Translations under genes and position numbers: made by a program
Notes under the pieces: model-generated
Seen by the model: only the letters and a program-made list of their open reading frames with translations
The model's database searches: none
What the model was told of the DNA's origin: nothing
Shown here: in pieces, positions 1 to 39,315 of the stretch
How positions within the stretch are numbered: the first letter of the stretch is position 1
Layout of the letters: every line of letters starts with the position of its first letter
Origin: a virus
IMG/VR virus record: IMGVR_UViG_3300032236_000325
Coordinates: 1 to 39,315 of that record
DNA length: 39,315 nucleotides
Reading direction: 5' to 3' (one strand)

Positions 1-123
1 AGTATCGTTCGATGCTAACTTCTCAGGTATGGGATATCAGGACTTGCGTCAACTTTCTTCAACATCAACACTTTACGCAACAATGTTGATGGAAGAACGC
101 ATGATGCTTATGGCTCGCGGAAC
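1..123. repeat. Left copy of 123-bp terminal direct repeat
   Basis: Bases 1-123 are identical to 39193-39315. Both copies lie inside the major capsid gene, and the reading frame continues across the join. This is the overlap expected when a circular or circularly permuted genome is assembled into a linear contig. A physical terminal repeat inside a capsid gene is unlikely. Confidence 0.95.
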
Positions 124-1084
124 TGCAACTGGTTACTCAGGCGCACTTTCAGCACCAACACCAACCGTTACCGCAGTTTCAGCTGGTACTGGTCAGGTTG
201 CTCTTGCTAACGCTACTTACTACATCTATGTAACTGCTGACGCTGGTATCTCATCATCAGGTTTTGGTGAATCCATTGTTTCTTCAGTTCAAACACAAGC
301 AACTTCTTCACAAATTTTGAAGATTGTTGTTTCTGATATTGTTGGCGCACTTGGTTATAACGTTTACATCGGTACAACTACCGGAACTGCTAACGCTAAG
401 TATCAGGGTACCTTCAAGGGTAATACTGCTTACGTTGCTGGTGCTGGTTCAGCCGTTGTTGGCGACACCATCATTTACTCAACTTCAAGCGCAATTCTCG
501 CATCACGCGCAAACGCAGATACTTCTGCTTACGCAACTGGTTATGACGGAATTTTGCCTACCGTTCTCGGTCCAAACTCTGGTGCTTTGAACGACATTAA
601 CTCCACATTCTCAACATCAAACCCTGGTGTTGAATATCAGAACGTGTTCTCCACAATGTATGACGCTGTAAAGGCTGACCCAGATGAGATTTTCCTCAAC
701 GGTTCAGACCGCAAGCAGTTGTCAGACGCAATCAAGAACGGCTCAACTGCTAACTACCGTCTAAATCTTTCACAGAATGAAACAGGCGATTATGTTGGTG
801 GAGCAGTTATTGGTGGACTTCACAACGAAATCACAGGAAAGTTAGTTCCACTAACAGTTCACCCTTGGCTTCCACAGGGCGTATCTCCTGTACTTTCTTA
901 CACACTTCCAATCCCTGACACAGAGGTTTCTGATGTATGGGCGAACTTTATGGTTCAAGACTATATGGGCATTCAATGGCCCGTGACCCAGTTCGCGTAT
1001 GAATTCAGCACATACTTCCGTGGCACATTCTTCTGTACCGCTCCTGCTTGGAATGGCGCAGTTTCAGGAATTGTTAAGGCGTAG
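2..1084 (+). CDS. Major capsid protein, C-terminal part (gene spans the contig join)
   Basis: This is the 3' part of the capsid gene that starts at 38576. Joining 38576-39192 to 1-1084 gives one 566-residue frame. The fragment covers roughly residue 207 onward. After the conserved helix region (LYATMLMEERMMLMARGTATGY) comes a Thr/Ser/Gly-rich beta segment at about residues 256-360, with the pattern YYIYVTA..G and GALGYNVYIGT seen in Ig/fibronectin-like domains of phage structural proteins. The HK97-fold core then resumes (NVFSTMYDAVKADPDEIFLNGSDRKQ) and the protein ends in a typical beta-rich C-terminus. A strong hairpin terminator follows directly. The HK97-fold assignment rests on gene order and sequence character; the inserted domain is inference. 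Confidence 0.9.
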   Translation, partial: VSFDANFSGMGYQDLRQLSSTSTLYATMLMEERMMLMARGTATGYSGALSAPTPTVTAVSAGTGQVALANATYYIYVTADAGISSSGFGESIVSSVQTQATSSQILKIVVSDIVGALGYNVYIGTTTGTANAKYQGTFKGNTAYVAGAGSAVVGDTIIYSTSSAILASRANADTSAYATGYDGILPTVLGPNSGALNDINSTFSTSNPGVEYQNVFSTMYDAVKADPDEIFLNGSDRKQLSDAIKNGSTANYRLNLSQNETGDYVGGAVIGGLHNEITGKLVPLTVHPWLPQGVSPVLSYTLPIPDTEVSDVWANFMVQDYMGIQWPVTQFAYEFSTYFRGTFFCTAPAWNGAVSGIVKA

Positions 1085-1097
1085 TTGATTCATAATT

Positions 1098-1133
1098 AAG
1101 TGGCGTGAAGGAAGGCTCACGCCACTTATTTTT
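1098..1133 (+). terminator. Intrinsic terminator after the capsid gene
   Basis: A perfect 11-bp inverted repeat (AAGTGGCGTGA, 1098-1108, with its complement at 1117-1127) has an 8-nt loop and is followed by ATTTTT. It lies 14 nt after the capsid stop. It would limit read-through into the connector genes and so help give capsid protein in excess. Confidence 0.85.
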
Positions 1134-1147
1134 AGAGAGGCAAACAA

Positions 1148-1426
1148 ATGGCTAGAATGATTGCTCCGCAAGGTATGAACTCGTTATCAGTAACGGATTC
1201 AAAAGGTCGTGAACGTGTTCTCCGTAGAGATAAAGATGGAACATTCCACGTTAACAATCCCAAACTTGCTAAGAAATTAAAACAAGAAGGTTTAGGCGTA
1301 GCAGGATTATCTACGGTAACAACTGCCGAAGGTTTTACTTGTATTGAGTGTGGCTTTGGTAGTTTTTTCCGCAAATGTAGCCGTTGTGGACACGTTAACG
1401 GAACACCCGAAAGAGATGGGGAATAA
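1148..1426 (+). CDS. Small zinc-ribbon protein between capsid and connector
   Basis: A 92-residue protein with a C-terminal zinc-ribbon signature: CIEC (about residues 71-74) and CSRC (about 81-84). The N-terminal half is basic (RERVLRRDKDG, KLAKKLKQEG). The ATG is preceded by GAGAGG at 1135-1140. The stop overlaps the next start (TAATG). Its position directly after the capsid suggests a small head-associated or regulatory protein, but I do not recognise a family and claim no function beyond probable zinc binding. Confidence 0.8.
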   Translation: MARMIAPQGMNSLSVTDSKGRERVLRRDKDGTFHVNNPKLAKKLKQEGLGVAGLSTVTTAEGFTCIECGFGSFFRKCSRCGHVNGTPERDGE

Positions 1427-2313
1427 TGGCAACAGGACTTAATCCAGATACATATGTGGAAACCAGTTACATAACCGTTCAAGAATACAAAAACGCCCCA
1501 ACATCTATTGACTATGACAATTTGGTTGTAGGCGGTAACGCCGCTGCGCAAGACGCAGAATTAGCAAACGTTATTCTTCGCGCTTCTTCATATATGAACG
1601 AATACTTTAACCAGAATTTGAGCGCGGCAACTTACACAGAAACGCAACGGACACGTTTCACGTCAGAAGGTTATTTAGCGTTACACCCAAACAATGACCC
1701 AATTATTTCGCTTATTAGTCTTTATTACGGCACAACGCCTAACTCTTTAATAGCACTTTCCGACCCAAGTATTGCTTGGTTTGAAGAACAACAACTTATT
1801 ATTCCATTATCAAATATGGCAACTTCTTATTCTTCACAAGGTCCACTTGCTTTTGGCGGTTATGGTATTCCGCGCCAACAAGTATTTGTTAAATACACTT
1901 ACGATAGCGGATATGTAAATAACCCAATCGCTACTGCTACTGCGGGACAAACTTCATTAACGATGGCAGACCCAACAGGTATTTTAGCGGGAGATATATT
2001 CCGTATCTATGATGGCGCAAATACAGAAACAGTTCAAGTGGCAAGTAATTACATCTATGGTTCAACAACCGTTTCGTTAACGTCTGCTCTTAAATACACA
2101 CACGCCGCTGGCGTAACACTTGGTAATTTACCTAACGCCATTAAGCAAGCCTGTATTATGCTCACAACTGCGTTTCTTAAAATGCGTGGTGATAGTTCTA
2201 TGACTATGGGAATTACAACTTCCGCAAACGCAAATATTGGTGGCAATTCTCGTTACGGTAATGAGATTCAACTTGCGCTTGAAATTTGCGATAAGTACCG
2301 TCGGGTTCGCTAA
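1426..2313 (+). CDS. Head-tail connector (adaptor) protein with inserted beta domain
   Basis: 295 residues. The N-terminal region (ITVQEYKNAP, then ILRASSYMNEYFNQNL) and the C-terminal helices (NAIKQACIMLTTAFLKMRGD) match the pattern of phage gp6-like adaptors that bind the portal in the neck. Between them is a Thr/Ala-rich beta insertion at about residues 165-230 (AGQTSLTMADPTG, GSTTVSLTS), which makes the protein longer than the usual 100-200 residues. It overlaps its neighbours by one base on each side, so the connector genes are translationally coupled. Confidence 0.75.
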   Translation: MATGLNPDTYVETSYITVQEYKNAPTSIDYDNLVVGGNAAAQDAELANVILRASSYMNEYFNQNLSAATYTETQRTRFTSEGYLALHPNNDPIISLISLYYGTTPNSLIALSDPSIAWFEEQQLIIPLSNMATSYSSQGPLAFGGYGIPRQQVFVKYTYDSGYVNNPIATATAGQTSLTMADPTGILAGDIFRIYDGANTETVQVASNYIYGSTTVSLTSALKYTHAAGVTLGNLPNAIKQACIMLTTAFLKMRGDSSMTMGITTSANANIGGNSRYGNEIQLALEICDKYRRVR

Positions 2314-2801
2314 TGGCAGGTCGCGTTGGCGTTCGCGCTACTTTGGCTACATTTCTCAGTACTGGAAGCATTACTGGGTTAAATCAAGTCTTCACCTCTT
2401 TTCCAAAGCGCATAAATTTCCAAACTAATTCCAGCGCAGGGCAATTATCTCGTGCGGCAGTAGTTGTATTTATTTCTAGCGAGCGCGAAAACCGTCTTGC
2501 TATTGGTGGTGCTACTAACGGTTGGAAACGTGTTGATTACTCCATTATTTTACAAATCTTCCACCATTCGTTACAACGCGATGCGGAAGACGCAATGGCT
2601 GATTTTGACGTACTTGTAGATGCGATAAAGACACGATTACGTTCCGACCATACTTTTGGCGATACAACAGGTACATTAGTTTGGCAAGGAGCAGAACCAG
2701 TAATTACCGCAAATTACGGAGAACCGAAAACTATTGCAGAAGGCGCAACAGAAACATACGCTGAGTTACAATTTGATGTAACACAGATGATTAACGCATA
2801 G
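2313..2801 (+). CDS. Tail terminator / tail completion protein
   Basis: 162 residues. Its position between the head-tail adaptor and the tail tube gene, its size and its alpha/beta pattern (KRVDYSIILQIFHHSL, DAMADFDVLVDAIKTRLRSD, then a beta-rich end) fit tail terminators of the gpU / HK97 gp10-neighbour type. These cap the tail tube and join it to the connector. The assignment rests mainly on synteny, since sequence similarity in this family is low. The start overlaps the preceding stop. Confidence 0.6.
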   Translation: MAGRVGVRATLATFLSTGSITGLNQVFTSFPKRINFQTNSSAGQLSRAAVVVFISSERENRLAIGGATNGWKRVDYSIILQIFHHSLQRDAEDAMADFDVLVDAIKTRLRSDHTFGDTTGTLVWQGAEPVITANYGEPKTIAEGATETYAELQFDVTQMINA

Positions 2802-2809
2802 GAGAAAAA

Positions 2810-2998
2810 ATGGCAACATACATATACAACGGAGAAGATGACCGCGAATTTCCCACGCTCGGTATCACCGTCAAGGCAGGAGAAACATTTGACGCGCCCG
2901 ATAATTTTGTTGCGTACAATGTAACTTCTAGTAGTATTAAGAAAATAACCGCCCCCACAACAAACACGGCACCAAGCGCCCCAACAGTAGGAGAGTGA
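2810..2998 (+). CDS. Small protein upstream of the tail tube gene
   Basis: 62 residues, preceded by a clear GGAG (2802-2805). The N-terminal half is beta-like (ATYIYNGEDDREFPTLGITVKAGETFDAP), and the tail is Ala/Pro/Thr-rich and probably flexible. Small proteins of this kind often sit between the tail terminator and the tail tube in actinophages, with unknown role. The next gene starts one base after its stop. Confidence 0.75.
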   Translation: MATYIYNGEDDREFPTLGITVKAGETFDAPDNFVAYNVTSSSIKKITAPTTNTAPSAPTVGE

Positions 2999-2999
2999 A

Positions 3000-3986
3000 A
3001 TGGCAGTACAACCTTCCGTCAAATCGTTTCTGGGATTAGCCCTAGAAACAACTAAGGGAACCGCAGTTGCCGCAACTGATTATGTCCCAATTACACAAAA
3101 CAGTTTTAAGCCCGTTGACATTATTGCGCCGTTGTACGATAACGGTTTGCGTGGTTCAATGGTTGAAAATTACAACTATGTACAAGGACGTCGCCACACC
3201 GAAGTTGACTTTGGTGGTCCAGCATTTGCCGACACTATTGGATACTGGATTGCTGGTATTCTCGGTGATGTAACAACAACAGGCGCAAGCGCACCTTATA
3301 CACACGCAATTGCTCTAAAGAACTCTGTTGCCGCCGCTGGCGATGCGCAACCAAAGGCTCTAACAATTACCGATTACTACTCTGCTGGTATTCGTCAATA
3401 TCCGGGCTGCCAAGTTCACGAACTCGGACTTACATTTAACTCTGACGGAATGTTGGAATACACCACAAAGGTAACTGGCTATCCATCAGCAACAACAACC
3501 GCACCAACACCTTCATTCTCCACACTCGTACCTACTCAGGTATGGACTGGAACTGTAACCGTTGGCGGAACTTCTATCTCTAACTCCATTACAGGTAATC
3601 TCCAACTTTCTCGTAAGGTTGACCCAATCTTCGGAATTGCGAATACCCAAGCACCTTATAGCGTGTTTCTTGGCGCACTTACCGTTAAAGGTAAAATCAC
3701 TTTTGTAATGGAAGATGATACGCAACTTACAAACTTCATCAGCAATACACAACCAGCACTTACTTTTAACTGGTCAACTGGCGCTGGTTCTACTGCTACA
3801 CAAATTCAATTTACTGCTACAAAGTCTGCTTACACCGCGGCAATGATTGAGCGCAGCAAAGATTATGTAGAAGTAACCGTTGATTTTGAATCACTTGGTA
3901 ACACCACAGATGTTGGTGCTACATCAGGTTATTCACCAATCAAGTTCACACTAAAGAACGCAAAGGCTTCTGGTACTTATCAGTAA
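3000..3986 (+). CDS. Major tail tube protein
   Basis: 328 residues. The N-terminus (MAVQPSVKSFLGLALETTKGTAV) and the later VHELGLTFNSDGMLEYTTKVTG and SKDYVEVTVDFESLG segments are characteristic of siphovirus tail tube proteins. These proteins stack as hexameric rings around the tape measure. It lies just before the tail assembly chaperones and is followed by a stable hairpin at 3997-4039, in keeping with a highly expressed structural gene. Confidence 0.85.
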   Translation: MAVQPSVKSFLGLALETTKGTAVAATDYVPITQNSFKPVDIIAPLYDNGLRGSMVENYNYVQGRRHTEVDFGGPAFADTIGYWIAGILGDVTTTGASAPYTHAIALKNSVAAAGDAQPKALTITDYYSAGIRQYPGCQVHELGLTFNSDGMLEYTTKVTGYPSATTTAPTPSFSTLVPTQVWTGTVTVGGTSISNSITGNLQLSRKVDPIFGIANTQAPYSVFLGALTVKGKITFVMEDDTQLTNFISNTQPALTFNWSTGAGSTATQIQFTATKSAYTAAMIERSKDYVEVTVDFESLGNTTDVGATSGYSPIKFTLKNAKASGTYQ

Positions 3987-3996
3987 CAGAAACAAT

Positions 3997-4039
3997 GTTG
4001 AGTAGGGTGATGCGCCGCCTTCCCGCTCCCCTACTCAAC
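3997..4039 (+). terminator. Strong hairpin after the tail tube gene (attenuator or mRNA 3' end)
   Basis: A perfect 11-bp inverted repeat (GTTGAGTAGGG at 3997-4007, complement at 4029-4039) encloses a GC-rich 21-nt loop. No U-tract follows, so it is a weak candidate for intrinsic termination. It may stabilise the 3' end of the tail tube message or attenuate transcription into the chaperone genes. Confidence 0.55.
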
Positions 4040-4079
4040 CTATTAACAAACCGCGAAGGCAAATACGGAAGGAAATACC

Positions 4080-4430
4080 GTGAGTGAACAAGTAACGCTA
4101 CCAAGTGGCGCAACCGCAACGTTGCGCGACCCAAATACATTAAAAGTAAAAGACCGTAAAAAGATTTTTGCTAACGCAAATGGTCAAGAAGGTATTATGC
4201 AAGCGATGTCTTTAACGGACGGAATTATTGCTTGTTTGGTAACTGAATGGTCTTTTGATTTAATCCCGCCTTCAATCAAGATTGAATCTCTTGATGAACT
4301 TTCAATGGCTGATTATGACGCGCTTTCAGAACACGCCGCAAAAGCACAGGAAGTTTTGTTCCCTAATGTCGCAAAGACATTGGAAACAGAGGCAGACCCA
4401 AAAGCGGATACCGCAAACTCCAAAGATTAA
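4080..4430 (+). CDS. Tail assembly chaperone, short form (gpG-like)
   Basis: 116 residues from a GTG start, with GGAAGG about 6 nt upstream. The opening (MSEQVTLPSGATATLRDP) and the SIKIESLDELSMADYDALSEHAAKA segment are typical of the first of the two tail chaperones that sit between tail tube and tape measure in long-tailed phages. They keep the tape measure soluble during assembly. The frame holds a slippery heptamer at 4397-4403 near its end, so most ribosomes should make this form and a minority the fusion. Confidence 0.85.
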   Translation: MSEQVTLPSGATATLRDPNTLKVKDRKKIFANANGQEGIMQAMSLTDGIIACLVTEWSFDLIPPSIKIESLDELSMADYDALSEHAAKAQEVLFPNVAKTLETEADPKADTANSKD

Positions 4431-4633
4431 AAGATTTACTTAATGGCGCAGACAGAAATGAACACTTTGATTATCCAGAAGATGAGTGGACATATTTTGT
4501 TTGCGCTAAAGAGTTTGGTTGGACACCGCTAGAAACTGACGAACAGCCAGCAGGTTTGGTATCGTGGGTTCTTGCCATTAACGGATTAGTAAAGGAGATT
4601 GAGAATGATAGTAACAAACCTCAAACTCGTTAA
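4080..4633 (+). CDS. Tail assembly chaperone, -1 frameshift fusion (gpGT-like)
   Basis: Shifting -1 at C CCA AAA (4397-4403) joins 108 codons of the zero frame to 76 codons of the -1 frame, giving a 184-residue product ending at TAA 4631-4633. The second part contains EHFDYPEDEWTYF and KEFGWTPLETDEQPAG, the acidic/aromatic pattern common in the downstream half of actinophage tail chaperones. The -1 frame has no good start of its own in this 200-nt stretch, which would otherwise be unexplained non-coding sequence. The end overlaps the next gene by 29 nt. Confidence 0.85.
4397..4403 (+). promoter_or_regulatory. Programmed -1 ribosomal frameshift slippery site
   Basis: CCCAAAA is read C CCA AAA in the chaperone frame, a canonical X XXY YYZ heptamer. 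After a -1 slip the ribosome reads AGC GGA TAC and stays open to 4633. Its position about 27 nt before the zero-frame stop is typical of tail chaperone frameshifts. Confidence 0.85.
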
Positions 4634-5036
4634 AAAATCTGTTGATAATATGGGTTTGCGTTTAGACGTAAGTGTTAGAAATGCCCGTGATGAAATGATG
4701 ACTGCGATGATTCAGTTATCACAAGAAGAAATTAAAGGACAAAGACCAGCGGGAGAAAAGGCAACCGCTGGTCAACCGCCTATGAACCGCACAGGTAATT
4801 TGCGCCGTTCTATTCGCGGAGAAAAGTTTCAAGAAGGATTTGCTAAGTATTCTGCGATTGTTGGACCAACAATTTCTTACGGACGCGCGGTTGAACTTGG
4901 CGGAGAGTATGCGCCTCCATCGTGGCGTGGTACAACCGCTATGAAGGGTTTCCCATATATGACCCCTGCTTATCAAAAGTTTGTTGGTTCAGGTTTGATA
5001 AACCAAATTTACACAAAGCATTTGGCGGGTTTCTAA
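4605..5036 (+). CDS. HK97 gp10-like tail component
   Basis: I chose the ATG at 4605 because AAAGGAG at 4591-4597 is ideally spaced, giving 143 residues; a TTG six bases upstream is in frame. TGNLRRSIRG, ISYGRAVELGG and GFPYMTPAYQKF form the typical HK97 gp10 pattern of a neck/tail-completion protein. It is unusual to find this family between the chaperones and the tape measure rather than before the tail tube. It overlaps the frameshift product, so translation is probably coupled. Confidence 0.75.
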   Translation: MIVTNLKLVKKSVDNMGLRLDVSVRNARDEMMTAMIQLSQEEIKGQRPAGEKATAGQPPMNRTGNLRRSIRGEKFQEGFAKYSAIVGPTISYGRAVELGGEYAPPSWRGTTAMKGFPYMTPAYQKFVGSGLINQIYTKHLAGF

Positions 5037-5037
5037 T

Positions 5038-7668
5038 ATGGCTGGTTTTCTTCCTCCTGTAATTATGGAAATACAGGCAAATGCGACAGAAGCAATTGCC
5101 TCTCTCAAATCTGTTAACACAGAATTATCTTCAATGGAAGCCCGCGCAACTGCGGCTGGTACTTCTTTAACTGGTATGGAAAAAGCGTCAAAGGTCGCAT
5201 CTGTTGCGTTAAATGCGCTTTCTATTGCTGCCGTTGGTATTGGTGTTTTAGCGGTTAAAGCCGCCGTAGATTCAGAAGCCGCATTTGCGCGTCTTGATAC
5301 TGCTCTTAAAAATAGTGGTAACGGTTCTAAAACAACGCAAGAACAAATGCAAAAACTTTCAGAAACAAATACAAAACTTGGATTTTCAACCGTAGCAACT
5401 GCTGGCGCATTAGGTACTTTAGTTACTGCTACTGGAAGTACCAAAGATGCAACAAAATTACTTAGTACCGCTATGGATTTGGCGCGTTATAAGCACATAT
5501 CTTTAGAAGAAGCGTCAACAATTCTCGCTCGCGGTACACAAGGTTCTGCTAAAGCGTTTAAGGAAATGGGTATTACGTTAGATACACATTTACCTAAACA
5601 ACAAGCCATTAACAAGGCTATGGACGAATTAAACCAGCGGTTATCAGGACAAAATGCTGCTTATCTTAAAACATTTGGCGGACAAATGGCTTCGCTTGGT
5701 GCGCAAGCGCAACTTGTTGCTGAAAAAATAGGTAATGTTCTTATTCCAATTATTCAAGACATACTTGGATTTATTCAACGCTTTGGTAAAGAGTTACTAA
5801 TTCTTGGCGGGGCTATTATTGCCACGGTTGCCGCTTTCAAAATTTATGAAACAACAATGGCACTTTTCAAAGCCGCACAAATTGTTTATATTGCTTTTAC
5901 CAGCGGTATGACTGCCGCTCAAACTGCGCTTACATTTGCCACAGAAGGCGGAGCCGCCGCTACCAAATCTATGACGGCAGTTCAATGGGCATTAAATGCG
6001 GCTATGGAAGCAAATCCAATTGGTTTGATTATTGCTGGTGTAGCCATACTTGTTGCGGCTTTGGTTGTTTTGTGGAATCACTGCGAACCAGTGCGCAAAA
6101 TTATGATTGACGTAGGCAAGTTTGGCGTTGAAGCATTTGGATTTATTATCAAAATGGTTGGTATTGCCGCAACGTCAATTCTTAAATTGGTTACTGGACC
6201 AATGCGCACAATGCTTTCTTTGTTTTCGCATTTGCCCGGTGTTGGTAAATATGCCAAAGAAGCACTTGACTTTATTAACACAGGCATAAATGACGTAGGT
6301 TCTTTTTTTGATTCTGCTTCTAAAAAAGTAGATGGTTTTGCATCTTCTTTAGATAGTTTGAACAAAAAATCTTCTGCGCCAAAAAAGGCTGCTGATAGCG
6401 CGGGCGATACTTCTGGTTATGATTTAACAAATTACACAGGTGCTACAAAAGCCGCTAAATCTGTTAAAGATAAAATTAGTCCTGTTGTTGATTCAATCAA
6501 CGCCGAACTAACAAAAGCAACCACTACTTATCAAACGGCTATTAACAACGCTAACAAAAACTATAACGATGCCAAATTAGCGGCTGATAAAGAATTTAAT
6601 GATAAGCAAACTCAGTTGTTGGACGATTGGCGTACCAAGCAGGGTGAACTTATGGTTACCCACGCCGACAACCTGCTTAAAATTAACGCCGATTACGCTT
6701 CAAAATTAAAGGCAGTTGTACAAAAGTCTATTGACGAACTTACCAACGCATTTGCTAACGCCACAAAAACAGACGTAGGCGGTATTTTCTCCGATTTGCA
6801 AAAGGCTGGCGACACTTCGGGGTCGGCACTTGTTTCTTCAATGAAAGACAAACTTGAACAAATTAAGAAGTTAGCAACTGACGCATCAACTTTGGCTGGT
6901 AAAGGTTTTAATCAGGCGTTTATTCAACAAGTTATTGCGCAAGGTCCAGTTGTAGGCGACCAATTAACTCAATCCATTTTGAGTTCTACGCCAGACCAAA
7001 TTGCGCAAATGCAATCTTTGTTTAGTCAATTAACAGATGAATCAAATAACGGTGTTACGGCGCTCGCTACTTCTATGTCGCAACCCGGGCAATTAGCAAC
7101 GCAAGCATTAAATGAAGAATACAAAGCAATGCAAGTTCAAATGAACGCCGCTATTGCTGATGAAAATAATACTTACACAAAGGCGTTTCTTGACGCCCAA
7201 GCAATATTCAACAAAGCAAACGCTGAAAATTTAGCAAAACAACAAGACGCTTATAATAAAGCAAATGACGCATTACTAGCGGCTACCTCTAAAGCAGAAG
7301 GCGCATACACCGTATCTTTGGATAAAATTCAAACAACATTTGATACCAAACTTGGTAATGTACAAACAACCGTACAAGCAACCATTGACAAAATTACTGC
7401 TCTTAACGATGCTATTTCTGGTGCTAAATCAACAGTTATTTCTTCTGCGGTTGTTGGTGGCGGAGGTAGTAATTCTATATTTTCTTCTGGATATGTTTCT
7501 GCTGGCAATTCTTCAACAATGGTTGGCGGAACAGTTATTAACAATTACAACATTCCTGTATCTACTAACGTTGCTATGTCGCCATCAGATTTACAATCAT
7601 CAGTTACAAATGGCGTTAAATACGGCACACCTTTAACCGTTTCTAAACAAACTATGGGTATCAAATGA
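5038..7668 (+). CDS. Tape measure protein
   Basis: 876 residues, the longest gene. The N-terminus is helical and Ala-rich (AIASLKSVNTELSSMEARATAAG), followed by the characteristic SLEEASTILARGTQGSAKAFKEMGI. Hydrophobic segments lie at about residues 52-76, 250-275, 325-350 and 365-385 (for example PIGLIIAGVAILVAALVVLW), as in tape measures that insert into the membrane at infection. Long Ala/Lys/Asp/Gln-rich coiled coils follow at about 480-770, and a Gly/Ser-rich end is last. At about 1.5 angstrom per residue the tail would be near 130 nm. The next gene overlaps its stop. Confidence 0.93.
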   Translation: MAGFLPPVIMEIQANATEAIASLKSVNTELSSMEARATAAGTSLTGMEKASKVASVALNALSIAAVGIGVLAVKAAVDSEAAFARLDTALKNSGNGSKTTQEQMQKLSETNTKLGFSTVATAGALGTLVTATGSTKDATKLLSTAMDLARYKHISLEEASTILARGTQGSAKAFKEMGITLDTHLPKQQAINKAMDELNQRLSGQNAAYLKTFGGQMASLGAQAQLVAEKIGNVLIPIIQDILGFIQRFGKELLILGGAIIATVAAFKIYETTMALFKAAQIVYIAFTSGMTAAQTALTFATEGGAAATKSMTAVQWALNAAMEANPIGLIIAGVAILVAALVVLWNHCEPVRKIMIDVGKFGVEAFGFIIKMVGIAATSILKLVTGPMRTMLSLFSHLPGVGKYAKEALDFINTGINDVGSFFDSASKKVDGFASSLDSLNKKSSAPKKAADSAGDTSGYDLTNYTGATKAAKSVKDKISPVVDSINAELTKATTTYQTAINNANKNYNDAKLAADKEFNDKQTQLLDDWRTKQGELMVTHADNLLKINADYASKLKAVVQKSIDELTNAFANATKTDVGGIFSDLQKAGDTSGSALVSSMKDKLEQIKKLATDASTLAGKGFNQAFIQQVIAQGPVVGDQLTQSILSSTPDQIAQMQSLFSQLTDESNNGVTALATSMSQPGQLATQALNEEYKAMQVQMNAAIADENNTYTKAFLDAQAIFNKANAENLAKQQDAYNKANDALLAATSKAEGAYTVSLDKIQTTFDTKLGNVQTTVQATIDKITALNDAISGAKSTVISSAVVGGGGSNSIFSSGYVSAGNSSTMVGGTVINNYNIPVSTNVAMSPSDLQSSVTNGVKYGTPLTVSKQTMGIK

Positions 7669-8525
7669 CAGTAACAAGTTTGAACAATTATTCTTTTGCG
7701 TGGAATAACTTTGTATTTGGTGGCGCAGGTTCGCCTTATCAAATTCAATCTGTTGACGGATTAGAAGCACTTCCAGATATTCGCACACAAGACGACAATC
7801 GCGGATATAACGATGGAATGTTTTCAGGACGTGATTTTTTAGCAGGACGCAAAATTACGTTACATCTATTAGTTCTTGCTGGAAATGGTAACTCAGCGCA
7901 AACAAATTTCAATTTACTTCAACAAGCATTACAACCACAACAAACTGGTACAACGCCTTTGCAATTTCAATTATCACCATCAGGCGGTCTACAACGCATA
8001 AATGCCCGCGTAAGAACTTCTAAAGCGGCAGTTGACCCTGAATACACCTACGGCTTTATTAAAGCGCAATATGATTTCTTTTGCCCTGACCCTAAGTATT
8101 ATGACGATACGCAACAATCGGCATCTCTTTCAGTTTCAAATCCATTAGGTCGTACATACAATCGCGTTTATAATTTGGTTTTTGGTGGCGGTAGCACAGG
8201 TACTACAACATCTGTAATAAATAACGGTTGGGCAACTACATATCCTGTAATTACAATGAATGGTCCAATTAGAAACCCATTGTTTGGTAATACAACTAGC
8301 GGTACTTATTTACAATTAACTGGTAGTTATTCTTCTAGCGATATTTTGGTTGTTGATTTAGACCAAAAACTTGTAACACTTAATGGAACACCAGCACGTC
8401 AGTTAATTTCTAGCGGTAACTGGTTTGCTGCCCCGCCCGGAACTTCACAATTTTATATGTCGGGTTCTGGCACTACCGCTGGCGTTACTTCTGCTACGAT
8501 AACGTGGCGCTCGGCTTACATCTAG
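7665..8525 (+). CDS. Distal tail protein (Dit-like)
   Basis: 286 residues directly after the tape measure, with an ATGA overlap. The N-terminal half (SVDGLEALPDIRTQDDNRGYNDGMFSG, then GRKITLHLLVLAGN, then LLQQAL, then YDFFCPDPKYYDD) follows the Dit pattern: a ring-forming beta domain that links the tail tube to the baseplate hub. The C-terminal half is a beta sandwich, probably galectin-like. Position and motif order agree. Confidence 0.82.
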   Translation: MTVTSLNNYSFAWNNFVFGGAGSPYQIQSVDGLEALPDIRTQDDNRGYNDGMFSGRDFLAGRKITLHLLVLAGNGNSAQTNFNLLQQALQPQQTGTTPLQFQLSPSGGLQRINARVRTSKAAVDPEYTYGFIKAQYDFFCPDPKYYDDTQQSASLSVSNPLGRTYNRVYNLVFGGGSTGTTTSVINNGWATTYPVITMNGPIRNPLFGNTTSGTYLQLTGSYSSSDILVVDLDQKLVTLNGTPARQLISSGNWFAAPPGTSQFYMSGSGTTAGVTSATITWRSAYI

Positions 8526-8533
8526 GAGATTAA

Positions 8534-9076
8534 ATGGCATTACGCACACCACCTTCTTGGTTACAAAACGGTTCACACCCTGCGGAAAATGACCGTCTTA
8601 CGGCGCAAGCAATTTGGGCAACTTCTGGCGTTGTTCTTTCAACTGACTTAAAAGTTACACAAAACTCAAGCCCTGGTATGTCTGTACTTGTTGCCGCTGG
8701 TTGGGGAGCAATTGTTGGTAACTACACAAGCAATATGGGCGTGTATATGTCTTACAACGATGCCGCCACACTTCTTACCGTTTCTACCGCTAACCCTTCA
8801 AACCCACGTATTGACCTTGTTTGTTTAACAATTGCAGATGCGTATTACACAGGTTCGTCAAACGCAGTAACACTTCAAATTATTGCGGGTACTCCTGCCG
8901 TATCACCAGTTGCGCCTTCTTTACCTACTAACTCACTTTCTTTGGCGACAATTGCCGTTGCCGCAGGTGCTACTCAAATTCTTAATGCTAATATTACCGA
9001 TACACGTGTACAAACAACTACTAACCTACCAATTCCCGCTACGGGATTTAACAACTTTCTTTTGATGGGAGCATAA
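8534..9076 (+). CDS. Tail tip / fibre protein with actinophage-type N-terminus
   Basis: 180 residues with a GGAG ribosome site. The opening TPPSWLQNGSHPAENDRLTA is a widespread N-terminal motif in actinophage minor tail and fibre proteins. The rest (VLVAAGWGAIVGNY, NPRIDLVCLTIADAYYTG, then a Pro/Thr-rich end) is beta-structured. It probably sits at the tail tip just outside the Dit ring. The role in receptor binding is inferred from position. Confidence 0.65.
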   Translation: MALRTPPSWLQNGSHPAENDRLTAQAIWATSGVVLSTDLKVTQNSSPGMSVLVAAGWGAIVGNYTSNMGVYMSYNDAATLLTVSTANPSNPRIDLVCLTIADAYYTGSSNAVTLQIIAGTPAVSPVAPSLPTNSLSLATIAVAAGATQILNANITDTRVQTTTNLPIPATGFNNFLLMGA

Positions 9077-9079
9077 TAA

Positions 9080-9898
9080 ATGGCGACAACAACATATAAG
9101 GTTCAAGCGCAATTTCCAGCCACAACCGTAAACCCTTCACGCGCTTATGTATCAAACGTTGCTATTACATCAAATCTTTTAACCGTAACAACTGCGGCGG
9201 TTCACGGTATTACTCAGGTAGGAACTATTGTAAAAATTCAAGGCGTATCAACAACCGTTGATGGTACTTATGTAATTCAATCTATTCCGCTTACAACCAC
9301 ATTTACTGCCGTATCTTCAACCGCAACTCTTTCTTCAACCGCAGTATCTCCTGTTGGTGTGGCTACATTTACGCCTGTTACTTCTGGTTTCTTAGTAACA
9401 AACAAAGTTGTTCAAAATTACGTAGCAACTATTACAACTGGTTCTGCTCATTCATTTTCTGTTGGTGATTATGTAGCAATTAATATTAACGACACTATTT
9501 ACGATAATTTAACTGGTGTACAAATTACGGGTGTACCAACAACAACAACTTTTACTTATGTTGTTTCAACACAAACTGCTTCTACAACCTCTGTTACTCA
9601 AGGTGCTTGTGGCAAAACAACTTTCCAATCTTCATACACGGTAGCCGCTTCAACACAAGGCGTATCGTCTTCACTATATGTAGCAAATACAAGTTCTGGT
9701 GTGGCTACTTATCGTATTGCGGTTCAAAAGTCTGGTTCATCTTTAACGAACCAATGGATTGCTTTTGATACTCCTATCCAACCATTTACAACAACTGCTT
9801 TTACAACTGGACTTGCTTTAAATGCTGGTGAAATTCTTACCGTTCAGGCTTCTTCAAACCTTGTTATCTTCACACTAGACGGAAGCGAAACTGCATAA
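9080..9898 (+). CDS. Beta-repeat tail fibre protein
   Basis: 272 residues, very rich in Thr, Val and Ser. Two related repeats of about 70-80 residues can be seen: one near TTAAVHGITQVGTIVKIQGV, the other near TTGSAHSFSVGDYVAINI. In each, a His-centred turn is followed by a small beta unit and a TTTFT-like strand. A further beta domain ends the protein. Such repeats are typical of fibre shafts. The stop overlaps the next start (TAATG), so it is coupled to the glycine-rich adhesin. Confidence 0.65.
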   Translation: MATTTYKVQAQFPATTVNPSRAYVSNVAITSNLLTVTTAAVHGITQVGTIVKIQGVSTTVDGTYVIQSIPLTTTFTAVSSTATLSSTAVSPVGVATFTPVTSGFLVTNKVVQNYVATITTGSAHSFSVGDYVAININDTIYDNLTGVQITGVPTTTTFTYVVSTQTASTTSVTQGACGKTTFQSSYTVAASTQGVSSSLYVANTSSGVATYRIAVQKSGSSLTNQWIAFDTPIQPFTTTAFTTGLALNAGEILTVQASSNLVIFTLDGSETA

Positions 9899-10680
9899 TG
9901 GCAATAAATACAACCGTATCTAATCCTTATTCAAATCAACAACTAATTCCAACAGGAGTTCCTTCGGGAATTTCTTTGCAATACACAATTACTTCTTCAA
10001 CTGTTTTATCTTTACCAAGCAATCTTTCCGCATTTTGGGTTATTGCAATCGGGGCAGGAGGTAGCGGTGGTTCAGGCGCTTCTGGTTCAGGTGGAGGCGG
10101 CGGTGGTGGTGCTGGCGCGGCATTTGCGGGTTGGGTACAAGCAAACTCAAACATCACTATTGGAGCAGGTGGCGCTACTACAACAGGTGGAGTAGGAGCA
10201 CACGGCGGATACACAAAAATAGGAAACTTTGTTTTATGCGGTGGTGGCGGTGGTGGCGGTGGTTCAACTGCAACAACTGGTTTATCACCATCAAGCGGAG
10301 TGGGTGGTTCAGGTGGTGGCGGTGCTTATGGATATAACGCTCCCGGAAATGGTTCTACTTTATTTTCATTCACAGGTGGCGCAGGTGGCGGTTGGGGATT
10401 TGTAGGACAAGCAGGTACATCTGGCGGTGGCGGTGGAGCATCAGGCGGAGGTGGCGTTGGTGGGGTCGGCGGATATGGCGTTTATGCTGCTGGTGGTGGC
10501 GGGCAAAATGCTGCTGGAGGTTCATCTTCAACATTTTCTGGTTCTGCTTCTGGCGGTGGCGCAGGTTATTTAGGAGCAGGTTCAGGTATTAACGGTGGTT
10601 CAGGTGGCGGCGGTGGCGGTGGTTCCAATGGTGGAACTTCTGGTACTGGTGGCAATGGTTGCGTTTTAATTTACTACTAG
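9898..10680 (+). CDS. Glycine-rich tail adhesin (copy 1)
   Basis: 260 residues. A beta N-terminus (about residues 1-50) is followed by a long glycine-rich region with many GGGGG and GGSGG runs separated by short variable motifs. This resembles the polyglycine sandwich adhesins found at phage fibre tips (T-even gp38 type). The short segments between glycine runs would form exposed loops that contact the host. It is probably a receptor-binding protein. A related protein is encoded at 32716-33552. Confidence 0.7.
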   Translation: MAINTTVSNPYSNQQLIPTGVPSGISLQYTITSSTVLSLPSNLSAFWVIAIGAGGSGGSGASGSGGGGGGGAGAAFAGWVQANSNITIGAGGATTTGGVGAHGGYTKIGNFVLCGGGGGGGGSTATTGLSPSSGVGGSGGGGAYGYNAPGNGSTLFSFTGGAGGGWGFVGQAGTSGGGGGASGGGGVGGVGGYGVYAAGGGGQNAAGGSSSTFSGSASGGGAGYLGAGSGINGGSGGGGGGGSNGGTSGTGGNGCVLIYY

Positions 10681-10688
10681 GAGCAAAA

Positions 10689-10898
10689 ATGAAAACTTGG
10701 GCTGTAATAAATAACAACGCAGTAACAAATGTTATGGTGTGCGAATCCAAAGAACTCGCTGAACAAATAAGTGGTTTTCCTTGCGTTGAATATACCAATG
10801 AAAACCCAGCAGCAATTGGGTGGGCTTATGATGGCAAAACTTTTACTGCGCCTGATATTCAAGCACTCTCAGAGGTAACAACCGAACCTGTAAAGTAG
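10689..10898 (+). CDS. Small tail-associated protein
   Basis: 69 residues from the ATG at 10689 with TAGGAG just upstream; a longer in-frame extension would overlap the adhesin and lacks a ribosome site. MKTWAVINNNAVTNVMVCES and IGWAYDGKTFTAP are motifs common in small proteins next to phage fibre genes, where they may act in fibre assembly. A similar arrangement (adhesin followed by a short protein) occurs at 33552. Confidence 0.7.
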   Translation: MKTWAVINNNAVTNVMVCESKELAEQISGFPCVEYTNENPAAIGWAYDGKTFTAPDIQALSEVTTEPVK

Positions 10899-10902
10899 TC
10901 AT

Positions 10903-12000
10903 ATGGCTACCGTCACACAATACCGATATTTGTTTGCTGATTTACTTACCAATCAAATTATTGCGGAATTACCTCTTACGGGAGTTAACTTTACTCAGCA
11001 GTTAAATACCGCTGGCACACTCCAAGGGCATCTTTTGCTATCAGGTGTTAACGCATATGGATTAAATGTTAACGCTTCAACAATTCCTGCTCGTACTGCT
11101 ATTTATGTTGACCGTAATGGTTCTCTTGTATGGGGCGGAATCATTTGGTCGCGTTCTTATAACTCCGCTACACAAACATTAAGCATTACTGCAAGAGAAT
11201 TTGAAAGTTACTTTGAACGGCGCCGAATAACTTCCACTATTTCTTACACCAATCTTGACCAAGCCACTATTGCGCAAAGCCTTCTATCTCTAGCGCAAGG
11301 CGTACCTAGTGGCAATATTGGGCTAATAATTGGTAATGAAACAACGGGAGTTACGCTATCCCGCACTTATTACAACTATGAGTTAAAAACATACTTTGCG
11401 GCTATTCAAGACTTATCTCGCGCACTTAACGGTTTTGACTTTAACGTGGTGGTTGCTTATGACAATGACGGAAACCCCACAAAGACTTTCAAAATTGGTT
11501 ATCCTCGTATTGGTACTGCTTATGGTTTGAATGACACGGGAATTCCTATGTTTGAACTTGGTTCTAATATTGTTGAGTATGACTTTCCAGAAGATGGTTC
11601 TATTACTGCTAATAGCGTTTATGCATTAGGGGCTGGTAGTAATGAAGGCAAGTTAATTTCAAATGCGCAAGACGCATCTAAATTGTCTTCGGGTTGGCCG
11701 TTATTGGAAGAACAGGCTAATTATTCGGACGTTACGGACGCTACATATTTAAGTAGTCTTTCAAATGGACTGGTACAAAATGTTTCTTATCCTCCCACAA
11801 CTATCAAAGTGGTTGCGCCTCCATATCTTGACCCTGTATTCGGTAGTTATCAAATTGGAGATAATGCCCGTATCCGTATTACGGACGATAGATTCCCTAC
11901 AAGTTTGGACACTCTTTACCGTATTGTGGCGTTCAATGTAACGCCGGGCGAAAATGGTCCAGAACAAGTTACCGTTACTTTAACTTCTACAACAAACTAA
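10903..12000 (+). CDS. Baseplate / minor tail protein, gp37-like
   Basis: 365 residues. The N-terminal domain (YRYLFADLLTNQIIAELPL, then GVNFTQQLNTAGTLQGHL, then AIYVDRNGSLVWGGIIWSR, then SITAREFESYF) is characteristic of the Siphovirus ReqiPepy6 Gp37-like family of actinophage minor tail proteins, which form the hub or tail-associated protein under Dit. The C-terminal part (YQIGDNARIRITDDRFP) is the usual end domain. It normally follows Dit directly; here four fibre genes lie between them. Confidence 0.78.
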   Translation: MATVTQYRYLFADLLTNQIIAELPLTGVNFTQQLNTAGTLQGHLLLSGVNAYGLNVNASTIPARTAIYVDRNGSLVWGGIIWSRSYNSATQTLSITAREFESYFERRRITSTISYTNLDQATIAQSLLSLAQGVPSGNIGLIIGNETTGVTLSRTYYNYELKTYFAAIQDLSRALNGFDFNVVVAYDNDGNPTKTFKIGYPRIGTAYGLNDTGIPMFELGSNIVEYDFPEDGSITANSVYALGAGSNEGKLISNAQDASKLSSGWPLLEEQANYSDVTDATYLSSLSNGLVQNVSYPPTTIKVVAPPYLDPVFGSYQIGDNARIRITDDRFPTSLDTLYRIVAFNVTPGENGPEQVTVTLTSTTN

Positions 12001-12008
12001 GGTTACAA

Positions 12009-12224
12009 ATGCCATATATCAATTTCCCGCCTAGTCTAAAAGACATTCTTGACGATTTGCTTAATCGTGTACGCAAACTAGAAACTGCTCAACGTTTTAC
12101 TGCGCCCAATGTTGCAACTGACCCAACAAATCCCCGCAAGGGTGATATTTGGTTAAACACAACTTCAAATACTTTGAAGACGGTGGACAATACAGGTACA
12201 GTTAGAACAATCAACTGGACATAA
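12009..12224 (+). CDS. Short tail-tip protein with coiled-coil start
   Basis: 71 residues. A helical stretch (LKDILDDLLNRVRKLETAQ) probably trimerises. It is followed by PTNPRKGDIWLNTTSNTLK, the common phage fibre motif in which a short beta unit ends the fibre. It lies between the baseplate protein and the lysis genes. Confidence 0.7.
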   Translation: MPYINFPPSLKDILDDLLNRVRKLETAQRFTAPNVATDPTNPRKGDIWLNTTSNTLKTVDNTGTVRTINWT

Positions 12225-12247
12225 CAACTCAACCGTAAAGGTGCTAA

Positions 12248-12553
12248 ATGAATCTCAATAATGCCGCTTCGTGGGCGCAAGTAATCTGGTTTGTAGCGGC
12301 AACGCTTGGAGCCATTTATGGCGGATTTAAGATGTGGTTTTCATTTAAGCACAAAATGGACAACTTGGAAAATTACACATATAAGCGTAACGGTGGCGGT
12401 TCAATAGCAGATGCGTTAGCGCGAATTGAAGCCCGTAATGAACGTCAAGATGTTGCACTACAAGAAAACACACGCTTAACGCTAGAAACCGTTAAAGCGT
12501 TATCAGAATTAAAAGGAAGATTCAATAATCATTTGGAAGAGAACATAAATTGA
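12248..12553 (+). CDS. Single-span membrane protein, holin-like or spanin-like
   Basis: 101 residues. One membrane segment (about residues 9-32, WAQVIWFVAATLGAIYGGF) is followed by a charged helical region with coiled-coil character (ADALARIEARNERQDVAL). The stop overlaps the TTG start of the endolysin. This layout resembles phage XhlA/class III holin-type proteins. A second membrane protein at 13451 is a better classical holin, so this may be an accessory lysis protein. Confidence 0.65.
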   Translation: MNLNNAASWAQVIWFVAATLGAIYGGFKMWFSFKHKMDNLENYTYKRNGGGSIADALARIEARNERQDVALQENTRLTLETVKALSELKGRFNNHLEENIN

Positions 12554-13014
12554 GCGCAGTAGATACTTTAATTGCCATCGCTAAAAAAGAGGTTGGTACT
12601 AAAGAAGGTACAAACAATGACACAAAGTACGGTGTCTGGTTTGGTTACAACCACGTTGCTTGGTGTGCCATTTTTGTTTGTTGGGTATTTGCCCAAGCGA
12701 AACTACAAGACAAAATTCTTAAAACCGCAGGGTGTATTGAACTTGAAGCGTGGGCAATCAAAAACAAATTAACTGTTCCTATTAACACAATTCAAGCGGG
12801 AGATGTAGTTCTATTTGATTTTACAAAATCAGGTAAAGCGCAACACGTAGGTATCGCTACTGGCGTTATTGACCCACACACACATTTAGTTCCAACAATT
12901 GAGGGAAATACTGGACCCGACCACGTTGGAGTTAATCAAGCAAACGGCGATGGCGTTTATGCCAAAGTTCGTAACCCTATTTGTATCAAAACTGTAATTA
13001 GACCAAAACTATGA
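12550..13014 (+). CDS. CHAP-domain endolysin
   Basis: 154 residues from a TTG start that overlaps the upstream stop. It is a CHAP amidase/endopeptidase: IAKKEVGTKEG, then VAWCAIFV with catalytic Cys39, GDVVLFDF, and QHVGIATG with His99, then IEGNTG. These enzymes cut peptide crosslinks of peptidoglycan at lysis. The protein holds only the catalytic domain, with no wall-binding repeat, so it is short for an endolysin. No signal peptide is present, so export would need a holin. Confidence 0.85.
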   Translation: MSAVDTLIAIAKKEVGTKEGTNNDTKYGVWFGYNHVAWCAIFVCWVFAQAKLQDKILKTAGCIELEAWAIKNKLTVPINTIQAGDVVLFDFTKSGKAQHVGIATGVIDPHTHLVPTIEGNTGPDHVGVNQANGDGVYAKVRNPICIKTVIRPKL

Positions 13015-13451
13015 CAGATGCGCATAAAAACAATTTAACGCTTCATTTAGTTACAAACGTTCCAGAACACGAACCACGTACAAGCGACCCGCATTACCAT
13101 TTATTTAATGCCGCTAAAGAACGCATTAAAAAGGCTGGTTTGTGGAAATGTATTATCAATGATGACCTTTGTTCAGGTCAGGCAGAGTTACACCATTCGC
13201 ATATAGAGTTTTCGCAAATTAACAGTACAGACCCAAAACGTATTGAAGAAGCGTTTGGTTTACATTTTGAAACTGATGAAGATTTTCAAGAATGGATAGA
13301 AAGTCCGGGCAATCTTGAAGTGTTATGCGCTGCGCATCACCGTACCCATTTTGGTATTCACGCTATGCCAGCACCTCTTTGGGAATCAATAAGATTCAGA
13401 GCAACGGGTACTTTGCCCGCCGCTGAACACATAACGAAAGAAGAAAAATAA
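13011..13451 (+). CDS. HNH-type nuclease-like protein in the lysis cassette
   Basis: 146 residues. ELHHSHIEF and GNLEVLCAAHHRTHFGIH give the His-rich pattern of an HNH (beta-beta-alpha metal) nuclease, with a Cys pair (KCIINDDLC) upstream. The gene overlaps the endolysin stop and the holin start, so it is part of the lysis operon. Related proteins are known in actinophages in this position. Whether it cuts DNA is untested. Confidence 0.7.
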   Translation: MTDAHKNNLTLHLVTNVPEHEPRTSDPHYHLFNAAKERIKKAGLWKCIINDDLCSGQAELHHSHIEFSQINSTDPKRIEEAFGLHFETDEDFQEWIESPGNLEVLCAAHHRTHFGIHAMPAPLWESIRFRATGTLPAAEHITKEEK

Positions 13452-13681
13452 TGCTAGAAAAACTATCACCACAACTCCGCCACGCACTTATTGCGCTATT
13501 AGGTTCTGCCTTTACTGTTGGCGTTACATACATTCACAGTTTCCATTTCTCTGCGCCAGTTGACGCACTTATTGGTTCTGCGATTGCCGCGCTTACATTG
13601 GTGTTATCTCCACTTACAAAACAATATGGAATAACAGAACTTAATGCTGATGGAACTCCTAAGACTTCGCCAAAAGCGTAG
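13451..13681 (+). CDS. Holin
   Basis: 76 residues with two hydrophobic segments (about 12-30 and 37-55: LIALLGSAFTVGVTYI and VDALIGSAIAALTLVLSPL) and a short hydrophilic tail (TKQYGITELNADG). This two-helix form with an LSPLTKQYG ending is common for actinophage holins, which permeabilise the membrane and time lysis. It is coupled to the preceding gene by a one-base overlap. Confidence 0.75.
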   Translation: MLEKLSPQLRHALIALLGSAFTVGVTYIHSFHFSAPVDALIGSAIAALTLVLSPLTKQYGITELNADGTPKTSPKA

Positions 13682-13723
13682 TTAAGCACTAGAGTTAACC
13701 AGCAAGGAAAAAACTGAATAGCG

Positions 13724-13767
13724 TTTACCTAAGAGCGAGGACAGGGAAGCCTCGCCTCTTAGGTAAA
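13724..13767 (+). other. Long bulged hairpin after the lysis genes
   Basis: TTTACCTAAGAGCGAGG (13724-13740) pairs with 13750-13767 over 17 bp with one unpaired C and a 9-nt loop. No U-tract follows. It is probably the 3' end structure of the late mRNA or a leader structure for the HNH gene that starts 30 nt downstream. Confidence 0.65.
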
Positions 13768-13796
13768 GCATAAGAGGACTTAGGCAAAGACTAAGA

Positions 13797-14192
13797 ATGT
13801 CCATTGACGATAGATTCCACGCAAAATATGTAGTTAACGCTAATTTGTGTTGGGTATGGCAAGCCTCAAAACTCAAAAGCGGTTATGGGTTATTTACCGA
13901 TTACAACCGCAAAACCGTTACTGCGCATCGCTGGTCGTATGAACGCTTTAAAGGCACAATTCCCGTTGGTTTGGTTATTGACCATTTATGCCGTAATACA
14001 AGTTGTGTGAATCCAGACCATTTGGAAGCCGTAACGCAATCAGTCAATATTCGACGTTCGCCATTAAACAAAAACCGTACATTGAAAACCCATTGTAAAA
14101 ACGGACACGAATACACACCTGAAAACACACGCCGTTTACCTACTCAACGCGGGCGTATTTGTATTGCGTGTAAGGCAAACTCTAAAAAGTAA
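13797..14192 (+). CDS. HNH homing endonuclease
   Basis: 131 residues. CWVWQASKLKSGYG, then TAHRWSYERFKG, then VIDHLCRNTSCVNPDHLEAVT is the full HNH_3 pattern of free-standing phage homing endonucleases. A C-terminal Cys-rich end (CKNGHEYTPENT, RICIACK) is also typical. It starts without a clear ribosome site and is flanked by non-coding sequence on both sides, as expected for a mobile nuclease inserted after the lysis operon. Confidence 0.88.
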   Translation: MSIDDRFHAKYVVNANLCWVWQASKLKSGYGLFTDYNRKTVTAHRWSYERFKGTIPVGLVIDHLCRNTSCVNPDHLEAVTQSVNIRRSPLNKNRTLKTHCKNGHEYTPENTRRLPTQRGRICIACKANSKK

Positions 14193-14201
14193 ATTCTGTT
14201 T

Positions 14202-14282
14202 ATGTTATATGAATTTGAGTTTCCGTATGCGCGAACTCTTGATGATGCCGTTGATGAAGTATTAGAAAGTATTGTTGTTTGA
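14202..14282 (+). CDS. 26-codon ORF, in frame with the next gene
   Basis: A short acidic ORF (MLYEFEFPYARTLDDAVDEV and six more residues) ends at TGA 14280-14282. The same frame is open from there to the gene starting at 14319. It could be an independent leader peptide, the broken 5' end of the next gene, or a read-through product. No strong ribosome site is visible. Confidence 0.35.
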   Translation: MLYEFEFPYARTLDDAVDEVLESIVV

Positions 14283-14318
14283 CCATTTCTTTCAGCATTT
14301 GCTGGTACGCTTCTTTCT

Positions 14319-14558
14319 ATGGCTCTGGAAGATGCAATCAAAGAACACACCAATAACAAAAACGATTCCGTTTGCGCGGTAGGAATACTTATTGAAAGTC
14401 TTTCCGAAACCGACAAAGTAACACTTGTTAATGCCATCAATAATGGCGTACCTACACACTCGCTAGTTTTGGCGTTACGTCAAGAAGGTTACAGAAGTTC
14501 AGATAATAGTTTTAATACGCATAGACAAGGTAAGTGTAAATGCGCGAAGACAAACTAA
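14319..14558 (+). CDS. Small HTH-like protein
   Basis: 79 residues. The segment DKVTLVNAINNGVPTHSLVL followed by ALRQEGYRSSDNSFNTHRQG and KCKCAK has the look of a small helix-turn-helix domain (SLVLALRQEGY..S..S...HR) ending in a CxC motif, as in short actinophage DNA-binding proteins. No clear ribosome site precedes the ATG. The end overlaps the next gene. Function is unknown, perhaps a regulator. Confidence 0.6.
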   Translation: MALEDAIKEHTNNKNDSVCAVGILIESLSETDKVTLVNAINNGVPTHSLVLALRQEGYRSSDNSFNTHRQGKCKCAKTN

Positions 14559-14797
14559 ACAAAATTTTGGACGAACGCCAAGCCGTTTATGGTGATGCGT
14601 CAGATAACTTCAAAACAATTGGTCGTGTATGGAGTGCGTTACTAGGACTTCAAGGCGATATTCCTGCTTATCAAGTAGCACTAATGATGGACGCATTTAA
14701 GACCGTGCGTTGTTTTGCTAATCCAGACCATATGGATTCGTGGGACGACAAACTCGGTTACACACAACACGGGATAGGAATAGTACTACACAAATGA
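14540..14797 (+). CDS. DUF6378-like phage protein
   Basis: 85 residues. ILDERQAVYGDASDNFKTIG, VALMMDAFKTVRC and NPDHMDSWDDKLGYTQHG match a very common phage protein family (DUF6378-like) of unknown function, often found near nucleotide or replication genes. Its stop overlaps the start of the metallophosphoesterase (ATGA). Confidence 0.75.
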   Translation: MREDKLNKILDERQAVYGDASDNFKTIGRVWSALLGLQGDIPAYQVALMMDAFKTVRCFANPDHMDSWDDKLGYTQHGIGIVLHK

Positions 14798-15831
14798 GCC
14801 TAGAAAAACGTTTGAACGATTTACCAGAAGGCATTGAATCTTCTGACGTATCTGAGTTACGCCGTGCGTTAATGCGTACACAAAAGAAGTTAATGGAAAC
14901 AAAACAAAAAGTTGATGATTTAGTAGAAGCAACACACAACGCGGCTTATGACGCAACACTTTCTGCGGGCGCAATTAACCCTGTACCAGAACCAAAGTTT
15001 GCTAAAGGTAATAACAAAAAAGCAGAAGTTGCGCTTTGGCATATGACTGACTGGCAAGGCGCAAAATTAACGCCTTCCTATAACTCACAAATTATGGCTA
15101 AACGCGTAATGGAATTTGCGCATAAAGCGGTAGCAATTACAGATATTCAAAGAGCAGACCACCCCGTTAATGATGTAACCATAATGTTTGGCGGGGATAT
15201 GATTGAAGGTTTATTTAACTTTCCCAACCAAGCATTTGAGATTGATTCCACGTTATTTGAACAATATGTAAATGTAAGCCGTTTGTGTGTAGATGTAGTT
15301 CGATTTGCACTTGCTAATTACAAAACAGTAACCGTTGTACCTGAATGGGGTAATCACGGGCGAATTGGTAGCAAACGCGACAACGTTCCGCGTTCAGACA
15401 ACTTTGACCGTATGTGTTATGAATTGGCAAAACAATTACTACAAAATGAAAAACGTTTAACTTGGCAAGATTGTCCAGAAGACATACAAAGAGTAGAAAT
15501 CGGCAATTACCGAGCCTTGTTAATTCACGGTGATGAAGTGGGCAGAAACGGATTTGCTAGTCCGGGCGCAATTGTTCAACACGCAAATCGCTGGCGTTCA
15601 GGTTCTTATGCGTGGGAGTTCCGTGATGTGTACATCGGGCATTATCACACACACGCAGAATGGGCTATGGCAAATGGATTAGGTTCGGTTTATCAAACAG
15701 GTAGCACCGAATCAGAAAATAGATATGCGAGTGTTAATTTAGCGGCGAGTGCCACACCTTCACAACGTTTACATTTTGTTGACCCAATTAAAGGTCGCGT
15801 AACTGCTAGTTACAAAATTTGGTTGGACTAA
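14794..15831 (+). CDS. Metallophosphoesterase (Mre11/SbcD-like nuclease)
   Basis: 345 residues from the ATG at 14794, which overlaps the preceding stop; a longer in-frame start would run inside that gene. After a coiled-coil N-terminus (RRALMRTQKKLMETKQKVDD) come the calcineurin-like motifs in order: HMTDWQG, GGDMIEG, WGNHGR, IHGDE and GHYHTHAE. The dimetal site appears complete. Similar phage proteins are annotated as DNA repair exonucleases, but the substrate here is unknown. The last four bases overlap the convergent minus-strand gene. Confidence 0.85.
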   Translation: MSLEKRLNDLPEGIESSDVSELRRALMRTQKKLMETKQKVDDLVEATHNAAYDATLSAGAINPVPEPKFAKGNNKKAEVALWHMTDWQGAKLTPSYNSQIMAKRVMEFAHKAVAITDIQRADHPVNDVTIMFGGDMIEGLFNFPNQAFEIDSTLFEQYVNVSRLCVDVVRFALANYKTVTVVPEWGNHGRIGSKRDNVPRSDNFDRMCYELAKQLLQNEKRLTWQDCPEDIQRVEIGNYRALLIHGDEVGRNGFASPGAIVQHANRWRSGSYAWEFRDVYIGHYHTHAEWAMANGLGSVYQTGSTESENRYASVNLAASATPSQRLHFVDPIKGRVTASYKIWLD

Positions 15832-16040
15832 TCCTCAAAATCTTCATCATCACCGTAATCGGTGGTACGTAAACTCATTACGGTAATATCAATTCCGTGT
15901 TCTTCTGCGGTGTGAACACCTTCACGGAACAAAGTTAAAGTGCGAGCGCAAATATCATCAAGCGCATCGGGATATGTAATCTCGGTGGATACTTCAACGG
16001 ATAAACCGCCGCAACGAATTTCTACTGATGAATAAGCCAT
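15828..16040 (-). CDS. Small minus-strand protein, unknown
   Basis: 70 residues from the ATG at 16038-16040, the only convincing minus-strand gene. It has a short beta start (MAYSSVEIRCGGLSVEVSTE), a helical middle (DALDDICARTLTLFREGVHT) and a very acidic end (DYGDDEDFED). No Shine-Dalgarno is present. A TATTAT box ends 6 nt before the ATG, suggesting a leaderless mRNA, which is common in Actinobacteria. It is convergent with the late genes and divergent from the early region, a usual place for a small regulator, but I do not recognise a family. Confidence 0.7.
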   Translation of the reverse strand: MAYSSVEIRCGGLSVEVSTEITYPDALDDICARTLTLFREGVHTAEEHGIDITVMSLRTTDYGDDEDFED

Positions 16041-16046
16041 AGTCAA

Positions 16047-16077
16047 ATAATACGTGCGTTACATACAAAACTGCCAA
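16047..16077 (-). promoter_or_regulatory. Candidate promoter for the minus-strand gene
   Basis: On the minus strand, TTGGCA (16077-16072) and TATTAT (16052-16047) are 19 bp apart. The expected start point is about the A of the ATG at 16040, which would make the transcript leaderless. The spacer is slightly long, so this is a moderate candidate. Confidence 0.35.
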
Positions 16078-16119
16078 TACAAACTTTGTAACACTAATTT
16101 GCGCTTGTAATGTGTCGGT

Positions 16120-16142
16120 AAAAGTCGGCATTTCCCTAATCC
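16120..16142 (+). repeat. 23-bp dispersed direct repeat, copy 1
   Basis: This 23-base stretch (AAAAGTCGGC...CCTAATCC) occurs exactly once more, at 21028-21050. Here it lies upstream of the structured RNA; there it follows the DUF932 gene just before a terminator. It may be a shared protein- or polymerase-binding site. Confidence 0.8.
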
Positions 16143-16149
16143 GTAACGT

Positions 16150-16172
16150 ATGTACAAACACAATGTACAAAC
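16150..16172 (+). repeat. Tandem ATGTACAAAC repeats (candidate operator)
   Basis: ATGTACAAAC occurs at 16150-16159 and 16163-16172, 13 bp apart centre to centre. Each holds the palindrome TGTACA. The pair is in the gene-free region between the minus-strand gene and the structured RNA, where control of early transcription is expected. Confidence 0.5.
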
Positions 16173-16209
16173 GCCATACGCCACTTATTACACGTGTACC
16201 CATACTTAC

Positions 16210-16900
16210 CTACTACACACGCACACAAACCTCTTAGAACGCCCGCCAGACCCCTTAAATACCCGTCTAAAAACCACGTCGGCGTGGTGTGATAGGATTC
16301 TCTTAGTACGAACAACTAAATAAAGTGGATATCGAAAACCATCGAAACCCGTACCCGAGAAATCGGAATCGAGATTAACGCCAAGGCACTCGAAACTTAG
16401 GCGATGGAAATTAGATAGACCGCCCGTAAATTGAAAACTAAATAGGAAGAACAAAAAATCGGTGATAGGCAGATAGCAATAAATCCCTAGGGACTATCCG
16501 CAAGTGACGATTTTCCTTCCTATTTAGATACACAGACCGCACGAACTGTTACGCAATTAGATATTTTATTTAGTAACAGTTCACACGTAACCAGTACAAG
16601 AACCAAAGTCCGTTACAGCCAGCACTTAGTAATTCGGTAGATGCCACGCACGCCGATTTACACATTAGGCATACAAACGGTATTCATCAAGGTACGCAAT
16701 TCGGTGATATAACACATTTGGCACTCGGTATGACCCGCAAAATAAAGGAACGCCCGCAACCCGTAATCCCTCAGAACTGTGACAAGAAGAGGTCGGCGCA
16801 GAAGTTGCTAACCAGCGCACTCCGAATAAAAGCGAAGGACTCAATGGTGAACTAGCGGATGAGCATTACATCGAAACAGTATTCGGTGAAAAAAATATCT
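16210..16900 (+). ncRNA. Large structured non-coding RNA, possibly GOLLD-like
   Basis: About 700 nt with no credible coding frame but many stems: 16273-16278/16283-16288; 16339-16344/16402-16407 enclosing a GAAA-tetraloop hairpin (16355-16366) and TCGAG/CTCGA (16369-16373/16389-16393); a perfect 12-bp stem 16438-16449/16516-16527 with nested helices 16455-16461/16508-16514 and 16464-16468/16494-16498; a perfect 10-bp stem 16543-16552/16573-16582; and CAC(T)CCGAATA/TATTCGGTG (16818-16828/16880-16888). AGTA and GAA pairs near 16305 and 16594 could form E-loops. Size, stem density and phage/freshwater context fit GOLLD RNA (giant, ornate, lake- and Lactobacillales-derived). The family is inference because I cannot align it; ROOL or a new class is possible. 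Ends are approximate, and a hammerhead ribozyme follows directly. Confidence 0.65.
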
Positions 16901-16910
16901 AGGGACAAAA

Positions 16911-16983
16911 GATTCCGAAATTGCGCCGTCACTAAAAGGCGGCGCAATCTTACGGCTTGGCAACCGTAACTGATGAGGACGCC
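16911..16983 (+). ncRNA. Hammerhead ribozyme 1 (type II)
   Basis: All core parts are present in permuted order with stem II open. GAAA is at 16917-16920. Stem III is 9 bp (16920-16928/16940-16948). The cleavage base is C16949, and stem I is 6 bp (16950-16955/16964-16969). CTGATGA is at 16970-16976. Stem II is TCC/GGA (16914-16916/16977-16979). Predicted cleavage is between 16949 and 16950. It sits between the large RNA and the first early gene, whose ATG is 56 nt after the cut. Confidence 0.88.
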
Positions 16984-17005
16984 ACAAACAAAGGGAGATA
17001 CAAAA

Positions 17006-17347
17006 ATGGAAAACACAATCACTGCGCTCGTAGAAATCAAAGTTACTAACGAAAAGCGCAATTACGCAAAAGGGGAAGCACACACACTTCTTAATACATT
17101 AAAAGAAGTTACAAACGTTACCTTCCCAGAAACACACGTAGTTACAGATACCGCCAATAATTCAGAGTTAAGTCAAAAACTTGCTCAACTTATTAAAGAA
17201 GAAATTGAACGCGAATCTGGTTATCACAACGCACTAATCAATTACGTTGTAGATAAAACCGATTTGGAAAACGAATTTCTTGGTGAAGCAATGGCAAAGA
17301 TTATTCGTGAAGTTGCTGCAATTTACAACAATCTACAAACCATTTAA
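17006..17347 (+). CDS. First early protein, unknown
   Basis: 113 residues from the ATG at 17006 with AAGGGAG at 16991-16997; an upstream in-frame ATG at 16973 lies inside the ribozyme core and is not a likely start. The protein is helical and charged (AQLIKEEIERESGYHNALIN, EFLGEAMAKIIREVAAIYNN), with no recognised domain. It is flanked on both sides by hammerhead ribozymes, the second starting at the base after its stop, so its mRNA would be released as a single-gene message of about 420 nt. Confidence 0.8.
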   Translation: MENTITALVEIKVTNEKRNYAKGEAHTLLNTLKEVTNVTFPETHVVTDTANNSELSQKLAQLIKEEIERESGYHNALINYVVDKTDLENEFLGEAMAKIIREVAAIYNNLQTI

Positions 17348-17400
17348 GACCGAAACGCCCGCAAGGGCGTCCAACCGTAAGGCGGTTGCTGATGATGGTC
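17348..17400 (+). ncRNA. Hammerhead ribozyme 2 (type II, one extra U)
   Basis: GACC (17348-17351), GAAA (17352-17355), stem III 6 bp with a GCAA tetraloop (17355-17360/17365-17370), cleavage base C17371, stem I 6 bp (17372-17377/17383-17388), CTGATGA (17389-17395), then an extra T17396 before GGTC (17397-17400), which closes stem II with GACC. It begins at the base after the TAA stop of the upstream gene. The extra U next to the core may slow cleavage. Confidence 0.85.
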
Positions 17401-17427
17401 GTCAGAAAATAAAAAAGGGAGAAACAA

Positions 17428-17880
17428 ATGAACACAATGGAACAAAACTTCAATAACGCAAAAAAGGAAATCCGCACACTAGGCGTTAAAGTAAAAGTTA
17501 ACGTTATGGAATGTTGCAGAGGTTGTATCGGCACCGAAAAGTTAGGACTTAAAGATGAAAACCAACCTTACATCTACACATACGGCGGACAAGGCAACGC
17601 AATTTCGTGGGTAGATGGACTTCCATTTCTCCGTTCAGATGCTAAAAAGTGGCGTTTAAGTGATAAAGATTTGGTTAATTCCGAATACTTTAATCACGGC
17701 AATTTAACTCCAGAACTTAGCAAGCAAATTGTAGAAATTTTTCAACGTAATGGGTTCGTAGTTAATTGGGACGGCGGAGAATTTCATTGTATTGAAATTG
17801 ATTTCAAAGCCACTAAAAATAATCAAGACGTGGTGATGGCAGCCGAAGCCATTCTTCAAGACGTTAACAATTTCTGCTAA
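17428..17880 (+). CDS. Early protein with CCxxC motif, unknown
   Basis: 150 residues. The ATG has AAGGGAG at 17415-17421; an alternative ATG is three codons later. The motif VNVMECCRGCIGTEKLG suggests metal binding. The middle (QPYIYTYGGQGNAISWVDGL) and a helix-strand C-terminal half (PELSKQIVEIFQRNGFVVNW, FHCIEIDF) look like a folded alpha/beta protein. I do not recognise the family. It is bracketed by hammerheads 2 and 3, with no spare base between its stop and hammerhead 3. Confidence 0.8.
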   Translation: MNTMEQNFNNAKKEIRTLGVKVKVNVMECCRGCIGTEKLGLKDENQPYIYTYGGQGNAISWVDGLPFLRSDAKKWRLSDKDLVNSEYFNHGNLTPELSKQIVEIFQRNGFVVNWDGGEFHCIEIDFKATKNNQDVVMAAEAILQDVNNFC

Positions 17881-17933
17881 GAACGAAACGCCCGCAAGGG
17901 CGTCCAACGGTAAACGCCGTTGCTGACGAGTTC
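17881..17933 (+). ncRNA. Hammerhead ribozyme 3 (type II)
   Basis: This is the cleanest copy: GAAC (17881-17884), GAAA (17885-17888), stem III 6 bp with GCAA loop (17888-17893/17898-17903), cleavage base C17904, stem I 6 bp (17905-17910/17917-17922), CTGACGA (17923-17929), and GTTC (17930-17933), which pairs perfectly with GAAC. Core bases match the CUGANGA...GAAA...UH consensus. The following gene starts 53 nt after the predicted cut. Confidence 0.92.
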
Positions 17934-17957
17934 AGGCAAATAGAAAAGGGAAATCAA

Positions 17958-18401
17958 ATGGGACTACATTGGGACGTAACAAACTGTAATAACTCAGCGA
18001 CACTTCTTGAAGAAGAAAGTGGAGAATGGGCAATTACTAACGCATTAATTTGGTTAACAATTGGCGTTGACCAAGGCGTTATTTCAGAAACCAATATCGG
18101 CGAATTTTACGCACGAGTTAAGGTTTGGGAACTTGTTTCTGGCGCATTTATTACCAAAACAAATTCAGAAACCGATAAATTGGAAGATTACTTCATTACG
18201 TTTGGCGACATTCAAAAGCGTATTGGTTTGAATACAAACGTTAGCAACGTACCACTTACCGCTTGGTTGAAGCGTATTGACCTAGCAAATCAAAATATAA
18301 ATGGCAAAACTAAGTTAATTAGTAAGAATAAAATCAAGGCGGTTTATTACTCCGCTATTTCAGAAATTGAGGAATACACCGCATCAACAAACGATAACTA
18401 A
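17958..18401 (+). CDS. Early protein, unknown
   Basis: 147 residues with AAAGGGA upstream. Its start MGLHWDVTNCNNSATLLEEE is followed by helical stretches (EWAITNALIWLTIGVDQGVI, NIGEFYARVKVWELVSGAF) and a basic C-terminal third (KTKLISKNKIKAVYYSAISE). No known domain. It is the last gene of the ribozyme-separated set; the next gene follows with no gap. Confidence 0.8.
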   Translation: MGLHWDVTNCNNSATLLEEESGEWAITNALIWLTIGVDQGVISETNIGEFYARVKVWELVSGAFITKTNSETDKLEDYFITFGDIQKRIGLNTNVSNVPLTAWLKRIDLANQNINGKTKLISKNKIKAVYYSAISEIEEYTASTNDN

Positions 18402-18680
18402 ATGAACACGGTTACCGTACAAACTTGGAAAGTCAAATCAGTCCTTGCGCCTTCCGGAAAATGGTGGGTCGCTTGGACTGATGACGGTTCATCAATCCCG
18501 AAATCAGGCGGCGCTTGGCGTTGTTCAGATTACGCAGTCGGCGCATATGACGTTCGGGTTTTCATAACGTTGGCAAAAAGGTTAGTTACTGAACGTCAGG
18601 GTTCGCTAATTATCCGTATTGAGCAACAAGGCATAACAACACGTACTACACAAACCATCGAATACTACAAGGGAGAATAA
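18402..18680 (+). CDS. Small early protein, unknown
   Basis: 92 residues, starting at the base after the previous stop, so translation is probably coupled. It is beta-rich and aromatic (VQTWKVKSVLAPSGKWWVAW, GGAWRCSDYAVGAYDVRVFI) and basic near the end. No family recognised. It is part of the early cluster of small genes with spacings of 0-3 nt. Confidence 0.75.
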   Translation: MNTVTVQTWKVKSVLAPSGKWWVAWTDDGSSIPKSGGAWRCSDYAVGAYDVRVFITLAKRLVTERQGSLIIRIEQQGITTRTTQTIEYYKGE

Positions 18681-18682
18681 AA

Positions 18683-18886
18683 ATGACAACACCAAAATAT
18701 CCAAACGTAACTGTACAACTTACTGGTGAAGACGGAAACGCCATTGCAATTATGGCGCGAGTACAACGCGCACTAAAAAAGGCTGGCGCTACACCAGAGG
18801 AACTAAATCAGTACACAATGGATTCTATGTCTGGAGATTATGACAATCTTCTCCGCGCCCAAATGAAATGGGTGAACGTAGAATGA
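18683..18886 (+). CDS. Small early protein, unknown
   Basis: 67 residues with GGGAG upstream. The sequence VQLTGEDGNAIAIMARVQRA followed by LKKAGATPEELNQYTMDSMS and a final GDYDNLLRAQMKWV is a pattern common in small phage and plasmid proteins (LxGxDGNAFxImgxvxkAlkkaG). It may fold as a small alpha/beta domain; the function is unknown. The stop overlaps the next start (ATGA). Confidence 0.75.
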   Translation: MTTPKYPNVTVQLTGEDGNAIAIMARVQRALKKAGATPEELNQYTMDSMSGDYDNLLRAQMKWVNVE

Positions 18887-19143
18887 CCGCCAACGATATG
18901 GAAACAATGGCAATTCAATTCGGACGTATTAAAAAGTCCATTGAATCTTGGACTGAATCCGATGGAAAGTCCCAATCGTTAGACACGCTACAAAGAACAA
19001 TCCAGTCATTTTGTATCGTGGCATCAAGCAATAGCAATTTTGACGCAGATGATTTCCACCATTTCATTATGGATATTGCTTGCGGCATTAGAGATGAACA
19101 AGGCAAGTTAGTACCACCAACCAAACAAACAAAGGGAGAATAA
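18883..19143 (+). CDS. Small early protein, unknown
   Basis: 86 residues from the ATG that overlaps the previous stop; an in-frame ATG at 18868 is less likely. The protein is helical (METMAIQFGRIKKSIESWTE, DTLQRTIQSFCIVASSN) and acidic in the middle (FDADDFHHFIMDIACG). No known domain can be named. Confidence 0.7.
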   Translation: MTANDMETMAIQFGRIKKSIESWTESDGKSQSLDTLQRTIQSFCIVASSNSNFDADDFHHFIMDIACGIRDEQGKLVPPTKQTKGE

Positions 19144-19145
19144 AA

Positions 19146-19616
19146 ATGGAACAACTAATATCAGACAAAGAACAACAAGTAGTAATTACCTTGAAAGAGG
19201 AAACGGTTACACGAACCATTGGCGAAATTGAAGAGTTACTTGGATATTACGAACGCCAAATTACAGATAAAAACGAACAGATACGCCGCGATTATCAACG
19301 TATCTGCCAAATCAAAGCAACAGTTCGAGATGCTTTCAAAGAGCAAATTGAATCAAAAGACGATTCCGCAAACTTTGATTATTCGGAAGCAAACGAACTA
19401 TTAGAAAGTATCCACGCGGAAAGATTGAAGTTCACTTGGTCTGGAACAGTAACGTTCACAGTTACCGTTTCAAATATTGAAGCCGATTCAGAAGAAGGCG
19501 CAGAATCCGTTTTGGAAGACGCATTTGAAGTCAAATTGAATCGTAATCAGTATTCAGACGTAATGGACTGGGACGTAGAAACCGAAGTATCCGACATCGA
19601 GGAAGAGGAAGAATAA
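19146..19616 (+). CDS. Acidic coiled-coil protein, unknown
   Basis: 156 residues with GGGAG at 19135-19139. The first half is a charged helical region likely to form a coiled coil (IGEIEELLGYYERQITDKNE and on). The second half is beta-like (FTWSGTVTFTVTVSNIEADS), and the last residues are nearly all Asp/Glu (SDIEEEEE). The strong negative charge could suggest a DNA mimic or a binding partner of a basic protein, but there is no direct evidence. Confidence 0.7.
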   Translation: MEQLISDKEQQVVITLKEETVTRTIGEIEELLGYYERQITDKNEQIRRDYQRICQIKATVRDAFKEQIESKDDSANFDYSEANELLESIHAERLKFTWSGTVTFTVTVSNIEADSEEGAESVLEDAFEVKLNRNQYSDVMDWDVETEVSDIEEEEE

Positions 19617-19618
19617 AA

Positions 19619-19882
19619 ATGATAGATATAAATACATATATCACAATCAATACCGGTTCGCTTTATCACGATGCTTGTCTACGGGCTGGATTAACCACCA
19701 GCGATAAGCACTTGGTAATTGGTTTTGAAGAATGGTTGAAATGGTACAACGAACAACGCTTTAGTGATTCGTTTATTACGCCACCAACGCCAGTCTTCAA
19801 AGGCGATACTTACGAAATCGCCAAGCAGGTCGCAGACGAATTAAATGAATCTGCGGAAGAACTACACGCAAAGAAAGGGTAA
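19619..19882 (+). CDS. Small early protein, unknown
   Basis: 87 residues; the ATG is two bases after the previous stop. LVIGFEEWLKWYNEQRF and KGDTYEIAKQVADELNESAE are helical. No domain recognised. It lies directly before a 43-residue zinc-finger ORF. Confidence 0.7.
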   Translation: MIDINTYITINTGSLYHDACLRAGLTTSDKHLVIGFEEWLKWYNEQRFSDSFITPPTPVFKGDTYEIAKQVADELNESAEELHAKKG

Positions 19883-19885
19883 CAA

Positions 19886-20017
19886 ATGAAAACAAAACGC
19901 ACTGGTCGCTTAACTTGTGGCATTTGCGGTAAGGAAGTAGTAAAGGGAAAGTTCTATTTCGGTTTCTTTTGCGCCGATAGTAACTGCCAAAACTCAGAAG
20001 ATAAATACACCAACTAA
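19886..20017 (+). CDS. 43-residue zinc-finger microprotein
   Basis: MKTKRTGRLTCGICGKEVVK is followed by KFYFGFFCADSNCQNSEDKY: two Cys pairs (CGIC at 11-14, CADSNC at 29-34) that would bind one zinc ion. AAAGGGT precedes the ATG at a normal distance. It fills the gap before the DUF932 gene. Confidence 0.65.
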   Translation: MKTKRTGRLTCGICGKEVVKGKFYFGFFCADSNCQNSEDKYTN

Positions 20018-20035
20018 CGAAAGGCAATAAATAAA

Positions 20036-21028
20036 ATGGCACATAATCTGGAGCAATTCTCAGATGGAACAACCGCTTTCTTTTCAAACCGAGAAGTAGC
20101 GTGGCACAAACTCGGCACAGTTACGCAAAATGCGCTAACCGCCGAAGAAGCACTTGAAACCGCTTATTTGGATTGGCACGTATTCAAATCCGAAGAACCA
20201 GTTTCAACTCCCGTTCTTTCATATGACGGAGAAAAAACGGAAACGATTAAGTACAAAGATAAGTTTATGACTTATCGGTACAACCCAAAGACGCGGGAGG
20301 CAGAAGCACTTGGCGTTGTGGGTAATCGGTACACACCAGTTCAAAATTCGGAAGCATTTTCGTTCTTGAACTTTCTCGCAGATGAATCAGGCGCAGTATT
20401 TGAAACGGCTGGTTCGATTGATAACGGCAAGAAAGTTTTTATGACAATGAAGATGCCAGAAGGTATGAAAATTGGTGGCGTTGATGATTTGGACTTGTAC
20501 CTTATGGCGTGGAATACGCACGATGGTTCAAGTTCTTTTAGCGTAGCAGTTACACCTATCCGCGTGGTTTGCCAGAACACGCTTACCGCCGCACTACAAG
20601 CCGCTAAGAGTACGTTCCTTCTCCGACATACTCCAAAGGTTCAAGGCAAGATTCAAGCCGCACGTGAAGCACTTGGTCTTACTTTCGCATACTGTGAAGC
20701 ATTTGAAGTTAAAGCGGAGCAGTTACTCTCACAAAAAATGACCGATAAGGAATTCAATACATTGGTTGAGAAGTTAATTCCAATTGATGATGAAACTCCA
20801 CGAGTACGCACACTCGCTGAAACGGCGCGTGGAACACTTAACGGTTTGTGGAAAGCACCTACGCAAGCAAATATCGCTAATACTAAGTGGGCGGCATATA
20901 ACGCCGTTGTTGAATATTCTGATTGGGCTAAACCAATTCGTTCAACAAATGTAGATACGGCTCGCGCCGTTCGCATCGTTACTGGTAGTGGCGATAATTT
21001 CAAAAATAAGGCACTTGCGCTTCTGTAA
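20036..21028 (+). CDS. DUF932 phage/plasmid-like protein
   Basis: 330 residues. MAHNLEQFSDGTTAFFSNRE, then AWHKLGT, then EALGVVGNRYTPVQNSEAFS, then VAVTPIRVVCQNTLTAALQA are hallmarks of the DUF932 / TIGR03299 family found in many phages and plasmids near recombination genes. Its biochemical role is not established. It closes the first early gene block: a 23-bp repeat begins at its last base and a terminator follows. Confidence 0.9.
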   Translation: MAHNLEQFSDGTTAFFSNREVAWHKLGTVTQNALTAEEALETAYLDWHVFKSEEPVSTPVLSYDGEKTETIKYKDKFMTYRYNPKTREAEALGVVGNRYTPVQNSEAFSFLNFLADESGAVFETAGSIDNGKKVFMTMKMPEGMKIGGVDDLDLYLMAWNTHDGSSSFSVAVTPIRVVCQNTLTAALQAAKSTFLLRHTPKVQGKIQAAREALGLTFAYCEAFEVKAEQLLSQKMTDKEFNTLVEKLIPIDDETPRVRTLAETARGTLNGLWKAPTQANIANTKWAAYNAVVEYSDWAKPIRSTNVDTARAVRIVTGSGDNFKNKALALL

Positions 21029-21050
21029 AAAGTCGGCATTTCCCTAATCC
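21028..21050 (+). repeat. 23-bp dispersed direct repeat, copy 2
   Basis: Exact copy of 16120-16142. It starts at the last base of the DUF932 stop codon and lies just before the terminator at 21055. The repeat is not part of that hairpin. Confidence 0.8.
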
Positions 21051-21054
21051 AAAC

Positions 21055-21103
21055 AATAACCGCACGGCGATTTTCACAAGTCGCCGTTCGGTTATTTTCT
21101 TTA
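21055..21103 (+). terminator. Intrinsic terminator after DUF932
   Basis: AATAACCG-C-ACGGCGA (21055-21070) pairs with 21081-21096 over 15 bp with one C/T mismatch and a 10-nt loop. A T-rich stretch (TTTTCTTT) follows. It separates the first early block from the recombination block. Confidence 0.85.
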
Positions 21104-21135
21104 TCCATACAAAATAAACACAAAACAAATGGCAC

Positions 21136-21163
21136 TTGTAATACCAAACCAATTAACTACAAT
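21136..21163 (+). promoter_or_regulatory. Candidate sigma70-type promoter of the recombination block
   Basis: TTGTAA (21136-21141) and TACAAT (21158-21163) are 16 bp apart, shortly after the terminator and before GGAGG at 21171. The expected start near 21170 gives a very short leader for the gene at 21184. The boxes are good but not confirmed. Confidence 0.4.
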
Positions 21164-21183
21164 AAATAACGGAGGCAACCCCA

Positions 21184-21402
21184 ATGATAAGTACCGTATT
21201 TTCTATTATATTCGCCATCATATTTTCCGTTGGCGTTCTTTTAATCATCAAGTTCAATGGCAATCCATCACGTTTAACCATAAGAGGTTTACGTGTTTTA
21301 TTTATTGGAATGTTGCCCGTTGGATTTCTTTTAGCGCAATTTGCAATTAACTTTTACTGGTTCTGTGGCGCAGATAGTTGCCACGTTGGTTGGGGAATGT
21401 AA
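21184..21402 (+). CDS. Small membrane protein with two spans
   Basis: 72 residues with GGAGG upstream. Hydrophobic segments lie at about residues 4-23 (TVFSIIFAIIFSVGVLLIIK) and 38-60 (VLFIGMLPVGFLLAQFAI). The end has a Cys pair (WFCGADSCHVGW). It is the first gene after the terminator. It could act in membrane defence, superinfection exclusion or host takeover; nothing in the sequence decides which. Confidence 0.7.
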   Translation: MISTVFSIIFAIIFSVGVLLIIKFNGNPSRLTIRGLRVLFIGMLPVGFLLAQFAINFYWFCGADSCHVGWGM

Positions 21403-21642
21403 ATGGACGCCCATATCAAAATGTTTATGCAACGCACCATAGTTAATTTCAAAAAGGCAATTATAGAAAATGACCCTAAATTAACTTGGGCAGTAATCAA
21501 CAATCTTCTCGAAGTCTTAGACACTTACGAGAAAGCCGCACTTGAAGAAATGGTGGATACACACAAACCACCTAGATTGCGGAAAGCAAGACAGTCAATA
21601 ACTAAAACGGTTATTGATTTCCCACAACAAAGGAAGCGATAA
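21403..21642 (+). CDS. Small early protein, unknown
   Basis: 79 residues, ATG at the base after the previous stop. Helical (HIKMFMQRTIVNFKKAIIEN, NNLLEVLDTYEKAALEEMVD) with a basic end (RLRKARQSITKTV, QQRKR). No family recognised. Confidence 0.7.
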   Translation: MDAHIKMFMQRTIVNFKKAIIENDPKLTWAVINNLLEVLDTYEKAALEEMVDTHKPPRLRKARQSITKTVIDFPQQRKR

Positions 21643-21645
21643 ATA

Positions 21646-21852
21646 ATGGCGACAATCACAGTTAAGGCAGTAATTAGCGTAGAAGTTCCAGAACCTACAT
21701 CGGTTTTGGAAAAGCAATCTACCAAAGAACGAAATGAAGAAATCAAAAATATCGCCGAAAGCCGAATAATGGACGCACTAACACTAAGTGAATTGCAACC
21801 CGCAATTCTACGTATCCGCATAGCACGAAAGGGAGAAACAAATAATGAGTAA
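21646..21852 (+). CDS. Small early protein, unknown
   Basis: 68 residues. A beta start ([16 protein letters not shown]) is followed by a helix with many charges ([20 protein letters not shown]). It overlaps the RecT gene by 8 bases, so it is probably co-translated with the recombinase. Confidence 0.7.
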
Positions 21853-22441
21853 CACACTCGCAGTATCGTCCGACCAATCATTTTGGGACGACAAGCAATT
21901 AGCCGCTCTTAATCAAATTGGTTTGGGTGGCGCACCAAAGGCAGAGTTAGCAGTATTTCTTCACTTCTGTCAACGCACAGGGCTTGACCCATTTGCTCGC
22001 CAAATTTATATGATTGCGCGTGGCGGCAAATACACAATCCAAGCAAGTATTGATGGATTACGCATCGTTGCGCTCCGTTCAGGTAATTACGGCGGGCAAA
22101 CACCCGTTTATTGGTGCGGAACTGATGGCGTATGGAAAGACGTATGGTTAGAAAGCACACCACCAGCCGCCGCAAAGGTTGGTGTTTTCTACAAAGACGT
22201 AACTGAACCTACTTGGGTGGTCGCAAAGTTTGATTCGTATAACGCAAACACACCAATATGGAAAAAAATGCCAGACTTGATGATTGCTAAATGCGCCGAA
22301 GCACTAGCACTACGCAAGGCGTTTCCAAATGACCTATCAGGCGTTTATTCATCAGAAGAAATGGCACAAGCAGACGTACCAGTTACTCCACCTATTAAAG
22401 CAACACTATCTATTCCAGAACCAGTAGAGGTTGCGGGATAA
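21845..22441 (+). CDS. recT: RecT-family single-strand annealing protein
   Basis: 198 residues. [20 protein letters not shown], then [20 protein letters not shown], then a Trp-rich stretch, then [20 protein letters not shown] is the RecT/Bet-like core. RecT proteins anneal complementary DNA strands in phage recombination and replication, working with a partner exonuclease; the Cas4-like nuclease at 23885 is the natural candidate. It is shorter than many RecT proteins, mostly at the C-terminus. GGGAG precedes the ATG. Confidence 0.9.
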
Positions 22442-22444
22442 CAA

Positions 22445-22768
22445 ATGGAACTTGATTTCTTTCAAGAAATTGACTTCTCCATATCGCTACGACCTGCGGA
22501 ACGTTTTGAACAATTTCATTACGCAAACCCGCAGGTCGCTACGGCGCTAGAAAGTATGGCAGCCGAGTTAATCCAGCGTGGACGTAAGCGTGTTGGTATC
22601 AAAATGCTTATGGAAGTTCTGCGCTGGAATTACCAAATGAAAACGGAAGACCCTAATTCCGATTTCAAACTTAATAACAATTATGCGCCTTACTACGCAC
22701 GATTGCTGATTGAACGCCACCCAGAGTGGGCGAGCGTATTTGAACTGAGAGAAATAAGGAGCAAGTAA
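22445..22768 (+). CDS. Conserved phage protein next to recT
   Basis: 107 residues. FEQFHYANPQVATALESMA, RGRKRVGIKMLMEVLRWNYQ and DFKLNNNYAPYYARLLIERH form a pattern found in many phages and prophages; function unknown. The basic helical middle suggests nucleic-acid binding. Its stop overlaps the next ATG. Confidence 0.75.
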   Translation: MELDFFQEIDFSISLRPAERFEQFHYANPQVATALESMAAELIQRGRKRVGIKMLMEVLRWNYQMKTEDPNSDFKLNNNYAPYYARLLIERHPEWASVFELREIRSK

Positions 22769-23019
22769 TGGTTAAGGCAATTACAAATAACGAATGGTTG
22801 GACTTTTTGGCATCAACTAACCAAACAAAAACCAAAACAACCACCATTGAAACAAATACTAAAATCACAAAAACTGAACCAATTGACGATTCACTTAGCA
22901 CTATCCCGTTGGATAAATTGTTTGAGTTTTATGGCAATTTGATTCTTAACGGTTTCTCCGTAAGTGAAGCGTTAGAACTAACCGCAAAGGTTGTCGTAAG
23001 TGCCAAACGAACCAATTAG
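22768..23019 (+). CDS. Small early protein, unknown
   Basis: 83 residues. A Lys/Thr-rich low-complexity part (about residues 14-40, many KTK and TTI repeats) separates two short helical regions (NNEWLDFLAS; LDKLFEFYGNLILNGFSVSE). No domain recognised. The 3' end overlaps a GTG-started zinc-ribbon ORF. Confidence 0.7.
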   Translation: MVKAITNNEWLDFLASTNQTKTKTTTIETNTKITKTEPIDDSLSTIPLDKLFEFYGNLILNGFSVSEALELTAKVVVSAKRTN

Positions 23020-23125
23020 ATGCTGGTATTGCGGCAATTGGAAACTAAACGCAATAGACCAATGTTCAATTTGCGGAAACGCAGGAAAGGAAAAAATAAA
23101 TGGTAGTAACACCAGCAAGCATTGA
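23000..23125 (+). CDS. 41-residue zinc-ribbon microprotein (GTG start)
   Basis: Starting at GTG 23000 (AAAGG nine bases upstream), the frame reads VPNEPIRCWYCGNWKLNAID followed by QCSICGNAGK. CWYC and CSIC make a compact zinc ribbon. It fills the 80-base gap between neighbours and overlaps both. The double CxxC argues that it is real, though the GTG start is inference. Confidence 0.55.
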   Translation: MPNEPIRCWYCGNWKLNAIDQCSICGNAGKEKINGSNTSKH

Positions 23126-23441
23126 GAATCGTTTAGTTCAATTAAGCAAAGAAGTTGACGAATCTCACGATTACTTGGACAAAGCAGAACGACAATATCT
23201 TCACGCTAAAACTGAGCACGAATTGGCAATAGCCAAAACACGTTTAGGTTTATCGGGAGAAAAAATGCGAGTTCAAGATGTACAAGATTACGCCTTAGTT
23301 AAATGCGCAGATTCATTTACGGCACTTAATATCGCAGAAGGCGTAGTCAAAGCGGCACGGGCAAACGCAACCCGTATTCGCACACAAGTAGATATTGCTC
23401 GCTCTATCGGAACGTCCGTTAGGGCTTCATTAGAAATCTAG
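23100..23441 (+). CDS. Helical coiled-coil protein, unknown
   Basis: 113 residues with GGAAAGG upstream. Nearly all helix, with a heptad-like N-terminal half (RLVQLSKEVDESHDYLDKAE and on) and an Ala/Arg-rich end (VKAARANATRIRTQVDIARS). Short coiled-coil proteins are often found near phage recT and nuclease genes. Function unknown. Confidence 0.7.
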   Translation: MVVTPASIENRLVQLSKEVDESHDYLDKAERQYLHAKTEHELAIAKTRLGLSGEKMRVQDVQDYALVKCADSFTALNIAEGVVKAARANATRIRTQVDIARSIGTSVRASLEI

Positions 23442-23453
23442 GAAAGGGACAAA

Positions 23454-23600
23454 ATGAAAACAAAACAAAAGCAAATCTGTTCAGTTTGCGGGACAGATAA
23501 ATTACACATCACGTTAGCAAATGGCGAGAAGTTACCGTATTTCAGTATCAGTATCGCCACTTGGTCAATTGTTTGTAACGATTGTAGGGACAAGAAATGA
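23454..23600 (+). CDS. 48-residue zinc-ribbon microprotein
   Basis: MKTKQKQICSVCGTDKLHIT begins the protein, which ends VCNDCRDKK. CSVC and CNDC, 28 residues apart, would bind zinc. GGAAAGG precedes the ATG, and the stop overlaps the next ATG. It shares its first four residues with the microprotein at 19886, perhaps a distant duplicate. Confidence 0.65.
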   Translation: MKTKQKQICSVCGTDKLHITLANGEKLPYFSISIATWSIVCNDCRDKK

Positions 23601-23884
23601 AAATATCTTGGTTGAAAGAAATTATTAAAGACTACGCAGATGATGACGTAATTTTTGTAGCCTTTTATGAAAAGTCAGAAATAGATGAATACGTTCAAGA
23701 AAATATTTGTGATAGCGATTGCGATGGCACTTGTAACGCAAATGTTACTAATGAAGAATGGCAAAAAATAGTTGAACGTATGGAAGAAGATGAAGATGTA
23801 TTTACCGAACTTGGTAAAGCATTTGATTACTACCGACAACAAATGTTCGAAAACAGAACCAAACAACTAAAGGGAGATAAATAA
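23597..23884 (+). CDS. Acidic small protein, unknown
   Basis: 95 residues. Very acidic, with a Cys-containing stretch (NICDSDCDGTCNANVTNEEW) and helices on each side (ISWLKEIIKDYADDDVIFVA; ELGKAFDYYRQQMFENRTKQ). CxxxCxxxC may bind metal. It ends directly before the nuclease gene. No family recognised. Confidence 0.7.
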   Translation: MKISWLKEIIKDYADDDVIFVAFYEKSEIDEYVQENICDSDCDGTCNANVTNEEWQKIVERMEEDEDVFTELGKAFDYYRQQMFENRTKQLKGDK

Positions 23885-24808
23885 ATGGAAATCGAAACAA
23901 TGTTAATGAAGGCGCTAACGGCGTATGACGCAAGCCGTGAACGTTCATTACAAAAAGAAGTAGGCGTATCACAAATTGGTGGTTGCCGAAAGCAAGTATG
24001 GTTACAAATTCAAGGTACGCCTAAAGAAAATGAAACCATTAAGTTACCTTCACTAATGGGTACTGCTATTCATAAGATGATTGAAGAAGCCATTTCAAAT
24101 GGCGATATTTCAGGCGATTATGAATTGGAGCAAGAAGTTGAATGGGACGGATTGAAAGGACATATTGACCTTTATATTCCGTCAGTCGGCGCGGTGGTTG
24201 ATTGGAAGACTACAAAGAAAAGCAGTCTTACATATTTTCCCAGTACGCAACAACGCTGGCAAGTGCAACTCTACGCATATTTATTAGAGAAGAATGGAAA
24301 AACGCCACAAACCGTAACACTCGTAGCCATTCCGCGAGATGGGGACGAACGCCATATCAAAACGCATACCGAGGAATACAACCCGTTCGTTGCGATAGAG
24401 GCGTTGCAATGGCTAAATGAAGTTAAGGCGCAAAACGAAGCACCTGCGCCAGAAAAATATGCCGCTCAATGGTGTCAGCATTTCTGTTCTTACTACGGAA
24501 CGGCGTGTGGCGGTATTGAGGGAAAAGTAGATACCGCAGAAATTATTGAAGATGAAAAAATAATCTTTGCGGCAGAACAATATCTAGAACTTGATAGGCA
24601 AATCAAAACTTTAACGGCGCAAAAAGATTCTGCCAAAGAAGTGCTAGAAAATGTAAACGGTTCGACACCATCGGGAATTCAAGTATCGTGGACGGTTGTA
24701 GGCGGTCGTACAACGATTGATGAGAGCGAGGTAGAGAAGTTACTAGGGGCAGTACCAAAGAAGACGGGAGAACCGTCTATGCGTCTATCGGTGAAGGGAA
24801 TCAAATAA
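23885..24808 (+). CDS. Cas4/RecB-like PD-(D/E)XK exonuclease with iron-sulfur cysteines
   Basis: 307 residues. The nuclease core shows GHIDLYIP (Asp95), AVVDWKT (Asp106, Lys108) and QVQLYAYLL (QxxxY). Four cysteines are placed as in Cas4/AddB: Cys34 near the N-terminus (GGCRKQVW), then Cys197, Cys201 and Cys208 (WCQHFCSYYGTAC), which would hold a 4Fe-4S cluster. A C-terminal coiled region follows. Phage Cas4-like enzymes resect DNA ends, here probably as partner of RecT. Nothing suggests a CRISPR role, as no array or other Cas gene is present. Confidence 0.88.
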   Translation: MEIETMLMKALTAYDASRERSLQKEVGVSQIGGCRKQVWLQIQGTPKENETIKLPSLMGTAIHKMIEEAISNGDISGDYELEQEVEWDGLKGHIDLYIPSVGAVVDWKTTKKSSLTYFPSTQQRWQVQLYAYLLEKNGKTPQTVTLVAIPRDGDERHIKTHTEEYNPFVAIEALQWLNEVKAQNEAPAPEKYAAQWCQHFCSYYGTACGGIEGKVDTAEIIEDEKIIFAAEQYLELDRQIKTLTAQKDSAKEVLENVNGSTPSGIQVSWTVVGGRTTIDESEVEKLLGAVPKKTGEPSMRLSVKGIK

Positions 24809-24972
24809 TGGAAAAAGAGATACGTCAACGTATATATGAAGAAATTATGGCGTTGGACTTATCAGAGGCAAAAGAAATCTCATCAGACTGGTACGCGGGC
24901 AGTATGCGTACCAGAATGATTTGCGCCGTAATTGCGAAGGGAGGTTCAAATGACTTGGGTGAAGATAGATGA
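24808..24972 (+). CDS. 54-residue protein, unknown
   Basis: The ATG overlaps the nuclease stop (TAATG). MEKEIRQRIYEEIMALDLSE and the following EISSDWYAGSMRTRMICAVI are helical. It overlaps the start of the replication initiator by 23 bases. No domain; the coupling suggests that it is translated. Confidence 0.6.
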   Translation: MEKEIRQRIYEEIMALDLSEAKEISSDWYAGSMRTRMICAVIAKGGSNDLGEDR

Positions 24973-25750
24973 TTCATTTCCCGACCACCCAAAAATAATT
25001 GGATTATCTGATAGAGCGTTCCGCTTACATATTCAAGGTTTATGTTATTGCGGAAAGTATTTAACAGATGGATTCATTCCCTACGCGGCAGTTAACTCTA
25101 TGGTGACCGAACCAGAATATAAACCAACAGATGAATTGGAGTCCGCTGGTTTATGGATTCGTTGCGATAAAGGGTTTGAGATTCACGATTATCTTGAACA
25201 CCAAAGTAGCAAGTCCGAAGTGGTGGAAAAGAAAGAAACCACACGGGCGCGAGTAAAACGGCATAGAGAAAGCAAACTTGGTAACGCTGTTACTAACGCG
25301 TATGTAACAGGGTCAGAGTACAGAGAACAGAGTACAGATAACAGAGTACAGAGTTCAGAAATAGAGATAACAACTACCAACAACCTTCCTCTACCGAGGG
25401 TGAAAAGCGCCAGAGATTCCGTATATGCAATACAGAAAAAACTCTCAGACGCTAGAGCCGATGGTATTAACGCTTGGAATTTATCTCGTTTAGTAGAAGA
25501 CGAATGGGACAAATTACATAACGCTAACGAAATCGGCGGTTGTATCGCATTAACGGCGTGGTATGTATCAGAACTACAAACTAGACCGTTAACAACGTCC
25601 GAGATTGGACGAATAGGACAAATGACTAAACGGTTTGGGCGTATTGCTTTATTAGCCATTGACGAAGCGGCGAGTAAAGATTTAACCGATTTAGTAAGTT
25701 ACGCATACCGCGTAGCGCAAAACCTTTACAAAGAAAAGGCAGGTAAGTAA
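24950..25750 (+). CDS. Replication initiator / replisome organiser, winged-helix type
   Basis: 266 residues; ATG 24950 has AAGGGAGG at 24937-24944. The N-terminus (MTWVKIDDSFPDHPKIIGLS followed by DRAFRLHIQGLCYCGKYLTD) is a winged-helix domain typical of phage replication organisers in actinophages. A basic linker (RARVKRHRESK) and a low-complexity stretch lead to a helical C-terminal domain (EIGRIGQMTKRFGRIALLAI), which may contact the host helicase. No polymerase, helicase or primase is encoded, so this protein would have to recruit the host replisome. Confidence 0.8.
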   Translation: MTWVKIDDSFPDHPKIIGLSDRAFRLHIQGLCYCGKYLTDGFIPYAAVNSMVTEPEYKPTDELESAGLWIRCDKGFEIHDYLEHQSSKSEVVEKKETTRARVKRHRESKLGNAVTNAYVTGSEYREQSTDNRVQSSEIEITTTNNLPLPRVKSARDSVYAIQKKLSDARADGINAWNLSRLVEDEWDKLHNANEIGGCIALTAWYVSELQTRPLTTSEIGRIGQMTKRFGRIALLAIDEAASKDLTDLVSYAYRVAQNLYKEKAGK

Positions 25751-25870
25751 ATGGACGAAGTAAAAAAGTGCGTTATATGTGGTGAAGTAGCAACAAAGAA
25801 CAAAATGGGACGCGATATTTGCGAATACCATTGGGAATTATCCATTGACCATAAGAGAGGCAGAGAATAA
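25751..25870 (+). CDS. 39-residue zinc-finger microprotein
   Basis: MDEVKKCVICGEVATKNKMG then RDICEYHWELSIDH. CVIC and CEYH make a C2CH zinc finger. It fills the gap exactly between its neighbours: it starts at the base after the previous stop and ends at the base before the next ATG. Confidence 0.7.
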   Translation: MDEVKKCVICGEVATKNKMGRDICEYHWELSIDHKRGRE

Positions 25871-26182
25871 ATGAAAAAAATGTACAAATCAGTTCGGCAT
25901 TTGTTTAATCCAAGTCGCAAAAAATGTACAGAAAACCATTGGCACATTATTGAAGGCAAATTGATTTTAGACACGCCTACTGATGAGCAATCAGAAACCG
26001 CTAGAGAAATGGTTAAAGCGTTAGAAGGCACAATCCGTTTACAAATCTACGAAGATATTTGCGATTTGAACCTTACGACCGATATGAAGCAAATTCTCAA
26101 AGTAGGTAAAGGAAATATGGGTAATGCGTTACTGGCAGTACAAGCCATTTGCGCAGATATAGCGTTAGGAAATAAGAAATGA
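25871..26182 (+). CDS. Small protein, unknown
   Basis: 103 residues. A basic start (MKKMYKSVRHLFNPSRKKCT) is followed by helices (SETAREMVKALEGTIRLQIY, GNALLAVQAICADIALG). AGAGAGGCAGAG precedes the ATG. It may bind nucleic acid, but no domain is recognised. Confidence 0.7.
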   Translation: MKKMYKSVRHLFNPSRKKCTENHWHIIEGKLILDTPTDEQSETAREMVKALEGTIRLQIYEDICDLNLTTDMKQILKVGKGNMGNALLAVQAICADIALGNKK

Positions 26183-26328
26183 TAAAACTCATTTTGGGAT
26201 ATATCGGATTAGTGGTTATTAGTTCGTGGATAGGGGGACTAATAACCATTGTTTATTTGCGAAAGGAAAGCAATAAATACTTTACAAAACCGAAGGGTGG
26301 TTGTGATGGCTCCTGCTTACCGTTTTAA
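26179..26328 (+). CDS. 49-residue single-span membrane protein
   Basis: The ATG overlaps the previous stop (ATGA). A hydrophobic segment (about residues 4-27, LILGYIGLVVISSWIGGLIT) is followed by a basic part and a CDGSC motif at the end. Small membrane proteins like this are common in phage early regions; no role can be assigned. Confidence 0.6.
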   Translation: MIKLILGYIGLVVISSWIGGLITIVYLRKESNKYFTKPKGGCDGSCLPF

Positions 26329-26485
26329 CAGAACAGATATGGAAAACACATTAGTTGCCATATTCAAAAATGAAGATTTAGCCGTAGAAATGCTGGTTGG
26401 ACTTTTATCTTCATTATGTACAGATAAACAATTATCAGCGTTAATTGACCACTTAGAAAGGAGAGAAGATGGGACTACCGTGTAA
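26306..26485 (+). CDS. Small protein, unknown
   Basis: 59 residues from ATG 26306, which has AAGGG at 26293-26297; an ATG at 26249 in the same frame is possible but overlaps the membrane protein fully. Helical and acidic (NTLVAIFKNEDLAVEMLVGL, ALIDHLERRED). It overlaps the next gene by 17 bases. Confidence 0.6.
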   Translation: MAPAYRFNRTDMENTLVAIFKNEDLAVEMLVGLLSSLCTDKQLSALIDHLERREDGTTV

Positions 26486-26768
26486 GCGTAATAACTGTCA
26501 ATGCGAACACATTATTTGCGATGTGGGATTTATTGACGTAACACATACAGAAATCACTCAAAAAACCTTGCGTGATGGCACTAAAAAGGAAATACAACAG
26601 GTGTATAGTGCAACCACGTTTTGTCCCGAGTGCGAACCCGAAAGAGCGCACATAATGGCTACATCTACTACACCCGAAGAACGGGACGAACGTTTGAAAC
26701 TGCGCTCGCATTTTAAGACCGCAGAAAACTACGACAAAATACAAGAGAGCAAAACCCGCACCCTGTAA
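26469..26768 (+). CDS. Cysteine-rich zinc-binding protein
   Basis: 99 residues with AAAGGAGAG upstream. Cysteines lie in CKRNNCQCEHIIC (about residues 5-17) and CPECEPERAH (about 52-61). The spacing suggests a zinc ribbon with one half at each end of a beta hairpin. It lies between small unknown genes and a secreted transglycosylase. Confidence 0.7.
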   Translation: MGLPCKRNNCQCEHIICDVGFIDVTHTEITQKTLRDGTKKEIQQVYSATTFCPECEPERAHIMATSTTPEERDERLKLRSHFKTAENYDKIQESKTRTL

Positions 26769-26777
26769 GGGGGAAAA

Positions 26778-27161
26778 GTGAAAAAACTCAAAATAATAAC
26801 CGTACTACTTCTAGCACTTACTTGGTCTATTCAAGGAATAGCAATAGCGCAAGCACCGACCAAAATGAACATCGAGGCGCTGGCATATCATCAACCTAAA
26901 CAATATGCTCAAATTCTTATCAGTCAAACTGGTTGGAAGTCGCAAGAATATGAATGTCTAAATAATATTTGGACAAAAGAATCAAATTGGCACTACTGGT
27001 CAAAATCGTCCACTAGCACCGCATTTGGTATATGGCAAGGAATAACTGAAACTTCCCGTAAACCTGATGTACAAATTCGTAACGGTTTAAGGTATATTAA
27101 GCACCGTTATGGAAATCCCTGTACCGCTTGGAAATTTTGGCGAAGCCATTACTGGTACTAG
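26778..27161 (+). CDS. Secreted lytic transglycosylase-like protein
   Basis: 127 residues from a GTG start with AAGGGGG upstream. A signal peptide is clear (MKKLKIITVLLLALTWSIQG, cleavage probably after AQA at residue 26). The mature part shows LNNIWTKESNWHYWSKSSTS with catalytic Glu68, AFGIWQG, and QIRNGLRYIKHRYGNPCTAW, the pattern of actinobacterial SLT-like muramidases. It would cut the glycan strand of peptidoglycan outside the membrane. It is encoded in the early region, far from the lysis genes, and its 3' end overlaps rusA by 53 bases. Confidence 0.82.
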   Translation: MKKLKIITVLLLALTWSIQGIAIAQAPTKMNIEALAYHQPKQYAQILISQTGWKSQEYECLNNIWTKESNWHYWSKSSTSTAFGIWQGITETSRKPDVQIRNGLRYIKHRYGNPCTAWKFWRSHYWY

Positions 27162-27588
27162 CGCGCAATTTTTCGTCAAAGGTAGACCCGTCCCGCAAGG
27201 GTCGCTCAAATTTATTAACGGACACGCCATTCACGTTAGAGCGCAAGATTTAGCGTTATGGCGGGCTGATATTGCGAATGGTGCTAGATACGCACGGGTG
27301 GAAAAAATAACGGGTGCGGTAGAAATCCATTTGGGGTTTGTACTAGCAAAACCTAAAACCGCCAAACGTCCCGAACCTAGCACCACGCCTGACCTTGATA
27401 AATTAGTTCGTGCCGTTTTTGATGGGCTAACAGATGTTGCTTACGAAGACGATAAGCAAGTTACAAAAATTGTGGCTAGTAAGCAGTACGGCGAAACGCA
27501 AGGCGTATCTATATTTATTATTGACCGTGAAAAGTTAAGCGCACAAAACAAAATCATCAGCGCAGAACTCAATATGGATATTGACTAG
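27109..27588 (+). CDS. rusA: RusA-like Holliday junction resolvase
   Basis: 159 residues. FFVKGRPVPQGSLKFINGHA, then TTPDLDKLVRAVFDGLTDVA, then YEDDKQVTKIVASK is the RusA pattern, with the essential Asp residues in PDLDKL, FDGL and YEDD. RusA cuts four-way junctions and would clear recombination intermediates before packaging. The ATG is inside the preceding gene; a shorter form from an alternative start near 27160 is possible, because the first 17 residues are atypical. Confidence 0.88.
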   Translation: MEIPVPLGNFGEAITGTSAQFFVKGRPVPQGSLKFINGHAIHVRAQDLALWRADIANGARYARVEKITGAVEIHLGFVLAKPKTAKRPEPSTTPDLDKLVRAVFDGLTDVAYEDDKQVTKIVASKQYGETQGVSIFIIDREKLSAQNKIISAELNMDID

Positions 27589-27617
27589 ACCATCAAAAAT
27601 CTCAACGGAGGCTGAAA

Positions 27618-27968
27618 TTGAAGAATGGGGCGCAGTTACGTGAACAGGTTTTGGCACGTTGCGAAGGGTACTGCGAAAAGTGTGGGCGTGGGCTTCCAGA
27701 AGGTTTTGCTTTACATCATAGAAAATTAAAATCGCGTGGCGGTAAAGACGCAATTGAAAACTTAATCGCATTACACCACGAATGTCATAACACGGGAACA
27801 AATTCTGTTCATCTAAACGTAAAGTTAGCAACCGAGAATGGATATATAGTCCCGCAACACGCAGACCCCGCAGAATATGTAATGTTGTTGCCTAACGGTT
27901 CAACTGTTAAACTAACACTTGAAGGCACTTACGATTACATAGAACGGAAGGAAGACTATGGCTGGTGA
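27618..27968 (+). CDS. HNH endonuclease
   Basis: 116 residues from TTG 27618 with CGGAGG at 27606-27611. CEGYCEKCGRGLPEGFALHH followed by RKLKSRGG and ENLIALHHECHN gives the complete McrA-type HNH motif with its Cys pairs. It overlaps SSB by 11 bases, so it is part of the replication operon. It may nick DNA in packaging or recombination; its placement argues against a mobile intron-type gene. Confidence 0.85.
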   Translation: MKNGAQLREQVLARCEGYCEKCGRGLPEGFALHHRKLKSRGGKDAIENLIALHHECHNTGTNSVHLNVKLATENGYIVPQHADPAEYVMLLPNGSTVKLTLEGTYDYIERKEDYGW

Positions 27969-28362
27969 ACTAATTGTTTTAGGCGAAGGTCGTTTAGGCG
28001 CAGACGCAGAATTGCGCAAAACAAATAACGGAAAACTTGTAACGTCATTCAATCTTGCTAACACACCAAGCGTTAACAAAGATGGTACGTGGGTAGATAA
28101 AGAAACTACTTGGGTACGTTGCTTTGTTTGGGGTAAAAATGCCACAGGCGCGGCAAATGAGTTACGCAAGGGAATGTTAATTACATTTTCTGGACGTTTG
28201 GAAACTGAAACGTATCTTGATAAAGAACAAATTGAACGTAAGCAAATAATCGTCAATATTGATTCATACGGCGTTGTACCAAAGAACGTTGCTGAACCAG
28301 TAGCACCAAACGCAGACGTACTTGCTAAAACCGAAGACCCAATTGATGACCCGTGGGCATAA
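27958..28362 (+). CDS. ssb: Single-stranded DNA-binding protein
   Basis: 134 residues. An OB-fold: GRLGADAELRKTNNGKLVTS, then TWVRCFVWGKNATGAANELR, then KGMLITFSGRLETETYLDKE. The acidic tail ends in DDPWA, close to the DDIPF-type tip that recruits partner proteins in bacterial SSBs. It protects single-stranded DNA in replication and RecT annealing. Confidence 0.9.
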   Translation: MAGELIVLGEGRLGADAELRKTNNGKLVTSFNLANTPSVNKDGTWVDKETTWVRCFVWGKNATGAANELRKGMLITFSGRLETETYLDKEQIERKQIIVNIDSYGVVPKNVAEPVAPNADVLAKTEDPIDDPWA

Positions 28363-28374
28363 GGAAGGTTAATA

Positions 28375-28560
28375 ATGGAAGATGTAATTGATTCAATCGC
28401 AACCGCAGAATTGCTAGGTGTAACACGCAATAATCTGCGTCAATTGGTTTATCGCAAAATCCTTGTCCCTGTCGGCAAGGAGAAAAGGCGTTCACTCTTT
28501 AATCGAGTGGACGTGGAAGCGATAAAGAAAGAGCGCTCGCCGTCCGTCCCTTCGGTTTGA
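28375..28560 (+). CDS. MerR/excisionase-type helix-turn-helix protein
   Basis: 61 residues. SIATAELLGVTRNNLRQLVY then RKILVPVGKEKRRSLFNRVD fits the winged HTH of the MerR_1/HTH_17 (excisionase-like) family. With no integrase present, a role in excision is unlikely; a transcription regulator is more likely. A terminator follows. Confidence 0.8.
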   Translation: MEDVIDSIATAELLGVTRNNLRQLVYRKILVPVGKEKRRSLFNRVDVEAIKKERSPSVPSV

Positions 28561-28573
28561 TGCGCTCGCTGAG

Positions 28574-28613
28574 TAGAGCCTGTTAATCCCTTTTCAGGCT
28601 CTATTCGGTTTCT
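28574..28613 (+). terminator. Probable terminator after the HTH gene
   Basis: TAGAGCCTG (28574-28582) pairs perfectly with 28595-28603 over 9 bp with a 12-nt loop. It is followed by TTCGGTTTCT, a broken U-tract. It separates the SSB/HTH block from the ParB block. Confidence 0.65.
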
Positions 28614-28630
28614 ACTACTGAAAGGTAAAA

Positions 28631-28771
28631 ATGAATATTCACGTAATGAAGTCTTATCGTGTAGGCGGTTTAGGTTTCACTTGGGCTTACATTTATGGCG
28701 ATTGGGATATAGATATCAATTTGCTATTTATCACAATTAACATTTGGAAAGGCAGTAAAAAATGGAACTAG
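28631..28771 (+). CDS. 46-residue protein, unknown
   Basis: MNIHVMKSYRVGGLGFTWAY then YGDWDIDINLLFITINIWKG. Aromatic and hydrophobic, beta-like. GAAAGG precedes the ATG, and it overlaps the ParB-like gene by 10 bases. No family recognised. Confidence 0.6.
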   Translation: MNIHVMKSYRVGGLGFTWAYIYGDWDIDINLLFITINIWKGSKKWN

Positions 28772-29295
28772 ATGTAAAACTTATTCCGATTGATGATTTA
28801 ACACTTGACCCAAACAATGCGCGTAAGCACTCCGAACGTAACTTAGACGCTATTGCCAAATCGTTATTAAAGTTTGGACAACGCAAACCAATTGTCGTTG
28901 ATAAAAACCTAACGGTAATTGCTGGTAACGGAACGGTAGAAGCCGCACGTTCACTTGGTTGGAAAGGATTAAATACCGTATGCGTCCCCAAAGATTGGGA
29001 TTCAGACACCATAAAGGCATATGCGCTCGCGGATAACCGTACTGCTGAACTTGCTTCGTGGGACGGCGAAATTTTGATTGACCAATTAAAAGACTTAGTG
29101 CTTAACGATTGGAACGTTAACGATTTCGGCTTTAAGGACTTTGATTTGAAAGACCCAGAAGACCGAGAAACGGGTATGCAACATATCGCAGAGCAATATG
29201 AAGTTGTAATTCAATGCGCAGATGAAGATGAACAAACTGCGTTATTGCTTCGTTTATCGCAAGAAGGGTTACGCGTTCGCGCAATCGTTATCTAA
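28762..29295 (+). CDS. ParB-like nuclease-domain protein
   Basis: 177 residues. DLTLDPNNARKHSERNLDAI followed by KSLLKFGQRKPIVVD, then VIAGNGTVEAARSLGW and ALADNRTAELASWD form the ParB/Srx-fold domain in the phage variant that often accompanies DNA methylases and other modification enzymes. There is no DNA-binding HTH as in chromosomal ParB. It is directly followed by the ABC-GNAT fusion, with which it probably works. Confidence 0.88.
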   Translation: MELDVKLIPIDDLTLDPNNARKHSERNLDAIAKSLLKFGQRKPIVVDKNLTVIAGNGTVEAARSLGWKGLNTVCVPKDWDSDTIKAYALADNRTAELASWDGEILIDQLKDLVLNDWNVNDFGFKDFDLKDPEDRETGMQHIAEQYEVVIQCADEDEQTALLLRLSQEGLRVRAIVI

Positions 29296-29311
29296 TTAGA
29301 AAGGAAGGCAA

Positions 29312-30445
29312 ATGAGCATAATCAGATTAGAAAGTGAAATCACGCGCACACCACGCGTTATGCAACTGGAAGGTATGTTTGATTTACAAGGCGCGGCATA
29401 TAGCGTTACTGAAATTCAATCGTCATTTCCCGATTTGAATGAACGGGATTGGAATATCGGTCTAATTGTTGGTCCAAGCGGTGCTGGTAAATCCACTATC
29501 GCTCGCAATATGTTTGGCGATATTTTGGAGAAGTCGGAAAATATCCAATGGTCTAAAGATAAATCCATTATTGATGATTTCCCTTCTAATTTGCCTATAC
29601 GTGAAATTACAGAATTGCTATCTTCCGTAGGGTTTAGTTCACCGCCAGCGTGGTTACGTCCCTTTCACGCACTAAGTAACGGTGAGCAATTTCGTGTAAC
29701 GATGGCGCGAGTAATTGCCGAAAATAAAGAACTATCCGTAGTTGATGAGTTCACTTCTGTTATTGACCGTACTGTCGCAAAGATTGGTTCGTCTGCGATT
29801 GCCAAAACAATTCGTAAGCGTAATCAAAAGTTTGTTGCGGTTGGTTGCCATTACGATATTGAAGAATGGTTACAACCTGATTGGATTTATCAACCCCATC
29901 TTGGCGAGTTCACTTGGGGGTCGGTTCAACCCCGCCCAGAAGTCAATGTTGAAGTCATATGGGCAAAGTATTCGGCGTGGAACACATTCGCACGTCATCA
30001 CTATCTAACGGCTGATTTGAATAGGTCGGCGCAAATATATGTTGGGCTAATTGACGACCAGCCAGCGGTAATGACTGCCATTCTCCCTTTGGTTAATGCG
30101 CGGGTAAAAAATGCTAGGCGTATTAGTAGAACTGTTGTACTGCCTGATTATCAGGGTATCGGAATCGGTATGAAGTTTGTTGATGCGGTTTGTGGTGGAT
30201 TAGCGGCGCAAGGGTTATCTACCTATACGACCACATCTCACCCTGCACGGGTTAGAGCATTAAACAGTAGTAAGAATTGGGAAATGATTAGAGAACCTTC
30301 ACGGGTCGCCCAAAGAGGAAAAACTTCTGCTATTACTGGTCGGCTTGGCTTATCTCGTAGTCGAATCACAACTGGCTTTCGGTACGCAGGTATAGAACGC
30401 CCAGAAATTGCTAAAGTGTTATGCCCACGTCCCGTTACAAAGTAG
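29312..30445 (+). CDS. ABC-type ATPase fused to a GNAT domain (possible Mom-like DNA modification enzyme)
   Basis: 377 residues with AAAGGAAGG upstream. Domain 1 (about 1-205): Walker A GPSGAGKST (54-62), signature ALSNGEQFR (about 126) and Walker B ELSVVDEF with catalytic Glu. Domain 2 (about 210-345) has a GNAT pattern: SAWNTFARHHYL, then VGLIDDQPAVMTAILPLV, then VVLPDYQGIGIGMKFVDAVC. The HHY motif at the start of the GNAT part recalls phage Mu Mom, a GNAT-fold enzyme that modifies adenine in phage DNA. I infer a DNA modification or anti-restriction role; protein or small-molecule acetylation is the alternative. No transmembrane partner is present, so this is not a transporter. Confidence 0.75.
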   Translation: MSIIRLESEITRTPRVMQLEGMFDLQGAAYSVTEIQSSFPDLNERDWNIGLIVGPSGAGKSTIARNMFGDILEKSENIQWSKDKSIIDDFPSNLPIREITELLSSVGFSSPPAWLRPFHALSNGEQFRVTMARVIAENKELSVVDEFTSVIDRTVAKIGSSAIAKTIRKRNQKFVAVGCHYDIEEWLQPDWIYQPHLGEFTWGSVQPRPEVNVEVIWAKYSAWNTFARHHYLTADLNRSAQIYVGLIDDQPAVMTAILPLVNARVKNARRISRTVVLPDYQGIGIGMKFVDAVCGGLAAQGLSTYTTTSHPARVRALNSSKNWEMIREPSRVAQRGKTSAITGRLGLSRSRITTGFRYAGIERPEIAKVLCPRPVTK

Positions 30446-30477
30446 TGCTATATTTAGTGAATACATAGGGAGTAGAG

Positions 30478-30651
30478 ATGGCGATATACGAGTACGAATG
30501 TTCCAGTTGTCGGGAGATTACCGAGGCGGAGTTTCCTATTGCTATGGGAGGCGCACCAGCGATTATGTGTAAATGCGGTAAAGAGGCTGGACGTAAATTC
30601 TCCACGTTTGGTTTGGTCTTACGCGGTGGCGGTTGGGGAAGCAAACCATAA
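30478..30651 (+). CDS. FmdB-like zinc-ribbon protein
   Basis: 57 residues. MAIYEYECSSCREITEAEFP followed by CKCGKEAGRKFS shows CxxC and CxC in the FmdB/CxxC_CXXC_SSSS pattern of small regulatory zinc ribbons. The stop overlaps the next ATG. It lies just upstream of the terminase genes. Confidence 0.75.
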   Translation: MAIYEYECSSCREITEAEFPIAMGGAPAIMCKCGKEAGRKFSTFGLVLRGGGWGSKP

Positions 30652-30722
30652 TGACTTACGAGTTTTATTACATTCACTTTCAAGTTAATGGTATCTGGCG
30701 TTGCGAAGTGATAAGGAAATAA
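30651..30722 (+). CDS. 23-residue ORF before the small terminase
   Basis: MTYEFYYIHFQVNGIWRCEV then IRK. The ATG overlaps the previous stop, and the frame ends five bases before the terminase ATG. It may be a translated coupling peptide; the size gives little support. Confidence 0.35.
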   Translation: MTYEFYYIHFQVNGIWRCEVIRK

Positions 30723-30726
30723 CATA

Positions 30727-31164
30727 ATGGCGGCTAAAAAGAGCAAACTAAATCCCGAAACGTTAGAAAAGGAAGCCAAAGTCCTCGAACTAAGGCGTGG
30801 TGGTTTAACGTTCGACATGATTGCTAACCGTTTGGGTTACGCAGGTGCTAGTGGCGCATATAAGGCATATCAAAATGCGTGTAACCGAATTGTGTATAGC
30901 GAGGTTGTAGAAACCCGCAAAATGGAAATGGACAGACTGGACGTTGCGCAAGCGGCTATATGGAATCAGGTAGTTGCTGGTGATTTACCCGCCGTTGTAG
31001 CGTTAATTAAGATTATGGAACGCCGCGCAAGATTACTTGGTCTTGATGCGCCTACTAAGTCGCAGGTTGAGGTGAATGTATATGACGGAGCAACTATTGA
31101 CGCAGAAGTCCAGCGCCTCGCCTCTCTCCTTGATGGTGGCGCGCAGAAGACTTTGGACGCATAA
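30727..31164 (+). CDS. terS: Terminase small subunit
   Basis: 145 residues. An N-terminal HTH (KVLELRRGGLTFDMIANRLG then YAGASGAYKAYQNA) binds DNA. A helical middle (EMDRLDVAQAAIWNQVVAGD, LPAVVALIKIMERRARLLGL) is the usual oligomerisation part in actinophage small terminases. It recognises the packaging site and loads the large subunit. Its last 89 bases overlap the large subunit gene in another frame. Confidence 0.82.
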   Translation: MAAKKSKLNPETLEKEAKVLELRRGGLTFDMIANRLGYAGASGAYKAYQNACNRIVYSEVVETRKMEMDRLDVAQAAIWNQVVAGDLPAVVALIKIMERRARLLGLDAPTKSQVEVNVYDGATIDAEVQRLASLLDGGAQKTLDA

Positions 31165-32431
31165 CTTAGCCCGACCAGAACAATTACCAGTCGAAGGCGA
31201 TTGGAATACGTTACTGCTATTGGCTGGTCGTGGTTTTGGTAAAACACGTACTGCCGCCGAATGGTTAGCGTGGCAAGCAATTTATTATCCAAAGACACGG
31301 TGGGCTATTGCCGCGCCTACACACGCAGACGCAAGAGATACGTGCGTTGAAGGTGAATCCGGTATTTTGAATATCTTAAAAGAATATGGCGTGTTAAAGG
31401 ATTACAACCGTTCCATTAGCGAAATCTTTTTAATTAACGGTTCGCGTATGAAGTTATTCTCTGGCGAAGAACCAGACCGTTTTCGTGGACCACAATTTCA
31501 CGGCGGTTGGTTTGATGAGTTAGCGGCATTTAAGTATCCAGAAGCGTGGGACCAATACCAATTTGGTTTGCGATTAGGCAACCACCCACGAACCATTGTT
31601 ACCACTACGCCTCGTCCGACCAAACTGATTAAAGATTTGATTAAGCGAGAAGGCGTACAAGTAGTGCGCGGTTCTACTTTTGATAATGCTAAGAATCTTG
31701 CGGCATCTGCGCTCGCAGAATTGAAATTGCGTTACGAAAACACACGATTAGGTCGGCAAGAGTTATATGGAGAAATCCTAGATAACGTTGAAGGCGCATT
31801 ATGGACTAGGGAAATGATTGAAGGCGCTCGCGTTGATTCTGTACCGCCTTTGGTGCGTATTGTGGTTGCGGTTGACCCTGCGGTAACCAGTAACGCTACT
31901 TCTGATGAAACGGGAATTGTGGCGGCTGGTGTGGCGTCAAATGGACATTATTACGTTCTTGATGATAAATCGTTACGCGCCTCTCCTGATACGTGGGCAA
32001 GAGTGGCAGTTAATTTATATCAAGATAGAAGCGCGGACAAAATTGTTGCTGAAACCAATAACGGTGGCGATATGGTGATTATGCTAATGAAACAAGTTGA
32101 CCCAAGTATTGCGGTAAAGAAGGTAACCGCCACTAGAGGCAAACAGTTACGCGCCGAACCTATTTCCTCTTTATACGAACAAAGCAGAGTTCACCACGCT
32201 GGTTACTTTGAACAATTAGAAATGCAAATGTGCGAATGGACGCCAGATAGTAATGAATCACCAGACAGATTGGACGCGCTGGTTTGGGCATTAACGGAAC
32301 TAAATAGCGGAGGTGCTAGTATGCTCGCACTTGCGGCTATGGCAAATCTTTGTACCAATTGTGGTATGCCTTCGCCTAAAACCGCTACTATTTGTACCAG
32401 TTGTGGTACTCAATTTGAAAGTAAGGATTAA
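31076..32431 (+). CDS. terL: Terminase large subunit with C-terminal zinc ribbon
   Basis: 451 residues if the ATG at 31076 is used; the ATG at 31082 is better spaced from GAGGTG and may be the true start. Walker A is LAGRGFGKTRT (49-59), Walker B is GGWFDELAAF. The nuclease domain shows VAVDPAVTS, VAETNNGGDMV and SPDRLDALVWALTEL. The protein drives DNA into the prohead and cuts it. The last 30 residues hold CTNC and CTSC (Cys 426, 429, 440, 443), a zinc ribbon not normal for large terminases. Confidence 0.92.
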   Translation: MYMTEQLLTQKSSASPLSLMVARRRLWTHNLARPEQLPVEGDWNTLLLLAGRGFGKTRTAAEWLAWQAIYYPKTRWAIAAPTHADARDTCVEGESGILNILKEYGVLKDYNRSISEIFLINGSRMKLFSGEEPDRFRGPQFHGGWFDELAAFKYPEAWDQYQFGLRLGNHPRTIVTTTPRPTKLIKDLIKREGVQVVRGSTFDNAKNLAASALAELKLRYENTRLGRQELYGEILDNVEGALWTREMIEGARVDSVPPLVRIVVAVDPAVTSNATSDETGIVAAGVASNGHYYVLDDKSLRASPDTWARVAVNLYQDRSADKIVAETNNGGDMVIMLMKQVDPSIAVKKVTATRGKQLRAEPISSLYEQSRVHHAGYFEQLEMQMCEWTPDSNESPDRLDALVWALTELNSGGASMLALAAMANLCTNCGMPSPKTATICTSCGTQFESKD

Positions 32432-32433
32432 TT

Positions 32434-32715
32434 ATGGCTCTAGTTCACAGTTTACCAATAGTCAAAACAGTTGCGACTCAACTTCTTAAAATGCCTACTG
32501 GCATTCCTTACACAACCGTAACTATTTACAACGGTTCTGCTGCTTCAATTTTTGTTGGTGATGCATCTTTGACAACTTCTGGCGCAAATAAAGGTATGAC
32601 TATTGCTGCTGCTTCAAGTTTAGTTTTGTGTCTTAATGCTAATGATGCTCTTTACGCAATTGCTGCTAGCGCAACCGCAGCAGGAGATGTAGTAATTCTT
32701 TACTCAGGTATCTAA
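32434..32715 (+). CDS. Small beta-rich structural protein
   Basis: 93 residues. MPTGIPYTTVTIYNGSAASI, FVGDASLTTSGANKGMTI and LVLCLNANDALYAIAASAT suggest a beta-sandwich. Similar short proteins are found with fibre or decoration genes. Here it precedes a glycine-rich adhesin, so it may belong to that cassette. Confidence 0.65.
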   Translation: MALVHSLPIVKTVATQLLKMPTGIPYTTVTIYNGSAASIFVGDASLTTSGANKGMTIAAASSLVLCLNANDALYAIAASATAAGDVVILYSGI

Positions 32716-33552
32716 ATGCGTAGAGGAATTTACGGCGTAGTAAGCCAACCAACTAGCGCACCTGCTTTGCCTAAACCCGCAACTGTTCAATATCTTGTAG
32801 TAGCAGGTGGCGGTGGTGGTGGAGTTAATATCGGTGGTGGCGGTGGCGCGGGTGGACTTTTAGCAAGTAGTTCATTTGCGGTAACTGGTTCAACGCCATA
32901 CACACTTACTGTTGGTGCTGGTGGTGTTGGCGATAATGTAAGCGGTAATTCCACCAACGGAAATAATTCTGTATTTGCTAGTGTTACTGCAATCGGTGGT
33001 GGTGTTGGTGGAACAGTAGGTGGAAATGGTGGTTCTGGTGGAGGCGTACGAAATGTTGGTACATACGGATTAGGAACTTCTGGACAAGGCAATAATGGCG
33101 GTACAGGCAATACAAATTACAGTTCAGGTGGAGGCGGTGGTGCTGGTGCTGCTGGTGGTTTGTATAACGGCGGTGTTGGTTTATCAAATTCAATAACTGG
33201 CAGTGCAGTTTATTACGCTGGCGGTGGAGGTGGTGGTCAAGGTCAAGCGTTAGTTAACGGTCCCGAGGTTCTCGGTCAAGGCGGTAATGGTGGAGGCGGT
33301 AACGGCGGTAATGGAAATGCGCTTACTGGTTCTGCTGGTACAACCAATTTAGGTGGCGGTGGTGGCGGTGGTGGTTGTTGTACGCAACCCGGAAGCACTT
33401 GCTTCTCTGGCGGTTCTGGCGTAGTAATTATTGCTTACCCAAATACTTATGCGCCTTTAACAATTAGTTCTGGTCTTGTATATGACCAACCTTCTCGTAG
33501 CGGATATAACGTATATCGCTTTACTGCTGGAACAGGAACGGTAACTTTCTAA
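32716..33552 (+). CDS. Glycine-rich adhesin-like protein (copy 2)
   Basis: 278 residues. After ALPKPATVQYLVVAGGGGGG comes a polyglycine region with short variable segments, then a C-terminal beta part ending SGYNVYRFTAGTGTVTF. YLVVAGGGGGG and YTLTVGAGG are common in phage and environmental glycine-rich receptor-binding proteins. It resembles the adhesin at 9898 in type but not closely in sequence. Its place between terminase and portal is unusual. Confidence 0.7.
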   Translation: MRRGIYGVVSQPTSAPALPKPATVQYLVVAGGGGGGVNIGGGGGAGGLLASSSFAVTGSTPYTLTVGAGGVGDNVSGNSTNGNNSVFASVTAIGGGVGGTVGGNGGSGGGVRNVGTYGLGTSGQGNNGGTGNTNYSSGGGGGAGAAGGLYNGGVGLSNSITGSAVYYAGGGGGGQGQALVNGPEVLGQGGNGGGGNGGNGNALTGSAGTTNLGGGGGGGGCCTQPGSTCFSGGSGVVIIAYPNTYAPLTISSGLVYDQPSRSGYNVYRFTAGTGTVTF

Positions 33553-33908
33553 TGGCACATTACGCATTTTTAGATGAGAACAATGTGGTTACAGAAGTAA
33601 TTACAGGCGTTGATGAAACGGATTTGTCTCAAAACTGGGAAGAATTTTATGGTGCTATCAAAAATCAAGTTTGTAAAAGGACTTCATATAACGGTAACTA
33701 TCGTAAAAACTATGCTGGTATCGGTTACACATTTAGAGAAGATTTGAACGAACCAGATGGCGCATTTGTACCGCCACAACCTTTTGCTTCTTGGAAGTTA
33801 AGTAACATTACTTGTAATTGGAAACCACCTGTACCGCGTCCTGATGATGGTTTGCTTTATGACTGGAACGAAAAGAAATTAAAATGGGATTTAGTCCCTG
33901 CAAAGTAA
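33552..33908 (+). CDS. Fibre-associated protein of the type seen in aquatic phages
   Basis: 118 residues. MAHYAFLDENNVVTEVITGV, then KRTSYNGNYRKNYAGIGYTF, then GAFVPPQPFASWKLSNITCN, then YDWNEKKLKW is a pattern very frequent in cyanophages and other aquatic phages, next to fibre genes; function unknown. It overlaps the adhesin by one base, so the two genes form a unit that may move together. Confidence 0.78.
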   Translation: MAHYAFLDENNVVTEVITGVDETDLSQNWEEFYGAIKNQVCKRTSYNGNYRKNYAGIGYTFREDLNEPDGAFVPPQPFASWKLSNITCNWKPPVPRPDDGLLYDWNEKKLKWDLVPAK

Positions 33909-33973
33909 CAGATATTACGTATTGAAGGTATGCTTCTTTCAACGCTGAACCACGAGAGCAACAAGGAGATTAA

Positions 33974-35809
33974 ATGGGTTTGTTAGACAGAATTGCGCAA
34001 AGAGTGGCAAACGAAATTGTTAAAGCACCTAATCTCCCCGCAGGTTCGGTAACTTTGAACGAAACGCAAATGCGTAACACAATGGGACAAACAACTTCAT
34101 ATGGGCAGTCAGATGCACTCCCACGTAATCCAAACCTTGCGACAGTTCCATTTGCGCCGGGTATGCCAATTATTCCGGGCGCAATTAACCCACCACGTGA
34201 AGACGGACGACCAGACCCACGCCGTTATGAATATCAAGTTGCGCAAAACATCAACATTACCGAAACACGTTTAACACCATTCAAAACATTACGTGCCGCC
34301 GCAGACCAGATTGACATTCTGCGCCGTTGTATTGAAGTAAGTAAAGCAAAACTACTTGGACTTGATTGGGATATTACTCTCGGTGAAGATAGTGCGGAAA
34401 AGATTATTACCGAAATTGGTGGTACTCGCGTTCGTGCTATGCAGACCGCACGTGATAAATACACCGAAGACATTAACCGTATTCGCGCATTTTGGGAACA
34501 ACCAGATAAAGGCAACGGATTACTTTTTTATGATTGGTTAAATATCGCACTTGAAGAAATTTTGGTGCTTGATGCGTGGGCTATTTGGCCGCAAATGACC
34601 GTTGGCGGAGATTTACTGGGACTACAAATTCTTGATGGTTCTACAATCAAACCGCTTATTGACGATAGAGGTATGCGACCTCAACCACCATTTAGCGCAT
34701 ATCAGCAAATCTTGTACGGTTTCCCACGTTCAGAATTTACCGCACCAACAGAAACCGAAAAGGCAGATGGCGAATTTTCGTCTGATGAATTGGCATACTT
34801 TATTCGCAATCGCCGTTCAACTTCTGTTTATGGTTATGGACCAACAGAACGCGCACTCCCACTAGCAGATATTTACCTACGCCGTCAACAATGGTTACGT
34901 GCCGAATATACCGATGGCGTTACACCAGAATTGTTAATGAAAACAGATGCCAACTTTGGTGGTAATCCAGATTTGCTAAAGGCGTATGAAAACATTTTCA
35001 ATAGCGATTTGGCTGGACAAACAGAACAACGTAAGCGTGTACGTTTGCTTCCCGTCGGTATGGAGCCAGTTCAATTTGATGGTTACGGCGAGCGTTTCAA
35101 AGACACTCTTGACGAATACTTGGTTAACAGTATTTGCGGACACTTTGGCGTTATGCCTTCCGAAATTGGATTTACACCAAAGCACGGTTTAGGTGGCGGT
35201 GGACATCAAGCGGGTCAAGCGGAAACTTCCGAAGTGCTTGGCGCAATCCCACTTGCTAATTGGGTCGGTAAAATGATTACTCATTTATCTTATGTGTTTC
35301 TCGGTATGCCACGTGAACTTGAATTTAAGTTTATGGATAGTGGTCGCAAAGATGAAGAAGGCGATGCTCGCGCCAACGACATTATGCTAAAGCAAGGCGC
35401 AATTACCATTAACGAAATCCGCGCAGAAGCGGGACGTTCACTTATTGAAACTCCAGAAGCGGATATGCCAATACTTGTTGCTGGCACAAACGCTTATGTA
35501 GTAACAGATAGCGGTTTCAAAGCAATCGCAGATGCGCCTAACGTTTCTGATGATGGCACGGCAATAGATAGTTCAGAGAAACCAGAACTGGAAAATGCGC
35601 CAGAAGAAACCGTACAAAATGAAGATGATTCAGATGCGGTTAAAGCACAACAGGAATTAAAACAATTCTTGCGTTGGTTGCGTAAATCGCCAGACCGTTC
35701 ATTCCGTTTTCAAAATGTACCTGTTGTATATGCTGACGTGTTAAATAAATTTGTTAACACTAAAGATTACGATAGCGCACGGTGGTATGCTGAGCGTTAT
35801 TTAGCGTAG
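33974..35809 (+). CDS. Portal protein
   Basis: 611 residues with AAGGAG upstream. The helical start, LRAAADQIDILRRCIEVSKA, then LLFYDWLNIALEEILVLDAW, then VNSICGHFGVMPSEIGFT and RANDIMLKQGAITINEIRAE follow the siphovirus portal pattern. The portal forms the dodecameric ring through which DNA enters and leaves. The C-terminal 90 residues are acidic, then basic/aromatic (FLRWLRKSPDRSFRFQNVPV). A 65-base gap before it holds no clear feature. Confidence 0.9.
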   Translation: MGLLDRIAQRVANEIVKAPNLPAGSVTLNETQMRNTMGQTTSYGQSDALPRNPNLATVPFAPGMPIIPGAINPPREDGRPDPRRYEYQVAQNINITETRLTPFKTLRAAADQIDILRRCIEVSKAKLLGLDWDITLGEDSAEKIITEIGGTRVRAMQTARDKYTEDINRIRAFWEQPDKGNGLLFYDWLNIALEEILVLDAWAIWPQMTVGGDLLGLQILDGSTIKPLIDDRGMRPQPPFSAYQQILYGFPRSEFTAPTETEKADGEFSSDELAYFIRNRRSTSVYGYGPTERALPLADIYLRRQQWLRAEYTDGVTPELLMKTDANFGGNPDLLKAYENIFNSDLAGQTEQRKRVRLLPVGMEPVQFDGYGERFKDTLDEYLVNSICGHFGVMPSEIGFTPKHGLGGGGHQAGQAETSEVLGAIPLANWVGKMITHLSYVFLGMPRELEFKFMDSGRKDEEGDARANDIMLKQGAITINEIRAEAGRSLIETPEADMPILVAGTNAYVVTDSGFKAIADAPNVSDDGTAIDSSEKPELENAPEETVQNEDDSDAVKAQQELKQFLRWLRKSPDRSFRFQNVPVVYADVLNKFVNTKDYDSARWYAERYLA

Positions 35810-35816
35810 GCGTACT

Positions 35817-36731
35817 ATGGTTAAACAATGGAAGCAAAAGCAAACCGCTAAAAGACATTACGCCGCAAGGCGCGCAGAGTTAATTCGTACTGCGTTAGGT
35901 AAATCGGTAGATGCGGAAAAGGTCGTTAAAGATTTTTTAGCGATGCAATTTACTGGTTCTATTACCACCGAAGAAGGTCGTGCGTGGGCGCGTATTCATA
36001 TACACCCCGATAGCAAACCATTATTTGATGCGCTCGCAACTTTGTATTCGGAGAGTTACGTACTTGGGCAAGATATTGCGATGCACGCTATTTCTAAAGC
36101 CAAAATTGTTAAAGCACCAACGATGCGCCAATTACAAAACTCACTCGGTATTGACTGGAAGAATTGGAAGCCCGGAAATCGTGCCGCCGCACAATTGGTT
36201 AAACCTTCTGGTGGATTACAAAGTTTGTTAGATAGACGTGGCGTAACCATTCAAGGTATTAACGGTACAACAATGGACAGAATTGGTACTTTGTTGGCTA
36301 AAGCGTTACAACAAGGCGTTGCGCCATCAGAAATAGCACCAGCAGTTGCGCATTGGTTGGGAGATGCGCAAGGCGCACGGGCTAAGTATCTTGAAGATAA
36401 ATGGACTACTGACGTTGATAATGTGCTTACCGATAGCGAACGCGCTTTGATGATTGCGCAAACAGAAATGAGTAGCGCAGTAAGCGTTGCGGCACGGGAG
36501 TTATATCAGGATTCAGGCGTGGAACTGGTAGAGTGGTTAGTCGCTGACCCTTGTGATGAATGTCAAGAGAACGCAGATGTATCGCCTATCAGTATTGACG
36601 GTACATTCCCAAGCGGAGATACTGAACCACCAGCGCACCCTAATTGTGTTTGCGATTTAGCACCGTATGTTGTAGATACGCAAAACCTTGGAGAAGATGC
36701 GTTATCATCGTTGCTTGATGGAGAGGAATAA
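35817..36731 (+). CDS. MuF-like minor head protein
   Basis: 304 residues. The C-terminal MuF domain is clear: LMIAQTEMSSAVSVAARELY, then WLVADPCDECQENADVSPIS, then EPPAHPNCVCDLAPYV. The N-terminal half is helical. MuF proteins are carried inside the head on the portal and are needed for infectivity. The Cys/His set in DPCDEC and HPNCVC is typical. The order portal-MuF-protease is standard. Confidence 0.9.
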   Translation: MVKQWKQKQTAKRHYAARRAELIRTALGKSVDAEKVVKDFLAMQFTGSITTEEGRAWARIHIHPDSKPLFDALATLYSESYVLGQDIAMHAISKAKIVKAPTMRQLQNSLGIDWKNWKPGNRAAAQLVKPSGGLQSLLDRRGVTIQGINGTTMDRIGTLLAKALQQGVAPSEIAPAVAHWLGDAQGARAKYLEDKWTTDVDNVLTDSERALMIAQTEMSSAVSVAARELYQDSGVELVEWLVADPCDECQENADVSPISIDGTFPSGDTEPPAHPNCVCDLAPYVVDTQNLGEDALSSLLDGEE

Positions 36732-36734
36732 TAA

Positions 36735-38546
36735 ATGCCGTATCACATTGGCGAAAAAGGTTCGCACGGATGCGCAGGTTATCCTGTTATTAAAGATAGC
36801 GACAATTCTGTTGTAAGTTGTAACAAAACAGAACAAGATGCCAAAGACCATTTAGCGGCACTTTATATTCACGTGGTAAATGCGGAGAAAAGCGCAGACG
36901 GATATAGCCCACCAACCAGCGTAAGAAACAACGCACGGCGCGGTCTGGAATTGCGTAGAGAATTTAACCGAGGCGGGACAGAAGTAGGCGTGGCACGAGC
37001 AAGAGATTTGTCAAATGGCAAATCATTACCATTAGAAACAATCAATCGTATGGTAAGTTATTTTGCTAGACACGAAGTTGATAAGAAAGGAAAGGACTGG
37101 GGTAATTCCTCAAATCCTTCCGCTGGTTATATTGCTTGGCTCTTGTGGGGCGGCGATTCAGGCAAAGCGTGGGCAAACAGTATTGCTAACCGAGAGAAAA
37201 AGGAAAAATCAATGGCACTAACAGATTTTGCAACATCATACGCCGCAATTATTAAGCAAGAAAAACAAGAAGACGGAACTTTACTTGTTTATGGTAAGGC
37301 GACAGATGATGCGCTTGATATTGATAATCAAATTTGTGATGCGGGCTGGCTTAATAAAGCAATGCCTGAATGGTTTAAGACAGGCGGAAATATCCGTGAA
37401 CAACATTCAAATATCGCCGCTGGCGTAGCAAAAGAATTGGATAGCAAAGCAGATGGACATTACATTTCTGCTCTTGTTGTAGATGCGTCTTCCATCAAAA
37501 AGGTAGAAGCAGGGGTACTCAAAGGTTTCTCAATCGGTATTCGCTCTCCACGAGTGGTACGTGATGAGAAGGCGGCTAACGGTCGCATTATTGATGGTCA
37601 GATTGTAGAGATTTCTCTTGTTGACCGACCAGCAAACCCTAATGCCAAACTTATGTTGGCAAAATCAGATGGAACGGAGTTAAAGCAAATGGAAGAAATG
37701 ATTGAACAGGAACTTCCTGCTGACGCTGATAAGCCAACAGTTGAAGAAACACCTATTGTTGAAACAGAAACAGTACAAGCAGATGAAGCAAAGCGCGCTT
37801 ATGGCGAATCCGCCGAAGTTGAATCTGATGAAGGTTCTGAATCTGGCGCCGCTGAAGAAGAAGTTGAAGAATCCGAGGGCAAAAAGCCTCTTGATAAAGC
37901 CGATTCAACCGACTGCGGTTGCGATGGTTGTAAAGAATGTGCCGCTGACGGCGGTTGCGAAGACAAAATGTGTAAAGGTCATATTGAAAGCAAAGACCAA
38001 CATATGGAAGAAAAATCTGTTAACAAATGCCTTGAATGTGGTTGTCACAAGCCAGCGGATTCACACGGTTCTGCTGATGTAACAACTGCTGAAATGGTAA
38101 GCCCAACAGATACACCAAAGTCCGTTGACACTATCCTCCCACGCATTGATATTGCTGGTAACGATATTGCTGACCACGGAGATGAAGAAGAAGATTCTGA
38201 TATTGATGTATCAGATAAGTCTGCTATTAGTGATGACACAGTAAGTGCTATCATTGAGAAAGCCGTAAAGAGTGCGACAGAAACTGTTGCTAACGAGATT
38301 AACGCATACAAAGATGCGATTGGTAAGTTAGAAGCAGAGTTAGCAACGGCATTGAATAAAGCAGTAGCAGGTGGACCAAAGCGTTCGGTGATTAAGACTG
38401 ACATTCATCAACTTGGTGATTTGTTAGCACAAGCCGCCGATTATCGCGCAAAGTCTGCCGTATCCAGCGATAAAGATTTAGCGCGTGGGTACAAAGAATT
38501 GGCTGATGATTTTGAACTCAAAGCCAAAGCACTTCAAGCAAAATAA
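36735..38546 (+). CDS. Prohead protease-scaffold fusion with cysteine cluster
   Basis: 603 residues. Region 1 (1-158): HGCAGYPVIKDSDNSVV, then SVRNNARRGLELRREFNRGG, then YIAWLLWGGDSGKAWANS, a domain seen at the start of some phage head proteins. Region 2 (about 160-330): protease-like, with NIREQHSNIAAG (His), GVLKGFSIGIRS (Ser) and VEISLVDRPANPNAKL of the HK97/S78 type. Region 3: acidic, then nine Cys within about 392-438 (DCGCDGCKEC, GGCEDKMCKGH, KCLECGCH). Region 4: a helical scaffold-like end (AYKDAIGKLEAELATALNKA). An internal ATG at 37212 with AAAAGGAAA upstream could give the protease part alone. The protein should guide and clear capsid assembly. Confidence 0.82.
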   Translation: MPYHIGEKGSHGCAGYPVIKDSDNSVVSCNKTEQDAKDHLAALYIHVVNAEKSADGYSPPTSVRNNARRGLELRREFNRGGTEVGVARARDLSNGKSLPLETINRMVSYFARHEVDKKGKDWGNSSNPSAGYIAWLLWGGDSGKAWANSIANREKKEKSMALTDFATSYAAIIKQEKQEDGTLLVYGKATDDALDIDNQICDAGWLNKAMPEWFKTGGNIREQHSNIAAGVAKELDSKADGHYISALVVDASSIKKVEAGVLKGFSIGIRSPRVVRDEKAANGRIIDGQIVEISLVDRPANPNAKLMLAKSDGTELKQMEEMIEQELPADADKPTVEETPIVETETVQADEAKRAYGESAEVESDEGSESGAAEEEVEESEGKKPLDKADSTDCGCDGCKECAADGGCEDKMCKGHIESKDQHMEEKSVNKCLECGCHKPADSHGSADVTTAEMVSPTDTPKSVDTILPRIDIAGNDIADHGDEEEDSDIDVSDKSAISDDTVSAIIEKAVKSATETVANEINAYKDAIGKLEAELATALNKAVAGGPKRSVIKTDIHQLGDLLAQAADYRAKSAVSSDKDLARGYKELADDFELKAKALQAK

Positions 38547-38575
38547 TTAACTAACCTCTTTACGAAAGGAAACAA

Positions 38576-39315
38576 ATGGCTCTTACAGCCCCAAAGGCTG
38601 CCGACCTATTTGGAGATGCGGTTTCTGCGAAAGACGCAGCAATCCGTATGGACGAATACTCAGCAGAATTTAACAAGTCTGTCGGAAACTCCGTAACAGA
38701 CCCATCAGCAATTATGTCTATCAAGTCTGGCACCGCAACATTTGCGCAAGCCGCTGGCGACCCAGTTGCCTCACTTGAAGCACTAGCATCAAACAAGTCA
38801 TTGTCCCCAGATGCCGTTGGCGCTCTTAACAACGCTCTCGCATCACAACGTCTTGCGATGCAGGATATCCAAAAGGATATTTCTCTTACATCACCACTTA
38901 GCACATCTTTCGCGGCGTTTGACCTCGAAGCACCTGCTAAGTTGCTTACACCACGCCCAACACCTCTCCGCAATAAGATTGCCCGTAAGAAGGGCGTCGG
39001 TACTTCACACCGTGTAAAGCGCATCACTGGTTACACTGGTACAGGTACAGGTGGACAAGGACAAATTTGGCCGGGTATCACCGAAACAACAACAAACACA
39101 TTTGGTTCAATTGCTTACGAGCGTGGTCCAAAGATTTCTTACACCGCTGACGACCTAATCCTTCCTTACAACTCATACTCACTCTCAGATTCAGTATCGT
39201 TCGATGCTAACTTCTCAGGTATGGGATATCAGGACTTGCGTCAACTTTCTTCAACATCAACACTTTACGCAACAATGTTGATGGAAGAACGCATGATGCT
39301 TATGGCTCGCGGAAC
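38576..39315 (+). CDS. Major capsid protein, N-terminal part (continues at base 2)
   Basis: The ATG at 38576 has AAAGGAAA upstream. The first 120 residues are helical and Ala/Ser-rich (MALTAPKAADLFGDAVSAKD to about QDIQKDISLTSPLS), a delta-like region that the prohead protease may remove. The shell domain then starts with KLLTPRPTPLRNKIARKKGV and TSHRVKRITGYTG. The last 123 bases repeat the start of the window; joining the two pieces gives 566 residues. The HK97 fold is inferred from order and pattern. Confidence 0.9.
   Translation, partial: MALTAPKAADLFGDAVSAKDAAIRMDEYSAEFNKSVGNSVTDPSAIMSIKSGTATFAQAAGDPVASLEALASNKSLSPDAVGALNNALASQRLAMQDIQKDISLTSPLSTSFAAFDLEAPAKLLTPRPTPLRNKIARKKGVGTSHRVKRITGYTGTGTGGQGQIWPGITETTTNTFGSIAYERGPKISYTADDLILPYNSYSLSDSVSFDANFSGMGYQDLRQLSSTSTLYATMLMEERMMLMARG
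39193..39315. repeat. Right copy of 123-bp terminal direct repeat
   Basis: Identical to bases 1-123. See the left copy: this is best read as circular overlap. Confidence 0.95.

Follow-up and report, generated by a model that had tools for sequence, protein, structure and literature searches.

A conserved array of type II hammerhead ribozymes in a phage operon, with a structured upstream RNA and a covarying tail hairpin

Three hammerheads in a rightward phage operon

The window, by which we mean the whole 39,315-base stretch of lake-type phage DNA analysed here, carries an array of three type II hammerhead ribozymes that follow a conserved non-coding region and alternate with small genes. The features of the locus, in order, are as follows.

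15828-16040, minus strand: small acidic ORF of about 70 aa, flanked by the exonuclease gene and the non-coding region; this stretch is conserved across relatives
16255-16913, plus strand: conserved non-coding region, a candidate leader or non-coding RNA, with no ORF common to relatives
16914-16979, plus strand: hammerhead copy 1 (leader), cut at 16949/16950, from the pattern scan and an orthologue alignment
17006-17347, plus strand: gene 1, 113 aa, no Pfam match; its stop TAA (17345-17347) abuts copy 2
17348-17400, plus strand: hammerhead copy 2, cut at 17371/17372, from the pattern scan and the Rfam model
17428-17880, plus strand: gene 2, 150 aa, weak match to PHROG 36236; its stop TAA (17878-17880) abuts copy 3
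17881-17933, plus strand: hammerhead copy 3, cut at 17904/17905, from the pattern scan and the Rfam model
17958-18401, plus strand: gene 3, 147 aa, the first gene past the last hammerhead
20036-21028, downstream of the array: DUF932 gene, by Pfam match

A strict scan of the full window for the type II pattern (GAAA, stem III, a UH cut site, stem I, CUGANGA and a closing stem II) returned exactly three hammerheads, all on the plus strand, and 0 matches per dinucleotide shuffle (100 shuffles, both strands), bearing out the initial annotation of three complete cores with three stems. The conserved core, comprising GAAA, UH at the cut and CUGANGA, is present in every copy. Stems I and III are closed by loops and stem II is open, with 3 bp in copy 1 and 4 bp each in copies 2 and 3; a single unpaired U adjoins stem II of copy 2. 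Cleavage is predicted after 16949, 17371 and 17904, which would place 5'-OH ends at 16950, 17372 and 17905, the same positions as first annotated. The GCAA hairpin loops ascribed to the array occur in copies 2 and 3 only, copy 1 having CACTAAAAG.

The Rfam type II model (Hammerhead_II, RF02276), suggested as a check, recovered two of the three copies: copy 3 scores 33.4 bits (E 1e-4) and copy 2 scores 32.5 bits (E 2e-4), both below the gathering score of 37, which is a score threshold and not a structural definition, and copy 1 gave no match to this model. Copies 2 and 3 align with the model from end to end, sharing its core, stem order and cleavage site, and differ from it by their short loops I and other tails. 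Despite a score below Rfam detection, we regard copy 1 as a secure hammerhead on comparative grounds, since stems III and I are preserved in its orthologues from 16 relatives by compensatory changes, which are many in the alignment of 17 phages (the window and these 16). Low Rfam scores could be taken as a sign of inactive, decayed remnants or genomic junk; with cores invariant, and stem changes compensated, in about 50 phages, we find this scarcely credible.

Each copy precedes a gene, as the initial annotation had it, with a Shine-Dalgarno site and an ATG 25-28 nt past stem II in all three cases. Genes nearby for RecT, an exonuclease and a replication initiator make the label 'early operon' plausible. 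Scanning for promoters and terminators gave no excess over shuffles. The minus-strand ORF at 15828-16040 adjoins the start of the rightward operon and bounds where the rightward transcript can begin.

Conservation of the array and two classes of hammerhead

Because a search with gene 2 gave one locus only, relatives were retrieved with the downstream DUF932 gene, which yielded 54 viral loci. In 49 of them the coding strand bears one to five type II hammerheads, located either upstream of the DUF932 gene or close to it, and loss of the core with the genes kept did not occur; a reversed-sequence control gave 2 matches over the 135 loci scanned. Of the five loci that carry none, one extends just 0.5 kb upstream and the other four are distant relatives (33-45% identity). 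Orthologous ribozymes have low sequence identity, yet their cores and pairing are retained in about 50 diverged phages. Stem II of the copy 2 and 3 type, whose pairing is part of the search, appears in relatives as AGGC, AGCC, GAAC, GACC, GGAC and TGGC. The genes between the ribozymes vary, and one gene family may have or lack its own hammerhead; the gene 3 family also sits behind a hammerhead in two relatives (L024, L026) and stands without its own in two others (L014, L023). The exact DNA pattern of stem III shared by copies 2 and 3 had 0 matches in viral contigs, and no relatives were found among isolated-phage DNA at the megablast level.

The hammerheads of this phage group fall into a leader class, at which no gene ends, and an internal class. 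Of 41 leader hammerheads, 30 can form a pseudoknot of at least 4 bp between loop I and the 3' tail; with the tails shuffled, the share is 19%. Copy 1 has it and copies 2 and 3 do not, the pseudoknot being common in type II ribozymes and not obligatory. Among internal hammerheads, the upstream stop codon ends at the first base of stem II or at the base before it in 41 of 54. Copies 2 and 3 begin directly after the upstream stop, as is the rule in relatives, where overlap with stem II is often seen. Compact phage genomes could explain this closeness.

Two loops are conserved within subsets of these ribozymes. Loop III reads ACUAAAA without variation in 27 of 41 leader hammerheads (for example 16914-16979), though stem III varies, and may be a tertiary contact or a protein site. 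A long stem III capped by the conserved loop GTAGGCAGTTTTTTAAT is seen in some internal hammerheads, among them 9131-9213 in L014, 9111-9193 in L015 and similar cases.

A tail hairpin that can pair with the catalytic core

Internal hammerheads carry a 3' tail complementary to their own catalytic CUGANGA box (score at least 5) in 45 of 52 cases, compared with 5 of 40 leader hammerheads and 7% of shuffled tails. The three tail pairings of the window are these.

16958-16961 and 16981-16984, plus strand: copy 1 pseudoknot read from sequence, loop I UGGC with tail GCCA
17389-17405, plus strand: copy 2 anti-core hairpin, CUGAUGA (17389-17395) with UCGUCAG (17399-17405), 7 bp including one G-U
17923-17935, plus strand: copy 3 weak anti-core hairpin, CUGA (17923-17926) with UCAG (17932-17935), 4 bp

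Within the window the anti-core hairpin is strong in copy 2 only, the 4 bp of copy 3 lying near chance level. Support for the pairing comes from covariation at core position N7, for which the tail was anchored on UCAG alone and its next base compared with N7. The pairs were U-A in 34 cases, C-G in 26, U-G in 4 and C-A in 0 (p=6e-14; 3e-5 for a non-redundant set). N7 switched three times independently on the DUF932 tree and its partner matched each time, three switches being too few for significance alone by sign test. Tail hairpin and pseudoknot are almost mutually exclusive (p=1e-6), and the hairpin associates with a nearby upstream stop codon (36/40 versus 57/110, p=9e-6). We rejected the anti-core hairpin as a general hammerhead feature: prophage hammerheads in bacterial genomes show it at chance level (4%, below the 7% of shuffles), so that it belongs to some lineages only.

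Folding was modelled as secondary-structure ensembles, whose energies leave out the tertiary contacts on which real hammerheads depend. For 36 internal copies that belong to the hairpin class, and with such contacts outside the model, stem II has a probability of 0.87 without the tail and 0.08 with it, the hairpin then reaching 0.85. These values suggest a short co-transcriptional time for cleavage, with the core captured afterwards. They do not tell a product-release latch and a translation-gated switch apart; that the hairpin may have either role is what its covariation points to.

If the internal copies are translation-gated switches, GAAA and the 5' strand of stem II would lie beneath a ribosome that has reached the stop codon. 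With CUGANGA trapped by the tail, cleavage would be blocked, and processing would depend on translation of the upstream gene. Stop codons that abut or overlap stem II speak for this, as does their association with the hairpin, and with 10 nt occluded the modelled hairpin probability is 0.76 on average. The basis is, however, purely structural; stop proximity is also common in pseudoknot-type hammerheads that have no hairpin, and copy 3 hardly shows the hairpin even when occluded (0.06). We consider gating by translation unlikely.

A simpler reading is the operon-processing array proposed in 2011, in which cutting is constitutive and the effect of the tail is confined to the 5' leader that the product receives, with a hairpin-protected 5' end, an open ribosome-binding site and no switch. 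The downstream product of the internal copies does fold as a pair of neighbouring hairpins, after which the Shine-Dalgarno site lies open, the architecture is that of published active arrays (PMC3088659), and prophage arrays that lack the hairpin exist. An array alone, however, explains neither the pairing with the catalytic box and its N7 covariation nor the link of the hairpin to a nearby upstream stop. This reading is quite possible, if short of probable.

A structured upstream RNA and a model of operon processing

The upstream neighbour of copy 1 is not a gene but a conserved non-coding structured RNA region of about 0.65 kb. DNA between the minus-strand ORF and copy 1 is 66-76% identical in many relatives, over up to about 740 nt, and within it we delimit one core domain.

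16586-16742, plus strand: RNA core domain (model R1), 27 pairs in 6 helices with a branched predicted fold

In the R1 structure 94.9% of cells are paired and 17 of 27 pairs show changes in both partners. No shuffle out of 500 reaches this level and slid controls are flat, although the structure was derived from the same sequences, which favours it over the slid controls. The R1 covariance model matches 29 loci of the phage group, seven of them weakly (E 1e-5 to 3e-3) and in the same place, and none of 180 other loci, which include 100 mostly hammerhead-bearing contigs. Where its position was checked, the domain precedes the leader hammerhead by about 135-205 nt; in the window, copy 1 follows it after about 170 nt. 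G-U pairs on the plus strand fit an RNA read in the operon direction.

No Rfam family gave a credible match to the upstream RNA (E<=5), and identification as a group I intron, GOLLD or ROOL was rejected for want of Rfam support. GOLLD and ROOL (PMC12286853) are likewise large structured non-coding RNAs in phage DNA; unlike them, the RNA described here has no Rfam match and is found only in its phage group. Pattern matches to it in viral contigs are attributed to chance, since the covariance model confirmed none among the matches listed. Comparative sequence evidence points to a conserved, strongly covarying and previously undescribed RNA that is specific to this phage group, and a new candidate for structural study.

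Since the structured RNA precedes copy 1, copy 1 is predicted to cut at its 3' side; lying downstream of this RNA and not between genes, it would separate the RNA or leader from the operon. The proposal that the array splits a polycistronic message into separate mRNAs accordingly holds in part: shorter mRNAs are predicted, but copy 1 does not lie between two genes.

We propose, and think it probable, that this is a self-processing phage operon in which the array acts co-transcriptionally and the internal copies carry a latch or switch of their own. The function that appears most likely for the array is to process the transcript. We infer activity, timing and the latch or switch role from the sequences, their covariation and conservation, and the stop-codon contact. 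The rightward transcript would start within the non-coding region, after 16040. Copy 1, working with its loop I-tail pseudoknot, would cut behind the structured RNA and free it from the operon, its new end being a 2',3'-cyclic phosphate past the hairpin of stem III. The internal copies, whose tails pair with the CUGANGA box instead, would cut between genes 1 and 2 (copy 2) and genes 2 and 3 (copy 3), giving short messages with a 5'-OH stem I hairpin at the start and a stem III hairpin soon past the stop codon at the end. Cleavage would take place as the RNA emerges, and the tail hairpin would afterwards capture the core, freeing the two products and preventing religation; where a ribosome at the stop codon is still on stem II, the hairpin would keep the RNA uncut. 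The most specific form of the proposal, that the internal hammerheads are bistable translation-gated switches, with the stop in stem II and a covarying anti-core hairpin, and that an undescribed large structured RNA receives its 3' end from the first hammerhead, we hold to be doubtful.

The 5'-OH and 2',3'-cyclic phosphate ends that follow from hammerhead cleavage could also serve circular or spliced RNAs, in which two cuts release single-gene RNAs that a host RtcB-type ligase closes. The 2011 paper mentioned this option, but its authors searched for circular or spliced products and found none (PMC3088659), and an RNA ligase was not found among the subset of window ORFs scanned; such a fate seems highly improbable.

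Should the tail hairpin act as a latch or switch, it would provide a natural design rule for a ribozyme that cuts once during transcription and is then off. More broadly, the strict stop-codon position, the two ribozyme classes and the covarying RNA lead to testable predictions of when and why phage messages are cut. The role of phage hammerheads has stood open since 2011, a 2017 review (PMC6155905) calling it an open question, and a conserved array bears on it.

Perreault et al. (2011; PMC3088659) described hammerhead clusters around genes in prophages and proposed operon processing; a triple array around ardA in Agrobacterium tumefaciens cleaves in vitro and in E. coli. As in the arrays of that paper, where several hammerheads flank single genes or short blocks in phage DNA and gene identities are not constant, the window's hammerheads flank genes or short gene blocks. 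The window differs in that its internal copies touch the stop codon and do without the pseudoknot usual in type II, and its first copy follows a structured non-coding RNA; the 2011 text, as far as searched, makes no mention of stop codons or an alternative core fold. What appears to be new, judged on sequence, is the structured RNA before copy 1, the stop-codon contact of the internal copies and the anti-core tail pairing.

The array as such is not unusual. Three hammerheads in series had been annotated as rare, a view contradicted by the triple array of 2011 (PMC3088659) and by larger arrays, which viral contigs commonly contain. In an independent scan of such contigs by pattern, 107 loci together carried 212 distinct type II hammerheads, and after filtering the richest locus had 11. 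Dense arrays of the pseudoknot type, with 5 to 11 hammerheads per locus, occur in L240, L266, L157, L161, L174, L185, L218, L241 and L242. Clusters of at least four type II hammerheads are also present in contigs of bacterial genomes, from Sphingomonas (L301), Sphingopyxis (L313), Streptomyces (L328) and Cellulomonas (L274) as well as in L347, and are probably prophages.
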